DNA of 64,000 bases from Stigmatella ashevillena (lineage in GTDB: Bacteria > Myxococcota > Myxococcia > Myxococcales > Myxococcaceae), in NCBI RefSeq assembly GCF_028368975.1, contig NZ_JAQNDM010000002.1, positions 2,366,007 to 2,430,006 on the forward strand, written 5' to 3'. The first letter of the stretch is position 1; each line of letters starts with the position of its first letter. A program made the translations under genes and the position numbers. A model generated the notes under the pieces. That model had not been told where the DNA came from, made no database searches, and saw only the letters and a program-made list of their open reading frames with translations. Positions 1 through 64,000 of this stretch are shown here, piece after piece.

Positions 1-68
1 CGGCGCCAAAGCCCACCCACGGGGCCGCCCTTGAATTCATAGCGTGTCGAGAGAGAGTGTCTGAGCGC

Positions 69-1397
69 CTAGCCCGCAGTCCCCGTGGCAGCGGCAGCCT
101 CGTCAGGAGACAGCGCGGCAATGAGCTCGCGCGCCTTCTCTACCTTGATAGGACCCACCTTCACCAGTTCGTTGGCGATCTTCTCCACCCAGTCTCCCCG
201 CGCGCCCGCCGTCACGGCCACGCACCGCGCGTGCATCGCCATGTGGCCCTTCTGGATGCCCACGCTGCCCAGCGCCCGCACCGCCGCGAAGTTCTGCGCC
301 AGGCCCACCGCCGCGAACACCATGGACATCTCGCGCACGGTGTGCGCCTGCATCAGCTTGAGCGCCACCTGCACGCCCGGGTGAATCTTGATGGGGCCGC
401 CCACCAGCCCCAGCGCCAGCGGCAGTTCGATGCGGCCCACCAAGTGGCCCTCTTCCAGGTGCCAGGTGGACAGCGGCCGGTACTGCCCATCGCGGCACGC
501 GAAGGCATGCGCCCCCGCCTCGATGGCACGCCAGTCCTGGCCCGTGGCGATGGCCACCGCGTCGATGCCGTTCATCACGCCCTTGTTGTGCGTGGCCGCC
601 CGGTACGGATCCGCCTGGGCGAAGCGGCTCGCCTGGGAGATGCCCTCGGCGATCAGCTCGCCGGGCAGCTCGAAGTCCGCCAGCGCCGCCACCGGAATGT
701 GGCACATGGCGCGCGCCAGCCGGCGGTCCGCCAGGTTCGAGAGGATCCGCAGGTACACCTTGCCCCCGGTGATCTGCTCGATCAGCGGAGAGATGCCCTC
801 GGCCATGGTGTTGATGAGGTTGGCGCCCATGGCCTCCTGCGTGTCGACGAGCAGGTGGACGATGAGCAAGGGCTCGCCGCGCGGGCCCTCGGGCGCAGGC
901 AGCAGCCGAACCTCCACGTCCTTGGCCCCTCCGCCCCGGCGGATCATCGACGGGTGGAAGCTGTTGGCCAGCGCGAGCAATTGCTCCTTGTGATCCAGGA
1001 TCTTCCGCGTGGCCTCGGTCGGGTCTCCGTACCGGGTCAGCTGCACCTGGCCGATCATCATCGAGTCGTCGGCCTCGGCGGTGAAGCCGCCTGCCTCACG
1101 GACGATCTTCGCGGCGAAGGAGACGGCGGCCACCACGGAGGGCTCCTCGACGGCCATTGGCACGAGGTAGTCGCGCCCGTTGACCATCATGTTCAGCCCC
1201 AGCCCCAGCGGCAGCGAGAACGTGCCCACGGCGTTCTCGATCATCTGGTTGGCCAGGGCGGTGTGCAGACTCCCGTGGCCGCTCAACAGCTCCATCTCCT
1301 CCTTGGAAAGGCGGAACATCTGGGCGATCTGCGCGCGGCGCTCCTCGATCGGCAGCTTGTGGAACCCTGCGAGCCTAGACGTCACAAAGTCAGACAT
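69..1397 (-). CDS. mvaA: Hydroxymethylglutaryl-CoA reductase, class II (mevalonate pathway)
   Basis: This enzyme interconverts HMG-CoA and mevalonate with a nicotinamide cofactor in the cytoplasm. The 442-residue product fits bacterial class II reductases. Family signatures are visible in order: ENAVGTFSLPLG with the catalytic glutamate, HNKGVMNGIDAVAIATGQDW with the catalytic lysine and aspartate, and GHMAMHAR with the catalytic histidine near the C-terminus. I chose the ATG at 1397 because AAGGA lies 7 bases upstream; a GTG at 1427 is in frame but has no well-spaced ribosome site. The gene follows fni on the same strand with a 33-bp gap, so both probably belong to one mevalonate operon that continues outside the window. 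Class II enzymes are often called degradative, but the pairing with an isopentenyl diphosphate isomerase argues for a biosynthetic role. Identification is firm; cofactor preference cannot be read here. Confidence 0.93.
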   Translation of the reverse strand: MSDFVTSRLAGFHKLPIEERRAQIAQMFRLSKEEMELLSGHGSLHTALANQMIENAVGTFSLPLGLGLNMMVNGRDYLVPMAVEEPSVVAAVSFAAKIVREAGGFTAEADDSMMIGQVQLTRYGDPTEATRKILDHKEQLLALANSFHPSMIRRGGGAKDVEVRLLPAPEGPRGEPLLIVHLLVDTQEAMGANLINTMAEGISPLIEQITGGKVYLRILSNLADRRLARAMCHIPVAALADFELPGELIAEGISQASRFAQADPYRAATHNKGVMNGIDAVAIATGQDWRAIEAGAHAFACRDGQYRPLSTWHLEEGHLVGRIELPLALGLVGGPIKIHPGVQVALKLMQAHTVREMSMVFAAVGLAQNFAAVRALGSVGIQKGHMAMHARCVAVTAGARGDWVEKIANELVKVGPIKVEKARELIAALSPDEAAAATGTAG

Positions 1398-1430
1398 TAC
1401 CCATTCCTTCCAAAACCGTGAGGACACCCT

Positions 1431-2489
1431 CTACAGCGCTGCGAGCCAATCCTTCAGTTCACCCGTCTTGATCACCGGGCGGCGCCGCAGTTCGGCACAC
1501 CCTCTGCTTCCGGTCAGGAGCATGGCCTGACGCAGTCCTGCCAGGATGAGCTGGAGGGCCTTCTCCGCGCCCGCCAGTCCCCCTTCCTGCTGAGCCTTGA
1601 AGAGGGGCAGGGCCATGCCCGCCACGTCCGCGCCCAAGGCGAGCACTTTCGCCACGTCCAGGCCCGTGCGAATGCCTCCCGAGGCGACCAGCCGCACCTC
1701 CGGCCCCACTGCATGGCGCACGGAGGCAGCGGCCGCCGCGGTGGGAATCCCCCAACTGGAGAACTCGGCGCCCAGCTCCGCCAGGAGGCCCTTGGCCCGG
1801 AGCTGCTCCACCCGCACCCAGGAGGTGCCACCCAGTCCAGAGACATCGATGTTGCGCACCCCGAGTTCCTTCAGGCGGCGGGCCACATCCGGACCGATGC
1901 CGCAGCCGGTCTCCTTCACCAGCAGCCGCGCGCCGAAGGCTTTCACCAGCCCCTCCACCACCCCATAACCCCCGCGGAAGTCGCGATCGCCCTCGGGCTG
2001 GGTGAGCTCCTGGCCGGCATTGAGGTGCAGGGCCATGCCGTCCGCCCCGATGGCGTCCATCAGCCGCCGCACCCCGTCCACCCCCAGCCGCGCCGCTTGG
2101 TAGAGGCCGATGTTGCCCAGCAGCGCCACGGTGGGCGCCACGTCCCGCACCTGGAACGAGGCGGCACGCTCGGGCGCCTCGCTCATGGCGCGCTGACTGC
2201 CCACCCCGAAGGCCAGTCCGTACCGCTCCGCCAGCGTCGCCAGATCCTTGTTGACCCGCCCCGCGCGCTCGGTCCCGCCCGTCATGCCCGTCACGAGAAG
2301 GGGGCACTGCAGGCGCTTGCCCAGAAAGTCGGTGGACAGGTCCACGTCCGCCGCGTTCAGCTCGGGCATGGCACAGTGCACCAGCTTCACGCACTCCAGC
2401 AGGGTGCTGTTCTGCTGAGGTTCAACGTCGCCGGTCGCACACAGGTCGAGGTGGGCATCCTTGCGCTTCGCGGTGGTCTCATCGCCCAT
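1431..2489 (-). CDS. fni: Type 2 isopentenyl-diphosphate delta-isomerase (FMN-dependent)
   Basis: This enzyme isomerises isopentenyl diphosphate to dimethylallyl diphosphate using reduced FMN, the last step that makes both isoprenoid building blocks. The 352-residue protein shows type 2 hallmarks in order: KRKDAHL near the N-terminus, PLLVTGMTGG, FGVGSQR, LHLNAGQE, KETGCGIG, VSGLGGTSW and ASGGIRTGLD, consistent with an FMN-binding TIM barrel. I prefer the ATG at 2489, which has AGGG about 9 bases upstream; a TTG three codons earlier (2498) is possible. It is the upstream partner of mvaA. Myxobacteria use the mevalonate route, and this gene order supports that. The stretch upstream to 2877 carries no other convincing gene, so the operon promoter probably lies there. 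Confidence 0.93.
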   Translation of the reverse strand: MGDETTAKRKDAHLDLCATGDVEPQQNSTLLECVKLVHCAMPELNAADVDLSTDFLGKRLQCPLLVTGMTGGTERAGRVNKDLATLAERYGLAFGVGSQRAMSEAPERAASFQVRDVAPTVALLGNIGLYQAARLGVDGVRRLMDAIGADGMALHLNAGQELTQPEGDRDFRGGYGVVEGLVKAFGARLLVKETGCGIGPDVARRLKELGVRNIDVSGLGGTSWVRVEQLRAKGLLAELGAEFSSWGIPTAAAAASVRHAVGPEVRLVASGGIRTGLDVAKVLALGADVAGMALPLFKAQQEGGLAGAEKALQLILAGLRQAMLLTGSRGCAELRRRPVIKTGELKDWLAAL

Positions 2490-2877
2490 TGGAACCAACC
2501 CTGGTAACCCTACGACCCGGCGCGTCGCAAAGTAATGGAATGCCGGAAGAATTTGCTACCAAGTGTTCCCCCCCCAGCGCAAACAAAGGTTGAGAAAGAT
2601 GTAAGGCCTGCGTGGACGGGCTCGAATCCGAGCGGTAAGCAGAGGTTGGTCAGCCAAACCCCCCCCCTCGCAGGGCCGTCTTCCTACACAACAGGGGGGG
2701 CGATGACCATGGGCCACGGGAAGCAGGGTTCTCTCTTGTGTTGGGCACTTGGCCCCCTGTGCCTGGAACGGCCTTCCAGCAGGCAGGGACCCAGGCCTCG
2801 GGCGCGCCGCTATTGACGTGGCAACGCTGGACGTTAGGCTGCGGCGCTTTTTTTGCAGTTCTCTGGAGGTCGTATCC
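2490..2877. other. Gene-free divergent intergenic region with poly-C/poly-G tracts
   Basis: This is the longest stretch without a gene, between divergently transcribed fni and the coiled-coil gene. I see no credible ORF or tRNA. It holds C-rich runs near 2570 and 2659-2667 and a run of seven G at 2694-2700 that could pair with the second C run across a roughly 26-base loop. A sigma-70-like promoter facing right lies near its right end. The homopolymer runs are also places where sequencing errors are likely. Confidence 0.6.
2813..2840 (+). promoter_or_regulatory. Candidate sigma-70 promoter for the coiled-coil gene
   Basis: TTGACG at 2813-2818 and TAGGCT at 2835-2840 are separated by 16 bases. 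The predicted start would lie about 30 bases before the GTG at 2878, which has GGAGGT 7 bases upstream. The -35 matches 5 of 6 consensus bases; the -10 is weaker. Confidence 0.4.
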
Positions 2878-3972
2878 GTGCTGGTTGCACTCATTCTCGT
2901 ATCCATCGGCTTTGCCATCACGCTTGGCATGCTGCTCTTCGGCTCGAACCGAGCCGCCGTCCCGCCTCCCGCCGCGAAGAAGGCGGAGCTGGAGGACACG
3001 TCCAAGGCCCGCGCTCGCTCCAATGCCGATCTGGAGCGCAAGCAAAAGGAACTCGACGAGCAGCGCGCTCAACTTCAGGATCTGAAGGAGCAGCTCAAGC
3101 AGGCCAAACGCAAGCTGTTTGACCAGAAAGAGTCCGAGAAGGGCGACCGCGATCTGGCCAAGGCCCGCGCCGAGGTGGAGCGTCAGGCCACCGCGCAGCT
3201 CGAGGCGGTGCGCGGAGAGCTGTCCCAGGCCCTCTCGGAGATCGAACGCCTCCGCACGGAGCAGGGCGGAAACCGCCCCCGCCGCGGGCCCGCCCCGGTG
3301 CCTGCAACCCCCGCCACTCCCGCAACCCCGTCGCCCGTGGCCGCCCCCGTGGCGACCGAAGCCGCGGGCGCCCCCACCACGGGGCAGATCTCCGCTCCCG
3401 CCGCCGAGGGCGAGCGGGTGGTGTCCGCCTCCGTCCAGGTGACGCCGACCGCCGAGCCCGCGGAGAAGGCGCCTCGCCGCTACCGCGAGCTCAACGACGC
3501 GGACCGGGAGAAGATGGATCGGCTGGAGCACACCGCCAACAAGGAGCGCTCCCGTGCGGCGGATCTCGAGCGCGAGCTGCGGCGGGTCAAGGGCCGCTCC
3601 GACACCCAGCAGCGCCTCTACAACGCCAACAAGGGCGAGCTCGACCTGGTCAAGGACAAGTTCAAGGCGCTGGAGAAGCGCCTGAACCGCACGCTGCTCG
3701 AGCGGGACCTGCTGCGCCGGGCCATCAAGGACCTGGAGAAGAAGACCGGCATGCTGGCCGAGCGGACCGAGCTCACCCCGGAAGAGGTGGCCGCCAGCGA
3801 TCAGAAGATCGAAACGGAGACCCGGGAGCGCGCTGCCGCCGAGGCCCAGCGCGCCGCCGCGCAGGCCCAGGCGGAAGCCGAGGCTTCCAAGCCCGCCGAG
3901 ACCGCCGCTCCTCCCGCCGAGGCCCCCGCGGCTTCGGCCGAAGCGGACAAGGCCCCGGCCTCGAACGTCTGA
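2878..3972 (+). CDS. N-terminally anchored coiled-coil protein, function unknown
   Basis: I do not recognise a named family. The 364-residue product begins with a hydrophobic segment (about residues 1-22, LVALILVSIGFAITLGMLLF) that should anchor it in the inner membrane. A long charged region rich in Glu, Lys, Arg and Gln with heptad character (about 35-125) follows, then a Pro/Ala-rich linker (about 135-195), a second coiled coil (about 200-310) and an Ala/Glu/Pro-rich tail. The start is the GTG at 2878, chosen because GGAGGT sits at 2865-2870 with 7-base spacing; longer in-frame extensions upstream lack such a site and cross the promoter-like sequence. A strong hairpin terminator follows the stop, so the gene is probably monocistronic. 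TolA-like or scaffold roles are possible but only by resemblance of layout. Confidence 0.75.
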   Translation: MLVALILVSIGFAITLGMLLFGSNRAAVPPPAAKKAELEDTSKARARSNADLERKQKELDEQRAQLQDLKEQLKQAKRKLFDQKESEKGDRDLAKARAEVERQATAQLEAVRGELSQALSEIERLRTEQGGNRPRRGPAPVPATPATPATPSPVAAPVATEAAGAPTTGQISAPAAEGERVVSASVQVTPTAEPAEKAPRRYRELNDADREKMDRLEHTANKERSRAADLERELRRVKGRSDTQQRLYNANKGELDLVKDKFKALEKRLNRTLLERDLLRRAIKDLEKKTGMLAERTELTPEEVAASDQKIETETRERAAAEAQRAAAQAQAEAEASKPAETAAPPAEAPAASAEADKAPASNV

Positions 3973-3996
3973 GCCAGACTGGATGCTGAAGCCCAC

Positions 3997-4030
3997 GAAG
4001 CCCCTCTTCCCACCCGGGAGGAGGGGCTTC
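3997..4030 (+). terminator. Intrinsic terminator-like hairpin
   Basis: Bases 3997-4011 pair with 4016-4030 to give a nearly perfect 15-bp stem (one G-T pair) around a 4-base loop, followed by TGTGTTTCTT. It lies 25 bases after the stop of the coiled-coil gene and before the toxin gene. Confidence 0.75.
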
Positions 4031-4216
4031 TGTGTTTCTTCAGGGTAACTCCTCGCCGCCCCCTGGCGTGACGAGAGGCGGATGAGGTGAGCAAGTAGCC
4101 GCTCCACTGGAAGCAGGAGCAGAGCGTGAGCCTGGAGCGGAGGGGACCCGGAGCGTCATCGTCACGAGGGTGACGTTCCCGTAGACTCAAAACTTCCTCT
4201 CTCTGGAGGGCTCCCC

Positions 4217-5179
4217 ATGGCAACCCGTCTGACTGCTGTGGTCCTGCTCTGGGCGCTGCTCAATGCGTGCGCCTCCCAGCCTCGAGTGCGCCTCGACACG
4301 GGCCATGGTGCGCCCCTGGAGTACAGGCCGCCCGCCTCAAACCAGTCCGTGAAGGTGGACACGGAAGCCTTCGAGGAAGCGCTGACGCAGATGGTGCTGA
4401 ATGCACCCCTCACCCTCCGCCTACTCCAGCAAAGCTGGCTGGTGCGCACCTCCTACCCCAGCAACGACCCGGGCACCCGCTGGCAGCGCCTGATGAGCAA
4501 GAGCTTCGGCGGCCTCTGCGAGCCGGGCCAGCGCAAGGAAAATTGCTTCTCCCTGATCGATGACGTGATGGGCCTGAGCAAGTGGGACAAGCTGGGGGTG
4601 GCCCTGGGCCTGTCGATCGATCCGCTTAAAGAGAGCATCTCCAAGGCGGTGAAGAACACCCTGGCCCCCCAGCTCTTCTTCACCGTGCTCGCCACGGGCC
4701 TCATCACCTGGGCCGTCCTGGCGGCAAATCCCGAGCCCGTTTTCACCAAAGCGGCGGCCATCGTCTCTGCGATCCTGCTGATCTACCTGGGAGTGGAGAC
4801 GTTCATGGAGGTGGTGGACGCGAGCCGGGAGCTGAAGTGGGCCAGCGATCGGGCCACCACCTGGGAGGAGTTGAAGCATGCCAGCAAGCGCTTCGCGAAC
4901 CGGGTGGGCCCAGAGGTGGCCCGTGTCTTCGTCCTCGCGGTGACGGTGGTGGTGAGCCATGGAATGACCGGGGGCGCTGCGTTGCTGTCCTCGCGGCTGT
5001 CGATGCTGCCCAGCTTCTCGGAGGCAGCGGCTGCGGGGGCCTCGCGGGTGGGTATCAACCTGGGGAACGTGGGACAGGTGAGCACGGTGGCCGTGGTAGG
5101 AAGCACCGTGCACCTGGCGCGGCATGGAAATCGCGCACTCCGTCGCCAGTGGAGGCCGTCCCGTGCTTGCCGCTGGTGA
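4217..5179 (+). CDS. SitA-like polymorphic toxin lipoprotein, C-terminus frame-shifted
   Basis: The product resembles the SitA (swarm inhibition toxin) lipoproteins that myxobacteria pass between cells by outer membrane exchange. It starts with a lipoprotein signal (MATRLTAVVLLWALLNAC, lipid-modified Cys18). A conserved-looking middle region has two hydrophobic stretches (about residues 155-195 and 230-260) and the segment ATTWEELKHASKRFANRVG, as I remember from SitA5-type delivery domains. GGAGGG at 4205-4210 sets the ATG at 4217. The variable toxin domain expected after about residue 295 is missing in this frame: the last 18 residues (from about RALRRQWRPSRACRW) are basic, out-of-character sequence ending at a TGA. 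A typical toxin C-terminal tail is encoded in the next frame (5124-5336). The gene may therefore be an inactivated toxin, an indel product, or a recombination scar. A candidate immunity gene follows at 5346. Family assignment is from memory of sequence pattern. Confidence 0.65.
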   Translation: MATRLTAVVLLWALLNACASQPRVRLDTGHGAPLEYRPPASNQSVKVDTEAFEEALTQMVLNAPLTLRLLQQSWLVRTSYPSNDPGTRWQRLMSKSFGGLCEPGQRKENCFSLIDDVMGLSKWDKLGVALGLSIDPLKESISKAVKNTLAPQLFFTVLATGLITWAVLAANPEPVFTKAAAIVSAILLIYLGVETFMEVVDASRELKWASDRATTWEELKHASKRFANRVGPEVARVFVLAVTVVVSHGMTGGAALLSSRLSMLPSFSEAAAAGASRVGINLGNVGQVSTVAVVGSTVHLARHGNRALRRQWRPSRACRW

Positions 5180-5336
5180 AGCGGAGATCGCCATCCACGG
5201 CTCCACGCGCTTCGGCACCGAGATCACGTCACACAGTGGCCACTACCTGGATGGGGCTTCCAGGGCCATGAACGACAGGGTGGTGGAAATCGGAAGGCAG
5301 GCGTTCGCCCGGTTCGGAATCACTTTCCCTCTGTAA
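5124..5336 (+). pseudogene. Out-of-frame C-terminal tail of a SitA-like toxin
   Basis: This 70-codon reading frame is shifted +1 relative to the upstream lipoprotein and overlaps its 3' end. It encodes HSVASGGRPVLAAGEAEI, then TSHSGHYLDGA, and ends VEIGRQAFARFGITFPL. This looks like the conserved end found on several bacterial polymorphic toxins, where a GE...SGHY segment precedes a short helix and an FG(I/V) ending; that similarity is from memory. It has no good ribosome site of its own. The simplest reading is a toxin C-terminus separated from its delivery domain by an indel or by deletion of the toxin core. Confidence 0.5.
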
Positions 5337-5345
5337 TCGTGAGCC

Positions 5346-5888
5346 ATGGGTACGATGACCACCCTTCTGCAAACCGTTCTGAGCTGGCCTCTCCAACAGG
5401 CGGCGGCATGGCTGGATGGGCTTGCCATCGGTGAGCCGGTCGAAGGCGAGTACTTCAACTGGGAACTTCTCGCCTTCACTGCCGCAGCACGGGCTCATGA
5501 AGAGCGGAGCCTCTTGTGGGCACGGATCGCCCTGAGGGTGTACGGAGTGCTCGCGGAGCGCGCGTCCGCCCGCGAGAGGCACTCCTTCATGCTCTCGGCA
5601 ATGAATCTGCGTGCATCGATGATCTGCGAGTTCGGCGCCCGTGAAGGTGACGACGTCCTGGACCCCGAGAGCATCGTGGCGTGGTTTCAGCGGTTCGCCA
5701 CCATGTCCATTGAGGAAGCAGCCAGGGTCTCCTCGGAGGACTTGCGCACCCTACCGATGGAGATGCTCCGCAAGCTGCGGGACATCAAGAACGCACTCAA
5801 CGTCGTGGCCCTCCTATCTGAAACTGGGGTGGTGCAGAAGCATCCCGAGTTGGAGAGCTGGCTTCAGCTCAGACCCAGGTTGCCGTGA
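5346..5888 (+). CDS. Candidate immunity protein for the SitA-like toxin
   Basis: This 180-residue protein is not assigned to a family by me. It starts 9 bases after the stop of the toxin tail, which is where SitI immunity genes sit. The sequence is mostly helical-looking and soluble, with no signal peptide or membrane span: an N-terminal segment LQTVLSWPLQQAAAWLDGL, a central helix-rich region with ERHSFMLSAMNLRASMICEF, and a C-terminal segment MEMLRKLRDIKNALNVVALL. ATG at 5346 and ATG at 5355 are both possible starts and neither has a strong ribosome site, suggesting translational coupling to the upstream gene. The immunity role is inferred from position only. It could also be an orphan immunity gene kept after the toxin was damaged. 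Confidence 0.6.
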   Translation: MGTMTTLLQTVLSWPLQQAAAWLDGLAIGEPVEGEYFNWELLAFTAAARAHEERSLLWARIALRVYGVLAERASARERHSFMLSAMNLRASMICEFGAREGDDVLDPESIVAWFQRFATMSIEEAARVSSEDLRTLPMEMLRKLRDIKNALNVVALLSETGVVQKHPELESWLQLRPRLP

Positions 5889-5942
5889 GGCGTTGCTTCG
5901 AAGAAGAGCGCCTTGGCTCTCTTTCGGCTCTTTCTCCAGGCG

Positions 5943-7481
5943 TCAGTCCCTGGGAACAGGCACGAAGAGCAGGGCGCTCTCGTTGATCACCGGGGAGCCC
6001 TGGCTGTCATCCAGTCCGCCCGTCACGAGCACCGAGCCATCCGGCAGGGCGGTGCAGGTATGCAGGTACCGGGCGGAGGCCAGCGGCGTCTGCCCCAGGA
6101 CCGCCGAGGTCTCGCTGACGGTGGGGACCACCTGCTCCACGAGCCCGGAGCTCACGAGCTTGAATCCCACGGGCTCCTGCCTCCGGCCACCCGCGACGAA
6201 GACGCGTCCTCCGGACAGGGCCTCCGCGCACACGTCTCCCCGGGCCACGAGCGAGGGCCCCTCCGAGACCCGGGGCACCGGCGTGCTCCAGTCGATGACC
6301 TCCGACGCGGGCAGGGCGTCCCCGTTGATCTCCGGCGCCTCGGCCAGACCGTAACCTCCCACCACGAGCAGCCGCTGCCCGGCGAAGGAGGCCACGGCGG
6401 CATTCCTCCGGGGCTGGCGCAGCCTCGCCCCCGTGGAGGCTGGCACGAACGTGGCGCCATCAAAGGCAAAGGTCAGCACCTCGGCGGCCAGCGCGTTCCC
6501 ATCCGAGCCACCGATGACCGCCACGCGCTGCCCTTCCTGAACGGCACTCACGCTCGCGCCCAGCCGGGGCAGTGGCTGCGGCACGGGAAAGCCCCTGAGC
6601 GCCTGGGGCTCCACGCCCTCCGGCTCGGGAACCAGCGCTCCGGCCTCCCCCACCCCACCGGCCAGCAACACCCGCCCGCCGCTGTCGCTCGCGGCCCCAT
6701 GGCGGGAGCGGGCCCAGGCCAGCTCGAACCCCTGGAACCCTTGTGTGCTCGGCTCCCAAACCCCCGCGGTGCGCAAGGGCGCCGTCACACCGGCGCTGGA
6801 GACCTCCCCACCCGCCAGCAAAACCCCTCCCCCTGGCATCAGCGTCGCCGTGTGAAAGGCCCTCCGCGCCGCCCCCCCGCCCGTGTCCGGAAGGAAGGAC
6901 AGCGTACGCGCGCCCGGATCCAGCACTTCCAGGGAGGCGAGGGTCTCGGTGTTTCCCGAGCCGTCCACCCGGAAGCCCCCGGCCAGCAGCACCCGGCCGT
7001 CCTTCAGGAGCGTCGCCGTGTGCCCCGCCCGGGGCTCGGTGAGGCGCAGGCACTCCCCTGGCCGCTGTGCATCCTCCACCGGCACCCACGTCTCCACCCG
7101 GCGGAGGATGACGCGCACGGGCTCGGCGGGCCCCCCTTCCGCGGGCATCTCGAACAGGGCGGACCGCCCCACGGAGACCACCTGTCCCGAGAAGAAGGGC
7201 TCTCCCGTGTACCCTCTCACCTCCAGCACCCGCCCAGGTCCGGGCGGCACGGGCGGCACGTCCTCGGGACGCACATCCACGAGGGTGACCCGCTCGATGG
7301 GCTCGCGGAGGCCTTCCCCCGTGACCCGCAGCAGCAGCCACGTGACGTTCTCGAGTGGCGGGACGCCCGCGCACGCGGTGGTGACGAGTTGGACCCTCGG
7401 AGCCTGCCCCTCCTCCTGGCATGCAGGGGTAAGGGCCAACAGGACCCAGGCCAAGGCCTGACGAAAGGGGCGGAGCCGCAT
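5943..7481 (-). CDS. Lipoprotein with kelch/beta-propeller-type repeats
   Basis: The 512-residue product begins MRLRPFRQALAWVLLALTPAC, a lipoprotein signal with lipobox LTPAC. The body holds repeated motifs of the type AGHTATLLKDGRVLLAGG, FHTATLMPGGGVLLAGG and HTCTALPDGSVLVTGG, spaced about 50-60 residues apart. Such repeats fold as blades of a kelch or galactose-oxidase-like propeller; five to six are visible. It is expected on the periplasmic side of the envelope or at the cell surface, probably in binding rather than catalysis. I placed the start at 7481 because that ATG gives the intact lipoprotein signal; the in-frame extension to 7589 would bury it and overlap the divergent sensor kinase gene. 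It is divergent from that kinase with 82 bp between the starts. Similar kelch lipoproteins are common in myxobacteria, mostly uncharacterised. Confidence 0.8.
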   Translation of the reverse strand: MRLRPFRQALAWVLLALTPACQEEGQAPRVQLVTTACAGVPPLENVTWLLLRVTGEGLREPIERVTLVDVRPEDVPPVPPGPGRVLEVRGYTGEPFFSGQVVSVGRSALFEMPAEGGPAEPVRVILRRVETWVPVEDAQRPGECLRLTEPRAGHTATLLKDGRVLLAGGFRVDGSGNTETLASLEVLDPGARTLSFLPDTGGGAARRAFHTATLMPGGGVLLAGGEVSSAGVTAPLRTAGVWEPSTQGFQGFELAWARSRHGAASDSGGRVLLAGGVGEAGALVPEPEGVEPQALRGFPVPQPLPRLGASVSAVQEGQRVAVIGGSDGNALAAEVLTFAFDGATFVPASTGARLRQPRRNAAVASFAGQRLLVVGGYGLAEAPEINGDALPASEVIDWSTPVPRVSEGPSLVARGDVCAEALSGGRVFVAGGRRQEPVGFKLVSSGLVEQVVPTVSETSAVLGQTPLASARYLHTCTALPDGSVLVTGGLDDSQGSPVINESALLFVPVPRD

Positions 7482-7563
7482 GGCGGGCCACCGTATCAGC
7501 TTGCGCTCGGGCCAGCGCGAGCGTAGCGATGGGGCTGGGCCGCGTGTCCGCCCTCCCCTCGTG

Positions 7564-9105
7564 ATGAAGCTCTCGCTCGCCACGCGCATCTTCCTGGGCT
7601 ACGCCGTGGTGCTCGTCACCTTCGGGGCGGTGTCTCTGTTCAGCGTGGCGGAGCTGCACCGCAACCAGCAGGAGATCCGGCTCATCAGCCAGGGCTACCA
7701 ACAGCTCTCCCAAGATGCCGCGGCCCTGGAGACCTTCCACACCAACCAGATCAAGGACACGGAGCGGCTGCTGGACGAGGAGAGCGTGGAGACGCGCCGG
7801 GCCCTCATCCGGCTGGCCCGGGTGTACTACCCGCCCCTGATGGCCCAGCGCATGGCCTCCGCCCAGGGCAAGGCGCGGGAGGTGCTCTCGTTCGCCCCCT
7901 CTGGGGAGATGCCCTTCATCCGGGAGCTGGAGGCCCGCTTCGGGGAGCTGGAGGCACAGCATGCCAGCCACGGCCAGAAGGCCGAGGCCGTCTTCAGCGC
8001 CCTGAGCACGGAGAGCCCCAACCGGCAGCAGGTGGCCGAGCTCATCGCCGAGCTGCGGCAGATGGAAGCCACCATCGGACGGGAGCTGCGGGTGCTGCGC
8101 GCGGCCCTCGACAACCGCATCCGCGAGCGTGTGGACCGCGTCGAGGAGCGCGAGCGGGGCACGGGGCTGGCCATCATCATGCTCTCCCTGGTAGCCATCA
8201 TCGTGGGCCTGGGCGCCACCCTGCTCTCCGCGCGGACCCTGCGGCCCGTGCGCACCCTCATCGAGGGCGTCTCGCGCATTGGCCGGGGCGACTACAGCGC
8301 GCAACTCGGCGTGCAGGGCGAGGACGAGGTGGCGGTGCTGGCGCGGGAGTTCGACGCCATGGCCCGCTCCCTCCAAGCGCGCGAGTCCCAGCTCAAGGCG
8401 CAGGCCGAGGCGCTTGCCCGCGCCGAGCAGCTCGCCGCCGTGGGCCGCATCTCCGCCCAGGTCGCCCACGAGGTGCGCAACCCCCTGTCCTCCATCGGCC
8501 TCAACGTGGAGATGCTGGAGGATGCGCTGGCGCACGCCACCTTCACCACCCCCGAAGGGACGCGCGAGGCGAAGGACCTGCTGGCCGCGGTAACGCGCGA
8601 GGTGGACCGGCTCACCGACGTGACGGAGCAATACCTGCGCATGGCCCGCCCTCCCAACCCCACCCTGGTGGCCGAGGACGTCACCGAGGTGCTCGGCAGC
8701 CTGCTCGACTTCTCCCGGGAGGAGCTGGAGCGCGCGGGCGTCCAGGTGGTGCGTCACTTCGAGCCGGACACGCCCCTGGTGCTGGCCGACGAAGGGCAGC
8801 TGCGGCAGGTCTTCCTCAACCTGGTGCGCAACAGCCGGGAGGCCATGCCCGGCGGAGGCCGCCTCACGGTGACCATCCGGGGGCTGGACAAGGAAGTGGA
8901 GGTGTTCGTCCAGGACACGGGCCGCGGCATGCCGGAGCCGGTGCGCGAGCGCATCTTCGAGCCCTTCTTTTCCACCAAGGAAGGCGGCACCGGGCTGGGC
9001 CTCTCCGTCAGCCAGCAGATTCTGCAAGCCCACGGCGGCTCGCTTTCCTGCCTGAGTTCCCCCGGCCAAGGCACCACCTTCGTGTTAAGGCTTCCTCGCG
9101 CATGA
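7564..9105 (+). CDS. Membrane sensor histidine kinase
   Basis: A 513-residue two-component sensor. An N-terminal membrane segment (about residues 7-27, FLGYAVVLVTFGAVSLF) precedes a periplasmic helical sensor region (about 30-195), a second membrane segment (about 202-224), a HAMP linker and the kinase core. The H-box is AQVAHEVRNPLSSIG with phospho-accepting His302; the N-box is LNLVRNSREAMPGGG; the G boxes are DTGRGMP and GGTGLGLS. All catalytic motifs look intact. There is no receiver domain and no adjacent response regulator, so its partner is elsewhere. I used the ATG at 7564, just before the first membrane segment; a GTG lies one codon upstream. The stop overlaps the start of the next gene (ATGA), so the kinase and the M16 peptidase are probably translationally coupled, which hints at a shared envelope-stress role. 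Confidence 0.9.
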   Translation: MKLSLATRIFLGYAVVLVTFGAVSLFSVAELHRNQQEIRLISQGYQQLSQDAAALETFHTNQIKDTERLLDEESVETRRALIRLARVYYPPLMAQRMASAQGKAREVLSFAPSGEMPFIRELEARFGELEAQHASHGQKAEAVFSALSTESPNRQQVAELIAELRQMEATIGRELRVLRAALDNRIRERVDRVEERERGTGLAIIMLSLVAIIVGLGATLLSARTLRPVRTLIEGVSRIGRGDYSAQLGVQGEDEVAVLAREFDAMARSLQARESQLKAQAEALARAEQLAAVGRISAQVAHEVRNPLSSIGLNVEMLEDALAHATFTTPEGTREAKDLLAAVTREVDRLTDVTEQYLRMARPPNPTLVAEDVTEVLGSLLDFSREELERAGVQVVRHFEPDTPLVLADEGQLRQVFLNLVRNSREAMPGGGRLTVTIRGLDKEVEVFVQDTGRGMPEPVRERIFEPFFSTKEGGTGLGLSVSQQILQAHGGSLSCLSSPGQGTTFVLRLPRA

Positions 9106-10427
9106 GCTTTACACCCCTTCGGGACGTGCTGCCCTCTGGGCTCCGCGTCGTCACCATCGAGACGCCCCACCTGCACACCGCACTGCTGTCGGTGTACGTG
9201 CGCACGGGCAGCCGCCACGAAACGCCCCAGAACAACGGCGTCAGCCACTTCCTGGAGCACCTCTTCTTCCGGGGCAGCGACGGCTGGCCGGACACGGTGA
9301 AGATGAACGCCGCCGTGGAGGAGGTGGGGGGCAACCTCAATGGCGTCACCACCCGGGACCACGGCTACTACTACACGCCCCTCCACCCGGACCACCTGGC
9401 CGTGGGCATGAACATCATCGGGGACATGCTCACCCGCCCCCGCCTCACGGACATGGAGGTGGAGCGGCAGATCATCCTCGAGGAGATGCTGGACGAGGTG
9501 GACGACAAGGGCCGGGACATCGACATCGACAACCTGTCCAAGCGCCTGCTCTTCCCGGACCATCCGCTGGCGCTGAAGATCGCGGGCACGCGCGAGTCCG
9601 TCTCCCGGTTGACCCACGCGCAGGTGCTCGAGCACTTCGCCCGCCACTACGTCGCCGGCAACATCGTGGTGACGGCGGCGGGCCGGGTGCGGCACACCGA
9701 GGTGATGGCCCTGGCCGAGCGCGCATTCGCCCGCCTTCCTCAGGGCCCCGCGACCACCGAGGAGACGCCGCTGCCCACCTCGCCGGGCCCGCGCCTCCAT
9801 TTCGTCACCCACGACGAGTCCCAGACCGAGTTCCGGCTCAACTTCCGCATCGTGCCGGAGCACCACGAGGACTTCCCCGCCCTGCAGATCATCCGCCGGG
9901 TGTTGGACGACGGCCTGTCCTCGCGCCTGCCCTTCGAAATCGTCGAGAAGCGTGGCCTCGCGTACTCTCTCAACGCCTCGCTGGATGCCTTTCACGATGC
10001 GGGGGTGTTCGAGATCGACGCGGCCTGCGCTCCGGAGAAGGCCTCCCTGGTGGTGGAAGAGGTGCTGCGCGTGCTGGGCACGCTGTGCACGGACCTCGTC
10101 TCCGATGAGGAGCTGACGCGCGCCAAGCGCCGACACCGGATGCTGCTGGAGTTCGCCCAGGACTCGCCTGGAGAGCTGGCTGGCTGGTTCGGCGGCACGG
10201 AGCTCTTCCGCAGGCCCGAGTCCTTCAGCCGCCGCGCGGACATGGTGGACGCCCAGAGCGCGCAGCACGTGCGCGAGGTGGCGCGGCACTACTTCGCCCG
10301 GGAAAACCTCACCGTGGTGGCGGTGGGCCAGCGCAAGGGCTCTCAGGCCCTCCAACGCGTGGTGCAGGACGCGGAGGCGCTGCCCACGGCCGCCGCTTCC
10401 ACGCTCACCGGCCGCCGCGCAGGATGA
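9102..10427 (+). CDS. M16 family zinc metallopeptidase (processing-peptidase type)
   Basis: A 441-residue M16B-type peptidase resembling PqqL and mitochondrial processing peptidase beta subunits. The inverted zinc motif HFLEH is at residues 49-53 (zinc-ligand histidines 49 and 53, catalytic Glu52). The distal zinc-ligand glutamate lies in the ERQIILEEMLDEVDD segment around residues 125-135. The C-terminal half carries the EKRGLAYSLNAS segment with the conserved Arg/Tyr substrate-binding pattern, so both homologous halves are present. No signal peptide is evident, so a cytoplasmic location is likely. Its ATG overlaps the stop of the upstream sensor kinase. Its last 23 bases overlap the 3' end of the convergent TPR lipoprotein gene. 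Confidence 0.9.
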   Translation: MSFTPLRDVLPSGLRVVTIETPHLHTALLSVYVRTGSRHETPQNNGVSHFLEHLFFRGSDGWPDTVKMNAAVEEVGGNLNGVTTRDHGYYYTPLHPDHLAVGMNIIGDMLTRPRLTDMEVERQIILEEMLDEVDDKGRDIDIDNLSKRLLFPDHPLALKIAGTRESVSRLTHAQVLEHFARHYVAGNIVVTAAGRVRHTEVMALAERAFARLPQGPATTEETPLPTSPGPRLHFVTHDESQTEFRLNFRIVPEHHEDFPALQIIRRVLDDGLSSRLPFEIVEKRGLAYSLNASLDAFHDAGVFEIDAACAPEKASLVVEEVLRVLGTLCTDLVSDEELTRAKRRHRMLLEFAQDSPGELAGWFGGTELFRRPESFSRRADMVDAQSAQHVREVARHYFARENLTVVAVGQRKGSQALQRVVQDAEALPTAAASTLTGRRAG

Positions 10428-11727
10428 TGGGGCCCTTGGGCTTCTTCTTCTTCGGCATCGCGTCGGTGAGGGCGGCCTTGATGGAGACGTAGGTCGGATT
10501 GCCCGGCTCACGCGCCAGCGCCTCGTCGATGAGCTTGCGGCCCCGCTCCAGGTGGATCTTGCTCTCCGCGTACATCTGGGCCAGCGCCACCTTCTCCTCG
10601 AGCGAGGCCTCCCCGATGAAGTGGATCTGCTCCAGGGAGGTCATCGCATCCATCTTGCGGCCCGCATCCCGGTGGATCCGCCACATGCGCGAGAGCGCCG
10701 GCGCGAACCGGGGATCCGAGCTCAGGGCATAGCTGTAGTTCTCCACTGCGCCCGCCTTGTCCCCTTGCGCTTCCAGCGCCCGCGCCCGGACATAGAGCGC
10801 TCGCGGAAAGCGGGACCGGAGCCGCAACACCTTTTCCACCAGCGCCTGGGCCTCCTTGTTCTGACCCAGCAGGAGCTTCGTCTCGGCCAGCATCGCCAGC
10901 GCCTCCACGCTGGTGGGCTCCGCCGCGACGAGCTGGGTAAGCACCGCGTCGGCCTCCGCGGGGCGCTCCAGCCGGTTGAGGATGCGCGCGCGCAGCAGGA
11001 TGACCTCGGGCCGCGCCGCGTCCTCCTCCGAGAGCGACAGGAGGTCCTGCTCCGCCTCCGACACGAAGCCACTGTTGAGGAAGTAGCGCACGCGGAGCAT
11101 CCGCGCTTCCATCAGTCCGGGGTTCTCGGTGATGAGCCGGTCCATCAGCCGGGCGGCCAACAGCTCGTCCCCCTTGAGCAGGAGGATCTCCGCCTCCACC
11201 ACCTTGGCATCCGCGTCGTCCGGCCGCTGCTTCTGGATGGGCTCCAGTGACTTGAAGGCCGCCTCCAGACTCCCCTGGCGGGCTTGCAGCCGGGCCAGCG
11301 AGAGCAACTCGGGGTCCGTGAGCTGCTGGGCGTCGCGCAGCACCACCAGCGTGGCGATGGCCTGCTCGACGTGGCCTCCGCGCCGGTAGAGCTCCGCCAT
11401 CTGCTTCTGGATGGTGGGATCCTCTCCCGGCGCAATGGCCTCGGCCTCCTTGAGGGCCAGGATCGCCGGCCCCTCGTTCCCAGCGACGCGGTAGGCCTCC
11501 GCCAGCAGCAGCAGCGGATCGATCGCCTCGGAGCGCAGGTTGGCCGCCTCGCGGAAGGAGCGAGCCGCCCGCTCGGGCTGGTGGGCCGCCATCAAGGTGC
11601 GCCCTTCGGCGAGCTTGCCTTCATAGCCCTCCGTCCGCGCCTGCACGGCGGCCATCTCCGGGTCCTTGCAGGCAAGCGGGAGGAGCAGAGACAGGGCGGG
11701 GGTCAACCAAAGAATTCTCAAACGCAT
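10405..11727 (-). CDS. TPR-repeat lipoprotein
   Basis: A 440-residue lipoprotein. The N-terminus MRLRILWLTPALSLLLPLAC is a lipoprotein signal with lipobox LPLAC (Cys20). From about residue 35 to 420 the sequence is a series of tetratricopeptide repeats, seen as recurring pairs of helices with Leu/Ala/Tyr positions, for example DPLLLLAEAYRVAGNEGPAI and PEVILLRARILNRLERPAEA. The tail is basic and rich in lysine (KKKKPKG). TPR lipoproteins act as scaffolds for outer membrane or secretion complexes; no specific partner is indicated here. The stop lies 23 bases inside the convergent peptidase gene. The start is close to the divergent small gene at 11768. Confidence 0.87.
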   Translation of the reverse strand: MRLRILWLTPALSLLLPLACKDPEMAAVQARTEGYEGKLAEGRTLMAAHQPERAARSFREAANLRSEAIDPLLLLAEAYRVAGNEGPAILALKEAEAIAPGEDPTIQKQMAELYRRGGHVEQAIATLVVLRDAQQLTDPELLSLARLQARQGSLEAAFKSLEPIQKQRPDDADAKVVEAEILLLKGDELLAARLMDRLITENPGLMEARMLRVRYFLNSGFVSEAEQDLLSLSEEDAARPEVILLRARILNRLERPAEADAVLTQLVAAEPTSVEALAMLAETKLLLGQNKEAQALVEKVLRLRSRFPRALYVRARALEAQGDKAGAVENYSYALSSDPRFAPALSRMWRIHRDAGRKMDAMTSLEQIHFIGEASLEEKVALAQMYAESKIHLERGRKLIDEALAREPGNPTYVSIKAALTDAMPKKKKPKGPIILRGGR

Positions 11728-11767
11728 CGCTGAGCCAGAGGGTACCGGATGTTATCCTCTCCCGTCG

Positions 11768-12115
11768 ATGGACCCCTTTGTCCGGCGCCTCGTTGAGAGG
11801 CTGCATGATCCCACCCGGCCGCTTTCGCGCAACCGCCACTTCCACACCTTCGATACCCCCGAAGGCCGGTCCGCGCTGAAAGTCTCCCGCCGCCTCAAGA
11901 GCCTGCAGCGGGACATCCTCTCCTGCTACCAGGAGGGCCACCGGCCCCGCTTCTTCCGCCATGTGGGCCCCGAGGGGGAAACCCGCATCGAGCTGCTCAT
12001 GGAGCGCATCCAGGGGCGGCGTGTCTCTCACCTTCAGGACGCGGAGTTTGAGTTGCTTGCTCAGCTGCCAGGGGTGCGTGAGGCTTTGGAAGAGATTCTC
12101 GAACCGGCTGCTTGA
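11768..12115 (+). CDS. Conserved-looking small protein of unknown function
   Basis: A 115-residue soluble protein that I do not recognise. The sequence is charged and compositionally ordinary: MDPFVRRLVERLHDPTRP at the N-terminus, a central region with EGRSALKVSRRLKSLQRDIL and ETRIELLMERIQGRRVSH, and a C-terminal helix FELLAQLPGVREALEEILE. There are no membrane segments, cysteine pairs or catalytic motifs. Codon use matches the neighbours, which supports a real gene. The ATG at 11768 is chosen because upstream in-frame sequence overlaps the divergent lipoprotein gene; the ribosome site is weak. The next gene begins 24 bases after its stop, so the two may be co-transcribed. Confidence 0.65.
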   Translation: MDPFVRRLVERLHDPTRPLSRNRHFHTFDTPEGRSALKVSRRLKSLQRDILSCYQEGHRPRFFRHVGPEGETRIELLMERIQGRRVSHLQDAEFELLAQLPGVREALEEILEPAA

Positions 12116-12139
12116 ACGAATTTTCCATTGAGGGTGCCC

Positions 12140-12811
12140 GTGGAACCAACGGTCCGCGTCCGTGTGAAGGTGTGCTGCATCATGTCCGAGGAGGAGGCCC
12201 GGCTCGCCGTGCGCCACGGGGCCGCGGCGCTGGGGCTCGTGTCGCGGATGCCGAGTGGCCCGGGGGTCATCTCCGAGGAGCGCATCGCGCAGATTGCCGC
12301 GAAGGTTCCGCCGCCCGTGGGCACGTTCCTGCTCTCCTCCTCCACGGAGGTGGAGGCGCTGGTGGAGGAGCACCGGCGCACGCGAACGAACACCTTGCAG
12401 CTCGTGGACAGTCTTCCCCCCGGAAATCTCCAGCGCTTGCGCGAGGCACTGCCCGGGGTGCGGCTGGTTCAAGTCATCCACGTCACGGGCCCTGCCTCCG
12501 TCGATGAAGCGCTCTCGGTGGCGCCGTGGGTGGATGCGCTGTTGCTCGACAGTGGCAACCCCACCCTGGCGGTGAAGGAGCTGGGCGGCACGGGACGGGT
12601 GCACGACTGGGAGGTCAGCCGGCGCATCCGCGAGCAGGCGCCCATTCCCGTCTTCCTCGCGGGGGGCCTGCGTCCAGAGAACGTGCTGGAAGCGGTGCGC
12701 CAGGTCGGCCCTTATGGCCTGGACATCTGCTCCGGCCTGAGGACCCAAGGCCTGCTCGACGAGGACAAGGTCTCCCGCTTCTTCCGCGCGCTGGACACGC
12801 TCGCCGCGTGA
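12140..12811 (+). CDS. Phosphoribosylanthranilate isomerase-like protein (TrpF family)
   Basis: A 223-residue TIM-barrel protein of the TrpF family, which isomerises phosphoribosylanthranilate in tryptophan synthesis. The N-terminal KVCCIMSEEEARLAV matches the family KICG(I/L)T region, with the catalytic cysteine kept but the following glycine replaced by cysteine. The catalytic aspartate region reads LLLDSGNP and is followed by the GGTGRVHDW loop and FLAGGLRPENV phosphate-binding segment. GLDICSGLRTQG replaces the usual DVSSGVE segment. No other trp gene is nearby, so this may be a paralogue with another substrate or the only TrpF copy. The GTG at 12140 is preferred because GAGGG lies just upstream; TTG at 12128 and GTG at 12134 are alternatives. 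Confidence 0.75.
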   Translation: MEPTVRVRVKVCCIMSEEEARLAVRHGAAALGLVSRMPSGPGVISEERIAQIAAKVPPPVGTFLLSSSTEVEALVEEHRRTRTNTLQLVDSLPPGNLQRLREALPGVRLVQVIHVTGPASVDEALSVAPWVDALLLDSGNPTLAVKELGGTGRVHDWEVSRRIREQAPIPVFLAGGLRPENVLEAVRQVGPYGLDICSGLRTQGLLDEDKVSRFFRALDTLAA

Positions 12812-12815
12812 GGCC

Positions 12816-14315
12816 TCACGCGAACGAGGCGGAGACGCGCGGCTCCGGCTCCGTTCCTGGCAGCACGGGCGTCGGGCTCAAGGCCTGGATGAGCAGGCTG
12901 CGCAGGGCCTCGGTCAGGTCATCTCCTTGCGCGAGGACCCCCGCGGGGGCGCCCTGGAGCTTCTCCGGCACGGTCTCGCCCACCACCACCACCGGGACGC
13001 GGATCTCCCACGCCAGGTAGCTGGCCAACCGGACCGCCGCTTCCGAGGCATCCATCAACAGCGCCCCCACCGCCCCCGCGCTGAAGGGACGCCACAGGGG
13101 CCGCGCCGCCTCGGCGGGGGGCAGCACACAGAAGTCCAGGTGAAGCACCTCGCTCAGCTCCAGGTGTCCCAGCGTTCCGAAACCGCTCTTCACCGCCGAG
13201 GGCTCCGCCGAGACCGCCGACAGCCCGGGAAGGCGCGCGAACAGCCGCCGAGCCACCGCCGGGCCATTGCCGCAAACGAACACCTTCGCGGTCACCACCT
13301 TCAAGGGGGACTTGCCCCGAAGCACCCGGCTGCGCAGCGAATGCATCTCCGCGGGCCCCAACAGCGGGCCACTGCCCTCGCCCCCTTCCTCCTCCGCCAC
13401 CCGGGCCACGCCCTTCTGCATCAGCGTGGTGAGGACTCCGAGCACTTCCAGGTCCGTGGCCGGCGCCAGGTCCAGCACTTCCCCCATGGCGCGCGGTTGG
13501 CGCAGCAGATCCACCACCTGGGCCGTCACCGGGTGCTGATCCTGCGGCAGGTCCGCGTCCGGGGCGATCATCAGCCGCGTGGTGCGCGCGGGCAACGCGG
13601 GCATCAACCGGTTTACCTCGTCGGCTTGCCGCATCCCCTCCAGCAAGGCGTCGTCCATGCCACGGGTGATGCGCGCGCGCGCGGTGCTCGAGCCCGGCGC
13701 GAAGGTGAACGTGCCTTCCGACCAGGCCAACAGCCGGAACAGGGCCTTCTCGCCCTCGACCCGTCCCAGCCGCGCGTTCGCCGGCCGCCCATCGGCGACG
13801 GTGATTTCTCCGCGCTCGTTGCCGCGCTCCAGGTTCAGCTTCCCGCTGCGCTTGTTCATCCCGAGGATCTGCATCAGATCCGGGATGCCCAGCTGACTCA
13901 GGGAGCCTTCGATTTCCTGATTGTCGCTCTTGAGGTCCTTGGCGGCCTCGGTGCGGCGGAAGATGTGCTCGATGCGGCTGAGCACCTCATCCAGGTTGAA
14001 GGGCTTCTTGAGGTGGGCCGCCAGCCGCAGGCCGCGCAACCGGTCCACATCCAGGTTGGTGGTGGTGAGCACCACCGGGATGTCCTCCGTGCGCGGGTTG
14101 GTGCGCAGGATTTGGATGAAGGTGCGCGCCTCCAGCAGCTTGCACCCCTCGTCGAACAACGCCAGGTCTGGGTGGCGCAACACGCAGATCTCCAGCGCGC
14201 GCGCGCCATCCGGCGCGTAGTGCACCTGGTAGCCCTTCTGACGCAGGGCACGTGAGAGCATCCGGACCGCGTCGAGGTCGGGGTCTGCGATGAGGATCTT
14301 CCGGACCGGGGCCAC
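12816..14315 (-). CDS. Response regulator with DUF4388 (PATAN) and degenerate GTPase-like C-terminus
   Basis: A 499-residue cytoplasmic protein. Residues 1-120 are a receiver domain with acidic pocket D11/D13, phospho-acceptor D55 (LALFDEG) and Lys in the HLKKPF segment. A DUF4388/PATAN-type domain follows (about 133-235, GSLSQLGIPDLMQILGMNKR and GKLNLERG). The region from about 335 onward begins PLKVVTAKVFVCGNGPAVA and continues like a Ras-type fold (GHLELSEVLHLDFCV, VPVVVVGE) but the P-loop Lys-Thr/Ser is missing. In related myxobacterial proteins this region resembles MglA-like small GTPases, so here it may be an inactive GTPase relic. It is the downstream gene of a pair with the response regulator at 14332, separated by 16 bp. 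GTG start. Confidence 0.83.
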   Translation of the reverse strand: MAPVRKILIADPDLDAVRMLSRALRQKGYQVHYAPDGARALEICVLRHPDLALFDEGCKLLEARTFIQILRTNPRTEDIPVVLTTTNLDVDRLRGLRLAAHLKKPFNLDEVLSRIEHIFRRTEAAKDLKSDNQEIEGSLSQLGIPDLMQILGMNKRSGKLNLERGNERGEITVADGRPANARLGRVEGEKALFRLLAWSEGTFTFAPGSSTARARITRGMDDALLEGMRQADEVNRLMPALPARTTRLMIAPDADLPQDQHPVTAQVVDLLRQPRAMGEVLDLAPATDLEVLGVLTTLMQKGVARVAEEEGGEGSGPLLGPAEMHSLRSRVLRGKSPLKVVTAKVFVCGNGPAVARRLFARLPGLSAVSAEPSAVKSGFGTLGHLELSEVLHLDFCVLPPAEAARPLWRPFSAGAVGALLMDASEAAVRLASYLAWEIRVPVVVVGETVPEKLQGAPAGVLAQGDDLTEALRSLLIQALSPTPVLPGTEPEPRVSASFA

Positions 14316-14331
14316 GGTGCGCGCTCGCTAG

Positions 14332-16182
14332 CTAGTAGGGTTGCAGGTCGTACTCCGCCTGCAACTTGGAGATGAGCCCGTCCACCACCGCGGTGTCCGA
14401 GGAATGGAAGCCCCACGTCGCCCCCTTCCCACGCCGCTGGATGAGCGCGTAGGAGGCGTGTTCGGAGAGCCAGAAGAGGAACTCGTGCCGGGCCACCCGG
14501 TCGTCCCCTTCCAGGAACACCGGCATCAGCGCGGGGTGCGACTCCATGTCCACCCGGCGGCCCAGCAGGTAGATGCGGGAGGCCAGCTCCGGGGGCGCCG
14601 ACTCGAGCCCCGCGGCGATGGGCAGATCCGAGCGAATCTCCGGCCCCCCCACGTACAGCAGGCCACGCGAGCCAGGATCCCTCATCAGCTCGCGGGCGAT
14701 CTCCGCCTGGAGCTCATCGAAGAGGACATCCGCCACCTTGCCCCGGCGCGAGGGCTCCGCGCGCTCGTCCGTGGGCAGCTTGGGGCTCGTGGGGCTGCCC
14801 AGCAACAACTCCACTTCGTCCCAGAAGGGCAGCCCTTCGAGCAGCAGCCGCCGCTGGAGCGAGGCGCGCCGCTCGTCCATGCGCCGCCGGCAGCGGTGCA
14901 CCAGCTCGTCGAAGTCCTCGCCGTCCTTGGGGAAGGTGCCCGCGCCGCCCACCAGCGCCAGCGGCAGCTTCGCGTCGACTTCCTGCACGTCCGTCTCGTT
15001 GCGCACCGCCGCGGTCGCCCGGCGCACAAACATCAGCGCGCCGAAGAAGTCCGTCTCCGGCAAGAGCAGGTAGAACTCCTGGTCGCTCGCCTTGGCGATG
15101 ACGTCCGAGTCCCGGATGATGCGCGAGAGCGCCCGGATGATGCCGCGCACCGCCTTCTTGGCCTCCGCCGCGCCCAGCCGCGCCCGCACCAGGGGCAGGT
15201 TGTCGATGCTGAACGTCAGCAGCGAGAACGTCCGTCCATAGCGCCGCGCCTTGTAGATCTCCTTGGAGGCGTAGTCGGTGAAGTAGCTGAGGTTGTAGGC
15301 GGCGGTGTCGCGATCCCTCAGGCCCAGGCGCTGGAGCGCCAGCATCCGTCGGCCGTTCTTCACCCCCACCGCCGCGAAGTCGCCGATCACCCGGGCCTGG
15401 CGCACGTGCTCATGCTGGAACTCGCCGCCGAGCGGATCCGAGAGCTGCGCCAGCCCCATGAGCTCCCCAGCGGCGATGAGCGGCACGTACAGCACCGGCG
15501 AGCGCTCCTCACGCACGCGCCACGGGGCCGCCTCGCGCAAGCGCGCGGCGAGCGGCCCCTCGGGGCGCAGCTTCTCCACGAGGAACTGCCGGTCGAGCAG
15601 CCCGCGGTATGCGCGCAACACCAGGTCTCCCCGGTCATCCACCACCCACAAGGCCGCGCTCTGGGCGTCGCACACGGCGGCCAGGTCCGCGATGACGCGC
15701 TCCTGCAAGCCCTCCAGGTCCGGGTACGACAGGAACTCCAGGCAGCGCCGGTGCAGGTTGTGGTCCCGGGCGAACTCGAAGTTCTCGTCTCGCAACTGGC
15801 TGCGCTCCTGGCGCAAGGCCACCCGTTGCAGGGCCCGGTCCACCGCGAGAAACAGATCCGCCTCCTCGATGGGCTTGGTGAGGCAGTCGGCCGCCCCGGC
15901 GCGCAGCGCCATCTCCGAGCCCTTCACGTCCGGCCGGTGGCTGACGAGGAGCACCTCCTGCTCCGGATCCAGCTCGCGCAGCCGCGCCGTGAGCGCGAAC
16001 CCATCCAGCCCCGGCATCACCACATCGGTGATGATGAGATCGAACCGCGTGAGGGCCACCTCCTCCAGCGCCCGCATGCCGTCCTCCACCGCGACGACGC
16101 GGTAGTCCCGGCGCGAGAGCAGATCCTTCACGAACTCGCGGAAGAAGAGATCGTCATCGACAACGAGGATGGGGGCGGCCAC
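14332..16182 (-). CDS. Response regulator with GAF and degenerate GGDEF domains
   Basis: A 616-residue cytoplasmic signalling protein. Residues 1-120 form a receiver with VVDDD acidic residues, phospho-acceptor D53 (LIITDVVMPGLDG) and the TKP lysine. A GAF-like domain follows (about 140-290, AALWVVDDRGDLVLRAYRG and VLYVPLIAAGELMGLAQL). A GGDEF-like domain (about 300-430) has the fold signature YNLSYFTDYASKEIYKARR, but the active-site loop reads KASDQEF in place of GGDEF. It should not make cyclic di-GMP. The C-terminal 180 residues match no domain I can name. GTG start at 16182. The pair with 12816 suggests one phosphorelay output pathway; no histidine kinase is adjacent. Confidence 0.85.
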   Translation of the reverse strand: MAAPILVVDDDLFFREFVKDLLSRRDYRVVAVEDGMRALEEVALTRFDLIITDVVMPGLDGFALTARLRELDPEQEVLLVSHRPDVKGSEMALRAGAADCLTKPIEEADLFLAVDRALQRVALRQERSQLRDENFEFARDHNLHRRCLEFLSYPDLEGLQERVIADLAAVCDAQSAALWVVDDRGDLVLRAYRGLLDRQFLVEKLRPEGPLAARLREAAPWRVREERSPVLYVPLIAAGELMGLAQLSDPLGGEFQHEHVRQARVIGDFAAVGVKNGRRMLALQRLGLRDRDTAAYNLSYFTDYASKEIYKARRYGRTFSLLTFSIDNLPLVRARLGAAEAKKAVRGIIRALSRIIRDSDVIAKASDQEFYLLLPETDFFGALMFVRRATAAVRNETDVQEVDAKLPLALVGGAGTFPKDGEDFDELVHRCRRRMDERRASLQRRLLLEGLPFWDEVELLLGSPTSPKLPTDERAEPSRRGKVADVLFDELQAEIARELMRDPGSRGLLYVGGPEIRSDLPIAAGLESAPPELASRIYLLGRRVDMESHPALMPVFLEGDDRVARHEFLFWLSEHASYALIQRRGKGATWGFHSSDTAVVDGLISKLQAEYDLQPY

Positions 16183-16218
16183 GAAGCAGGTCCACTCGGG
16201 TACGAGGAAGCCGAAAGG

Positions 16219-17070
16219 TTACCGGGCGGCTGGAATTGTCACAACGCCTTCGAAGACGGCGGCGACCGGTCCTCGGAGGCGAATTTCGGACAAATCCGAG
16301 GGAACGCGGATCTGGAGGTCTCCCCCCGGGAGGGTCACGCGCAGCCAGGTGTCCGCGGGGAGGCGGTGGGCCAACACGGCCGCCGCAGCCGAGGCACACG
16401 CTCCCGTGCCGCAGGCCTGGGTCAACCCGCAGCCCCGCTCCCACACCACGACGGTGAGGCCATCTGGGTCCACGCGGACGAACTCGACGTTGGTCCGGTC
16501 TGGAAAGGAGGGGTGGTGCTCCAGGACGGGCCCGAGGCGTTCGGCCTCATATAAAGGATGTCCCAGCAGGACGAGGTGGGGGTTGCCCATGCTCACCGCC
16601 GTGCCACGCAGGCCGAGGTGATCCGGAATCGGCGCCTCCACGAAGGGCTGGCCCGTGGCTCCCGAGGGGAGGTTCGGAGCCACCAGGCGAGCAGGCCCCA
16701 TGGAGATGTCCACCTCCGCCACGCCACCGGCCTCATAGCCCGGCACACAGGCGAGGAGGCCGGCCCCGGTTTCGACCTGGAGGCGCTCGGGGCGGCCTCC
16801 CCCATGGTCCACCAGGTATTTCACCGCGCAGCGCAAACCGTTGCCGCACATCTCCGCGATGCTGCCATCGGCGTTGTGCACCACCATGCGCGCCAGCCCT
16901 TCCTGGGAAGGAAGGAGGCAGAGGACCCCATCCGCGCCGATGCCCCGCCGCCGGTCGCACATCCACCGCGACAGCTCCGCGTCGATGTCCACGCCAGTCT
17001 GGCGCCGATCGAGCACGACGAAGTCATTGCCGAGCCCGTGGTACTTGTAGATGCGTTCGCGTTCCAACAC
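16219..17070 (-). CDS. dapF: Diaminopimelate epimerase
   Basis: This cofactor-free racemase converts LL-diaminopimelate to the meso form for lysine and peptidoglycan synthesis. The 283-residue product has the two catalytic cysteines in their standard contexts: Cys75 in EMCGNGLR and Cys220 in QACGTGACA. The N-terminal YHGLGNDFVVLD and the GIGADG loop are also typical. The start is GTG at 17070; TTG at 17067 is possible. The gene lies 36 bp upstream of the response regulator at 16182 on the same strand and 70 bp downstream of the giant coiled-coil gene, so it may be part of a longer transcript. Confidence 0.95.
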   Translation of the reverse strand: MLERERIYKYHGLGNDFVVLDRRQTGVDIDAELSRWMCDRRRGIGADGVLCLLPSQEGLARMVVHNADGSIAEMCGNGLRCAVKYLVDHGGGRPERLQVETGAGLLACVPGYEAGGVAEVDISMGPARLVAPNLPSGATGQPFVEAPIPDHLGLRGTAVSMGNPHLVLLGHPLYEAERLGPVLEHHPSFPDRTNVEFVRVDPDGLTVVVWERGCGLTQACGTGACASAAAAVLAHRLPADTWLRVTLPGGDLQIRVPSDLSEIRLRGPVAAVFEGVVTIPAAR

Positions 17071-17140
17071 GGCCTCATCCTAATTGGCTGCCCCGTTCGC
17101 GGCAGCGGGGATTGCGGGCTGGCCGTTCGCCCGCCACCCC

Positions 17141-20100
17141 TCACTCCTTTCCATCCCCCTTGGGCGGAGCGGTGTCAGGCCCACCGGGCTTTCGAGGAAC
17201 GGGCGCCGGGGTGACGGCCGAGCCCGGCCGGGGGCCCGGCTTGGGCGTGAGGACGGGGGGGCTGCCCGCACCGCCAGCGGCGGGGGTCAAGACCGGAGGC
17301 GCCCCGGAAGTGGCGGGCCGCCGGACAGGCGTCCCCGAGACGGGCGCTGGCGTCCGGACCGCGCCCTGGGAAACCGCGACCGGGGTGGGCCTCCGCCCGA
17401 CTGGCTCGGAGGAGACGGCACGGGGGGGCTCCGGGGGAGCTGCCGCCGCGCGCCGCAGCGTGGCCAGTTCCGCGTCGGATGCCTCCAGCCGCTTCTGAAG
17501 CGCTTCGAGCTTTTCCGCGCGCTCGGCCAGGGTGGTCTGGAGCGCCTCTTCCTGGGCTGCTTTCTGGGCCAGTTCCTCCCGGAGCGCCTTCACCTCGGCG
17601 GTGGCTGCTTCACTCCGCTCGCGGAGCAGCCCCAACTCCGAGGTCAGGGAGGGATCGACCACGGGCGTTTCGAGCCGGGCCGTGAGTTCCTGGAGGCGAG
17701 TCTCCAATCGGACCTGATCCTCCAGGAGGATCTTCTTCTCAGCGCCCAGGCTCTCCGCCTGTTCCTTGAGCAGGGAGTGCTCACCTTGGAGCGCAGCAAG
17801 GCGCTCGGCGATCTCCTTGCCTTCCTGCTCACGCTTCCGGGAGGACTCCTCCACTTCCTGCCGCTCACGGGTGCGCTCTGCTTCCAGCGCACGCGTCGCC
17901 TCCACGGACGAGGACTCCAGTGTCATCACCCGGCTCTCCAGCCGGACCCGAGCGGCCTTGGCCACGGTCAGCTCGGACTGGACGCGCTGGATGTCCGAAT
18001 CGGCGCGACGGGCCCGGTCCTGCTCCGCCGTGAGTGCCTCCTGCGCCCGGGTGGCTTCCGCGCGGAGTTGCTCGCGCTCGGCGTCCAGGGCCGTGCGCTC
18101 CAGCTCCATCTGACGGAGCCGCGCCTGCTCCGCCTGGAGGGTCTCCTGAAGCCGGGCGAACTCAGCGCGGGCGGCCTCCAACAAGGCGCGCTCCGCTTCG
18201 AGCGAGGATTCGGCCGTGGAGGCGCGGCCCGCGAAGCGCCTCGCCGATTGAAGCTGAACGCCCAAGAGTTCCAGTTGCTCGTGCTCGGAGGTGAGACGGG
18301 CCTGGGTTTCGATCAGCTGGGCCTCGAGTTGGGCAAAGCGCATGTCCTTGTCCCCCAGGGCCCGCTGCATACCTTGAAGCGCCATGCCTTGCCGAGCCAC
18401 TTCGGCCCGCAGAGCCTCCCGCTCGGCCAGGACGGCTTCCTGCTCCTCGCGGGCCTGAGCCAGCGCCTGCTCTCGGGTGGCCAGCAACCCGGTGAACCGG
18501 GCCTCCTGGGCCTCGCCCTCGCGGGCCCGGGCTTCCAAACGCTCCGTTTGAGCGCTCAGTTCCTGGAAGGCGGCCTTGCGCTCCGAGAGCTGGGCTTCCG
18601 CGGTCTGGCGCGCGACGTCGAGCGCCGCCATCTGGGTGGAGAGCCCCTGGGCACGCGCCTCCGCTTCAGCGAGGGACTGCTGCAACTCCGCCTCGCGCGC
18701 CTCTGCTTGGTGGAGGCGCTCGGTGTTCCAGGTCCGCTCTTGCGCCAGGAAGGCCTTCGACTGCTCGGCGGCGATCCGCTGCTCCTCCCACCGGGCCTTC
18801 AGGGCCTCCTCCTCCTCCCGCGCGGCCTCCAACTCGGTGCGCAGCAGCAACCGCTCCTCCCGCTCGGAGTCCCAGCCACGCCGGGCTTCGGAGAGGAGCG
18901 CGGCGACCTGCTCACGTGCGCTCTGCTCGGTATCCAGCGACTCTTGCGCGTGGCCGAGATCCAGTTCGAGTGACTCGCGCTGCTTCCGCTCGGCCTCCAG
19001 AGCGGCACGCACCTGTGCGAGGCCCTCCTCCCCCACGGTCCGTCCCTGCCGTTCGGCCGCGTGCGCCGCCTGGGACTGAGCCAGGGCCACTTCCAGTTGA
19101 GCGTGCTGTTCCTGGGCCGCGGTCAGCGCCGACCGAACCTGCGCCAGGGATTCCTCCACCTGGACGCGCTGCGCTTGCTCCGCGACCAGCTCCGCCCGGA
19201 CACGGGCCAGGGCCTCTTCTGCCTGAGAGCGGCCTTCTTTCTCTGCGCTCAGCGTGTCACGCACTTCGGCCAGCGACACGTCCAGCTGGCGCCGCGCCTG
19301 GAGCCCCTCGCCAGACTCCGCCTGGGCTTGAGCCAGCGCTTCCTCCACCTGGACGCGCTGCGCTTGCTCCGCGGCCAACTCCGTCCGGACACGGGCCAGG
19401 GCCTCCTCGACCTGGGAGCGCCCTTCTCTCTCGGTGCTCAGCGCGTCACGCGCCTCGCCCAATGACGCTTCCAGCCTGCTCCGCGCCTGGAGTCCCTCAC
19501 CGGACTCCGCTTGCACCCGCGCCAGCGCTTCCTCGAACTGGGTACGCTGGGCCTGCTCTGCGGCCAATTCCGCTCGAAGGCGGGCCAGGGCCGCCTCACC
19601 CTCGATGCGTTGCTGCTGTTCCAGGGCAAGCGACTCCTGGACCGACGCGAGCACCCCTGCGTCCTCAACACGCCCCGAGCGCTCCAAGGTCAACACAGCT
19701 TGGAGCTGTTCGAGCGCGACGGACGCCTGGGACCGAAGCTCCTGCTCGGACACCCAGGCGGAGCGGACCTGGGCCAGCTCAGCCTGCATCTGAATCAGGG
19801 CGTCATCCCCCTGGCGGCGGAGTTGCTGCTGCGCCTCCAGCAGGGTCCGCGTCTCGGTGAGCTGCGCTTCGCGCTGGAGACGCTGCTGACGCTCGGTCTC
19901 GAGTTCCGCGGCCGTTTGGGCCCGCACGCCGTCCGAACGGAGGCGCTCCTCCCGCTCGGAGGCCCACGTCTGCCGCAGTCCGGCCAGTTCCTCTTCGAGA
20001 CGGACCCGTTCTTGCTGCTCCTTTTGGAACGCCCCCTCGGTCTGGGAAGCGGCGGCCTCCGCACGGGTCCTGGCCTGATGCTCCGCCTCGAGCGCCTCCT

Positions 20101-22153
20101 TCTGAGCCGCCAGCGCCTGCGCCAGTGCCTCGCTCTGCCGCTGCGCGGCTTCGAAGTCCTTCCCCAGGGCGTCGAGTGCCCCCGCCGTCCCGGCCAGCCG
20201 CTGCTGGAGTTCCTCGCGCGCCGCGCTCAGCTCTTCCGCTTGCTCCTCGGCCTGGGCGAGCGCGAGGGCCACATCAGCCCGGGCAGAGGACTCGGTCTGG
20301 AGCTGAGCGCGGAGTTCCTTCACCTGCTGCTCCAGCGCCTCACGCCCCGCGGTCTCCCCCGCGAGCCTCGATGCCAGCGCTTCGGTCCTCTCCCGCGCCT
20401 CGGTCTCTACTTGTTCGAACCGCTGCTCGGCCAGCTCGCGCTCCGCGTCGAGCGCCTGCGAGAACGTCGCCGAGGCCTTCTCGCGATCCTCCTCGAGGTC
20501 CACCATGCGCTCACGGGCTGCTTGGAGCGCCTCCTCGAGCTTCTCCGCCGCCTCCCGGGCATGCGTCTCATCGCGCTGGAGGGACTCCCACTGGGCCTTC
20601 AACCGGGCCGCGTCCGCGCGCGCCGCCTCCAGCTCGGTCTCCAGCCCCCGCAGCTCCGACTCCTGCGTGAGCCGCTGCTGCTCTGCTTCATGCCGTCTGG
20701 ACTCGACGGCGGCGGCGCGCTGACGACTCTCTTCCAACCCCCGTGCCAGTTGGGCCAGCTCCGCGTCCTTCATCAGGACGGCGTCCGCGGAGCTCCGTGC
20801 CTCTTCTTGCGCCCGGGCCAGCTCGTCCTTGAGGTGCTCCACGGCGGCGAGCGCCGAGGAATACTGTCCGGCGATGCGCAGCTCGCGCTCCCGCGCGGCC
20901 TCTGCATACCGGCGGCGATCCTCGGCCTGCTCCTGGGCCCGGTCCGCCGCGATGCGGTCCTTCTCCCGATCGATGCGCAGGTTCGAGAGCTCGTCCTGCA
21001 AGTCCCTCACCTGGGCATACGCCTGGGTCAACCGCTCCCGCGTCTCCTCCAGCGAGGCTCCCACCTCCTCGCGGCGGGCCCGCTCCAACCGGTGGGCCTC
21101 CTGGGCGGCGAGGACCTGGACACTGGCTTCGGTCTGGGCGCGCTGGGCCTCCTCCATCTCCAGGCGCTGTTGCATCAGGCGCCGCTCGGCATCGGAGAGC
21201 CGCTCCTGGAGCACCTGCTGCTCCAGCTCCCGGCGGCGCAGCTTCGCGGACAGCTCGTCTCGCTCCCGGGCGGCCTGCGGGGTCTGCCGCGCCTGCTCGA
21301 GCTGCGCGGCCAACCGCGCTCCCTCCTCGCGCGCCACCTCCAAGGAAGGCTTGAGGGAGGCCACCTCCGCCTCGCGGTCGGACAGGTCCGCGCGCAGCTT
21401 CGAGACCACCTCTTTCAGTTTGCCCGTGCGCTCTTCCCAACCCTTGGCGCGCTGGGCCACCTCGTCCAGCCGCCCCCGGGTGAACGCCAGCGGTTCCGGA
21501 GGAAGCTGCACCCAGGTGGGATCCATGCTCCGCGCCGGTTCCTGGCCCGCCACCACGAGGAAGTAGGCGGCCTCGCCTCCCCGGATGAGCGAGCCATCCA
21601 CCTGGAGCCCCTCTCCCCGCTCGAACGCGAGCTGGTAGCCCAGCAGGGGGCTCTGGGTGGCCACCTCCACATGGGAGAAGTGGGGCGAGAGCACATCCAA
21701 GAGCTGCCCGTAGGTCGGCGGGGCCCCCTCCTCGACCTCCATGAGCTGCCACAGCGCCAGCCCTCCTGGGTTGCGAAGGCCGCCGATCAGATACCCCTGC
21801 TTGGACACCAGCCGCGCAAGCTCCTCCAACAGGGCGGGAGCGCGCACGTAGGGGGCCAGGTCCGCCACCAACACCACATCGAAGCTGCCCGGCTCCAGGT
21901 CGTCGTAGACGTTGGCGCGGAAGCGCAGCGTCGGGCCTCCGTGCGCCTTCTGAGCCGCCTCCACGGCCGCCAGGTCCTCGTCGCAGGCCACCACCACGCG
22001 CGCACCGCGCTCCAGGAGAAACCGGGCGCTCTCGCCCCCAGTGGCAGCCACGGCGCCCACTTCGAGCACCCGGCGGCGGGCGCACAGACTCTCCGCGAAA
22101 ATGTACCGGGGCAGCAGTTCACTGGGCCCCATGCGGCGAAAGGTTGGGTGCAT
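17141..22153 (-). CDS. Giant methyltransferase-like/coiled-coil protein
   Basis: A 1670-residue protein. Residues 1-200 resemble a class I SAM-dependent methyltransferase: VLEVGAVAATGGESARFLL stands where the glycine-rich SAM loop belongs, followed by ARVVVACDEDLAAVE and FDVVLVADL. The loop lacks the full GxGxG pattern, so activity is doubtful. From about residue 225 to 1550 the protein is one almost unbroken coiled coil rich in Glu, Gln, Ala, Arg and Leu, including a 63-residue (nine-heptad) internal repeat at least twice over. The last 115 or so residues are Pro/Ala/Gly-rich and disordered (from AAAAPPEPPRAVSSEPVG). The layout recalls the motility scaffold AglZ, which joins a pseudo-receiver to a long coiled coil, but the N-domain differs. 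No signal peptide, so cytoplasmic. ATG at 22153; ATG at 22132 is an alternative. Confidence 0.83.
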   Translation of the reverse strand: MHPTFRRMGPSELLPRYIFAESLCARRRVLEVGAVAATGGESARFLLERGARVVVACDEDLAAVEAAQKAHGGPTLRFRANVYDDLEPGSFDVVLVADLAPYVRAPALLEELARLVSKQGYLIGGLRNPGGLALWQLMEVEEGAPPTYGQLLDVLSPHFSHVEVATQSPLLGYQLAFERGEGLQVDGSLIRGGEAAYFLVVAGQEPARSMDPTWVQLPPEPLAFTRGRLDEVAQRAKGWEERTGKLKEVVSKLRADLSDREAEVASLKPSLEVAREEGARLAAQLEQARQTPQAARERDELSAKLRRRELEQQVLQERLSDAERRLMQQRLEMEEAQRAQTEASVQVLAAQEAHRLERARREEVGASLEETRERLTQAYAQVRDLQDELSNLRIDREKDRIAADRAQEQAEDRRRYAEAARERELRIAGQYSSALAAVEHLKDELARAQEEARSSADAVLMKDAELAQLARGLEESRQRAAAVESRRHEAEQQRLTQESELRGLETELEAARADAARLKAQWESLQRDETHAREAAEKLEEALQAARERMVDLEEDREKASATFSQALDAERELAEQRFEQVETEARERTEALASRLAGETAGREALEQQVKELRAQLQTESSARADVALALAQAEEQAEELSAAREELQQRLAGTAGALDALGKDFEAAQRQSEALAQALAAQKEALEAEHQARTRAEAAASQTEGAFQKEQQERVRLEEELAGLRQTWASEREERLRSDGVRAQTAAELETERQQRLQREAQLTETRTLLEAQQQLRRQGDDALIQMQAELAQVRSAWVSEQELRSQASVALEQLQAVLTLERSGRVEDAGVLASVQESLALEQQQRIEGEAALARLRAELAAEQAQRTQFEEALARVQAESGEGLQARSRLEASLGEARDALSTEREGRSQVEEALARVRTELAAEQAQRVQVEEALAQAQAESGEGLQARRQLDVSLAEVRDTLSAEKEGRSQAEEALARVRAELVAEQAQRVQVEESLAQVRSALTAAQEQHAQLEVALAQSQAAHAAERQGRTVGEEGLAQVRAALEAERKQRESLELDLGHAQESLDTEQSAREQVAALLSEARRGWDSEREERLLLRTELEAAREEEEALKARWEEQRIAAEQSKAFLAQERTWNTERLHQAEAREAELQQSLAEAEARAQGLSTQMAALDVARQTAEAQLSERKAAFQELSAQTERLEARAREGEAQEARFTGLLATREQALAQAREEQEAVLAEREALRAEVARQGMALQGMQRALGDKDMRFAQLEAQLIETQARLTSEHEQLELLGVQLQSARRFAGRASTAESSLEAERALLEAARAEFARLQETLQAEQARLRQMELERTALDAEREQLRAEATRAQEALTAEQDRARRADSDIQRVQSELTVAKAARVRLESRVMTLESSSVEATRALEAERTRERQEVEESSRKREQEGKEIAERLAALQGEHSLLKEQAESLGAEKKILLEDQVRLETRLQELTARLETPVVDPSLTSELGLLRERSEAATAEVKALREELAQKAAQEEALQTTLAERAEKLEALQKRLEASDAELATLRRAAAAPPEPPRAVSSEPVGRRPTPVAVSQGAVRTPAPVSGTPVRRPATSGAPPVLTPAAGGAGSPPVLTPKPGPRPGSAVTPAPVPRKPGGPDTAPPKGDGKE
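19140..19580 (-). repeat. Internal 189-bp (63-residue) coiled-coil repeat
   Basis: Within the giant coiled-coil gene, a 63-residue unit recurs at least twice, with a third partial copy. Each unit contains LAAEQAQR, then VEEALA, then AESGEGLQAR, then SLAEVRDTL or a close variant, then EGRSQAEEALARVR. The unit length is nine heptads, so duplication keeps the coil in register. Edges are approximate. Confidence 0.7.
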
Positions 22154-22261
22154 GGGTGTGTTCGCGAGTAGGAGTATATCCGTGGGGCTTCAGGTCCCAA
22201 GGAAAGCGCCGCGGCGGGAAGTCCCCCAGGGCGCGCTCGATTGAACGGAGGGCAGACACGA

Positions 22262-23065
22262 ATGAACGGTGCACCTCAGCAGGGCTTTGGCTACCGCGCG
22301 AAGAGGACCTTCACCCGGGTGCTGGTGACGACACTGGTCCTGGGCATGGGCGGTGTGGTGGCGGTCCTGCTCTCGCAGCTCAACGCCCGCACCTTCACGC
22401 TGGACCTGTCCAACGGCCAACTGGTGGTGATGAAGGGCCGGATGCTGCCCGCGGGCGCGATGCCCTACCGGCCCGGCGATACGGGCCTGGCGGATACCTA
22501 CGCGCCCATTCCCGTGGAAAACCACGACGTTTCCGCGCTGATCACCCAACGCTTCAGCGAGCGCGAGGAGCTGGACCGGGCCCTCTTCCAGCTCCTGGAG
22601 GCGCTGGCGCGGCCGCGCATCGCCTCGGACGAGCCAGAGCGCATCGAGCGCGGCGTCTACTACCTGCGACGGGCGGAGCGGCTCACCGGGCTCAGCGCGG
22701 AGCAACGCACCACCCTCAAGAGCCTTCAGGCGGAGGTGGCCTACTACCAGGCCCGGCAGAAGATGGAGGACGCGCGCAAGCTCATCTCCGAGGCCCTGGG
22801 CCAACTGCGGCTGGCGGCCGAGAGCAACAACCGGCATTCGCGCAGCGCCAACCAGATGCTGACCGTGGTGAGCCCCGCCACGGCCGCGCTGGAGGCCGCC
22901 CTCCGGGCCGCGGTGCACTCCCTGAGCGCCCCCAGGGCCACGCCAGAGCCCGTTCCTGCGGTCCCGGACCCTGCCCCCGCCCCCCCCACCCCGGGCCCCG
23001 CGGACGAGGCCGCCCTGCCCCCCGGCCAACCCCTGGCCCCGGACGCTGGCAACAGAACTCCCTGA
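22262..23065 (+). CDS. Single-pass membrane protein, function unknown
   Basis: A 267-residue protein that I do not recognise. A short cytoplasmic N-terminus (MNGAPQQGFGYRAKRTF) is followed by a membrane segment (about residues 20-42, VLVTTLVLGMGGVVAVLLSQ), an extracytoplasmic region with TLDLSNGQLVVMKGRM, and a helical section around residues 95-205 with a Tyr/Arg-rich ERGVYYLRRAERLTG segment. The last 60 residues are Pro/Ala-rich. The ATG at 22262 is supported by GGAGGG at 22247-22252. It is divergent from the giant coiled-coil gene with 108 bp between the starts, so a shared control region is possible. It ends before a perfect hairpin at 23094-23116. Confidence 0.75.
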   Translation: MNGAPQQGFGYRAKRTFTRVLVTTLVLGMGGVVAVLLSQLNARTFTLDLSNGQLVVMKGRMLPAGAMPYRPGDTGLADTYAPIPVENHDVSALITQRFSEREELDRALFQLLEALARPRIASDEPERIERGVYYLRRAERLTGLSAEQRTTLKSLQAEVAYYQARQKMEDARKLISEALGQLRLAAESNNRHSRSANQMLTVVSPATAALEAALRAAVHSLSAPRATPEPVPAVPDPAPAPPTPGPADEAALPPGQPLAPDAGNRTP

Positions 23066-23093
23066 ATCGCCTCCCCGCCGCCTTCCCGTCACC

Positions 23094-23116
23094 CGACTGT
23101 TGCCCACCAACAGTCG
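23094..23116 (+). terminator. Perfect 9-bp hairpin downstream of the membrane protein gene
   Basis: CGACTGTTG at 23094-23102 and CAACAGTCG at 23108-23116 pair perfectly around a 5-base loop. There is no T tract, so it could be a weak terminator or a protein-binding palindrome ahead of nrdA. Confidence 0.45.
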
Positions 23117-23169
23117 AGTTGTGATCATAGATTGCAAATGTCGATCCGAGGCGAGCACTAGCTATCGCG

Positions 23170-23198
23170 TTGACAGGTTGGGGTACCCCCCATACCTT
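23170..23198 (+). promoter_or_regulatory. Candidate sigma-70 promoter for nrdAB
   Basis: A perfect -35 hexamer TTGACA at 23170-23175 is followed after 17 bases by TACCTT at 23193-23198. The -10 is a weak match (3 of 6). It would give a leader of about 140 bases before the GTG of nrdA, containing the hairpin at 23210-23240. I found no clear NrdR box by eye. Confidence 0.5.
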
Positions 23199-23209
23199 GT
23201 GCCCGTCCA

Positions 23210-23240
23210 AAGGGCCCCCGGGAAACCCGGGGGGACCCTT
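23210..23240 (+). promoter_or_regulatory. Very stable GC hairpin in the nrdA leader
   Basis: CCCCCGGG at 23215-23222 pairs with CCCGGGGG at 23226-23233 around an AAA loop. AAGGG before it and CCCTT after it extend the stem past a small bulge at G23234/A23235. It lies just downstream of the candidate promoter and about 105 bases before the nrdA start. A role as attenuator or mRNA-stability element is inferred from position only. Confidence 0.5.
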
Positions 23241-23344
23241 CCGGACCCCTGACAAACTGTATGACGAGGTGCGTCAAGACACTCCACGGTCTTCGGACGG
23301 GAGAGGTGTGTCTTGTCGTCGCCTTCCTTTGGAGCGAGCCGACC

Positions 23345-25828
23345 GTGACCATCGAAACCCCCATGAAGTCGCCTGCGACCCCCCCCCTGGCCATGCCTCC
23401 GATGACCGCCAGCGAGCAGGGGCCGACGATGATGCGGGTGCGCAAGCGCAATGGCTCTTCGGAGCCGGTGGACCTGAACAAGATTGTGCGGGCGGTGGGG
23501 CGCTGCTGTGCGGGGCTGACGCGGGTGGATGCGCTCCGGGTGTCCACGAAGACGATCAGCGGCCTGTACGACGGGGCCACCACGCGCGAGCTGGACGGCC
23601 TGTCCATCCAGACGGCCGCGGCGCTCATTGTCGAGGAGCCCGAGTACGCGCGCCTGTCGGCCCGGCTGCTGGACACCTTCATCCAGAAGGAGGTCAGCAA
23701 TCAGGAGATCCACTCCTTCTCGCAGTCGGTGGCCGCGGGGCACAAGCACGGGCTCATCGCGGACCGGCTGTTGCAGTTCGTCCAGGCCAACGCGCGCAAG
23801 CTGAACGCGGCCGTGGAGCCGTCGCGCAATGACCTGTTCGAGTACTTCGGCCTGCGGACCGTGTACGACCGCTACCTCTTGAAGAACCCGCAGACGCGCG
23901 AGGTCATCGAGACGCCGCAGGACTTCTTCCTGCGCGTGGCGTGCGCGCTGACGGACACGGCCAAGGACGCCATCGAGCTGTACCGGCTTTTCAGCTCACT
24001 GGAGTACCTGCCCAGCTCCCCCACCCTGTTCAACGCCGGCACGCGGCACGAGCAACTCTCGAGCTGCTTCCTGCTGGACTCGCCCACGGACGAGTTGGAG
24101 TCCATCTACCGGAAGTACACGGACATCGCGATGCTGTCGAAGTTCTCCGGCGGCATCGGCGTGGCGTACCACCGGGTGCGGGCGCGCGGCTCGCTCATCC
24201 GGTCCACCAATGGGCACTCGAACGGCATCGTCCCCTGGCTGAAGACGCTGGATGCCTCGGTGGCGGCGGTGAACCAAGGTGGCAAGCGCAAGGGCGCGTG
24301 CTGCGTGTACCTGGAGACGTGGCACGCGGACATCGAGGACTTCCTCGAGCTGCGGGACAACACGGGTGACGAGGCGCGGCGCACGCACAACTTGAACTTG
24401 GCCAACTGGGTGTCGGACCTCTTCATGCGGCGGGTGGAGACGGACCAGGAGTGGTCGCTGTTCGACCCGAAGTCGGTGCCCCACCTGACGGACCTGTACG
24501 GCGAGGCGTTCGAGCGGGCCTACACCGCGGCGGAGGCCCAGGGGCTGGCGGCGCGCAAGGTGAAGGCGCGGGATTTGTACGCGCGGATGATGAAGACGCT
24601 CGCGCAGACGGGCAACGGCTGGATGACCTTCAAGGACATCAGCAACCGCAAGAGCAACCAGACGGGCAAGGACGGCAACGTCATCCACCTGTCCAACCTG
24701 TGCACCGAGATCCTCGAGGTGACGACCGCCTCGGAGACGGCGGTGTGCAACCTGGGCTCGCTGAACCTGGGCCGCATGCTCTCGGACGGGAAGTTCGACT
24801 TCGACCGGCTGCGGGTCAACGTGCAGTTGGCCATCCGGCAGCTCGACCGGGTGATCGACCTCAACTATTACCCCATCGCGACGGCGGCGGCCTCGAACAG
24901 CCGATGGCGCCCGGTAGGCCTGGGATTGATGGGGCTCCAGGACGTGTTCTTCCAGCTCCGGATGCCCTTTGACGCGCCCGAGGCCCGGGCACTCTCGAAG
25001 AAGATCTCCGAGGAGATCTACTACGCGGCCCTGACCACCTCGTGCGACCTGGCCGAGCAGCACGGCGCCCATCAGGCGTTCCAGGAGACGCGCGCGGCGC
25101 ACGGCGAGTTGCAGTTCGACGCCTGGGGCGTGGTGCCCGAGGACACGGCCCGCTGGGCGGCGCTGCGCGAGCGCATCCAGAAGGTGGGGCTGCGCAACTC
25201 GCTGATGATCGCCATCGCGCCCACGGCGACCATCGCGTCCATCGCCGGCTGCTACGAGTGCATCGAGCCGCAGGTGTCCAACCTGTTCAAGCGCGAGACG
25301 CTGTCGGGAGACTTCCTCCAGGTGAACAAGTACCTGGTGAGGGAGCTCCAGGCGCTCGGGCTGTGGAACGACGCCATGCGCTCCAAGCTGAAGATGTCGG
25401 AAGGCAGCGTGCAGGAGCTGACGGAGCTGCCCGCGGAGCTGAAGGCCATCTACCGGACAGCGTGGGAGGTCCCCATGCGATCGCTCATCGACATGGCGGC
25501 TGACCGCGGGGCGTTCATCGACCAGAGCCAGTCACTGAACCTCTTCGTGGAGGCGCCGAACATCGGGAAGATGTCCTCGATGTACTTCTACGCGTGGCAG
25601 AAGGGGCTGAAGACGACGTACTACATGCGCTCGCGCCCCGCGACGCGCATCACCAAGACGACGGTGGACAGCTCCCACGGCCAGAGCGCCTCGGCCGTGC
25701 CGAACATGCCGGTGGCGAGCGCGGCCCCGGCCCCTGCGCCCACGAAGGCGGCCGAGCCCAAGTACACCGAGTCCGAAGCGGTGGCGTGCTCGCTGGAGAA
25801 CCCGGAGATGTGCGAGGCGTGCCAGTAG
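23345..25828 (+). CDS. nrdA: Ribonucleoside-diphosphate reductase, alpha subunit (class I)
   Basis: This is the catalytic large subunit that reduces ribonucleoside diphosphates to deoxy forms. The 827-residue protein has an N-terminal ATP-cone (RVRKRNGSSEPVDLNKIVRA), which gives dATP/ATP activity control. It shows the active-site SSCFLL cysteine, the CNLGSLNLG segment with the second redox cysteine plus active-site residues nearby (LSNLCTEI), the MIAIAPTATIASI loop and the radical-transfer tyrosines near MYFYAWQKGLKTTYYMRS. The C-terminus ends NPEMCEACQ, the redox-shuttle cysteine pair. An Ala/Pro-rich linker precedes that tail. I used the GTG at 23345 with GGAG about 10 bases upstream; ATG at 23363 is also possible. 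nrdB follows 64 bp downstream, so the two form an operon. Confidence 0.95.
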   Translation: MTIETPMKSPATPPLAMPPMTASEQGPTMMRVRKRNGSSEPVDLNKIVRAVGRCCAGLTRVDALRVSTKTISGLYDGATTRELDGLSIQTAAALIVEEPEYARLSARLLDTFIQKEVSNQEIHSFSQSVAAGHKHGLIADRLLQFVQANARKLNAAVEPSRNDLFEYFGLRTVYDRYLLKNPQTREVIETPQDFFLRVACALTDTAKDAIELYRLFSSLEYLPSSPTLFNAGTRHEQLSSCFLLDSPTDELESIYRKYTDIAMLSKFSGGIGVAYHRVRARGSLIRSTNGHSNGIVPWLKTLDASVAAVNQGGKRKGACCVYLETWHADIEDFLELRDNTGDEARRTHNLNLANWVSDLFMRRVETDQEWSLFDPKSVPHLTDLYGEAFERAYTAAEAQGLAARKVKARDLYARMMKTLAQTGNGWMTFKDISNRKSNQTGKDGNVIHLSNLCTEILEVTTASETAVCNLGSLNLGRMLSDGKFDFDRLRVNVQLAIRQLDRVIDLNYYPIATAAASNSRWRPVGLGLMGLQDVFFQLRMPFDAPEARALSKKISEEIYYAALTTSCDLAEQHGAHQAFQETRAAHGELQFDAWGVVPEDTARWAALRERIQKVGLRNSLMIAIAPTATIASIAGCYECIEPQVSNLFKRETLSGDFLQVNKYLVRELQALGLWNDAMRSKLKMSEGSVQELTELPAELKAIYRTAWEVPMRSLIDMAADRGAFIDQSQSLNLFVEAPNIGKMSSMYFYAWQKGLKTTYYMRSRPATRITKTTVDSSHGQSASAVPNMPVASAAPAPAPTKAAEPKYTESEAVACSLENPEMCEACQ

Positions 25829-25892
25829 GCCGTCGCGCCTTGTCTCCCCCCTGTTGAACGATTACCGCGCTCTACTTCTGAGGTCGCCGCAG

Positions 25893-26903
25893 ATGCTGCT
25901 GAACGCTGGAATGAACCTGACGCTGCGCCCGATGGCGTACCCGGTCTTCTTCGAGATGTACCGCAACGCCATCAAGAACACCTGGACGGTGGAGGAGGTG
26001 GACTTCTCCACGGACCTGGTGGACCTGCGCAGCAAGATGACGGACGCGGAGCGCCACCTGATTCACCGGCTGGTGGCGTTCTTCGCCACGGGCGACTCGA
26101 TCGTGGGCAACAACCTGGTGCTCAACCTCTACAAGCACCTGAACGCCCCCGAGGCGCGGATGTACCTGTCGCGCCAGCTCTATGAAGAGGCCCTGCACGT
26201 CCAGTTCTACCTGACGCTGCTGGACACGTACGTGCCGGATCCGGCGGACCGGGCCAAGGCGTTCGCGGCCATCGACAACATCCCCTCCATCCAGCGCAAG
26301 GCCCGGTTCTGCTTGAAGTGGATGGACTCCATCAACGACTTGGCGGAGCTGAAGACGCGGGAGGACCGGCGGCGGTTCCTGCTGAACCTCATCTGCTTCG
26401 CCGGCTGCATCGAAGGGCTCTTCTTCTTCGCGGCGTTCGCGTACGTGTACTTCCTGCGCAGCAAGGGGCTGCTGCACGGGCTCGCGGCGGGAACCAACTG
26501 GGTGTTCCGGGACGAGAGCGCCCACATGACGTTCGCGTTCGAGGCCATCCGGGTGGCGCGGCAGGAGGAGCCGGACCTGTTCGATGCCCGGATGCAGGCG
26601 GACGTGGTGGCGATGATGCGCGAGGCGGTGGAGTGCGAGACGCTGTTCGCGCAGGACCTGCTGAGCGGCGGCGTGGCGGGGCTGTCGGTGCAGGAGATGC
26701 GGCAGTACCTGGAGTACGTGGCGGACCAGCGCCTGATGATGCTGGGACTGGCGCCCGTGTTCCGGGTGAAGAACTCCCTGCCCTTCATGGACCTGCAGGA
26801 CGTGCAGGAGCTCACGAACTTCTTCGAGCGCCGCGTGAGCGCCTACCAGGTGGGCTTGGGCGTGGGCGCGGCGAACGACGTGGTGCTCGACGCCGCGTTC
26901 TGA
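25893..26903 (+). CDS. nrdB: Ribonucleoside-diphosphate reductase, beta subunit (class I)
   Basis: The small subunit holds the dinuclear metal site and stable tyrosyl radical used by NrdA. The 336-residue product starts MLLNAGMNLTLRPMAYPVFF, as usual for this group, with GAGG 9 bases before the ATG at 25893; a TTG 13 codons upstream is less likely. The radical site is readable: Glu99, His102 and Tyr106 in YEEALHVQFY keep the E-x-x-H-x-x-x-Y spacing of the E. coli enzyme (E115, H118, Y122). Other ligands fall in the TGDSIVGNN, FAGCIEG and FRDESAHMTF segments. The tail NDVVLDAAF is the kind of C-terminus that docks on the alpha subunit. It is convergent with hpt, separated by a GC-rich inverted repeat. 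Confidence 0.95.
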   Translation: MLLNAGMNLTLRPMAYPVFFEMYRNAIKNTWTVEEVDFSTDLVDLRSKMTDAERHLIHRLVAFFATGDSIVGNNLVLNLYKHLNAPEARMYLSRQLYEEALHVQFYLTLLDTYVPDPADRAKAFAAIDNIPSIQRKARFCLKWMDSINDLAELKTREDRRRFLLNLICFAGCIEGLFFFAAFAYVYFLRSKGLLHGLAAGTNWVFRDESAHMTFAFEAIRVARQEEPDLFDARMQADVVAMMREAVECETLFAQDLLSGGVAGLSVQEMRQYLEYVADQRLMMLGLAPVFRVKNSLPFMDLQDVQELTNFFERRVSAYQVGLGVGAANDVVLDAAF

Positions 26904-26914
26904 GAGGGCCCGCT

Positions 26915-26933
26915 GGGGCCCCCCGGGGGCCCC
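26915..26933. terminator. GC inverted repeat between convergent nrdB and hpt
   Basis: Runs of G and C (four G, six C, five G, four C) between the two stop codons can fold into a compact hairpin on either strand. No T tract is present. A bidirectional terminator is plausible but not proven. Confidence 0.35.
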
Positions 26934-26936
26934 ACC

Positions 26937-27470
26937 CTACTTGCCCTTCATGACGCCGATGAAGGGCACGTTCCGGTACTTCTCCGCGTAGTCCAGGCCG
27001 TAGCCCACGACGAACACGTCATCGATGACGAAGCCCTTGTAGTCGATGGCGATCTTCGTCCGAGCCCGCGCGGGCTTCTCCAGCAGCGAGGCCAGCTTCA
27101 ACGACGCGGGGTGCCGGGCGCGCAGGTTCTCCAGCAGGAAGCTCATGGTGAGCCCCGTGTCGATGATGTCCTCGATGATGAGCAGGTGCTTGCCCGCCAT
27201 GGGCTTGCTCACGTCCGTGGTGATGCGCACCTCGCCCGTCGTCTCCGTGCCGCCCTGGTAGGACGAGACGCCCAGGAACTCGAGCGTCAGCGGCAGATCG
27301 ATGTGACGCGCCAGATCCATCGCGAAGAACGTCGACCCCTTCAACACACAGACGAGCGTCAGCTCCTTGCCTTGATAGTCGCGGGTGATCTCCGCGCCGA
27401 GGGCGCGCACGCGCTCCTGGAGCTTCGCCTCGTCAATGAGCGTGCCGACATCATTCTCGTAGAAAGCCAC
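26937..27470 (-). CDS. hpt: Hypoxanthine phosphoribosyltransferase
   Basis: Purine salvage enzyme that joins hypoxanthine or guanine to PRPP. The 177-residue protein shows the PRPP-binding motif LLIIEDIIDTGLTM, the flexible-loop segment GVSSYQGGTETTG, the PPi-loop VLKGSTFFAMDL, and the C-terminal base-recognition segment VVGYGLDYAEKYRN. The start is GTG at 27470. It lies 82 bp downstream of tdk on the same strand, so the two salvage genes may be co-transcribed. Its substrate PRPP is made by prs about 1.7 kb away. Confidence 0.94.
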   Translation of the reverse strand: MAFYENDVGTLIDEAKLQERVRALGAEITRDYQGKELTLVCVLKGSTFFAMDLARHIDLPLTLEFLGVSSYQGGTETTGEVRITTDVSKPMAGKHLLIIEDIIDTGLTMSFLLENLRARHPASLKLASLLEKPARARTKIAIDYKGFVIDDVFVVGYGLDYAEKYRNVPFIGVMKGK

Positions 27471-27552
27471 GGCCCCTCCACTGCGCGTTGTTCAGGAAAA
27501 AGAGTCCCCACCCAGGGTACAGCCCTGCCCCCAGAGAGCGCGGCACGTCCGC

Positions 27553-28152
27553 TCAGTCGAACAGCTCCAGCGTCTGGGGAGGCGTGGCCTCGGTGGGCTC
27601 GCCCAGGTGGCACCGGCGGCACCGGGCCTCGTAGGCCCCCGCGGCCCCCACCACCACCCGCGCCTCGCTGGACACCAATCGCTGGGAACGGTTCGCAGGA
27701 TTGCCGCACACCACACAGATGGCCAGCTGCTTCGTCACGTACTCGGCGACCGCCAGCAACTGCGGCATCGGCTCGAAGGGACGCCCCTGGTAGTCCTGGT
27801 CCAGCCCCGCGCAGATGACGCGGACACCCCGGTAGGCCAGCGCCTCACACACCTGAACCACTTCGGGTCCGAAAAATTGGACCTCATCGATACCGACGAC
27901 CTGTGTGTCAGCCGACAAATGGTAGAAAATTTCTTCAGCCCGTTCGATGGGCGTGGAGGTCAGCTTGAGCTGCGAGTGGCTCACCACCTGCGTCTCGTCG
28001 TAGCGGTCATCGACCTTCGGCTTGAAGACCTGGACACGCTGCTTGCCGTAGACGGCGCGCTTCACGCGGCGGATCAGTTCTTCCGTCTTTCCGGAGAACA
28101 TGGGGCCGCAGACAACCTCTATCCACCCGATATCTTTGGGGAATTGGTGCAC
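27553..28152 (-). CDS. tdk: Thymidine kinase (type II)
   Basis: Phosphorylates thymidine with ATP in pyrimidine salvage. The 199-residue protein has the P-loop GPMFSGKTEEL, the VGIDEVQFF Walker-B-type segment with the catalytic glutamate, the GLDQDYQGRPFEPM lasso region, and a structural zinc site formed by CVVC and CRRCH. The GTG at 28152 begins MHQFPKDIGWIEVVCG, a normal N-terminus for the family. It is divergent from a small membrane protein gene, with 208 bp between the starts. Confidence 0.94.
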   Translation of the reverse strand: MHQFPKDIGWIEVVCGPMFSGKTEELIRRVKRAVYGKQRVQVFKPKVDDRYDETQVVSHSQLKLTSTPIERAEEIFYHLSADTQVVGIDEVQFFGPEVVQVCEALAYRGVRVICAGLDQDYQGRPFEPMPQLLAVAEYVTKQLAICVVCGNPANRSQRLVSSEARVVVGAAGAYEARCRRCHLGEPTEATPPQTLELFD

Positions 28153-28360
28153 GAGATGATCCCATGTCCGCAGGGGCGGAGGGCGCGGGGATACTCGGTC
28201 AGGGGCTCCATGGAGTCAACCTTCCCGGTGTTTCCGCCCGCCCTTCCGCGGCCCTCACGCGCGCCATCGGCCTGCCTGCCTGCCTGCTCTTTCGGATCCG
28301 CCGGAGGTTTGGCAAGGCTCTTGAAAGAGGCTCCTCCCAGGTTCACACGGGAGGCGACAG

Positions 28361-28729
28361 GTGGCGGCGACAATCGAGCAGGGATTGACCCGGATTCGGG
28401 CGGGGCTGGGAACCTTCTACATCTCTCCAGCGTCGGTGGCGTTGCTGCTTCTGAACCTGATGGACGGACTCTTCACGCTCACCTTCCTCCAGCTCGACGT
28501 GGCCGAGGAGCTCAACCCCCTGATGCGGGTGGCCTATGAGCACTCACCGCTCGTCTTCATGACCTCCAAGCTCATCATCGTGAACGCGGGCCTGACACTG
28601 CTGTGCCTGCACCGCGCCATGCGCGCCAGCCGCCTGGCCATCCGCGCTGGGGCGCTCATCTACGCCATCATCAACGTCTATCATCTGGCATTCTTGACGC
28701 ACCTCGTCCGGCACTGGCCGCTCTTCTGA
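28361..28729 (+). CDS. Small membrane protein (DUF5658-like)
   Basis: A 122-residue integral membrane protein with about three membrane spans: roughly 24-45 (ASVALLLLNLMDGLFTLTFL), 65-83 and 93-115. The segment LNLMDGLFTLTFL followed by EELNPLM is what I recall of the DUF5658 family, where Asp and Asn-Pro in the membrane region are conserved. Function is unknown. GTG at 28361 has GGGAGG 6 bases upstream. spoVG follows about 100 bp later on the same strand. Confidence 0.75.
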   Translation: MAATIEQGLTRIRAGLGTFYISPASVALLLLNLMDGLFTLTFLQLDVAEELNPLMRVAYEHSPLVFMTSKLIIVNAGLTLLCLHRAMRASRLAIRAGALIYAIINVYHLAFLTHLVRHWPLF

Positions 28730-28831
28730 CCGGCGGCCAACGGCCCTGCACGGGAACAACTTGCATTTTCGGTCCGCTCTGTTCGAGTCTTCCCGCCAGC
28801 ACCGATCTTTCGGGTTCTGGTGGGGGGCAGC

Positions 28832-29131
28832 ATGAACATCACCGACGTCAGGGTCTTTCCAGTCACTGAAGATAAACTCAAGGCTTACGTGACCATCACC
28901 CTGGATCATTGTTTTGTCATCCGCGATCTCAAGGTCATTCACGGCGCATCGGGGTTGTTCATCGCGATGCCAGCCAAGAAACGCAAGGACGGGACGTACA
29001 AGGATATCGCACATCCGCTCAACGCGGATACCCGGACCGAGATGGAACGGGTCATCTTGTCGGAGTACGAGCGGCAGACGCAGCAGGGACACTTGGGGGT
29101 GAGCGCCCTGCTCGCCGCGGAAGCCGACTAG
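28832..29131 (+). CDS. spoVG: Septation/RNA-binding regulator SpoVG
   Basis: A 99-residue SpoVG family protein, beginning MNITDVRVFPVTEDKLKAYV and containing VIRDLKVIHGASGLFIAMP and the conserved basic PAKKRKDGTYKDIAHPLN. In Bacillus SpoVG affects asymmetric septation; in other bacteria it binds nucleic acids. Myxobacteria carry such genes, and a developmental link is tempting but not shown here. The ATG at 28832 has a GGGGGG stretch upstream. prs begins 39 bp after the stop. Confidence 0.93.
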   Translation: MNITDVRVFPVTEDKLKAYVTITLDHCFVIRDLKVIHGASGLFIAMPAKKRKDGTYKDIAHPLNADTRTEMERVILSEYERQTQQGHLGVSALLAAEAD

Positions 29132-29170
29132 ACACTTCCCTTGCGGGCGTGGGCAGGTTAGGAGCGCCCC

Positions 29171-30124
29171 ATGCAGCCCTCGCGTGACTTCAAGGTCTTC
29201 ACGGGCAGCTCCAATCCGGGGCTTGCCCACCGCATCTGCGAATACCTCAAGCGCCCCCTGGGCAAAGCCCAGGTAGGCCGGTTCTCGGACGGGGAGATCC
29301 AGGTCGAGATCGACGAGAACGTCCGCGGGCAGGACATCTTCATCATCCAGTCCACGTGCCCGCCCTCCAATGATCACCTCATGGAGCTGCTCATCTACTG
29401 CGACGCCCTGAAGCGGGCGAGCGCGGGCTCCATCAACGCGGTCATCCCCTACTACGGCTACGCCCGGCAGGACCGGAAGGTGGCCCCGCGCACGCCCATC
29501 ACCGCCAAGCTGGTGGCGGATCTGCTGGAGGTGGCCGGGGCCTCGCGCGTGGTGTCCATGGACATGCACGCCGGGCAGATCCAGGGCTTCTTCAACATCC
29601 CCTCGGACCACCTGTACGGCTCGCCGGTGTTCCTGGAGGATCTGCGCAAGCGCTTCCCGGACACCCAGGACACGGTCATCGTGTCGCCAGACGCCGGCGG
29701 CGTGGAGCGGGCGCGGGCCTACTCCAAGCGGCTGAACTCGCCCCTGGCCATCATCGACAAGCGGCGGCCCCGCCCCAACTCCTCGGAGGTGATGAACCTC
29801 ATCGGAGATGTGAAGGGCAAGGACGCCATCCTCGTGGACGACATGGTGGACACCGCGGGCACGCTGACCCAAGCGGCCGCCGCCCTCAAGGAGAAGGGCG
29901 CGCGCCGGGTGGTGGCCTACGCCGTCCACCCGATCCTCTCGGGACCGGCCCTCCAGCGCATCCAGGACTCGGTGCTGGAAGAAGTCGTCTTCACCGACAC
30001 GGTGCCCCTGTCGCCCGCCGCGCAGGCGTGCGGAAAGCTCCGGGTGCTCACCACCGACCGGCTCTTTGGCGAGGCCATTGCCCGCATCCACCGGGCCGAC
30101 TCCCTCAGCTCCCTGTTCGTCTAA
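29171..30124 (+). CDS. prs: Ribose-phosphate pyrophosphokinase
   Basis: Makes PRPP from ribose 5-phosphate and ATP, feeding purine, pyrimidine, histidine, tryptophan and NAD synthesis. The 317-residue protein matches class I enzymes: FTGSSNPGLAHRIC at the N-terminus, the ATP-site region YYGYARQDRKV, DMHAGQIQGFF with the metal-binding histidine, and the PRPP loop ILVDDMVDTAGTL. ATG at 29171 has GGAG 7 bases upstream. The order prs-rplY-pth is common in bacteria and leads here into the ribosomal block. Confidence 0.96.
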   Translation: MQPSRDFKVFTGSSNPGLAHRICEYLKRPLGKAQVGRFSDGEIQVEIDENVRGQDIFIIQSTCPPSNDHLMELLIYCDALKRASAGSINAVIPYYGYARQDRKVAPRTPITAKLVADLLEVAGASRVVSMDMHAGQIQGFFNIPSDHLYGSPVFLEDLRKRFPDTQDTVIVSPDAGGVERARAYSKRLNSPLAIIDKRRPRPNSSEVMNLIGDVKGKDAILVDDMVDTAGTLTQAAAALKEKGARRVVAYAVHPILSGPALQRIQDSVLEEVVFTDTVPLSPAAQACGKLRVLTTDRLFGEAIARIHRADSLSSLFV

Positions 30125-30300
30125 GCAGGGGCCTGGCGGCTGGGCGGCTTGACTCCAGGCCCGCCCGCTGGCATGTGCCACTTCACTCCCCTGGCTCCTT
30201 CATGAGGCGCTGTCTTCGGGGCCCGCCATCGGGGCGGGATGCCGAGAGCGCCAGGAGGCCGGGTGGAGCCTCGCAGTCCCTACCTTGAAAGAGACATCCC

Positions 30301-31014
30301 ATGTCAGTCGACAAGAGCTCCCTGGAAGCCAAGCCCCGTGAAGGTTCCGGCAAGGGCGCGGCCCGCAAGCTGCGCGCCCAGGGCCTGGTGCCCGCGGTCG
30401 TCTACGGCAAGCACCTGGAGAAGCCCGTGCACGTGGCGGTGAACCCGAAGGCCGTGAAGCAGGCCATCAACACCCCGCACAAGTTCAACACGCTCATCCA
30501 GCTGAAGCTGGACAGCGCCACCCACCAGGTTCTCCTGAAGGACTACCAGACGGACCCGCTCAGCCGGGAGATCCTCCACGTGGACTTCATCGACGTGCGG
30601 GACAATGAGCAGGTGAAGGTGAACGTGCCGCTGGTGCTCACGGGCAAGGCCGCGGGCATCGCCGATGGCGGTCTGCTCTCGCAGATCCGCCGCGAGCTTG
30701 AGCTCTGGGCGCTGCCGCAGGCCATCCCGGAGAAGATCGAGGTGGACGTCACCCCGCTCAAGATCAACCAGGCGATCCACATCAACGACCTCAAGCTGCC
30801 CCAGGGCGTGTCGGTGAAGACGAACGTCAACTACACGGTCGCGGTGCTCAGCGCGCCCGAGCGCGAGGACGCGGGCGTGGCGGCGGCGGCGGCGGCTTCC
30901 GCGGCGACGGCTCCTGCGGCGGCGGCGGCTCCTGCGGCGGGCGCCAAGGCGGGCGATGCCAAGGCGGGCGATGCCAAGGCGGCGGCCCCGGCCAAGGCCC
31001 CGGCCAAGAAGTAG
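30301..31014 (+). CDS. rplY: 50S ribosomal protein L25/general stress protein Ctc
   Basis: A 237-residue CTC-type L25 that binds 5S rRNA. The N-terminal L25 domain (about residues 1-95) includes GSGKGAARKLRAQGLVPAVV and LLKDYQTDPLSREILHVDF. A TL5-type second domain (about 100-190) follows. The tail from about 192 is low-complexity: Ala runs, then AKAGDAKAGDAKA and AKAPAKK, a likely disordered basic extension with GC-rich repeats at the DNA level. A clear terminator lies 24 bases after the stop. Confidence 0.95.
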   Translation: MSVDKSSLEAKPREGSGKGAARKLRAQGLVPAVVYGKHLEKPVHVAVNPKAVKQAINTPHKFNTLIQLKLDSATHQVLLKDYQTDPLSREILHVDFIDVRDNEQVKVNVPLVLTGKAAGIADGGLLSQIRRELELWALPQAIPEKIEVDVTPLKINQAIHINDLKLPQGVSVKTNVNYTVAVLSAPEREDAGVAAAAAASAATAPAAAAAPAAGAKAGDAKAGDAKAAAPAKAPAKK

Positions 31015-31037
31015 TCTTCTCCCGGTTCTTCCGGAAC

Positions 31038-31067
31038 GGGGCTGGCCTTTCGGGGCTGGCCCCTTTT
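31038..31067 (+). terminator. Intrinsic terminator after rplY
   Basis: GGGGCTGGCC at 31038-31047 pairs with GGCTGGCCCC at 31054-31063 (10 bp, two G-T pairs, loop of 6) and is followed by TTTT at 31064-31067. It stands between rplY and pth, so pth expression depends on read-through or a promoter of its own. Confidence 0.8.
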
Positions 31068-31083
31068 GCTTTGGGAGCCTCCC

Positions 31084-31659
31084 ATGAAGCTCATCTGCGG
31101 GCTGGGCAACCCCGGGCGCGAGTACGAGCGTCACCGGCACAACATCGGATTCATGGTCGTCGAAGCGCTGCTCTCCCGGGCGCGCGCGGAGCTGAACCAG
31201 GAGAAGTTCCAGGCTCGCGTGGGCCAGGGCTCCCTGGGCGGCGAGCGCGTCCTCTTCCTGGAGCCGCAGACCTACATGAACCTCTCGGGCCGCTCCCTGG
31301 CCGACGCCGCGCGCTTCTATAAGGTGGCGGTGGAGGACATCCTCGTCATCCACGACGAGTTGGATCTGCCCTTTGGCCGCCTGCAGCTCAAGGCGGGGGG
31401 CGGCACGGGCGGACACAACGGGCTCAAGAGCTCCGTGCAATGCCTGGGGGAGGATGGCTTCATCCGCCTGCGCTTCGGCATCAGCAAGCCAGAGGGCCCC
31501 AACGCCAAGGAGCGCGTCGCCGGCTACGTGCTCTCCTCTTTCGATGACGGGGAGCGGCGCCAACTGGAGGAGTTCATCGGCCGGGCCTCGGACATGGCGG
31601 AGGTCTGGGTCCGCGAGGGGCTCGCGGTGGCCATGAACCGCTTCAACCGCCGCGCCTGA
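31084..31659 (+). CDS. pth: Peptidyl-tRNA hydrolase
   Basis: Releases peptides from prematurely dropped peptidyl-tRNA. The 191-residue protein has the standard motifs: [20 protein letters not shown] with the catalytic histidine in [25 protein letters not shown] and [12 protein letters not shown]. The ATG at 31084 is preceded by GGGAG. It lies in the conserved rplY-pth-rpsF neighbourhood, but a terminator before it and 275 bp after it isolate it from both sides. Confidence 0.96.
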
Positions 31660-31715
31660 GCCTCCCCCAAGGCAAGGGGCAGGCCCCTGGGAGCCCTCCC
31701 CAGGGCTCTGCCGCC

Positions 31716-31745
31716 TTGACTTTGAGGGGAAGCCCCCCGTAGAAG
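31716..31745 (+). promoter_or_regulatory. Candidate promoter of the rpsF-rpsR-rplI operon
   Basis: TTGACT at 31716-31721 and TAGAAG at 31740-31745 are separated by 18 bases. This predicts a leader of about 180 bases before rpsF. The leader contains a CCCGTG...CACGGG hairpin near 31795 and other inverted repeats. Ribosomal protein S6/S18 operons in many bacteria have a leader RNA for feedback control; I cannot confirm that motif by eye. Confidence 0.45.
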
Positions 31746-31934
31746 GCCCCCTCCCTTCCACCCAGGTGGATGGGGATGTTCTTTTTCATCTTCCCGTGTT
31801 CGTGCACGGGACGAACGCGAGGGTGACGGGCGCGAGATGTTCCCGTCCCCGGCGGCAGGCCTCTCCGGCCAGCTGACCGTTTCCCCGCTCCCCGGATTGG
31901 CCGGGGGGCACTCGACCCCAAGGGGAGAGAACAC

Positions 31935-32402
31935 ATGGCTGAAACGACTGCCGCGAAGCGGCTTCGTGAGTACGAGACCATCTACCTGATCAAGCCCGAC
32001 CTCACCGACGACAACGTGGACCGCATCAAGGAGCGCGTCCGGGGCATCGTCAACCGCGAGGGCGGCAAGCTGATCCGCTTCACGGTGTGGGGCAAGAAGA
32101 AGACCCTGTACCCCATCGCGAAGCAGCCGCGCGCCATCTACGTGCAGGCCCACTACCTGGGCAGCTCGGGGCTGGTGGCCGAGGTGGAGCGCAACCTGCG
32201 CAACATCGACGAGGTCACCCGCTACCTGTCCGTGAAGCTGGCGGACGAAGTGGATCCCGAGTCCCGTCCGGTGCTCGAGGACGTGAAGCTGGCCGGAGAC
32301 GTCGAGGAGACCCGTCCGGGCGTCCCCGAGCGTGAGTCCTTCCGCGCCGAACCGGCCGAAGAGGCCGCCGACACCGAGGAGGAGGCCGCCGAGGAGGCTT
32401 GA
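31935..32402 (+). CDS. rpsF: 30S ribosomal protein S6
   Basis: A 155-residue S6, which pairs with S18 on the small-subunit platform. The family core spans about residues 10-105 (YETIYLIKPDLTDD, GKKKTLYPIAKQPRAIYV, RNIDEVTRYLSVKL). The last 40 or so residues form an acidic tail rich in Glu, ending AEEAADTEEEAAEEA. ATG at 31935 with GGGGAGAG upstream. It is followed 45 bp later by rpsR. Confidence 0.97.
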   Translation: MAETTAAKRLREYETIYLIKPDLTDDNVDRIKERVRGIVNREGGKLIRFTVWGKKKTLYPIAKQPRAIYVQAHYLGSSGLVAEVERNLRNIDEVTRYLSVKLADEVDPESRPVLEDVKLAGDVEETRPGVPERESFRAEPAEEAADTEEEAAEEA

Positions 32403-32447
32403 TAGCCCCTAGGCCTTCCACGGACCTTTTCGAGAACGAGAACATTC

Positions 32448-32876
32448 ATGAACGGTACGGATAACAAGACGTCTTCTGGAGCGGGCGCACGCAGCGGCGG
32501 GTCGGGCGGCGGTGGCCGGGGCGGCGGTTTCGGTGGTGGCGACCGCGGCGGCTTTGGCGGTGGCGACCGGGGTGGTGACCGCGGCGGTTTCGGCGGCGGC
32601 GACCGCGGTGATCGCGGTGGCGATCGCGGCATGGACGATGACAAGCGGGGCGGACGCGGCTTTGGCCGCAAGAAGGTCTGCCGCTTCTGCGCCGAGAAGA
32701 ACGCCAAGGTGGACTTCAAGGATCAGGCCACGCTGAAGTACTTCGTCACCGAGCGCGGCAAGATCATTCCCCGCCGGATCTCCGGCAACTGCGCCAAGCA
32801 CCAGCGTGAGGTGGCAGTGGCCATCAAGCGCGCCCGCGGCTTGGCGCTCCTCCCCTACAACGCCATGGTCGGCTAA
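32448..32876 (+). CDS. rpsR: 30S ribosomal protein S18 with Gly/Arg-rich N-terminal extension
   Basis: A 142-residue S18. The conserved core (about residues 74-142) contains [27 protein letters not shown] and the C-terminal [15 protein letters not shown] together with the later cysteine and histidine is the zinc-binding (C+) form. The first 70 residues are an unusual low-complexity extension built from FGGGDRG and RGG-type units. Such stretches resemble eukaryotic RGG RNA-binding tails. The matching DNA is a short-period repeat. rplI follows 27 bp downstream. Confidence 0.95.
32519..32635 (+). repeat. Short-period repeat encoding FGGGDRG units in rpsR
   Basis: Repeated GGCGGTTTCGG / GGCGACCGCGG-type units encode three FGGGDRG motifs plus RGGDRG variants in the S18 N-terminal extension. 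Copies are imperfect and in frame. Edges are approximate. Confidence 0.7.
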
Positions 32877-32903
32877 CCCCGTCCGGGACTTCGGAGACAA
32901 CAC

Positions 32904-33347
32904 ATGAAGGTCATTCTTCGTGAGGACATCGACGGCCTCGGCAAGTCCGGAGAGCTGGTCACCATCAAGGACGGCTTCGGCCGCAACTTCCTCCTGCCCC
33001 GGAAGAAGGCGGTGCTCGCCAACGAGCAGAACATCCGCCAGCTGGAGCACGAGCAGTCCGTCATCACCGCGCGCAACGCCAAGCTGAAGGGCGCTGCCGA
33101 GGCGACGGCCAAGAAGATCGGCTCGGTGCAGATCGTCATCAAGCGCAAGGTGGGCGAGCAGGACAAGCTGTTCGGCTCCGTCACCGCGCTGGACATCGCC
33201 GAGGCGCTCGCCGCCCAGGGCCAGCAGGTGGATCGCCGCGGCCTGCACCTGCCCGAGCCCATCAAGACGGTGGGCAAGCACGAGGTGGAGCTGCGCCTGC
33301 ACCGGGACGTGGTCGCCAAGATCAAGGTGGACGTGCAGCCCGAGTAG
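32904..33347 (+). CDS. rplI: 50S ribosomal protein L9
   Basis: A 147-residue L9 that binds 23S rRNA. The N-terminal domain begins MKVILREDIDGLGKSGELV with GFGRNFLLPRKKAV; a connecting helix (about 41-75) and the C-terminal domain (GSVTALDIAEALAAQGQQVD, VELRLHRDVVAKIKVDV) follow. It ends the rpsF-rpsR-rplI group and is followed by a strong terminator before dnaB. Confidence 0.97.
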   Translation: MKVILREDIDGLGKSGELVTIKDGFGRNFLLPRKKAVLANEQNIRQLEHEQSVITARNAKLKGAAEATAKKIGSVQIVIKRKVGEQDKLFGSVTALDIAEALAAQGQQVDRRGLHLPEPIKTVGKHEVELRLHRDVVAKIKVDVQPE

Positions 33348-33371
33348 TGCGTCATCCCACCTTTGGATTCC

Positions 33372-33410
33372 GAGGGCCGTCCGGGCTTCACCGGGCGGCC
33401 CTCTTCTTTT
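33372..33410 (+). terminator. Intrinsic terminator between rplI and dnaB
   Basis: Bases 33372-33384 pair with 33391-33403 in a 13-bp stem with one G-T pair and a 6-base loop. TTCTTTTG follows directly. This should end the ribosomal protein transcript; dnaB may be expressed by read-through or a weak promoter after it. Confidence 0.85.
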
Positions 33411-33440
33411 GTCAGGTCAGCCTGTAAACTAGGGCCGCAG

Positions 33441-34820
33441 ATGTCCAACGTCCTTGATGGTCGGGAAGGTCGGCGGGTCCACGAGGATCTCGCTGCGGAG
33501 CGCGCGGTGCTGGGTGCCGTGCTGGCCGACAACAGCCTCATCGCGAGCGTGGCGGAGGTCGTCGCCTCGGACGACTTCTCCAGCCCAGCCCACTCGGCCA
33601 TCTTCGCGGCGATGCTCAAGCTGGACGGCTCCCAGCGGTCGGTGGACCACCTGACCCTGTCCGAGGAGCTGAAGGTGCTGGGGCAGCTGGCCGCGGTGGG
33701 CGGCCCCGCGTACCTGATGACGCTGGACCAGGTCGTGCCGCTGGCCAGCAACGCCGTCCAGTACGCCAAGATCGTCAGCGACCAGGCCACCCGCCGACGC
33801 CTGGCGGTGGTGGGGCGCGAAATCCTGGAGATGGCCAGCCAGGAGACGGGCGACGTGGAGGTCGTCGTCGACGAGGCGGCGCGCAAGATGTTCCTCCTGG
33901 CCGAGAAGCGCCGGGAAGGCGATCTGCTTCCGGTCAGCGACTTGATGGAGCAGACGCTCAACCTGCTCGACAAGATGAAGGCCTCGTCCTCGGGCGTGAC
34001 GGGCCTGTCCACCGGCTACGTGGACCTGGACATGCAGCTCACCGGCCTGCACTCCGGCGAGCTCATCATCCTCGCGGCCCGCCCGGGCATCGGCAAGACG
34101 TCGTTGGCGATGAACATCGCCACGCACGCCGCCCTGGAAGAGGAGCCCAAGGCGGTCGCCATCTTCAGCCTGGAAATGCCCTCGGATCAGCTGCTGATGC
34201 GTCTGCTGGCCTCCAGCGCGCGCGTGGACATGAAGAAGCTGCGCGGAGGCCGACTCACGCAGCACGACGAGGAGAAGTTCCAGGAGATGGCGGGCAAGCT
34301 CTACAACGCCCCCATCTACATCGACGACTCGGGCGGCCTGTCCCCCTTCGACTTGCGCGCCAAGGCGCGGCGGCTCAAGCAGAAGGACTCGCGGCTGTCG
34401 CTCATCGTCATCGACTACCTCCAGCTCATGCACCAGAAGGGCAAGGTGGAGAGCCGCCAGTTGGAGGTGAGCGAAATCTCCCGTGGCCTCAAGCAGCTCG
34501 CCAAGGAGCTGGAGGTGCCCATCATCGCCCTCAGCCAGCTCAACCGAAAGGTGGAGGAGCGCAAGGGAGGCAAGCCCATGCTCAGCGACCTGCGCGAGTC
34601 CGGCTCCATCGAGCAAGACGCGGACGTGGTGATGTTCATCCACCGCGAAGAGCAGGAAGAAGGCGGGGATGGCGGAGACGGCGGCCGCTCGAGCACCGTC
34701 ATCCCCGTGGAGCTGATCATCGCCAAGCAGCGCAATGGCCCCGTCGGCTCGATTGATCTCGTCTTCCTCTCGGAGTTCACGCGCTTCGAGAGCCGCGCCC
34801 GGGGCGACTTCCAGCAGTAG
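33441..34820 (+). CDS. dnaB: Replicative DNA helicase
   Basis: The hexameric helicase of the replication fork. The 459-residue protein has the N-terminal primase-interacting domain (about residues 17-120, AAERAVLGAVLADNSLI) and the RecA-type motor: Walker A ARPGIGKTSLAMN, the AIFSLEMPSDQL segment, Walker B LIVIDYLQLM, and the LSQLNRKVEERKGGKP and SGSIEQDADVV motifs. No intein is present. A Gly/Glu-rich insert (EEQEEGGDGGDGG) lies before the last strand. ATG at 33441 has AGGG 6 bases upstream. It is convergent with the thiD-like gene, with only 10 bases between the stops. Confidence 0.97.
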   Translation: MSNVLDGREGRRVHEDLAAERAVLGAVLADNSLIASVAEVVASDDFSSPAHSAIFAAMLKLDGSQRSVDHLTLSEELKVLGQLAAVGGPAYLMTLDQVVPLASNAVQYAKIVSDQATRRRLAVVGREILEMASQETGDVEVVVDEAARKMFLLAEKRREGDLLPVSDLMEQTLNLLDKMKASSSGVTGLSTGYVDLDMQLTGLHSGELIILAARPGIGKTSLAMNIATHAALEEEPKAVAIFSLEMPSDQLLMRLLASSARVDMKKLRGGRLTQHDEEKFQEMAGKLYNAPIYIDDSGGLSPFDLRAKARRLKQKDSRLSLIVIDYLQLMHQKGKVESRQLEVSEISRGLKQLAKELEVPIIALSQLNRKVEERKGGKPMLSDLRESGSIEQDADVVMFIHREEQEEGGDGGDGGRSSTVIPVELIIAKQRNGPVGSIDLVFLSEFTRFESRARGDFQQ

Positions 34821-34830
34821 CGCCGGCGCC

Positions 34831-35571
34831 CTACCCCTGGCCTGTCCGCAAGTACCGGGTCACGAAAGCCTTCGCCCGGCGCGCGGCGGCGTCCACCGGG
34901 CGCCCCCTTCCCAGCTCCACCGCGAGCGCCGAGGCCAACCGGCATCCGGTCCCCCTCAGCCCTGGACGCCGGGCGACGCGGACCCCCGTCAGCAGCTTCG
35001 TCTGGCCGGGCAGGCACAGCACATCCACGGCCCCACGCGCCCGGTGCCCACCCTTCACGAACACCGCCCCGAACCCCAGGGAGACCAGCTCCTGGCCTGC
35101 CTGCGCGGCCTCCTCCACCGTGCGCACCTCGGAGAGCCCCAACAACCACGCGGCCTCCTCCAAGTTGGGGGTGATGGCCACGCGAGGCCCCGCCAACGCC
35201 AGGTAGTGCCGGGCGGACAGGCGCGAGAGGGACTCGCCGCGCGAGCTCCTCACGACCGGATCCACCACCCACCAGGCCTCCACGCCCCGCAGGGCTTCAC
35301 GCAGCGCCCCCAGCCGGAGGGCATCCGGCACCACCCCCAGCTTCACCGCGTGCAGGGGGCCCAGCTCCCGCGCCGCAGCCACCTGGGCGCGCAGCAGCCG
35401 CGGCGGCGTGGCCTCGGTCTGGAAGGTGGTAATGCCCTGCGCCGTCTGCACGGTGGGAATGGCGACTGGAGCCGCCCCCAGGGCCCGCACCGTGGACAGA
35501 TCCGCCAGCAGGCCCGCCCGGCCCGTGGGCTCATGGCCCGCGAGCAGCAATACCCGAGGAAACGCGCTCAC
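34831..35571 (-). CDS. thiD: ThiD-like hydroxymethylpyrimidine/phosphomethylpyrimidine kinase
   Basis: A 246-residue ribokinase-fold kinase of the ThiD group, which phosphorylates HMP and HMP-P for thiamine synthesis. Visible features are LLLAGHEPTGRAGLLADLST at the N-terminus (usually AGxDPSGGAGI, so here altered), AVKLGVVPDA, VVDPVVRSSRG, ITPNLEEAAWLLG, VFVKGGH and the anion hole/catalytic region RGTGCRLASALA. The substitution of GHEPTGRAG for the DPSGGAG segment and a slightly short length leave some doubt about substrate. Its GTG overlaps the stop of the upstream amidotransferase gene (GTGA), so the two are coupled. No other thi gene is nearby. Confidence 0.8.
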   Translation of the reverse strand: MSAFPRVLLLAGHEPTGRAGLLADLSTVRALGAAPVAIPTVQTAQGITTFQTEATPPRLLRAQVAAARELGPLHAVKLGVVPDALRLGALREALRGVEAWWVVDPVVRSSRGESLSRLSARHYLALAGPRVAITPNLEEAAWLLGLSEVRTVEEAAQAGQELVSLGFGAVFVKGGHRARGAVDVLCLPGQTKLLTGVRVARRPGLRGTGCRLASALAVELGRGRPVDAAARRAKAFVTRYLRTGQG

Positions 35572-36335
35572 CGCCGGTGGTCACGCGCTTTCTGGATGAA
35601 GACCTTGTAGAGGCCGCCGTGCACCGGAAGGTTGTTCAGCATGTACTCTGGGTGCCACTGCACGCCCACCGCGAAGAGGTGGGCGCTGGACTCGATGGCC
35701 TCGATGACACCATCGGAGGAGACGGCGCTCACGGTCACCTGAGGCCCCGGCTTCTTCACGGCCTGATGGTGCGTGGAGTTCACCATGAGCTGACCGCGCC
35801 CCACGGCCTCCGCGAGCAGCGAACCCTCGCGGACATCCACGGGATGCTGCGGCTGGGTGCGATCATGCTTCTGCTCGTGTTCGCGGGCCTCGGGCAGCTC
35901 ACGGGCGATGTCCTGATGGAGCGTGCCGCCCAGCACCACGTTGAGCAGCTGCATGCCGCCGCAGATGCCCAGCACCGGCATGTTGCGCTTGAGCGCCGCG
36001 CGCATCATCGCGGTCTCGAACGAGGTCCGCCCTTCCTTCAGAGCGCCCATCCCCTCCCCAGCGGTCTCTCCATACGCCTCGGCGGGAATATCGAAGGCCC
36101 CTCCGGTGACGAGCAACCCGGAGACGCGGTCCAGGTAGGCCTCCACGCACAAGGGGTCCTCCGTGTACGGCAGCACGAAGGGCAGCCCACCGGAGCGCAA
36201 CACCGCCTCCGCATACGGCACCTTCAGCTCATACCGGGCAAAGGGCGCCTCCGGGGAGGCGCTGGTCCAATCGGGCGTGATGCCGATGTTGGGCCGGCGA
36301 GGGGGCAGCCCGTGGTGTCTCGGAGGATGCGTCAT
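35568..36335 (-). CDS. Class I glutamine amidotransferase-like peptidase C26 (PuuD-like)
   Basis: A 255-residue gamma-glutamyl hydrolase-type protein. The nucleophile is the cysteine in VLGICGGMQLLNV and the partner His and Glu are in VGVQWHPEYM. It also shows the family GLLVTGGAFDIPAEAYGE segment and STHHQAV. PuuD-type enzymes cleave gamma-glutamyl-GABA or related amides; the actual substrate is not readable here. It begins at an ATG at 36335 and ends in a 4-bp overlap with the thiD-like gene. A candidate promoter for the divergent gene at 36523 lies upstream. Confidence 0.87.
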   Translation of the reverse strand: MTHPPRHHGLPPRRPNIGITPDWTSASPEAPFARYELKVPYAEAVLRSGGLPFVLPYTEDPLCVEAYLDRVSGLLVTGGAFDIPAEAYGETAGEGMGALKEGRTSFETAMMRAALKRNMPVLGICGGMQLLNVVLGGTLHQDIARELPEAREHEQKHDRTQPQHPVDVREGSLLAEAVGRGQLMVNSTHHQAVKKPGPQVTVSAVSSDGVIEAIESSAHLFAVGVQWHPEYMLNNLPVHGGLYKVFIQKARDHRR

Positions 36336-36457
36336 GGAGCGTTCTCGAGGCTATTTCCCCTCCAGCCCGTGTCAAACGGGGTCCCTTGAGAAAGGGCTCG
36401 GGGAAGCGAAAGGCAATCAGAGACGTTCATCGGCTCCCAGAGGCAGGATGGGCGGCG

Positions 36458-36483
36458 TTGACAGATGGTCCCTCTGCTATAAG
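36458..36483 (+). promoter_or_regulatory. Candidate extended -10 promoter
   Basis: TTGACA at 36458-36463 and TATAAG at 36478-36483 are only 14 bases apart, but the -10 is preceded by TGC, giving an extended -10 element. The predicted start lies about 32 bases before the ATG at 36523. Confidence 0.45.
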
Positions 36484-36522
36484 GTGGCGGGCCCTTTTCC
36501 AAGAGATTCCGAGGATTTGAAC

Positions 36523-36879
36523 ATGGCGGACACGCTGGACCCGAAGCACCTCGATAAGCGCACCGCAGAGCGTTACCTGCGCAGTGGGCAGTTGAGCGAG
36601 GATGCGTACGCTCGCCACATCAAGGACCTGCCAGACGTGGCCGACAAGTCGGTCGCCGTGGTGACGGCGATGGATGGCGAGGAGTTCTTCGACGACGAGG
36701 ACGATGACCTCGAGGACGACGGCGTCGAGACCGTGGCGGCTGCGGCGGCGACCGAGGCGGCGGACGAAGAAGACGCCGACGAAGAGGACGCCGACGAAGA
36801 CGACGCCGACGAAGAGGACGCCGACGAGGAAGACGAGGCCGCGGCCAAGGACACCACGGAGGACACTGAAACCCCATGA
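36523..36879 (+). CDS. Small protein with aspartate/glutamate-rich tail
   Basis: A 118-residue protein of unknown function. Residues 1-55 are an ordinary helical segment (TAERYLRSGQLSEDAYARHI). The second half is extremely acidic: FFDDEDDDLEDDGVE, an Ala-rich spacer, and five tandem DEEDA-type units encoded by a 15-bp DNA repeat. Highly acidic tails occur on DNA-mimic or histone-chaperone-like proteins and on partners of basic proteins; that is only an analogy. The stop overlaps the start of the next gene (ATGA), which encodes a DUF1844 protein, so the two and the following membrane protein gene form a coupled three-gene operon. Confidence 0.75.
   Translation: MADTLDPKHLDKRTAERYLRSGQLSEDAYARHIKDLPDVADKSVAVVTAMDGEEFFDDEDDDLEDDGVETVAAAAATEAADEEDADEEDADEDDADEEDADEEDEAAAKDTTEDTETP
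36763..36837 (+). repeat. Five 15-bp tandem repeats encoding DEEDA units
   Basis: Units of the form GACGAAGAGGACGCC run at 36763-36777, 36778-36792, 36793-36807, 36808-36822 and 36823-36837, with one to a few changes each. Because the unit is a multiple of three, gain or loss would change tail length without a frameshift. Confidence 0.85.
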
Positions 36880-37187
36880 CCGACGAGAAGCGGGGAGAGA
36901 CGTTCGTGATGCGGGGCGAGACGCAGCCCACGGGAAGTGAGGCGCCCATCGCCTTCACGACCTTCATCATCGGGCTGGCCTCCTCCGCTCTCATCCATCT
37001 GGGAGACACGCCCAATCCCGAGACGGGCCTCACCGAGCGCAACGTGGGGATGGCCCGCCAGAGCCTGGATCTGCTGGCGATGCTGCACGTGAAGACCCGG
37101 GGCAACCTCACCGAGGAGGAGGAGAAGCTGTTCAACACCCTCCTCACCGATTTGCGCCTGCGCTTCGTGGAGGCGAGCAAGCGGTGA
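36876..37187 (+). CDS. DUF1844 domain protein
   Basis: A 103-residue protein with the DUF1844 pattern: FTTFIIGLASSALIHLGD near residues 27-45, ARQSLDLLAMLHVKTRGNLT and EEEKLFNTLLTDLRLRFVEA at the C-terminus. The family is widespread in Deltaproteobacteria-type and other phyla with unknown function. The start overlaps the stop of the acidic-tail protein and its own stop overlaps the GTG of the next gene. The tight coupling suggests a common complex or pathway. Confidence 0.87.
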   Translation: MTDEKRGETFVMRGETQPTGSEAPIAFTTFIIGLASSALIHLGDTPNPETGLTERNVGMARQSLDLLAMLHVKTRGNLTEEEEKLFNTLLTDLRLRFVEASKR

Positions 37188-37822
37188 GCGCGCCCTCGGC
37201 CCCGCGAAAGAGCCTGCCTCGGGGTATCCACATCGCGGCGGTGCTGTGCCTCATCCTGTCCGGACTGACCGGGATGTTCGCGGCAGTCGAGGCCACCAAC
37301 CTCACCCACCTGTCCGAGCTCCGGGACGAGGCCCCTCCGCGCATGAGCGTGCTCGGGGACCCGGCCGTCATCGAGCGCGTGGTGCAGGCGCAGATCTCCG
37401 CCCTGGAGCCCATGCGTGAACCCCGCTCGCTGATCCTGGGCGCGCTGGCGGTGGCGTGCGCGTTCACCTTCGTGGCCGCGGGCCGGATCCTCCGCCCCGG
37501 GGGACTGCCGCTGGAGGGAATGCGCCGGTTGTTGGGAGGAGCGGCCATCGCCGCCGCCATCCTGCGCACCATCGATGGCGCCCAGTGGATGGTGGTCGTC
37601 AAGCGCGTGGGAGTCGTCATGGCCGAGGCCATGGGCTCCCTTCCCGAGTTCCAGCACCCCACGGCCGCCGAGCAGGTGAAGAGCACGGTGCCCGTGTTGA
37701 TGTCGGCGGGCACCCTGGCCCAGACGATCTTCGTCGCTGGGGCCTTCGTGCTCATCGGCCAGTACTTCCGCAGTGACCGCGTCCGGGAGGCCGTGACAGC
37801 CCAGGATGGGCCCACCGAGTAA
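37184..37822 (+). CDS. Integral membrane protein, function unknown
   Basis: A 212-residue membrane protein. Predicted spans lie at about residues 16-36 (HIAAVLCLILSGLTGMFAAV), 84-100 (LGALAVACAFTFVAAG), 115-130 and 175-195 (GTLAQTIFVAGAFVLIGQYF). No catalytic motif is apparent. GTG start in a 4-bp overlap with the DUF1844 gene. It ends 13 bp before the stop of the convergent acyltransferase gene. Confidence 0.78.
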   Translation: MSAPSAPRKSLPRGIHIAAVLCLILSGLTGMFAAVEATNLTHLSELRDEAPPRMSVLGDPAVIERVVQAQISALEPMREPRSLILGALAVACAFTFVAAGRILRPGGLPLEGMRRLLGGAAIAAAILRTIDGAQWMVVVKRVGVVMAEAMGSLPEFQHPTAAEQVKSTVPVLMSAGTLAQTIFVAGAFVLIGQYFRSDRVREAVTAQDGPTE

Positions 37823-37835
37823 CACAGGGCGTGGC

Positions 37836-38456
37836 CTACCGCTTCTGGCGCCGGTCCCCCACCACCCGAGCAGGCACCCCCGCGACGATGGCCCACTCGG
37901 GCACGTCCCGAGTCACCACGGCCCCCATGGCCACCACCGCATGGGCCCCCACGGTTACCCCATCGGTCACCCCCGCGTTGGCGCCAATCCACACGTCTTC
38001 CCCCACGCGAATGCCCCGGGATTTCACCGGCTGCTCACGGATGGGCCTGTCCGGGGCCAGTCCATGGTTGAAGGCATAGAGGGCGGCCCCCGAGGCGATG
38101 CGTGTGCCATCCCCGATGTGGATGCCTGCAACCCCTCCATCCAGGCTGGCGCGGGCGTTGACGCTCACGCCGCGGCCCAGCACCACGGGGCCATGAATGA
38201 AGGCATCGGCTGCGATGCTCGAGCCTGGGCCAATGACGAGCGTGCGTCCGGGCTCGGCGAACAGACGGGCCTGGGGGGCCACGAAGCACCCCTCCGCGAT
38301 CTGGATCGTCTCCAGGTCCATGAAACGGGCCTGGACTTCTTGCTGCCAGGCGTCGGCCCAACTCCGGTGACGGGGCTTCAGAGAGAAGTAAAGCCAGGGC
38401 ATCCACGAGAGCCGTAACTTGTGCTGCTCACGCCGGCGCGCGTTCAGGTCATCCAC
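37836..38456 (-). CDS. Left-handed beta-helix acyltransferase (hexapeptide repeat)
   Basis: A 206-residue acyltransferase of the maltose/galactoside O-acetyltransferase type. Residues about 50-190 are hexapeptide repeats: VIGPGSSIAADAFIHGPVVL, GIHIGDGTRIASGA, IRVGEDVWIGANAGVTDGVT, VGAHAVVAMGAVV and IVAGVPARVVG. The AFNHG segment carries the catalytic histidine expected for acetyl transfer. The first 45 residues (WMPWLYFSLKPRHRSWADAW) are not typical and could contact membrane. Acceptor unknown; surface sugar modification is a reasonable guess. GTG start. Confidence 0.85.
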   Translation of the reverse strand: MDDLNARRREQHKLRLSWMPWLYFSLKPRHRSWADAWQQEVQARFMDLETIQIAEGCFVAPQARLFAEPGRTLVIGPGSSIAADAFIHGPVVLGRGVSVNARASLDGGVAGIHIGDGTRIASGAALYAFNHGLAPDRPIREQPVKSRGIRVGEDVWIGANAGVTDGVTVGAHAVVAMGAVVTRDVPEWAIVAGVPARVVGDRRQKR

Positions 38457-38497
38457 GGTGCCCGAGACTTACCCCTGTCACCCTTTGGGGCCAAGCC

Positions 38498-39040
38498 TCA
38501 CCGGCCCGGGCTTCCCGGCAGCCCTCCCGGACGTGACCGGACCATGCGGGTGAACACCCAGTCCGCGAAGGGCTCGGGGAGCAGGAAGAGCACCCGGACC
38601 TCCCCAAACCCCAGACACATCCCGCTCGACAAGGGGGCGGGCAACCGGGGGCTGACGCGGGCGCCCTCCACAAAGGTGCCGTTCTGGCTCTCCGCATCGT
38701 TCAGGTACCACACCCCGGTGCGCTCCTCCTGCTGGAAGGAGGCATGGAAGCGGCTCACCGTGGAGTCATCCAACATGATGTCATTGTTGGCGGCCCGCCC
38801 CAGGGTGATGCCGAACGCCAGGCCCGAAGGCCGGGCATGTTCGACCTTGCGCACCTCGAAGATGAGCGGATCCGACGACGTGGCGCGCTGAGAGCACACG
38901 CCCGAATGGGTGACCCACTGCAGCTCGTGCGCCTGCGCCGGCGGCGTCTCCCACACCAGCAAGGGCGAGCGCACCTGCACGAGAAAACCGGCCCGATCGT
39001 TCAACACGTTCCGAGCCGCGGCGGAAAAATTCAGTGGCAA
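38498..39040 (-). CDS. FHA-domain protein
   Basis: A protein of about 180 residues with a C-terminal forkhead-associated domain, which binds phosphothreonine peptides. The FHA core reads FGITLGRAANNDIMLDD, STVSRFHASF and NDAESQNGTFVEG, with the conserved Arg, Ser, His and Asn. The N-terminal 60 residues (AGFLVQVRSPLLVWETPP) look like a short beta domain. The TTG at 39040 is chosen because AAGGGGA lies 7 bases upstream. An in-frame ATG at 39208 would add 56 residues and overlap the upstream formylglutathione hydrolase gene by 8 bp; it lacks a good ribosome site. FHA proteins commonly serve the many Ser/Thr kinases of myxobacteria. Confidence 0.78.
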   Translation of the reverse strand: MPLNFSAAARNVLNDRAGFLVQVRSPLLVWETPPAQAHELQWVTHSGVCSQRATSSDPLIFEVRKVEHARPSGLAFGITLGRAANNDIMLDDSTVSRFHASFQQEERTGVWYLNDAESQNGTFVEGARVSPRLPAPLSSGMCLGFGEVRVLFLLPEPFADWVFTRMVRSRPGGLPGSPGR

Positions 39041-39200
39041 AGGCGCCGTCCCCTTCGCTCCCGATCCAGGCGGGAGACTTTCGTGACCTGAGCGCCCTTC
39101 CCTTCCAGAGGGCAAGGGCTCACCCACCCGCAGACGTTTGCGCCGGGCAACTCCGATTATAGAGAAGACCTCGGACTCAGGACCAGCCGGGGGGAGCGGT

Positions 39201-40052
39201 TCACGCATTCAGCGCCGCGGCGTGGTGGCGCAGGTGGTCTTCCATGAAGGTGGAGACGAAAAAGTAACTGTGGTCGTAACCCTCCTGCATTCTCAGGGTC
39301 AGCGGCTGTCCCACGGCCGCACAGGCGTCCCGGAGTTGATCCGGAAGCAGTTGCTCGGCGAGGAACTTGTCCCGCGTGCCTTGATCCACGAGCAACGGGG
39401 GCAATGGCTGGCGCAGCGCGCGGACGAGCTCGCTGGCATCCCATGCCTTCCACGCCTCGGCCTCCGGCCCGAGGTATCCCCCGAACGCCTTCTGCCCCCA
39501 CGGGCAGCGGATGGGCGCCGCGATGGGAGCGAACGCGGAGACCGAGCGGTAGCGGCCCGGCTGGCGCAGCGCACAGACGAGCGCCCCGTGTCCCCCCATG
39601 GAGTGGCCGAAGATGCCCTCGCGATCCGAGCGGGCAGGCAGGTGCTCGGCCACCAGCGCGGGCAGCTCCTGGGTGACGTACGTGAACATGCGGTACCGCG
39701 AGGACCAGGGGGCCTGGGTGGCGTCCACGTAGAAACCCGCCCCGGTGCCGAAGTCCCAGGCATCGTCCTCACCTGGGATGCCCGCGCCCCGCGGGCTGGT
39801 ATCCGGCGCCACGAGCATCACCCCCAGCTCCGCGGCCAGCCGCTGAGCGCCCCCCTTGGCCAGAAAGGTCTCCTCCGTGCAAGTGAGCCCCGCGAGGTAG
39901 TAGAGCACCGGTACCTTGCGGGACGCGGCCTGGGGCGGCGTGAAGACGCCAAAGCGCATCTCCCCGCCACAGGCCTGCGAGGCATGCCGGTAGAAGGCCA
40001 CGCTGCCACCGAAGCAGCGGTGTTCCGACGTGAGCGTCAGGGGCGATGTCAT
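39201..40052 (-). CDS. fghA: S-formylglutathione hydrolase
   Basis: An esterase-D type alpha/beta hydrolase that releases formate from S-formylglutathione, the second step of glutathione-dependent formaldehyde detoxification. The 283-residue protein has the oxyanion segment VLYYLAGLTCTEETF, APDTSPRG, DDAWDFGTGAGFYVDAT, the nucleophile motif IFGHSMGGHGAL, and the catalytic His in GYDHSYFF. ATG at 40052 is 2 bp from the stop of the upstream dehydrogenase, so the two steps are encoded in one operon. Confidence 0.95.
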   Translation of the reverse strand: MTSPLTLTSEHRCFGGSVAFYRHASQACGGEMRFGVFTPPQAASRKVPVLYYLAGLTCTEETFLAKGGAQRLAAELGVMLVAPDTSPRGAGIPGEDDAWDFGTGAGFYVDATQAPWSSRYRMFTYVTQELPALVAEHLPARSDREGIFGHSMGGHGALVCALRQPGRYRSVSAFAPIAAPIRCPWGQKAFGGYLGPEAEAWKAWDASELVRALRQPLPPLLVDQGTRDKFLAEQLLPDQLRDACAAVGQPLTLRMQEGYDHSYFFVSTFMEDHLRHHAAALNA

Positions 40053-40054
40053 GC

Positions 40055-41164
40055 TCAGTACCTCACCACGCTTCGGATGGACTCCCCCCGGTGCATCATG
40101 TCGAAGGCTTGCTGGATGCCCTCCAGCGGCACCGTGTGGGTGATAAGCGGGTCGATCTGGATCTTCCCCTCCATGTACCAGTCCACGATGCGGGGCACGT
40201 CCGTGCGGCCCCGCGCGCCACCGAAGGCCGAGCCCTTCCAGACGCGCCCGGTGACGAGTTGGAAGGGGCGCGTGCTGATCTCCTGACCCGCGGCCGCCAC
40301 GCCGATGATGATGCTCTCGCCCCAGCCCTTGTGGCAGCACTCCAGGGCCTGCCGCATCGTCTGCACGTTGCCGATGCACTCGAAGCTGTAGTCCGCCCCG
40401 CCCCGGGTGAGATCCACCAGGTACTTCACGAGGTCTCCCCCCACTTCCTTGGGGTTCACGAAGTGCGTCATGCCCAGCTTCTCGGCAAGCTCGCGCCGCG
40501 AGGGGTTGATGTCGACGCCGACGATCATGTTCGCACCCACCATGCGCGCGCCTTGAATCACGTTGAGGCCGATGCCCCCCAGGCCGAAGACGACCACATT
40601 GCTGCCCGGCTTCACCTGGGCCGTGTAGACGACGGCACCGATGCCAGTCGTCACCCCGCAGCCGATGTAGCAGACCTTCTCGAAGGGCGCGTCCTCGCGG
40701 ATCTTCGCCACGGCGATCTCCGGCAGCACGGTGTACTGCGCGAAGGTGGAGGTCCCCATGTAGTGGTGGAGGGGCGTCTTGCCGAGCTTGAACCGGCTCG
40801 TCCCGTCCGGCATCAGGCCCTGCCCCTGGGTCTGGCGGATGGCCTGACAGAGGTTCGTCCTGCGGGACAGGCAGTACTCACACTGCCGGCACTCCGGCGT
40901 GTAGAGCGGAATGACGTGGTCTCCCCGCTTCACCGAGGTGACGCCCGGCCCCACGTCCACCACCACCCCGGCCCCTTCGTGGCCGAGAATCGCCGGAAAG
41001 AGCCCTTCGGGATCCTTGCCCGAGAGCGTGTAGTCATCGGTGTGGCAGACCCCCGTGGCCTTCAGCTCCACGAGCACCTCCCCCGCCCTGGGCCCCTCGA
41101 GCTGCACCGTCTCGATGCGCAAAGGCTTACCCGCCTCGAACGCGACCGCCGCGCGAACGTCCAT
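40055..41164 (-). CDS. adhC: S-(hydroxymethyl)glutathione dehydrogenase (class III alcohol dehydrogenase)
   Basis: Oxidises the glutathione-formaldehyde adduct with NAD. The 369-residue zinc-dependent enzyme has the catalytic-zinc cysteine in [19 protein letters not shown], which is typical of class III. It also has GHEGAG, the structural-zinc cysteines in [15 protein letters not shown], the [10 protein letters not shown] segment and the Rossmann loop [14 protein letters not shown] at 41164 with GGAG close upstream. It is directly followed by fghA. Confidence 0.96.
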
Positions 41165-41217
41165 GGTCTCTCCGCTGCCGTTGGCCCTCCCGGAAGTGGA
41201 AGGCGCCGCAGGAGCAA

Positions 41218-42063
41218 CTATAGAAGTTGCTGCCCCGGGTCCAATTCCTCTGCGATTCCGCGCAAAGCCGCCAGGGCCGTCATCGGCAGGCCGATCCCTT
41301 GGGGAGGAACCTGAGACTCGCGCACATTGATGCGGATCAGCGTCCCCCGCCCGGCCGCCGCCACCTGCTCGCAAAAGCGCCGGACCGAGGGAATGGCCGT
41401 GCCCGCCCCGCACTCGACGACCGCCAGCGTTCCCGGCGTCACCGTCTCGAGCCACGCCACGAGGCGCTGCTCCTGAAGCTCCGTGCGCGAGGAATCCCAC
41501 CCCCCGTCCCCGAACATGAGGATGTTGGGCCGCATCAGCGCGCCGCACGAAGGACAGGACGGCAGGGGCGCACGGGCCCGGAAGGACTCGGGATCCACAT
41601 CCACCGTGTAGGGACTCGCGGAGGAGATCTCGCCACACCCGCCCAGGCATTGGACGGAGTGGATGGACCCGTGAACCTCCAGGATGCGGTCCTCGGAAAA
41701 GCCCGCCTTCTGGAACTGGCCATCCACATTGGAGGTGAAAACGAAGGCGCCCCGCGGCATGCCCTCCGCCCAGGAGCGCAGCAGCGCGAACCCCGGGTGA
41801 GGCTGCGTCGCGCGGTACAACCCGAGGCGGTGGCCGTAGAACCCCCAAGCGAACGAGGGATCTCTCTGAAACCACTGAGGATTGGCCATGTCGGCGAAGT
41901 CGAGGCCGAGCTTCGCGTACGCAGGATAGGCCCGCCAGAAGCCTTCATTCCCCCGGAAGTCGGGGAGCCCTGAATCCACCCCCATCCCTGCCCCGGCACC
42001 GATCACGAGCGCTTCGGCGGAGCGGAGGACATGAGCGGCGCGGCGAAGATCGTCTGGGCTCAT
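41218..42063 (-). CDS. Sir2 family NAD-dependent deacylase
   Basis: A 281-residue sirtuin. The NAD-binding segment is [17 protein letters not shown], the middle motif [13 protein letters not shown] replaces the usual TQNIDxLHxxAG, the catalytic His is His131 in EVHGSI, and a zinc site is formed by C139/C143 and [15 protein letters not shown] stands where PxxVxFGE is expected. The altered NVDGQFQ motif places it in a divergent bacterial branch, so acyl preference is open. ATG at 42063 with GAGG 7 bases upstream. It is divergent from the dienelactone hydrolase gene. Confidence 0.88.
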
Positions 42064-42174
42064 GACGCACCTCGGGGTCTCACGGGTGTCACAAAGAGTC
42101 TCACAAATTGACTTGCAGTCCCAAGGCTCCCGGAGCAGTCATCACGCGCTTTTCCACATCCGAAGGAGAAGGAC

Positions 42175-42954
42175 ATGACGCGCGTTCTGGGAATGATGGT
42201 GGGCCTGCTGGCCCTGACGGCGGCGGCCAAGCCGGTGCAGAAGCCGGTCAAGTACGAGTTGGACGGGACGAAGTTCGAGGGCGTGCTGGTCTACGACGAC
42301 TCGGTGAAGGGGCCTCGCCCGGGGCTGGTCATGGTGCCCAACTGGCTGGGCATCAACGAGCCCACCTTGAAGCAGGCCGTCCACGCGGCCGGCAAGCAGT
42401 ACATCGTCTTCGTCACCGACATCTACGGCGAGTCGGTGCGCCCCAAGGACCAGCAAGAGGCGGGCAAGGCCGCCGGCGCGATCAAGAGCGACCGCCCCCT
42501 GCTGCGCGCCCGCGTGAACAAGGGCCTGGAGGTGCTGCGCGCCGAGGGCAAGGCGGTGAAGCTCGACGAGAAGAAGCTGGGCGCCATCGGCTTCTGCCTC
42601 GGCGGCACCAGCGTGCTGGAGCTGGCGCGCAGCGGCGCCAACGTGGCGGGCGTGGTGTCCTTCCACGGCGGCCTGGATGCGCCGACCCCCGCCTCCGAGA
42701 AGGGGATCACCGCGAAGGTGCTCGCGCTGCACGGGGCGGATGATCCGTTCGTCCCGCCCGCCGAGGTGAAGGGCTTCGAGGACGAGATGCGCAAGGCCAA
42801 GGTGGACTGGGAGCTGGTGTCCTACGGCGGCGCGGTGCACAGCTTCTCCGAGCCTGAGGCCAATGCCCCGGGACAGGCCCACTACAACGCCAAGGTGGCC
42901 AAGCGGGCGTTCCAGGCGATGAACAACTTCTTCGCCGAGGTGTTTGGGAGCTGA
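42175..42954 (+). CDS. Dienelactone hydrolase family protein, secreted
   Basis: A 259-residue alpha/beta hydrolase. A signal peptide is likely at residues 1-18 (MTRVLGMMVGLLALTAAA), so it should act in the periplasm or outside. The family nucleophile is Cys141 in AIGFCLGGTS, the acid is in LHGADDPFV, and the His is in GGAVHSFSEP. The lid region contains VPNWLGINEP. Such proteins hydrolyse ester or lactone substrates; none can be named here. ATG at 42175 follows GAAGGAGAAGG. It converges on the gene at 42971. Confidence 0.88.
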   Translation: MTRVLGMMVGLLALTAAAKPVQKPVKYELDGTKFEGVLVYDDSVKGPRPGLVMVPNWLGINEPTLKQAVHAAGKQYIVFVTDIYGESVRPKDQQEAGKAAGAIKSDRPLLRARVNKGLEVLRAEGKAVKLDEKKLGAIGFCLGGTSVLELARSGANVAGVVSFHGGLDAPTPASEKGITAKVLALHGADDPFVPPAEVKGFEDEMRKAKVDWELVSYGGAVHSFSEPEANAPGQAHYNAKVAKRAFQAMNNFFAEVFGS

Positions 42955-42970
42955 GTTGCTCCCCGGGCCC

Positions 42971-43669
42971 TCAGGCCGCGTCGGACGTGAGCACCGTCAC
43001 CTGAGGGCTCGGCAGCAGGGCTTCCAGCTGCGCCTCCACATCCGGGGCATCCAGCGCCACCACCGCGCTGGCGGAGACCCGGGGCAGCCCCAGCAACTCC
43101 TCGCGCTTGAGGCCAAACACGTAGGCCAGATGCCCCAACGGCCAGCGGGAGCGCATGTGCGCGAAGGCCGCGTCGTCCATGTCCTCCACGGGCAGGGGCA
43201 GCTCGACGTCGTCGTACACCACCCGGTCCCCCCCCACGCGATGGCCATTGCCGTAGGCGATGACCTCCTCATTGGAAGAGGGCGCATAGAGGTAGGCGTG
43301 CACGGTGGCATTGGCTGCGCGGGACAGGAGCTTGGGCAGGGCCCCGTGCGCCACATACCAGGAAGCACCCGAGGCAGGCGCGTGCGGGCCTGTGAAGGCC
43401 AACCGCACCACCTTGCGCCGTCGGATCACCGACACATGAAGGCTTGGAAGGCGACCAGCAAGCCCTTCGCTGGCCAGCGCCTCGCGCACCAGCCGGACGA
43501 GCTCCAGCCTCCTGAATGATTCGATCCGAATGAGGTAACCGCCATGTGCTTCCAGTGTGTGCCCCCGGCGAAAGGCGCGCGGCGTATAACCGCTGAAGGC
43601 TTTTCGAGCAATCCCTGAACGGGAATCTCCCGGACTTCCTCTCAGCTCAAAACATTCCAGTGCGCCCAT
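42971..43669 (-). CDS. Unrecognised 232-residue protein
   Basis: I do not recognise this protein. The C-terminal two thirds are compositionally ordinary and look folded, with [58 protein letters not shown] and [18 protein letters not shown]. No membrane span, signal peptide or catalytic motif is clear. The first 40 residues are Arg/Gly-rich and less convincing, so the true start may lie downstream of 43669; the ATG there would leave only 46 bp to the divergent clpB start. Codon bias supports coding from about 43560 leftward. Confidence 0.55.
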
Positions 43670-43681
43670 CTGGATTCGAAC

Positions 43682-43709
43682 TTGCCAAGGGGTCCTCGGC
43701 CCTTACGGT
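43682..43709 (+). promoter_or_regulatory. Candidate clpB promoter
   Basis: TTGCCA at 43682-43687 and TACGGT at 43704-43709 are 16 bases apart. Transcription would begin at or next to the clpB ATG (43716), giving a leaderless or nearly leaderless mRNA. A heat-shock promoter sequence is not obvious. Confidence 0.35.
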
Positions 43710-43715
43710 AAGGGC

Positions 43716-46346
43716 ATGCGACTCGACAAATACACGGTGAAGGCGCAGGAGGCGATCCATGAGGGTCAGGCCCTGGCCCGTCGTGCGGACAATCCCAGCT
43801 ATGAGCCCGAGCACCTGGCGGCCGCGCTCCTCGAGCAGAAAGACGGCATCGTCGAGCCCGTTCTCCGGAAGATCGGTGCGGACTCGAAGCTGTTCGCGTC
43901 ACGGTTGGCCGAGGCGCTCGGAAAGATTCCCCGCATGCAAGGGGGCGAGAGCGCCCTGCTCAGCCAGCGCATCCTGAAGACCTTCGACAAAGCCGAGGAC
44001 GAGGCCAAGGGGCTCAAGGATGAGTTCATCTCCTCCGAGCACCTGCTGCTGGCCCTGACCCATGACAAGGGCACGGTGGGCGAGGTGCTCAAGTCCTCTG
44101 GCGTCACGCGCGACCGCGTGCTGTCGGGCCTCAAGGACGTGCGCGGCTCGGCCCGGGTGACCAGCCAGGACGCGGAGTCCACCTACCAGGCGCTGGAGAA
44201 GTATGGCCGGGATCTGACGAGCTCGGCCCGCTCGGGCAAGCTCGATCCAGTCATCGGCCGGGACGAGGAGATCCGCCGCTGCATCCAGGTGCTCAGCCGC
44301 CGCACCAAGAACAACCCGGTGCTCATCGGCGAGCCCGGCGTGGGCAAGACGGCCATCGCCGAGGGCCTGGCGCGGCGCATCGTCGATGGCGACGTGCCCG
44401 AGAGCTTGAAGAACAAGCGGCTCATCACCTTGGACCTGGGCTCGATGGTGGCCGGTGCGAAGTACCGCGGCGAATTCGAGGAGCGCCTCAAGGCGGTGCT
44501 CAAGGAAGTCGCCGACGCGGCCGGAGAGATCATCCTGTTCATCGACGAGATGCACACCCTGGTAGGCGCGGGCAAGGCCGAAGGCTCGATGGATGCGGGC
44601 AACATGCTCAAGCCGGCGCTGGCGCGGGGCGAGCTGCACTGCATCGGCGCCACCACGCTGGACGAGTACCGCAAGCACATCGAAAAGGACGCGGCCCTGG
44701 AGCGGCGCTTCCAGCCGGTCATGGTGGGCGAGCCCTCGGTGCACGACACCATCAGCATCCTGCGCGGTCTGAAGGAGCGGTACGAGGTGCACCACGGCGT
44801 GCGCATCCAGGATCAAGCCCTGGTGGCTGCCGCCAACCTCTCCCACCGCTACATCGCCGACCGGTTCCTGCCCGACAAGGCGATCGATCTGGTGGACGAG
44901 GCCTCCAGCCGCCTGCGCATCGAGATCGACTCGATGCCCACGGAGATTGACGACATCCGGCGGAAGATGACCCAGTTGGAGATCGAACGTCAGGGCCTGA
45001 AGAAGGAGACGGACCCGCACTCCCAAGAGCGCTTGGGCCAGATCGAAAAGGACCTGGCCAACTTCAGCGAGCGCTTCACCTCGCTCAAGGCGCACTGGGA
45101 CGCGGAGAAGTCGGCCATCACGAGCATCCGCGAGCTGAAGGAGAAGCTGGAGAAGGCCAAGAACGATCAGGCCTCGGCCGAGCGCCAGGGAGACCTGAAC
45201 CGCGCGGCCGAGCTGAAGTTCGGCGTCCTGCCCTCGCTGGAGAAGGAGGTGGCGGCGCAGAACGCGAAGCTGGCCGAGCTCCAGAAGAGCCAGAAGTTCC
45301 TCAAGGAAGAGGTGGATTCGGAGGACATCGCGGAAGTGGTGGCCAAGTGGACGCACATTCCGGTGTCCAGGCTCCTGGAGGGCGAAGTCCAGAAGCTGGT
45401 GAAGATGGAGGACCGGCTGTCCAACCGGGTGATTGGCCAGCGCAGCGCCATCGAGGCGGTGTCCAACGCGGTGCGCCGCGCGCGCAGCGGGTTGCAGGAC
45501 CCCAACCGGCCCATCGGCTCATTCATCTTCCTGGGCCCCACGGGCGTGGGAAAGACCGAGGCGGCCAAGGCCCTGGCCGAGTTCCTCTTCGATGACGACA
45601 CCTCGATGATCCGCATCGACATGTCCGAGTACATGGAGAAGCACTCCGTGGCCCGGCTCGTCGGCGCCCCTCCGGGTTACGTGGGCTACGACGAGGGCGG
45701 TCAACTCACCGAGGCGGTGCGGCGGCGGCCCTACTCCGTCATCCTGTTCGACGAAATCGAGAAGGCGCACCACGATGTCTTCAACATCCTGTTGCAGATC
45801 CTCGACGAGGGCCGACTGACGGACAGCCAGGGGCGCACGGTGGACTTCAAGAACACAGTGCTCATCCTCACCTCCAACATCGGCTCCCAGGCCCTCCAGG
45901 AGGGCATGGCGGGCAAGGAGACGCTGGACGAGCGGACGCGGAGCGAGGTGATGGACGCGCTGCGCGGCCACTTCCGGCCCGAGTTCCTCAACCGCGTGGA
46001 CGAGATCGTCCTCTTCGAGCCGCTCAAGCGCTCGGAGATCCACCGCATCGTCGACCTTCAGTTGGCGCGGCTCCAGAAGCTGCTGACAGACAAGCGGCTG
46101 ACGTTGGAGCTGACGGACGCGGCCCGGAACTTCCTGGGCGAGCGGGGGTATGACCCGACCTACGGCGCCCGGCCCCTGAAGCGGGTCATCCAGAAGCACC
46201 TGATGGACCCGCTGGCGCTGAAGGTGCTGGGAGGCGAGTTCCTGCCGGGAGACAACATCCAGGCGGATCTCTCGGGAGAGGGGCTCTCCTTCGGCAAGGT
46301 GCTGGTGGACACGACCCGCGAGGACAAAGCCTCCCGGTCCGCCTGA
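43716..46346 (+). CDS. clpB: ATP-dependent disaggregase ClpB
   Basis: The hexameric AAA+ chaperone that pulls proteins from aggregates together with DnaK. The 876-residue protein has the N-domain (about residues 1-145), NBD1 with Walker [14 protein letters not shown] and Walker [15 protein letters not shown], the long coiled-coil middle domain that defines ClpB (about 400-530), NBD2 with [27 protein letters not shown] and the [13 protein letters not shown] sensor 2. The ATG at 43716 matches the usual N-terminus. The only purine-rich stretch (AAGGG) ends 1 base before it, so initiation may not depend on a ribosome site. It converges on the sigma factor gene with a perfect hairpin between. Confidence 0.96.
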
Positions 46347-46368
46347 ACGGAGCACCTCCGAGGCTCAT

Positions 46369-46403
46369 GGACGTAGGACGTGGCGAGGGCCCGTCCTACG
46401 TCC
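46369..46403. terminator. Bidirectional terminator-like hairpin between clpB and the sigma factor gene
   Basis: GGACGTAGGACG at 46369-46380 pairs perfectly with CGTCCTACGTCC at 46392-46403 around an 11-base loop. It overlaps the stop of the convergent sigma factor gene and lies 22 bases after clpB. A pyrimidine-rich stretch follows on the plus strand. Confidence 0.7.
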
Positions 46404-47310
46404 CTCCCCCTTCCTCCAACACCTGGCTGAGCCCCACGTCGATCTGGCTTTCGATGTCGGCCAGGAGACTCTCGAACTCGCGCGAAGACAACCGGAGCCG
46501 CTCTTGCAGGCGGCTCTTGGTCCCCTCGTACACGATTTGCCGGGCGCTTTTGATCCAGCGCGAAATCGTCGATTGGTTGACCCGGAAGAGCGGTCCCATC
46601 TCGATGGTCGACAGGCGATCGATGAAATGCAGGCGCAGCAAGTGCCGCTGATCGTCCGACAACGACGTGAAGGCATCTCTCACGGCCAGACGAAATTCCT
46701 TGCGGTAGCGCCGCTTGATGAGGTCGATCTCGGCATTCGAGCTGGGCTCGGCGAGGGCCTCGATGAGCGTCAGCACGTTCTCCTCGGGTGCCTCCCGGCC
46801 CACGCCTCCTTGCTTGAGGGCCATGCGCACCGCGATGACCCGGATCCAGCTCAGCAAGGCACCGCGGCCTGTGTACTCCGCGAGCCGGGGCCTCGATTCG
46901 GCCGTCCCCACCAGGAGGTGGATGCGGACGATCTGGCACACATCATCCAGGATCTGCTCCGGCAGCCGGAGGTACGCCAGCGCATGAGGCAGCTTGCCCA
47001 GGTAATGCTGCTCCAACGCCTCAATGGCTCCTGCCACGCCATTCACACAGGCACAGGCGATGAAGAGGTCTGCCAGCACCAGGTGCTCGAGTAAGCGCTC
47101 GAGCGGCCCCTCCACCTCCTCGCTGGAAATCCTCATCGACAGATGACGGACGAAGACAGTCGCCGACAAATCCACGCCCGGCCACGCCGCGCATGCGTTG
47201 TCCCAAGCACGCCTCAACACTGCCTCAAGCCCAGCCATGTCATCGACGGCGGCGGTACGAACTGGGGCATTCTTGAGGAATGTTGTGGCGAGAGTGAACG
47301 GCTCCACCAT
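46396..47310 (-). CDS. Atypical RNA polymerase sigma factor (sigma-70 family)
   Basis: A 304-residue protein I read as a divergent sigma-70-family factor. The middle holds a region-2-like segment (LPEQILDDVCQIVRIHLLVG, GRGALLSWIRVIAVRMALK), where SWIRVIAVR matches the region 2.3/2.4 pattern of ECF-like factors. The C-terminal part holds region 4: LSDDQRHLLRLHFIDRLSTI followed by the helix-turn-helix LFRVNQSTISRWIKSARQ. The first 110 residues are an extra helical domain, longer than in standard ECF factors. ATG at 47310 is used, with AGGA about 9 bases upstream. It is divergent from a kinase that starts with an anti-sigma-like zinc finger. I infer that the two form a regulator-target pair. Confidence 0.8.
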   Translation of the reverse strand: MVEPFTLATTFLKNAPVRTAAVDDMAGLEAVLRRAWDNACAAWPGVDLSATVFVRHLSMRISSEEVEGPLERLLEHLVLADLFIACACVNGVAGAIEALEQHYLGKLPHALAYLRLPEQILDDVCQIVRIHLLVGTAESRPRLAEYTGRGALLSWIRVIAVRMALKQGGVGREAPEENVLTLIEALAEPSSNAEIDLIKRRYRKEFRLAVRDAFTSLSDDQRHLLRLHFIDRLSTIEMGPLFRVNQSTISRWIKSARQIVYEGTKSRLQERLRLSSREFESLLADIESQIDVGLSQVLEEGGGT

Positions 47311-47337
47311 GTGTTCCAATCCTACCCGTGTGATTCC

Positions 47338-47343
47338 ATTGTA
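47338..47343 (-). promoter_or_regulatory. Candidate -10 element for the sigma factor gene
   Basis: On the minus strand these bases read TACAAT, 5 of 6 to the sigma-70 -10 consensus, about 28 bases before the ATG at 47310. No good -35 hexamer is visible at 16-18 bases, so an alternative sigma factor may be involved. Confidence 0.3.
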
Positions 47344-47453
47344 CCCACCACCTTGACGGGTGGACATGGGATGGTGTCGTCTTTGGCCGCTGCCACCTGT
47401 TGCCCATCTAGCATGGGCCAAGCCAACAAGCAGATTTGCACCTTGGGCCACTC

Positions 47454-50400
47454 ATGCCGCATAACGCTGGCTCGGCGGAGCCGCGCTGTCTGACCGATGA
47501 ACTCCTCGCGGAGCTGATTGATGGGCGGCTCCTACCGGAGGAACTCTCCCGCGTCCATCACCATGCCGCGACGTGTCCGGAATGCCATGCATTGCTGGTC
47601 ACGGTCCTTCGAGGGGGAGTACAGCAAGACCCTGCGAGCCCCAAGACCCTTGCGTCCACAGGCTCCCTTCCCGCCTCTCCGGAGAAGGCCTGGGTCCCTC
47701 CTGATGCGTTCGATGAGTTCCGCCTCTTGCGGCTGCTCGGCCGCGGGGCCATGGGCATCGTCTACCTCGCGCACGACACCTCCCTGGACAGAGAGGTCGC
47801 GGTCAAGTTCATCGCCTCGCACCAACCCAACGCACGGGCCTTGGCGCACTTCCAGATCGAGGTGCGTGCCATCGCGCGGGTGCAACACCCAAACGTTGTC
47901 ACTGCCTTCCGGGTGGGAACGGTAGCGGGCCGCCCCTACCTCGTCTCCGAATACCTGGCCGGACAGAGCCTGGCGGACATGCCGTTGCCGATGCCCTGGC
48001 GGCGCGCACGGGCCATGGGCCTTGGAATGGCCCGCGGCCTCGCGGCGGCCCACCGCCAGGGCGTGCTCCACCGCGATCTCAAACCGGCCAATGTGCTTCT
48101 CTCGTCCGGCGGAGAGGTGAAACTGCTCGACTTTGGTCTGGCCGAGCTCGTCGATGGGGACACGGGTGACGGCGCACCCGGAGCGCGCTCCACGGCCGGC
48201 ACACCGAGATACATGGCGCCCGAGCTCTTTCGGGGCCAACTGGCAACCCCCCAGAGCGATCTCTACTCTTTGGGCCTCGTCCTTTACGAACTCTGCACAG
48301 GAACGCTCCCGCCCCATCGCCATGCACTGCGCCTGATCAAGAAGGGGCAGCCCGAGCCCCTGCCCCCGGAAGAGCCTGTCAAGAGCAGCCCTCCTCTCCT
48401 GACAGAGCAGGTACCGGGCATTGACCTCGATTTTGCCTCGCTGATCGAACGCTGTCTTCGCTCCGACCCTGCGGAACGTTTCGCCTCCGCGGAAGCACTT
48501 CGCCTCGAATTGGAGCGTCTCGGACAGCCCTTTGACACGGAGAGCATTCCTGAAGCCAGCCCCTACCAGGGACTGGCTTCCTTTGAAGCCGAGCACCGCG
48601 CGCTCTTCTTTGGCCGCGACGCCGATATCCGCGCCGTGCTCGACCGCCTGCGACGGCAACCCCTGGTTCTCATCGCGGGGGACTCGGGCGTTGGCAAGTC
48701 TTCCCTGTGCCGGGCAGGCATTCTTCCCCGCGTCGCCCAAGGCGCATTGGATGACTACCGCGACTTTCGTCCCCTGACCTTGACGCCGGGGCGCCTGCCT
48801 CTCACGGTCCTCGCCGCCACGCTGGCGCCGGTCCTCCAGCGGACCGAAACCGAACTCTTGGAGCGGCTCACTGGAGAACCGGGGTGGCTGGGCGCCACCC
48901 TCCGCGCCACGTACCAAGAAGGACGTGGCTTGCTCGTGTTCGTCGATCAACTCGAAGAACTCGTCACCCAGAGCGAACCGGCCCAGGCCCTCCGTTTTGC
49001 GGAGCTTCTCAACGAACTGACCCTGCCAGCGCCGGGCGTGCGCGTGCTGCTCACGGTTCGCGGCGACTTTCTCACTCGGATTGGGGCACTGCCCGGCCTG
49101 GACGCGGCCATCGAACGCTCGCTGTACCTGCTGCAACACCTCAAGCCCGAGGGAATCCGCGAAGCCATTGTCGGCCCTGCTCGGAGCCAGGGCGTGAGCT
49201 TCGAATCAGAGACGCTTCTCCAGACCCTCATCGACCAGACGTCCCAGGGAGCAGGCAGCTTACCCCTTCTCCAGTTCACGCTGACCGAACTGTGGGAGCG
49301 CCGCGACACCTCCCGGGCGTGCATTACCCAAGCTTCGCTGGAAGCCATGGGGGGCGTGGTGGGGGCGCTTTCCCGGCATGCAGATCAGGTGCTGGCCCGG
49401 CTCAAACGCATTGAACAGCAAGCGGCCCGCCGTCTTCTGGGACGTCTCATCACGCCGGAAGGCACACGCGCCGAACAAAGCGAAGAAGAACTCACGGAAG
49501 ATTCCCCGGAGGCGCGCACCGCGCTCCAGGTGCTCATCGAGGGCCGTCTGCTTCATGCACGCACCACGGAGGGGGACACTCACTACGAAATCGCGCACGA
49601 GGCGCTGATCTCCAACTGGAGCACTTTGCGACGCTGGCTCAACGAGGACGCAGCCCAGCGGATGCTCAGGCAGCGTCTCGAAGTAGCCAGTGCCGAATGG
49701 GAGCGTGCCCACCGCGCCCGGGATCTCCTGTGGCGTGCAAGCCAACTCAAGGAAGCCCATGCCATGGACATTCACCGATTGAGAGACCGTGAAAAGAACT
49801 TCCTCCATGCTTCGAGGCAGGCGGCGCTCCGCCACCGCAGACTCCTCGTGCTTGCCACGATCCTGTTGGTGCTCGCGGCAGCGGGACTCTACGCAGGGCC
49901 ACGTCTGATAGAGCACCAAGACAGGCAACGAGCCGTTCAGGCCTTGCTGGAAAATGCCTCGACAGCGCTCCAGGAGGGAAAGGTTTCCGCTCAGCAGGCC
50001 CTCACCCGCCGGGAAGAGGCCATCGCGCTGTTCGATGGCCAATCTCCCTGTCCCGATACACAGCCATGTCCCCTCGGGACCCTTCTCCCCACGGACCGGA
50101 AAAACCTAGCAGAAACCGGATGGGAACACGCACGCAATGCGTTCAAACAGGCCAATCTCCGCTTCGCGGCTTCGGAGCAAAAGATTGAAGACGCTCTTGA
50201 ACTCTCCACTCAGCATCTCGCTGCGCGCAAGCTTCTCGTTGAGACCACTTATGAGCGCCTCAAACTCGCCGAGCGCTTCTATGTCCGGGATGAGCGCGCC
50301 CGGCTCACCGAGAAATTCAAAAAACTGACCTCTGGCGATCTTCTCTTGCGAAAACCGCTTGAATCTCCCGCCACACTGGAGCTTCAGACAACGCCGCCGG

Positions 50401-51464
50401 GGGCTACCGTTGAGCTTGCCTTCGTCGGCGAGACTTCAGAAGAGCCTCGGCCTGTCTCTGCCAAACCCAGCGACTATCGCACCCTCGGCACAACCCCTCT
50501 TTCGCCGTTGGCCCTGCCGCCGGGCTCTTATCATCTCCGCATCACGGCAGAAGGCAGAGAAACGGTCTATCTGCCCCTGTGGCTCGAACGGAACGAGCAC
50601 GAGCGGCTCCAACTGACGCTTCCAACCGTTGTTCCAAAGGGCTACGCCTACATTCCTCCCGGCTGCTTTTTCATGGGAAGTGCTGACATTGAAGCCCTGC
50701 GCTCGTTCGTCGAGAGCGCTCCCATCTACCGAAAGTGCCTTACCGATGGATTCTTCATTGGAAAGCACGAGGTGACCTTCCGCGATTGGCTGGAATATCT
50801 GGAGGCAAAGGGCCCAAAGGCTCCAGAACGCCGCATCCTTGAGAAGCCTCTCTTCAATGAGAGCAGTGCCCTGTCCTTACGGAAACTGCGCAATGGCCGA
50901 TGGGAGTTCTCTTTCTATCGGAAAGACGGTGAAGTCCTGACTGCTCTGAACGAGGACATGTTCCGGTACTCAACCCGTAAAAAGAATGAAAGCCAGGATT
51001 GGCGTCAATTTCCCCTGGCAGGCGTCTCTGCAAATGACATCCAGGGTTATCTCGATTGGCTCGACCGCTCGGGCAGGCTGAAAGGTGCGCGGCTGTGCAA
51101 TGAGCTGGAATGGGTTCGCGCAGCCCGTGGAGCCGATGATCGGCGATTCCCACACGGAAACGAGTTCGCATCCGCTGACGCCAACATTGATAAAACTTAC
51201 GGCCGCCAAGTGGGTTCTTACGGACCTGACGCGGTCGGGTTACACCCCAACTCTGCCAGCTTTTGGGGTCTTCACGACATGGCAGGCAATGTTTTCGAAA
51301 TCGTTCGTTCCATGGATTCTCAGAGCACCGACCTCCTGCTGAAAGGTAGCGCCTGGTACTACCCGGAGGCCGGTGCATTGGTCGCGGCACGCCAGCCCAT
51401 CCCGCCCAATCAAGGGGACACACGGATCGGCGTGAGGGTGTGTGCTTCCCTGCTTGCTCCTTGA
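47454..51464 (+). CDS. Zinc finger/Ser-Thr kinase/STAND NTPase/FGE-like hybrid membrane protein
   Basis: A 1336-residue multidomain protein. Domains in order: an anti-sigma-type zinc finger (about residues 13-50, HHHAATCPECH); a complete Hanks-type kinase (about 87-355; GRGAMG, Lys118, HRDLKPAN with Asp208, DFG at 226-228, APE); a STAND-type NTPase (about 370-780; P-loop GDSGVGKSS at 409-417, LLVFVDQLEELV as Walker B); a membrane span (about 796-815, LLVLATILLVLAAAGLYAG); a helical region; a PEGA-like segment (LELQTTPPGATVEL); and a formylglycine-generating-enzyme/SUMF1-like domain (about 1060-1336; YIPPGCFFMGS, GKHEVTF, ARLCNELEWVRAARG, LHDMAGNVFEIV). The FGE domain should be outside the membrane and the kinase and NTPase inside. 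ATG at 47454; TTG at 47436 is possible. Base composition, especially in the last third, is less G+C-rich than flanking genes, which suggests acquisition. Confidence 0.87.
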   Translation: MPHNAGSAEPRCLTDELLAELIDGRLLPEELSRVHHHAATCPECHALLVTVLRGGVQQDPASPKTLASTGSLPASPEKAWVPPDAFDEFRLLRLLGRGAMGIVYLAHDTSLDREVAVKFIASHQPNARALAHFQIEVRAIARVQHPNVVTAFRVGTVAGRPYLVSEYLAGQSLADMPLPMPWRRARAMGLGMARGLAAAHRQGVLHRDLKPANVLLSSGGEVKLLDFGLAELVDGDTGDGAPGARSTAGTPRYMAPELFRGQLATPQSDLYSLGLVLYELCTGTLPPHRHALRLIKKGQPEPLPPEEPVKSSPPLLTEQVPGIDLDFASLIERCLRSDPAERFASAEALRLELERLGQPFDTESIPEASPYQGLASFEAEHRALFFGRDADIRAVLDRLRRQPLVLIAGDSGVGKSSLCRAGILPRVAQGALDDYRDFRPLTLTPGRLPLTVLAATLAPVLQRTETELLERLTGEPGWLGATLRATYQEGRGLLVFVDQLEELVTQSEPAQALRFAELLNELTLPAPGVRVLLTVRGDFLTRIGALPGLDAAIERSLYLLQHLKPEGIREAIVGPARSQGVSFESETLLQTLIDQTSQGAGSLPLLQFTLTELWERRDTSRACITQASLEAMGGVVGALSRHADQVLARLKRIEQQAARRLLGRLITPEGTRAEQSEEELTEDSPEARTALQVLIEGRLLHARTTEGDTHYEIAHEALISNWSTLRRWLNEDAAQRMLRQRLEVASAEWERAHRARDLLWRASQLKEAHAMDIHRLRDREKNFLHASRQAALRHRRLLVLATILLVLAAAGLYAGPRLIEHQDRQRAVQALLENASTALQEGKVSAQQALTRREEAIALFDGQSPCPDTQPCPLGTLLPTDRKNLAETGWEHARNAFKQANLRFAASEQKIEDALELSTQHLAARKLLVETTYERLKLAERFYVRDERARLTEKFKKLTSGDLLLRKPLESPATLELQTTPPGATVELAFVGETSEEPRPVSAKPSDYRTLGTTPLSPLALPPGSYHLRITAEGRETVYLPLWLERNEHERLQLTLPTVVPKGYAYIPPGCFFMGSADIEALRSFVESAPIYRKCLTDGFFIGKHEVTFRDWLEYLEAKGPKAPERRILEKPLFNESSALSLRKLRNGRWEFSFYRKDGEVLTALNEDMFRYSTRKKNESQDWRQFPLAGVSANDIQGYLDWLDRSGRLKGARLCNELEWVRAARGADDRRFPHGNEFASADANIDKTYGRQVGSYGPDAVGLHPNSASFWGLHDMAGNVFEIVRSMDSQSTDLLLKGSAWYYPEAGALVAARQPIPPNQGDTRIGVRVCASLLAP

Positions 51465-51659
51465 GGGAGGACTGAACCGAGAGCCTTGTCGTTCTGCCTG
51501 CTGAGAAGGAAGTGGATGACTCGGGTGCTGGATCTCCCTGCATAGGTTGGCCTGTTCGCGCCTCTTCTCTGTGCAGTACCAGACATCACGAGCCGCTGCC
51601 CTGGAGGGGTCCCCAGTCAGGGCAGCGGTCCTTCTCCTCTCAGTAAAGCGCGAACTCCC

Positions 51660-52727
51660 ATGAAAAGACTGCTCTCGGTTTTTGTCTGTCTTTTGGTCAA
51701 TTCGATGTCATTGGCTTCCGAGCCCAGACAGGACCCCACACGCGCCGCCCCTGAGAGGCTCGGCATCCCTCCCCGGGTGGCCCCCTGCAAGGGACTCCAG
51801 GATCCACAGCGCATCAGCTGGCCCCAGGGAACGATGCTGTGGGGAACGACAAGACAAGCTGGGGCAAACGAGAAGAGCAGTGTTCTGGCAGCCGTCGCGC
51901 TGGATCGCGTGACGCTGGGGGGAGCGCCCCTCAAAGATGTCCGTCTCGAGAAAGGCCACTTGGAGGCTCCAAACCTTCCCTCCGAGAACCTCGCAGGCGC
52001 CATCTTTCACGGAACGGCCAGCGATGGCAGCCCAGTGGAGGTCGCGGTCTGTGACGCCGAGCCTTCTCCTCAGGATCCGTCGATGCACTGGTACCGCATC
52101 GAGATCTGGGACAAGCAGAAAGAGTCCTGGGAGAACCCTTGCATCGCGACCCAGCGGGCGCCCAATCCCAAGGCGGTTGCCGTGCAGGGCCTGTGGAATG
52201 AGCAGGGCTCGCGCCACGAGGAGCCAGGAAAATTCACCTTTGCCTGCGAGAACGGCGCCATCGCCAAGTGCATTCACTGGGGCTACAAGCCCTGGGCCAC
52301 GAAGGATGGACAGCCGCTGACGGAGGTGCACCAAGCCTGTACGCGAATGGCCCGGGCCGACTATTGCGGCGACGGGCGGAGCCATACCCGCAAGGACAAT
52401 GTCATCGACATGTATGACACCTTAGGCATCCAGGCCCGGACGACCCAGACCTCCGCGAGTTGGGCACCCGAAAAAGCTTCATTCGAGGCAGCTTGGACTC
52501 CCGAGGGCGCTTCGTGCCTGGCACGCACCCGGGACGGGCAAGAAGCCCAGACGATCTTGAAGGAGTGCCCCAAGCGCTTTGAAGCGGGAGCGAAGGATCT
52601 CGGCGAGGGGGACCGCTGCAGCGTTCGCCTCAAAGGCACCCGCGCCGAGAAGACCCTGCTGAGAAACCACGCCTATGGGCAGACTCCCCGGGGCACCATC
52701 ACCGTGAACATGAAACACGGCCAATAA
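51660..52727 (+). CDS. Secreted ADYC-motif protein
   Basis: A 355-residue protein with a signal peptide (MKRLLSVFVCLLVNSMSLAS). The motif MARADYCGDGRSHT around residue 230 defines what is called the ADYC domain, found mainly in myxobacterial secreted proteins of unknown function; that naming is from memory. Paired cysteines (for example CENGAIAKCIHWGYKPW and ACTRMARADYC) suggest disulfides. Before it lie a beta-rich region (TMLWGTTRQAG, GAPLKDVRLEKGHL) and after it a segment with YDTLGIQART. ATG at 51660 follows a 195-bp gap after the hybrid kinase, where no other gene is seen. I infer it belongs to the same cassette as the sigma factor and hybrid kinase. Confidence 0.8.
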   Translation: MKRLLSVFVCLLVNSMSLASEPRQDPTRAAPERLGIPPRVAPCKGLQDPQRISWPQGTMLWGTTRQAGANEKSSVLAAVALDRVTLGGAPLKDVRLEKGHLEAPNLPSENLAGAIFHGTASDGSPVEVAVCDAEPSPQDPSMHWYRIEIWDKQKESWENPCIATQRAPNPKAVAVQGLWNEQGSRHEEPGKFTFACENGAIAKCIHWGYKPWATKDGQPLTEVHQACTRMARADYCGDGRSHTRKDNVIDMYDTLGIQARTTQTSASWAPEKASFEAAWTPEGASCLARTRDGQEAQTILKECPKRFEAGAKDLGEGDRCSVRLKGTRAEKTLLRNHAYGQTPRGTITVNMKHGQ

Positions 52728-52737
52728 AGAGGGCTCA

Positions 52738-52762
52738 CTGGGAGAGGTTCGGCCTCTCTCAG
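52738..52762. terminator. Hairpin between the ADYC gene and argR
   Basis: Bases 52738-52747 pair with 52753-52762 (10 bp, one G-T pair) around a TTCGG loop. It lies in the 31-bp gap between convergent genes and includes the argR stop codon. A bidirectional terminator is likely. Confidence 0.6.
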
Positions 52763-53172
52763 GGGAGCAACCGCAGGGACTGCTCGAGTTGCTCTCGCAC
52801 CTCTCCCAGCCGGGAGGGGTGCTTCACCGCGATGAACACCGTGTCGTCCCCTGCAATGGTGCCCGCCACCCCCTCCATGCCCACCGCGCGGTCCACCATC
52901 ACCCCGACGATCTGCGCGTAGCCCGGCGCCGTCTTGAGCACGAGCATGTTGGGTGGCGCCTCCATCACGGTCGCCCTCAACGGAGGCGCTGGAGCCCGCT
53001 CGACGCGCTGATAACGCCCATTCACCTTCTGGACCGACAGGCGCTTGAGGTGCCGAGAGAGCGTGGACTGGCTCGGCGCCTGCCCCTCACTCTCCAGCAT
53101 CTGCTGGAGCACCGCCTGATCCGTGATTTCGTTCGCCTCCAGCAACCGGAGGATCGCTTCGTCCAGATCCAT
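52759..53172 (-). CDS. argR: Arginine repressor
   Basis: A 137-residue ArgR. The N-terminal winged helix (about residues 1-65) includes ITDQAVLQQMLESEGQAPSQ and the recognition helix SQSTLSRHLKRLSVQKVNG. The C-terminal domain for hexamer formation and arginine binding contains VLKTAPGYAQIVGVMVDR and GTIAGDDTVFIAV, where GTIAGDDT is the arginine-binding motif. ATG at 53172. It is divergent from the arginine operon, and matching inverted 14-bp sites lie between the two starts. It therefore probably represses both itself and argF'. Confidence 0.94.
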   Translation of the reverse strand: MDLDEAILRLLEANEITDQAVLQQMLESEGQAPSQSTLSRHLKRLSVQKVNGRYQRVERAPAPPLRATVMEAPPNMLVLKTAPGYAQIVGVMVDRAVGMEGVAGTIAGDDTVFIAVKHPSRLGEVREQLEQSLRLLP

Positions 53173-53193
53173 GCCCCAAACGATGCATGCGCC

Positions 53194-53207
53194 TGCATAT
53201 GCATGCA
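53194..53207. promoter_or_regulatory. Candidate ArgR operator, argR side
   Basis: TGCATATGCATGCA at 53194-53207 is the exact inverse complement of 53310-53323. A further ATGCATGC lies just to the left (53183-53190). The site sits 21 bases upstream of the argR start. It resembles an ARG box in size and A/T-palindromic core but the half-site is TGCAT, not TGAAT. Confidence 0.65.
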
Positions 53208-53251
53208 AGGGCCTCGTGAATTCCCCCTGAATATCCCTGGAAATTAATCTC

Positions 53252-53279
53252 TTGCGCTGCGCGTCGAGGTGAATACTAT
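53252..53279 (+). promoter_or_regulatory. Candidate promoter of the arginine operon
   Basis: TTGCGC at 53252-53257 and TACTAT at 53274-53279 are 16 bases apart; the -10 matches 5 of 6. Transcription would start near 53286, so the operator at 53310-53323 lies just inside the leader. Confidence 0.5.
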
Positions 53280-53309
53280 GCGCCCTTCCTGCGGGCAGGC
53301 GCATATTTA

Positions 53310-53323
53310 TGCATGCATATGCA
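53310..53323. promoter_or_regulatory. Candidate ArgR operator, argF' side
   Basis: TGCATGCATATGCA at 53310-53323 is the exact inverse complement of 53194-53207. Centre-to-centre distance is 116 bp, close to 11 helical turns, which would place both on the same DNA face for looping by a hexamer. Confidence 0.65.
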
Positions 53324-53365
53324 GGCTCATCCACCGCCCCGAACGGGCACTGCGAGGAGTCGTCC

Positions 53366-54370
53366 ATGAAGCACCTGACCCATATCCGGGACCTCGGTCC
53401 TGAAGGCGTCGAGACGATCCTCGCGCAGGCCGCCGCCTGGAAGGGCAAGGCTCCGGCCCCCCTGTTCCTCGGCCGCATTCTGGGCATGGTGTTCTTCAAC
53501 CCCTCGCTGCGCACGCGTGCCTCGTTCGAGTCGGTGATGCTGCGCGGAAGCGGCAACGCCATCGTCATGGATGTGGGCAGCGGTGTGTGGAAGCTGGAAG
53601 ACCGGCCCGGTGCGGTGATGAATGAGGACCGGGCCGAGCACATCAAGGAGGCGGCGCCCGTCCTGTCGCGCTTCGTGGACATGCTCGGGGTGCGCACCTT
53701 CTCCGCCGGAGGGGACGACGAGCAGGACGAGGTGGATCCCGTCATCTCCGCCTTCCGGCGCCACGTCACCGTGCCCCTGGTCAGCATGGAGTCCGCGCGC
53801 GAGCACCCCTGCCAGGGGCTCGCGGACATGCTCACGCTGCGGGAGAACTTCGGCTCCACGAAGAAACTGCCGGTGACGCTCACCTGGGCGCCGCACATCA
53901 AGCCGCTCCCCAAGGCGGTGCCCAACTCCTTCCTGCTCACCGCCGCGGCGGCGGGCTGCGAGGTGCGGGTGGCCCACCCTCCCGGCTTCGAGCTGCACCC
54001 CCAGGTCCGCGCCGAGGCCGAGGCCTACGCGAAGGCCACCGGCGGCAGCATCACCTACACCCATGATCAGGCCGAGGCCCTGGCGGGCAGCCGCGCTGTC
54101 TACGCCAAGTCCTGGGGGCCCGCCACGCGCTCGGCGCACACGGCCGGGGATGTCTCCGCGCTGCTGGCTTCCCACGCGGACTGGATGACCACGCGGAAGA
54201 CCTTGTCGCGCGCCGCCGCGGACGCGCTCTTCCTGCACTGCCTGCCCGTGCGCCGCAACGTCGAGGTCGCCGACGATGTGCTGGACCACCCGACCAGCCG
54301 CGTCATCGACGGGGCGGAGAACCGCTTCCACGTCCAGCGCTCCATCCTCTCCTGGCTGCTGTCGGCCTGA
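53366..54370 (+). CDS. argF': N-acetylornithine carbamoyltransferase-like protein
   Basis: A 334-residue transcarbamylase. The carbamoyl phosphate loop reads FFNPSLRTRASFE, with EHPCQGLADM and the C-terminal HCLPVRRNVEV. The sequences VWKLE and HIKPLPKAVPNSFL, and the absence of the usual ornithine-binding FMHCLP/SMG-type features, point to the N-acetylornithine type known from Xanthomonas rather than ordinary OTCase. At residue 303 a Glu follows RRNV where, as I recall, the Xanthomonas enzyme has a carboxylated Lys302. ATG at 53366 has GAGGAG 6 bases upstream. It leads the arg operon behind the shared control region with argR. The call as acetylornithine type is probable, not certain. Confidence 0.82.
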   Translation: MKHLTHIRDLGPEGVETILAQAAAWKGKAPAPLFLGRILGMVFFNPSLRTRASFESVMLRGSGNAIVMDVGSGVWKLEDRPGAVMNEDRAEHIKEAAPVLSRFVDMLGVRTFSAGGDDEQDEVDPVISAFRRHVTVPLVSMESAREHPCQGLADMLTLRENFGSTKKLPVTLTWAPHIKPLPKAVPNSFLLTAAAAGCEVRVAHPPGFELHPQVRAEAEAYAKATGGSITYTHDQAEALAGSRAVYAKSWGPATRSAHTAGDVSALLASHADWMTTRKTLSRAAADALFLHCLPVRRNVEVADDVLDHPTSRVIDGAENRFHVQRSILSWLLSA

Positions 54371-54388
54371 GGCTCCACGAGGTTCGCC

Positions 54389-55201
54389 ATGCCCTTCTCT
54401 CCCAATCCCTACGCCGCGCTGCGCTCCGCAGCCCTCTACGTCCGGCAGTTCCGCCGGAAGACGTTCGTGGTGCTGCTCGACGGCACCGTCATCGGCGATC
54501 CGAAGCTGCGGCGCGCGGCCTGCGAGCAGATCGGCCTGCTGTGGGCCTTCTCCATCCAGCCCGTGGTGGTGCACAGCGCCAGCCCGGAGCTGGACACGCC
54601 CTTCGACACCGGCTCGCCCATCACCGGCCGGCTGCGCACGGACCTGCTGACGGATCTCCAGGCCGCGGGCGTGCCGTGCGTGGGCCTGAGCGGCGTGGAC
54701 GCGGGGCTGCTGAAGGCCCGGCCGATGAAGGCGGGCACCTCCGGTGACATCGAGTCCGTGGACACCCGGCTCTTGCAGCACCTGCGCTCGGGAGAATACG
54801 TCCCCGTGGTGGCGCCCCTCGCGGGCGACCCGACGGGGGCCGTGCACAATGCCAGCGCGGACACGGTGGCGGCCCTGCTCGCGGTGGCCCTCGGCGCCGA
54901 AAAGCTCTTCTTCCTGCTCACCACGCCGGGGCTGCTGCGCGACGCGTCCAACCCCAACTCGATCATTCCCCTGGCCTCGTTGCAGGAGTTGGCCGAACTG
55001 GAGAAGGAGGGCCAGCTGTCCGGGAACCTCAAGCCCAAGGCCCACGCCATCCGTCACGCCCTGGAAGGCGGCGTCGGCAGCGTGCACCTGGTGAGCGGCA
55101 CCTTGCCGGATGCGCTCCTGGAGGAGGTCTTCACCAACGAGGGCAGTGGCACCATGGTCGTCCGCGAGCCTCCCGCGCGAGGCGCTGGGGGCTCCACGTG
55201 A
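54389..55201 (+). CDS. argB: Acetylglutamate kinase-like protein
   Basis: A 270-residue amino acid kinase, second in the arg operon, which would phosphorylate N-acetylglutamate. Matching segments are QPVVVHSASPELD, SGVDAGLLKARP, VHNASADTVAALLAVALGAE and FFLLTTPGLL. The N-terminal strand reads KTFVVLLDGTVIGD: the lysine of the usual K(L/V)GG motif, which contacts the phosphates, appears replaced by leucine, and the glycine pair is reduced. This is either a divergent Xanthomonas-type kinase or an enzyme with altered chemistry. No acetyltransferase domain is fused. ATG at 54389, 18 bp after argF'; its stop overlaps the GTG of argE'. Confidence 0.8.
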   Translation: MPFSPNPYAALRSAALYVRQFRRKTFVVLLDGTVIGDPKLRRAACEQIGLLWAFSIQPVVVHSASPELDTPFDTGSPITGRLRTDLLTDLQAAGVPCVGLSGVDAGLLKARPMKAGTSGDIESVDTRLLQHLRSGEYVPVVAPLAGDPTGAVHNASADTVAALLAVALGAEKLFFLLTTPGLLRDASNPNSIIPLASLQELAELEKEGQLSGNLKPKAHAIRHALEGGVGSVHLVSGTLPDALLEEVFTNEGSGTMVVREPPARGAGGST

Positions 55202-56268
55202 CGCCTGCCGCACTGCTCGAAGCCCTGGTGGCCACCCCCAGCGTCTCTGGAAACGAGACGGCGATCGCGGATCAGGTGGCCTCGTGGGCCGAGGGCTGGG
55301 GTGCGCGCGTGCACCGCCAGGGAAACAACGTGTGGTTCTCCGTGGGCCAGGGCCCGCGGCGGCTGCTCGTCAACTCGCACCTGGACACCGTGCCCCCGTG
55401 CAGCGGGTGGACGCTGGAGCCCTTGCAGCCCCTGTGGCGCGAGGGACGGCTCTATGGCCTGGGAAGCAACGACGCCAAGGGCTGCGTGACGGCGATGCTG
55501 CTCGCGGCCCGGGAGCTGCTCGCAGCCCCCCAGGCCCTGGAGGGCAAGGGAGAAGCCGTCTTCGCGTTCACCGCCGAGGAGGAGACGGGCGGCAAGGGAC
55601 TGGGCACGCTGCTGGGGGACCTGGGGCCCCTGGATGCCGCCGTGGTGGGAGAGCCGACGGGGTTGAAGCCCTGCACGGCCCAACGGGGAATGCTGCTGCT
55701 GCGCTGCGTGGCCCACGGCACCTCCGGGCACGTGGCGCACGCGCACACCACGCAGACGGAGAACGCCATCCACGTGGCGGCCCGGGACATCGCCGCCCTG
55801 GCCGAGCTGCGCTTCCTGCCCCACCCCCTGCTGGGCGAGGCGCGCGCGCAAGTCACGCAGATCCAGGGAGGACTGGCGCGCAACCAGGTCCCCGACCGCT
55901 GCGAGTTCTTCGTGGACCTGCGCACCACCCCGGGAATGGACCATGCGGCCCTGGCGCTTCAGCTGGGCCGGACGCTGAAGAGCGAGGTGACGGTGCACTC
56001 CGCGCGCTACCTCCCCAAGGGGACCGCGCCGGGCGAGCCCATCGTGCGCGCGGCCATGGCGGCCTCGGGAAACACCGCCCCCGTGGGCTCCAGCACCACC
56101 TCTGACTGGGCGTTCCTGGGCGAGATTCCCGCCGTGAAGGTGGGCCCGGGCGACACGCTGCGCTCCCACCGGCCCGATGAGCACCTCGCCCTGGTGGAGC
56201 TGGAGGCGGGCATCACCTTCTATCAGAAGCTCATCCGCGGCTACTTCGAGGAGGTGGCACGTGGCTGA
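55198..56268 (+). CDS. argE': M20 family deacetylase (acetylornithine/acetylcitrulline deacetylase)
   Basis: A 356-residue zinc metallohydrolase of the M20/ArgE-DapE family. Metal and catalytic motifs are clear: NSHLDTVPP, GLGSNDAKG, the general base in AEEETGG and GEPTGLKP. The dimerisation domain segment is HGTSGHVAHAH. In an operon with an acetylornithine-type carbamoyltransferase its likely substrate is N-acetylcitrulline; acetylornithine is the alternative. GTG at 55198 overlaps the argB stop by 4 bases and its stop overlaps the argH start by 8 bases. Confidence 0.86.
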   Translation: MTPAALLEALVATPSVSGNETAIADQVASWAEGWGARVHRQGNNVWFSVGQGPRRLLVNSHLDTVPPCSGWTLEPLQPLWREGRLYGLGSNDAKGCVTAMLLAARELLAAPQALEGKGEAVFAFTAEEETGGKGLGTLLGDLGPLDAAVVGEPTGLKPCTAQRGMLLLRCVAHGTSGHVAHAHTTQTENAIHVAARDIAALAELRFLPHPLLGEARAQVTQIQGGLARNQVPDRCEFFVDLRTTPGMDHAALALQLGRTLKSEVTVHSARYLPKGTAPGEPIVRAAMAASGNTAPVGSSTTSDWAFLGEIPAVKVGPGDTLRSHRPDEHLALVELEAGITFYQKLIRGYFEEVARG

Positions 56269-57613
56269 AGAGACGCTGTGGGGCAAGGGCCTGGCGCTGG
56301 ACACCATCATCCACGGCTTCACCGTCGGGGATGATCCTCAGGTGGATCTCGCGCTCGCCCCTCATGACGCGCTGGGCAGCGCCGCCCATGCCCGGATGCT
56401 GGCGCGCGTGGGCCTCTTGTCCCAAGCGGACATGCAGGCCCTGGTCACGGCCCTGCGCTCGCTGCACGACGAGGCGCGTGCCGGAGCGTTCACCATCCGC
56501 CCGGAGCAGGAGGACGGACACACGGCGCTGGAGGCCGCGCTCGTGGAGCGCGTCGGAGAGCCCGGCCGGCGCATCCACCTGGGCCGCTCGCGCAATGATC
56601 AGGTGCAGTTGGCCCTCCGGTTGCTGCTGCGCGAGGAGGTGCTGGTGCTCGGCGCCCGCGCGGCGGAGCTGGCCGGGGCCTTCCTGGACTTCGCCCAGGC
56701 CCACGCAGACAAGCCCATGCCCGGCTACACCCACATGCGGAGGGCCATGCCGAGCACGTTCGGGCTGTGGGGTGCCGCCTTCGCCGAGGCCCTGCTGGAA
56801 GAGCTGGAGGCCTTGAAGGGCCTGTGGGCCCGCGTGGACCGGTGCCCCCTGGGCGCCGCGGCGGGCTTCGGCGTGCCCTTGCCCATCGACAGGGAGTATG
56901 TGGCCACCCTGCTCGGTTTCTCCCGCGTGCAACGCAGCCCCATCGATGTCCAGAACAGCCGGGGACGGCTCGAGACGGCGACGCTCTCGTGGGCCTGTTC
57001 CATCTCCAGCGGACTGGAGAAGTGGCTGTGGGATCTGGCGCTCTTCACCACCGAGGAATTCGGCTTCCTCACGCTGCCCGACGCCTTCACCACCGGCTCG
57101 TCCATCATGCCGCAGAAGAAGAACCCGGACGTGGTGGAGCTGGCGCGAGGCCGATGCCGGGAACTGCGCGGCATGGCCCGTCAGGTGGAAGAGGTGGCCA
57201 GCGGCCTGCCCTCCAGCTACCACCGCGACTTCCAGTTGCTCAAGCGCCCCACCCTCACGGCGCTCACCTCCTTGCGCGAGCTGCTGGAGGTGGCCACGCG
57301 CCTGGTGCCCGTGCTCCAGCTTCGCGCCGAGGCCGCCGCCCGCGCCTGCGACGACACGCTGTACGCGGCCCACCATGCCTTCACGCTCGCCGGGCGGGGC
57401 CTGCCGTTCCGGGATGCCTACCGCGAGGTGGCTCACCAGCTCGCCGATGGCACCTTCCGGCCGGACCGCGCCGCGCTGACCGCCACCCACCTGGGCGGCG
57501 CCGGCAACCTAGGCCTGGAGCAGGCCCGCGCCGAGCTGGCCACCTCCCGTGCCTGGCTCACCGATACCCACCGCGCGCTCGCGGACTGTGCCGAGCGCAT
57601 CTGGCACCCCTGA
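56261..57613 (+). CDS. argH: Argininosuccinate lyase
   Basis: Splits argininosuccinate into arginine and fumarate. The 450-residue protein has QEDGHTALEAAL, IHLGRSRNDQVQLALR, the catalytic-loop GSSIMPQKKNPDVVELARG, and PGYTHMRRAMPSTFG, typical of the fumarase/aspartase superfamily. GTG at 56261 with GAGGAGG upstream. argG follows 22 bp downstream. Confidence 0.94.
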   Translation: MAEETLWGKGLALDTIIHGFTVGDDPQVDLALAPHDALGSAAHARMLARVGLLSQADMQALVTALRSLHDEARAGAFTIRPEQEDGHTALEAALVERVGEPGRRIHLGRSRNDQVQLALRLLLREEVLVLGARAAELAGAFLDFAQAHADKPMPGYTHMRRAMPSTFGLWGAAFAEALLEELEALKGLWARVDRCPLGAAAGFGVPLPIDREYVATLLGFSRVQRSPIDVQNSRGRLETATLSWACSISSGLEKWLWDLALFTTEEFGFLTLPDAFTTGSSIMPQKKNPDVVELARGRCRELRGMARQVEEVASGLPSSYHRDFQLLKRPTLTALTSLRELLEVATRLVPVLQLRAEAAARACDDTLYAAHHAFTLAGRGLPFRDAYREVAHQLADGTFRPDRAALTATHLGGAGNLGLEQARAELATSRAWLTDTHRALADCAERIWHP

Positions 57614-57635
57614 CACACGAAGGAATCGACATCTC

Positions 57636-58826
57636 ATGAGCAAGAAACCCGTGGTGCTGGCCTTCTCCGGCGGTCTGGACACCTCCTTCTGCGTCGTCTA
57701 CCTGCGCGAGCAGGGCCACGCCGTCACCACCGTCACCGTGGACACCGGTGGCTTCTCGGCCGACGCCCTCAAGCGCATGCCCGAGCAGTCGGCGCGCCTG
57801 GGCGCCGTGGCCCACCACACGGTGGATGGCCGCGCGCTCCTCTTCAACGACTACCTGCGCTACCTGCTCGCCGGCAACGTGCTGCGCGGCCAGGCCTACC
57901 CGCTGAGCGTCTCCGCCGAGCGCGTCTGCCAAGCCACCGAGGTGGTGCGCATGGCCCGCGAGGTGGGCGCCCAGGCGCTGGCCCACGGCTCCACCGGCGC
58001 TGGCAACGATCAGATCCGCTTCGATGTGGCCTTCCGAGCGCTGGCCCCGGACCTGGATCTCATCACCCCCATCCGGGATCTCTCCCTGAGCCGGGCCCAG
58101 GAGATGTCCTTCCTGGCCGAGCGCGGCTTCCCCATGCCCGCGAAGACGGCCGCCTACTCCGTCAACGAGGGCATGTGGGGCACCTCCGTGGGAGGCAAGG
58201 AGACGCACGACTCCTGGAGCGCGCTGCCCGAGGCCGCGTACCCGGGCGGCGTGGTGCCCAACGACCTGGCGCCCCGCACGCTGGTGGTGGGCTTCGAGAA
58301 GGGCCGTCCGGTGTCGCTGGATGGCAAGGCGCTGTCTCCCGTGGAGATCATCTCCGAGCTGAACACCGCGGGCCAGCCCTACGGCGTGGGGCGCGGCGTG
58401 CACCTGGGAGACACCATCCTGGGCATCAAGGGCCGCGTGGGCTTCGAGGCCCCCGCCGCGGTGATGCTCATCACCGCGCACCGGGAACTGGAGAAGCTGG
58501 TGCTCTCCGGCAAGCAGCTCTTCTGGAAGGAGACGCTGGGCAACCTCTACGGCACGCTGCTGCACGAGGGGAACTTCTTTGATCCGCTGGCGCGCGACCT
58601 GGAGTCCTTCCTGACGTCCTCCCAGGAGCGGGTGACGGGCGACGTGCGGCTGACGCTGCAGCCGCGCGCCCTGCTGGTCGAGGGGGTGCGTTCGCCGTAC
58701 TCGCTGATGGACGCCAAGGTGGCCAGCTACGGTGAGGCCAACCACATGTGGACGGGAGCCGAAGCCGCGGGCTTCGCCAAGGTGTATGGCGTGGCACAAA
58801 CCCTGGCCCTCAAGGTGAAATCATGA
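57636..58826 (+). CDS. argG: Argininosuccinate synthase
   Basis: Joins citrulline and aspartate with ATP. The 396-residue protein has the N-type ATP pyrophosphatase P-loop VVLAFSGGLDTSFCVVYL and the citrulline/aspartate region ALAHGSTGAGNDQIRFDVA, with EGMWGTSVGG later. ATG at 57636. Its stop overlaps the ATG of the next gene. The order argH-argG after argE' resembles the acetylcitrulline-type clusters of Xanthomonas. Confidence 0.95.
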   Translation: MSKKPVVLAFSGGLDTSFCVVYLREQGHAVTTVTVDTGGFSADALKRMPEQSARLGAVAHHTVDGRALLFNDYLRYLLAGNVLRGQAYPLSVSAERVCQATEVVRMAREVGAQALAHGSTGAGNDQIRFDVAFRALAPDLDLITPIRDLSLSRAQEMSFLAERGFPMPAKTAAYSVNEGMWGTSVGGKETHDSWSALPEAAYPGGVVPNDLAPRTLVVGFEKGRPVSLDGKALSPVEIISELNTAGQPYGVGRGVHLGDTILGIKGRVGFEAPAAVMLITAHRELEKLVLSGKQLFWKETLGNLYGTLLHEGNFFDPLARDLESFLTSSQERVTGDVRLTLQPRALLVEGVRSPYSLMDAKVASYGEANHMWTGAEAAGFAKVYGVAQTLALKVKS

Positions 58827-59887
58827 AGGTACACGTCGACAAGGTGGGCAGCGTCACCCGCAACTTGCGCCTGGGACGCACCGTGAGCCTCACCTCCGAC
58901 ATCCAGGCGGTGGAGGGCGCCGTCATCGCCGCGCGCATTCACGGCGAGAAGTCCGTCTACAACCAGCTCGAGGATATTCACGGCCGGCTGGTGACGCTGC
59001 ACGGCGGGGACATCATCGTGGGGGCGCTGGGACACCGCAACGCGCTGCACGGCTACGAAGGCGTGGTGCCCGAGAAGGTGGAAGCCGGCCAGCGGCTGCA
59101 CGTGCTCAACATGGGCGGCGTCATCGGCCAGTGCACCTCGCACAACCCGGGCGTGGGCACGCCCTTCGAGGCGGAAGTGCTCGGCCAGGTGCTCGTGTTT
59201 CCCGAGTTCCAGTCCCGCACGGGCCAGCCAGCCCACATCCGCGCGGGCGCGCTCCGGGGCTCGGAGAAGGCGGTGACGTGCCCGGTGGTGTACGTGGTGG
59301 GCACCTGCATGAACGCCGGCAAGACGTACGCCGCCTGTGCCCTGGTGCGCAGGCTCGCGCAGGCCGGCTACCGCGTCGGGGGCGCCAAGCTCACGGGCGT
59401 GTCGCTCATGCGCGACACGCTGAGCATGCGGGACTCGGGCGCGGAGGTGGTGATGGACTTCACCGACGCGGGGACCGTGTGCACCAGCGCCCGGACCGCC
59501 TCCGCTGTGTCCCGCATCATCTTCTCCGAGCTGGCGGCCTCCGAGGTGGACGTCATCGTCGCGGAGACGGGGGACGGCATCATGGGCGAGTACGGCGTGC
59601 AGGCCATCCTCGCGGACCCCGGGCTGCGCGGCCTGGGCAGCTCCTTCGTGCTCTGCGCCAATGATCCGGTGGGCGCCTCCGGAGGCGTGCGCCACCTGAA
59701 GGAGACGTACGGCATCCCGGTGGACGTCGTGGCCGGTCCCGCCACCGACAACCGGGTGGGCATCCGCTTCGTCGAGCGCGAAGTGGGGGTGCCTGCCCGC
59801 AACGCCCGCGCGGATGCGGCGGGCCTCGGCAATCTCATCCTGGAGCGCCTGGCGCCCCATCTTGGTACCGGTCGGAGGAGCGCATGA
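58823..59887 (+). CDS. P-loop protein embedded in the arginine operon, function unknown
   Basis: A 354-residue protein of no function I can name. The C-terminal half (from about residue 155) is a P-loop domain of the MobB/BioD/DUF1611 kind: GTCMNAGKT at 160-168, GGAKLTGVS, DFTDAGTVCT, VIVAETGDGIMGEYG and a late VLCANDPVGA. The N-terminal half (1-145) is beta-rich, with HGGDIIVGALGHRNALHGYE and LNMGGVIGQCTSHNPG. No membrane span. The ATG overlaps the argG stop and the stop overlaps the argC start, so the protein is made in step with arginine enzymes. An accessory ligase, kinase or regulator role is possible. An N-acetylglutamate synthase gene is missing from this cluster, but nothing in the sequence shows acetyltransferase motifs. 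Confidence 0.78.
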   Translation: MKVHVDKVGSVTRNLRLGRTVSLTSDIQAVEGAVIAARIHGEKSVYNQLEDIHGRLVTLHGGDIIVGALGHRNALHGYEGVVPEKVEAGQRLHVLNMGGVIGQCTSHNPGVGTPFEAEVLGQVLVFPEFQSRTGQPAHIRAGALRGSEKAVTCPVVYVVGTCMNAGKTYAACALVRRLAQAGYRVGGAKLTGVSLMRDTLSMRDSGAEVVMDFTDAGTVCTSARTASAVSRIIFSELAASEVDVIVAETGDGIMGEYGVQAILADPGLRGLGSSFVLCANDPVGASGGVRHLKETYGIPVDVVAGPATDNRVGIRFVEREVGVPARNARADAAGLGNLILERLAPHLGTGRRSA

Positions 59888-60954
59888 GTCGGATTCACGC
59901 CTATATCCTGGGAGCGTCGGGCTTTGGTGGTGGGGAGCTGCTGCGGCTGCTGGCAGGGCACCCTTCCGTCGCGGGCTTGAGGGCGGTGTCCAAGCCTCAC
60001 GCGGACACCCTGTTCTGGAAGGTGCACCCGCACCTGCGCAGCCTGGTGGACGGCCACTTCGAGGCCGAGCCGGACTGGAAGTGGCTCACGGACTCCCCTC
60101 AGCCGGTGGTCTTCTCCTGCCTGGAGGACGAAGAGCTGGCCAGGCAGCTTCCCGCCCTGGAGCAGAAGTGGGCCGAGTTGGGGCTGTCCGACCGGATGAT
60201 CCTCATCGATCTGTCCCCGGACTTCCGGCTGGACCATGCGGGGCGCTATGCCGCCACGCATGGCCGCCCCCACCCCACGCCGGAGCAGTTGGAGCGCTTC
60301 GTCTACGGCCTCACCGAGTGGCGCCGCGACAAGCTCAAGGGGGCCAAGCGCATCTCCAACCCGGGGTGCTTCGCCACCGCCGTACAGCTCGCGCTGCTGC
60401 CCGTCGCGGCCACGCCGGGCCTGGGCCTCATCGCCGCCACGGCCGTGACCGGCTCCTCGGGCTCCGGGGCGGCCCCCGGCGACGTGACGCACCACCCCAC
60501 CCGCGCGCATGACTTCCGCGCCTACCGTCCGCTGGAGCACCAGCAGGAGGCGGAGATTGACGTGATGCTCGTGGCGCACAAGGCCTCACGCCACCGGCTC
60601 ACCTTCGTGCCGCACTCGGCGCCGCTCGTGCGCGGCATCTTCGCCACCGTGCAGTTCGAGTGGCCGGAGACCGCCGGGGGCGTGAGCACCGCGTCCCTCA
60701 CCACGCAGTACCGCAACTACTACACCGGCGCACCGTTCATCCGGCTGGTGGAAGGCAGCCCGCGGCTGGCCTCGGTGGTGGGCAGCAACTTCGTCGACAT
60801 CGCGGTGGCGACGCGCGGCCGCACGGTGGCGGTGATGGTGGCCCTGGACAACCTGGTGAAGGGCATGGCGGGCCAGGCGGTGCAGAACCTGAACGTGGCC
60901 CTCGGGCTGCCAGAGGACACCGCCCTGCGGCAAGCCGCCTGCTACCCCTGCTGA
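59884..60954 (+). CDS. argC: N-acetyl-gamma-glutamyl-phosphate reductase
   Basis: Reduces N-acetylglutamyl phosphate to the semialdehyde with NADPH. The 356-residue protein shows the Rossmann loop LGASGFGGGELLRLL, LIDLSPDFRLD, the catalytic cysteine in RISNPGCFATAVQLAL, and TAVTGSSGSGAAPG. The C-terminal LDNLVKGMAGQAVQNLN is also typical. ATG at 59884 overlaps the upstream stop. It ends the arg operon; an inverted repeat follows. Confidence 0.95.
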   Translation: MSRIHAYILGASGFGGGELLRLLAGHPSVAGLRAVSKPHADTLFWKVHPHLRSLVDGHFEAEPDWKWLTDSPQPVVFSCLEDEELARQLPALEQKWAELGLSDRMILIDLSPDFRLDHAGRYAATHGRPHPTPEQLERFVYGLTEWRRDKLKGAKRISNPGCFATAVQLALLPVAATPGLGLIAATAVTGSSGSGAAPGDVTHHPTRAHDFRAYRPLEHQQEAEIDVMLVAHKASRHRLTFVPHSAPLVRGIFATVQFEWPETAGGVSTASLTTQYRNYYTGAPFIRLVEGSPRLASVVGSNFVDIAVATRGRTVAVMVALDNLVKGMAGQAVQNLNVALGLPEDTALRQAACYPC

Positions 60955-60993
60955 CGTTTCCTGGGCATCAGGTGAGGAGAACTCCTCGGCTCC

Positions 60994-61024
60994 GGAGGGG
61001 GCGTTCGCGCTATAAGCCCCCTCC
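60994..61024 (+). terminator. Perfect inverted repeat between argC and hisN
   Basis: GGAGGGGGC at 60994-61002 and GCCCCCTCC at 61016-61024 pair over 9 bp with a 13-base loop. The loop end contains TATAAG (61011-61016), a good -10 match, so the element may end the arg transcript or be part of the hisN control region. A second small palindrome, GAGGAG/CTCCTC, lies at 60974-60987. Confidence 0.45.
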
Positions 61025-61053
61025 GCCAGCAGCACCAGCCGCAGGAGCGGTGC

Positions 61054-61851
61054 ATGACGACGGAAGCTCAAGGATTGATGCAGGCCGCCGCGGAAGTCGC
61101 GCGCAAGTCGGGAGATGTGGCGCTCGAGTTCTTCCGCAAAGGCGTCACGGTGGACATCAAGAAGGACGGCACGCCGGTGACGGTGGCCGACCGGACCGCC
61201 GAGAAGACCGCGCGCGATTGGATTGAGGCCCACTTCCCGCAGGATGGAATCCTCGGAGAGGAGTTCGGCGAGACGCGGCCTGGAGCCCGCCGCCGGTGGA
61301 TTCTGGATCCCATTGATGGGACGAAGACCTTCATCCGGGGCGTCCCGCTCTGGGGAACCCTGGTGGCGGTCGCCGAGGGAGAGCGCATCCTCTGCGGGGC
61401 GGCCTATTTCCCCCCAGTGGGAGAGCTGCTGGTGGCCGCGCCCGGCGGGGGATGCTTCTGGAATGACAAGCCCACCCGGGTGTCCGAGCTCGCCGACCTG
61501 TCCCAGGCGGTGGCGCTGTGCACGGACGAGCGCTTCCAGGTTCATCCGGACCGGGGCGAGCGGTGGCGGACGCTCACAGGCCGCTCGGCCATCGCCCGCA
61601 CCTGGGGCGATTGCTACGGCTACCTGCTCGTGGCGACGGGCCGGGCCGAGGTGATGGTGGATGAGGTGATGTCCCCCTGGGACGCGGCGGCGCTCCAGCC
61701 CATCATTGAAGAGGCGGGCGGCGTCTTCACCGACTGGACGGGGGCTCGCACCGCGTTCGGCGGCAGCGCCATCGCCACGAACGCGGCCCTGGCTTCCCAG
61801 GTGCGCGAGCTCCTCGGGGCCGTTTCCCCCGCGAAGGCGCCTCGGCCGTGA
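61054..61851 (+). CDS. hisN: Histidinol-phosphatase, inositol monophosphatase family
   Basis: A 265-residue lithium-sensitive-type phosphatase. Metal-binding motifs are ILGEEFGE, WILDPIDGTKTFIRGVPLWG and the late SPWDAAALQPIIEEAGG. DPIDGTKTFIRGVP is closer to the HisN group than to SuhB or CysQ, so histidinol phosphate is the best-supported substrate. It would then be the HisN-type enzyme of histidine synthesis. No his genes are adjacent. ATG at 61054 with CAGGAG upstream. It converges on a membrane protein gene. Confidence 0.85.
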   Translation: MTTEAQGLMQAAAEVARKSGDVALEFFRKGVTVDIKKDGTPVTVADRTAEKTARDWIEAHFPQDGILGEEFGETRPGARRRWILDPIDGTKTFIRGVPLWGTLVAVAEGERILCGAAYFPPVGELLVAAPGGGCFWNDKPTRVSELADLSQAVALCTDERFQVHPDRGERWRTLTGRSAIARTWGDCYGYLLVATGRAEVMVDEVMSPWDAAALQPIIEEAGGVFTDWTGARTAFGGSAIATNAALASQVRELLGAVSPAKAPRP

Positions 61852-61857
61852 GGCGCC

Positions 61858-61876
61858 AGGGCGCGCCGCGCGCCCT
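61858..61876. terminator. GC hairpin between convergent hisN and membrane protein genes
   Basis: AGGGCGCG at 61858-61865 pairs with CGCGCCCT at 61869-61876 (8 bp, 3-base loop) in the 24-bp gap between the stops. No T tract. Confidence 0.4.
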
Positions 61877-62463
61877 CACCGCTCCGGCGTAGGCGGGGGC
61901 GCTTCCCCCACGGGCTCGGCCGGGGGAGCGCGCTCGCTGCCCTTCTCGGCTGCGTTCAGAAACTCCATGTATTCGGCCTTCCGAGCCTCCGCGCGGGCCT
62001 GGGCCGCTGCCGCGGTGCGCTCCGATGCCGCACGCCCCTTGGCCACCGCGCGGTAGCTCAGGAACACGCCCGCGGCGAAGGCCAGCAGGCGCAGCAGGGC
62101 CGCCTCCCACCCGCTCCACAACCCCTCCAGGCCATCCCGCACGAAGTCGAGCGAGAGCACGAAGAACTCCCCAGACAGGGCAGCGCCCAGAGAGGTGCTC
62201 AGAGGCTTCAATTCGAGAATGCGCGCGGCGCCGTAGCACAGCAGGGGCAGCACGCCGAGCACCCACAGGTTTTGCAGCGTGATGCCAATCAGCAAGCGTG
62301 GCAGCTCGCCCGGCAGATCCTCGATGCGCGTGCTCAGCCTGAAGGCCAGGGAAACGCTCAGCATGGAGCCGGCCATCAACGCCAGGAAGCCGAGCCCCAG
62401 AATGAACTGGAATCGGCGGAGACGGACACGCAGGGGTTCAAACCTTCCAGGGGGGGCGCTCAC
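61876..62463 (-). CDS. Integral membrane protein, function unknown
   Basis: A 195-residue protein with about four membrane segments: about 20-42 (FILGLGFLALMAGSMLSVSL), 62-80 (IGITLQNLWVLGVLPLLCYG), 88-105 and 118-138 (ALLRLLAFAAGVFLSYRAVA). The C-terminal 50 residues are Ala/Arg/Glu-rich and helical (ASERTAAAAQARAEARKAEY) followed by a Pro-rich end, so a cytoplasmic coiled tail is likely. No family recognised. ATG at 62463, 36 bp after truA on the same strand. Confidence 0.72.
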   Translation of the reverse strand: MSAPPGRFEPLRVRLRRFQFILGLGFLALMAGSMLSVSLAFRLSTRIEDLPGELPRLLIGITLQNLWVLGVLPLLCYGAARILELKPLSTSLGAALSGEFFVLSLDFVRDGLEGLWSGWEAALLRLLAFAAGVFLSYRAVAKGRAASERTAAAAQARAEARKAEYMEFLNAAEKGSERAPPAEPVGEAPPPTPER

Positions 62464-62499
62464 GCGGCGGGAGCCTACCGCAAGCCCACGCGGGTGGCC

Positions 62500-63297
62500 T
62501 CAGGAGCCGTCTTCGAACACGTCCGCCGAGTCCCCTGCCTGGCGGGGAGGCGGACCCTCTCCATAGAAGACCTCTTCCAGCACCAGGCCGTGAGACGGGG
62601 CGGTGGGGCCCGCCAAGGTCCGGTCTCCCGAGGCGAGCACTTCGGCCACCCAGGCTTCGGGCCGACGGCCCTTGCCCACCTCCACCAATGTGCCCACGAG
62701 GTTGCGCACCATGTGCTTGAGGAAGGCCGTGCCCTCCACGACGAACGCCACGGCATCCCCGGCCGTGCCCTCCACGCTCAACCGGCGCACCTCCCGGACC
62801 GCATGCGCCGCCTGGCAATCCGAGGCCCGGAAGGCGGAGTAGTCATGCCTGCCGAGCAGGGACGTGGCGGCGCGGGCCATGGCCTCCACCTGGAGGGGGG
62901 CATAAATCTCCCAGTGGGTGTGGCGGCGCAGCGGCGAGCGCGAAGGCAGGTTGCTCACCCGGTAGCGGTAGCGCTTTCCCCGGGACCAGCGCCGGGGATC
63001 GAACGCCGCGGACACCTCCTCGGCGTGGACCACCGCGATGTCCTCGGGCAGCAGGCCGTTGAGCCCCCGGTGGTAGGCCTTGAGCGGCAGTTGGCGCTCC
63101 GTGTCGAAGCACACCACCTGTCCCGTGGCGTGGACGCCGGAGTCCGTCCGCCCCGCGGCCACCACCTCCACGGGCCCTCCGAGCAACCGGCCCAGCGCCT
63201 CGCCCAGCTCCGCCTGGACGGAGCGGCCGTTGCGCTGCACCTGCCACCCCACGTAGCGGGAGCCGTCGTATTCGATCGTCAGTTTCAGGCGAGGCAC
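62500..63297 (-). CDS. truA: tRNA pseudouridine synthase A
   Basis: Converts uridines 38-40 of the tRNA anticodon stem to pseudouridine. The 265-residue protein has the start LKLTIEYDGSRYVGWQVQ, the catalytic aspartate in AAGRTDSGVHATGQV, RGKRYRYRVSN, and the C-terminal FLKHMVRNLVGTLVEVGKG. ATG at 63297, 27 bp after the kinase gene on the same strand. Confidence 0.95.
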   Translation of the reverse strand: MPRLKLTIEYDGSRYVGWQVQRNGRSVQAELGEALGRLLGGPVEVVAAGRTDSGVHATGQVVCFDTERQLPLKAYHRGLNGLLPEDIAVVHAEEVSAAFDPRRWSRGKRYRYRVSNLPSRSPLRRHTHWEIYAPLQVEAMARAATSLLGRHDYSAFRASDCQAAHAVREVRRLSVEGTAGDAVAFVVEGTAFLKHMVRNLVGTLVEVGKGRRPEAWVAEVLASGDRTLAGPTAPSHGLVLEEVFYGEGPPPRQAGDSADVFEDGS

Positions 63298-63324
63298 CGT
63301 CGGCAGCTCCAGGCGTCCCAGAAG

Positions 63325-64000
63325 TCAGCGGTACTTCAGCCAGGCCGCGAGAAGCTCCGCCACCATCTTGTTCACGGAGACGCCGTTGCGCTGGGCCACC
63401 GACTCCAGCGCGGCCATCTGCTCCGCAGGGAGGGGAACGCTCAGGAGCCGCTCGGAGAGGTTGCGCTTCTCGCGGGGCGGCGGCGGCGGGACAGCGACCG
63501 GTGCCCCGCTGGGGATCCCCGTGGGGGCGGCGGGATCGGACTTCGCCTCCTCCAGTTCCAGCACCTCCTCCAAGCCCGAGGTCTGCTGGACCAACCGGCC
63601 CTGCTCCGCCTGCATCTCGTCCAGGAAGAGCTGGCGCAAGAAGTTGGAGAGGTGGAGCTGGGTCGGGGTGAACTCGTAGGCGTTGAGGAAGGCGTCGATG
63701 GCCGCGCGCATCTCCGCCGCCGACTGGTAGCGGCGCTCCCGATCCTTGTCGAGCGCCTTCATCAGAATGGCCTCGACCGGCTCGGGAATGTCCGCCTTGA
63801 AATAGGAGGGCGCGTAGATCTTTCCCTCGGTGATGCTGCGCATCACCGCCACCTCGGACTCGCCCGTGAAGAGCTTGAAGCCGGTGAGCCACTCGTAGAG
63901 CGCCACCCCTACCGAGAAGATGTCGCTGCGGCAGTCCACGGCCTTGCCCTGGCACTGCTCGGGGCTCATGTAGCTGAGCTTCCCCTTGAGTTCTCCGGAG
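63325..64000 (-). CDS. Ser/Thr protein kinase, C-terminal part (cut by window edge)
   Basis: The visible 224 residues are the end of a Hanks-type kinase whose start lies beyond 64000. The reading frame enters the window as KGKLSYMSPEQ, the activation-segment end, and continues with DCRSDIFSVGVALYEWLTG, DKDRERRYQSAAEMRAAI and the lobe end near residue 105 of the visible part. After the kinase lobe come a linker, a Pro-rich stretch (VAVPPPPPREKRNLSERLL) and a short C-terminal segment AEQMAALESVAQRNGVSVNKM that looks like a helix-turn-helix or ribbon-helix-type fold. The ATP-binding and catalytic motifs are outside the window. No membrane segment is seen in this part. Confidence 0.9.
   Translation of the reverse strand, partial: SGELKGKLSYMSPEQCQGKAVDCRSDIFSVGVALYEWLTGFKLFTGESEVAVMRSITEGKIYAPSYFKADIPEPVEAILMKALDKDRERRYQSAAEMRAAIDAFLNAYEFTPTQLHLSNFLRQLFLDEMQAEQGRLVQQTSGLEEVLELEEAKSDPAAPTGIPSGAPVAVPPPPPREKRNLSERLLSVPLPAEQMAALESVAQRNGVSVNKMVAELLAAWLKYR

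Follow-up and report, generated by a model that had tools for sequence, protein, structure and literature searches.

A putative receptor kinase of Stigmatella ashevillena with a conserved ADYC neighbour and clade-specific regulatory genes

Introduction

Why do a sigma factor, a large kinase-containing membrane protein, and a secreted protein of the ADYC family share one small locus in a myxobacterium? This question is raised by three genes of Stigmatella ashevillena (genome size of 10.95 Mb), which were analysed within a window of 64,000 nucleotides (contig NZ_JAQNDM010000002.1, positions 2,366,007 to 2,430,006). A preliminary description of the same DNA suggested that the hybrid membrane protein, on sensing an outside signal, could release or phosphorylate the sigma factor and so turn on secreted effectors, the ADYC protein among them. 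On balance, we favour the explanation that the locus encodes a constant receptor, composed of an FGE-type ectodomain with its ADYC partner, a STAND switch, and a kinase, to which an exchangeable transcription output is connected.

Locus organization

The trio occupies positions 46396-52727, flanked by a clpB-like gene (43716-46346) on the left and, from 53309 onward, by a cluster of arg genes; all three genes are found within the 6.3 kb originally assigned to them. The hairpins said to bound the trio correspond to inverted repeats on both sides. A perfect 12-bp repeat (46369-46380/46392-46403) is located between the 3′ ends of the clpB and sigma genes and overlaps the sigma stop codon, and a 10-bp (90%) repeat (52738-52747/52753-52762) lies 3′ of the ADYC gene. 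The site between a ClpB gene and a gene for a 149-aa protein is common to relatives (L056, and L052 as judged by gene length), and the complete trio is present in Archangium, Hyalangium, Corallococcus, Pyxidicoccus, and Myxococcus. Third-position GC is 0.69-0.76 for the trio genes, compared to about 0.92 for the clpB and arg genes. In Corallococcus relatives, the trio is adjoined by a 1685-aa protein (L096:1464-6521), in which no Pfam family was detected at E ≤ 0.01.

Domain architecture of the hybrid kinase

The hybrid protein of 1336 aa is encoded on the forward strand (47454..51464) by an open reading frame with an ATG start, and Pfam searches together with hydropathy analysis place the zinc finger, Hanks kinase, STAND NTPase, membrane span, and FGE domain first read from the sequence in this single chain. 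The N-terminal zf-HC2 anti-sigma-type zinc finger (47496..47588; PF13490), whose zinc ligands are C12, H37, C41, and C44, scores only at the Pfam cut-off (22.3 vs 22.2 bits). It is followed by a Hanks Ser/Thr kinase (47721..48503; PF00069, 163.8 bits, E 7e-48) with HRDLKPAN, DFG, and APE motifs and by an nSTAND1 NTPase (48561..49721; PF20703, 344.8 bits, E 1e-102). In an alignment of 25 hybrids, the catalytic motifs of the kinase are intact, and the Walker A (GDSGVGKSS) and Walker B (DQLEEL) motifs are invariant or nearly so.

One strong hydrophobic segment (centred on residues ~797-815; Kyte-Doolittle maximum of 2.4 over 19 residues), preceded by the positive-inside flank RHRR, is assigned to a single transmembrane helix (49842..49898), which is also a helix in the structure model. 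This helix is predicted to place the FGE-type domain on the outer side of the membrane, in agreement with the position first suggested for it. The predicted extracytoplasmic part begins with a fast-evolving helical stalk termed 'MID' (49899..50351), which shows the largest domain distance inside the hybrid. It continues with a PEGA domain (50478..50624; PF08308) scoring just above the Pfam cut-off (21.5 vs 20.8 bits), which was absent from the initial domain list, and ends with the FGE-type C-lectin-fold domain (50649..51461; PF03781, 74.4 bits, E 1.5e-20). In an AlphaFold model of the ectodomain (pLDDT 87.8), the stalk is long and helical and the C-terminal domain adopts an FGE fold, which Foldseek matches to ToxD, PvdO, EgtB, and the Treponema variable protein TvpA. 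The catalytic cysteine pair of FGE, whose columns were placed by the motif GGSWxCxxxxCR, is absent at these columns in all 25 aligned hybrids. A catalytic role of the domain is therefore unlikely, and its assignment as an enzyme was rejected; it is presumed to be a ligand sensor.

Two separate gene pairings across genomes

A comparison of domain order and neighbourhood across myxobacterial genomes revealed strong conservation, but in the form of two distinct pairings. The ectodomain occurs in 73 of 179 Myxococcota genomes, with up to seven copies each. When lists of ectodomains and ADYC genes were drawn up independently for 58 Myxococcota genomes, an ADYC gene was found within 3.7 kb of 27 of the 29 ectodomains, 21 of which are without sigma. 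As for the two exceptions, one ectodomain has its start 377 bases away from the end of its contig (G037), and the other is on a contig where no ADYC gene was found (G043). A sigma gene of the gmx1 type lies within 3 kb of only six of the 29 ectodomains. In the S. ashevillena genome itself, all seven kinase-STAND-FGE proteins adjoin an ADYC gene, and each of the four gmx1 sigma genes is located beside a zinc finger-kinase gene. ADYC was found neither at STAND-kinases without FGE (L045, L046, and L121) nor at gmx1/zinc finger-kinase loci without FGE.

The partner of the sigma gene became apparent from a larger collection, 70 FGE hybrids without duplicates, of which 36 have the zinc finger and 34 lack it. 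This set is not unbiased, since ADYC or sigma genes served as the entry point to many of its loci. A divergent sigma gene is present within about 330 bp of 34 of the 36 finger-bearing hybrids and of none of the 34 finger-less ones (Fisher p 6e-18, with kinship ignored), and L055 and L061 keep the finger with no adjacent sigma gene. The C-H-x3-C-x2-C ligand set is complete in 35 of the 36 fingers. The HHxxxCxxC-type finger pointed out at the beginning has all four zinc ligands, and the presence of a finger coincides almost perfectly with that of a sigma gene. In a tree of the kinase and STAND domains, the finger was gained once and lost once, and the pair that lost it (L062 and L068) lacks the sigma gene too. 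From the side of the sigma factor, a zinc finger-kinase is encoded within 3 kb at 43 of 46 gmx1 loci, most of which are without STAND or FGE. The gene association is far beyond chance, and the separate pairing counts indicate that the sigma gene accompanies the finger and that ADYC accompanies the ectodomain. Mirror-tree analysis, in which the rows are related, agrees weakly with these modules; sigma distances give their best partial correlations, which are modest, with the kinase (0.42) and the zinc finger (0.28), and ADYC distances give theirs, which are weak, with STAND and the stalk.

A hybrid and an ADYC gene nested beside those of Myxococcus xanthus (support 100) are also present on a contig (L171) recorded as Comamonas sp. 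KCTC 72670, and this record is probably mislabelled or contaminated.

Exchangeable regulatory neighbours

In hybrids without the zinc finger, another regulator is encoded directly upstream on the same strand, with gaps mostly from -3 to about 115 bp, and the kind of regulator changes by clade. Leaving out L076 and L191, the upstream gene encodes a receiver domain in 18 of 20 members of one clade (L182 having a receiver-GGDEF protein), an FHA-sigma54 activator in 7/7 members of another, and a GAF-sigma54 activator in all four scanned members of a five-member clade. A small GTPase gene is found at both L062 and L068, and a sigma54 activator gene precedes the hybrid of L197. Most of the upstream neighbours are signalling or transcription outputs. 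FHA domains bind phospho-threonine, and the FHA neighbours therefore fit an active kinase with the neighbouring protein as its partner.

Two of these loci have further genes nearby. In M. xanthus (L198:9800-16471), genes for HlyD, an AcrB-type RND efflux protein, and a GH77 glucanotransferase lie behind the receiver-type hybrid/ADYC pair, and a gene for a TPR-CHAT protease comes after ADYC in a copy without finger and sigma (L062:8162-11944).

Sigma factor and divergent control region

The gene described as sigma-like, which is transcribed divergently from the hybrid gene, encodes a real sigma factor of 304 aa (46396..47310, reverse strand, with ATG at 47310). Its score against NCBIfam TIGR03001 (Sig-70_gmx1) is 320.7 bits, compared to a cut-off of 154.6, with model positions 1-244 of 244 covered, and the superfamily model TIGR02937 gives 55.9 bits. 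The acidic σ2.2 motif has the consensus 'DEVxQ' among 76 sigma factors and reads 'DDVCQ' in the window copy.

The intergenic region between the sigma and hybrid genes (47311..47453) was aligned in four species. It contains a 33-nt non-coding block, CCTTGACGGGTGGACATGGGATGGTGTCGTCTT (47351..47383), which is identical at 33/33 positions in the four species and can be recognised in a paralogue. L065/L130 show 26/33 matches at the corresponding site, and there were no chance matches. The block is probably a shared or bidirectional control element. The sequence TTGACG-N19-CGTCTT in this region is nearly the same on either strand, so that a bidirectional promoter is possible.

Proposed mechanism

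In the receptor reading that we prefer, the FGE-type domain, PEGA domain, and stalk would be located outside the cytoplasmic membrane alongside the secreted ADYC protein, and the ectodomain could be altered by a ligand or by a change in ADYC. The single transmembrane helix would relay this alteration to the nSTAND1 NTPase, whose change in nucleotide and oligomeric state might activate or inactivate the Hanks kinase joined to it. For the window copy, the N-terminal zinc finger would act as an anti-sigma factor and keep the TIGR03001 sigma factor tethered to the membrane, and receptor activation would lead to sigma release, perhaps with phosphorylation of the finger or the sigma factor. In the finger-less copies, the gene for the same core lies immediately behind one for a receiver protein, for a sigma54 activator of the FHA or GAF type, or for a small GTPase. 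Whether these proteins are an unnamed receptor family, with a C-lectin-fold sensor, an obligate secreted ADYC co-receptor, a STAND-controlled Ser/Thr kinase, and swapped outputs, is in our judgment evenly balanced. If this is true, a STAND switch serves ordinary gene control across a membrane, beyond cell death, and the copies with different outputs provide a natural series on the rewiring of a receptor to sigma factors, sigma54 activators, and receivers. For dozens of orphan kinases in myxobacteria, the arrangement would also predict which outputs are cognate to them.

Among the alternatives, the one that survives best is that the kinase activates the sigma factor by phosphorylation, as PknT does EcfP of ECF43, with the finger serving as a docking site only; we consider it unlikely, though still to be taken seriously. 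The kinase motifs are of the active type, the pairing of a sigma factor with a kinase is a hallmark of ECF43-type systems (PMC8999054), and the FHA and receiver proteins found at the equivalent place are suited as phosphorylated partners. The gmx1 locus resembles the EcfP/PknT and EcfK/PknS pairs (PMC8999054, PMC13147305) in that the sigma gene lies beside a Hanks kinase gene. However, ECF43 factors are without the acidic σ2.2 motif, which is replaced by uncharged Ser/Thr residues, and gmx1 factors retain it as 'DEVxQ', the consensus of 76 sigma factors. Because the acidic motif is kept, the ECF43 route, in which charge is restored by phosphorylation (PMC8999054), is not required. Moreover, the gmx1-associated kinase, unlike those of the ECF43 pairs, bears an anti-sigma-type finger, and the finger paired with the sigma factor has the full zinc motif.

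Class I anti-sigma factors (ASDI/ZAS, zf-HC2; PMC7406223) share with the window protein an Hx3Cx2C finger, membrane anchoring, and a position beside a sigma gene. In contrast to them, the window finger is fused to kinase, STAND, and FGE domains, and no evident counterpart of the σ2-binding helix 4 of class I proteins is seen in the linker behind it, which looks low-complexity. The same sigma-finger pairing is found at two further gmx1 loci of the genome (L036 and L037), where the zinc finger-kinases have TPR repeats in place of STAND-FGE and ADYC is absent.

ADYC protein

The third gene (51660..52727, forward strand) encodes a protein of 355 aa with a signal-peptide-like N terminus, which matches PF20032 with 188.1 bits (E 2e-55; gathering cut-off of 27 bits) and has its ADYC motif at 52356-52367, in keeping with the secreted ADYC-motif protein initially recognised. 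It shares with other proteins of this family the motif, the conserved cysteines, and the secretion signal, and differs from them in being tied to a receptor. The structure model is confident (pLDDT 84.5), and no PDB match was found for it at E ≤ 0.001. Bacterial agglutinins were rejected as fold relatives since their best match (Z 3.5 over 67 residues) is too weak, and pentapeptide-repeat-like PDB matches in a profile search, confined to the N-terminal region, were not taken as homology. The term 'ADYC domain' was absent from the literature searched, a corpus of 5.39 million papers.

That the ADYC protein is a sigma-controlled effector, as proposed in the preliminary description, now appears improbable. 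The genes are adjacent, the ADYC protein is predicted to be secreted, and ECF-type sigma factors often control neighbouring genes. Nevertheless, ADYC is kept beside the FGE hybrid in 34/34 loci that have neither finger nor sigma, and it is missing from the gmx1/zinc finger-kinase loci that lack FGE, so that it seems to belong to the receptor as a partner. The upstream regions speak against common control as well. A de novo search for promoter motifs upstream of the sigma, hybrid, and ADYC genes gave none common to all and none shared between sigma/hybrid and ADYC; a TTGA-N17-21-CTAGC pattern precedes eight hybrids and no ADYC gene. No second copy of the 33-nt block was found within the window, and the block thus gives no evidence of ADYC control. 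The orientation of the ADYC gene varies among loci, and it is therefore not always co-transcribed. As a putative secreted partner of a receptor kinase, the ADYC family gains a testable context. ADYC genes without a kinase hybrid are found in cyanobacteria, Mesorhizobium, and Azospirillum (L156-L176, L179, and L200-L202).

Relation to known systems

The fusion was at first thought to be undescribed, which holds for only part of it. STAND-FGS proteins with N-terminal Ser/Thr kinases have been described and proposed as counter-invader systems (PMC8195603), whereas the addition of the zinc finger and sigma factor was not found in the literature searched, nor were the ADYC pairing and output swapping; an earlier mention of a zinc finger-kinase/sigma pair is possible. 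The hybrid resembles STAND NTPase-FGS proteins (nSTAND1 or NACHT, with kinase or EAD N-termini; PMC8195603, PMC7159879) in the order of effector or kinase, STAND, and C-terminal FGE. It resembles the nSTAND1-FGE sensors that are targets of DGRs elsewhere (PMC10907252) in having STAND followed by a C-terminal FGE C-lectin fold. In contrast to both, the window hybrid has one transmembrane helix, an extracytoplasmic stalk-PEGA-FGE part, and a zinc finger, and its locus has an obligate ADYC neighbour and transcription outputs, with no reverse transcriptase nearby.

These resemblances bring up a conflict or death system, in which an intracellular FGS sensor of invaders would cause STAND assembly and kinase-driven suicide (cf. 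PMC8195603). We give this little credence. It would account for the identical kinase-STAND-FGS order in that work, the several paralogues per genome, and the CHAT protease gene near L062, and the kinase part is matched by PADLOC kinase models. However, this match concerns the kinase domain alone, as would be the case for most Hanks kinases, and no PADLOC model matches the sigma factor or ADYC. The transmembrane helix is predicted to place FGE outside, the neighbours are transcription regulators rather than nucleases or TIR proteins, no reverse transcriptase is encoded nearby, and the window copy stays between the ClpB gene and the 149-aa gene in relatives. Common descent of the cluster with no functional dependence, which the relatedness of the loci and a Fisher test blind to kinship would allow, is very improbable, as the pairing survives varied gene orientations and genome positions, finger and sigma are lost together, and the output gene is replaced by clade.

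Diversification by a DGR was rejected for the window locus, since the nearest of four reverse transcriptase genes in the genome lies about 0.8 Mb away. Two of the reverse transcriptases (G000:C2:765553-766173 and 1614691-1615311) have the same score and the same frame length (462 aa) and are perhaps copies of one mobile element.
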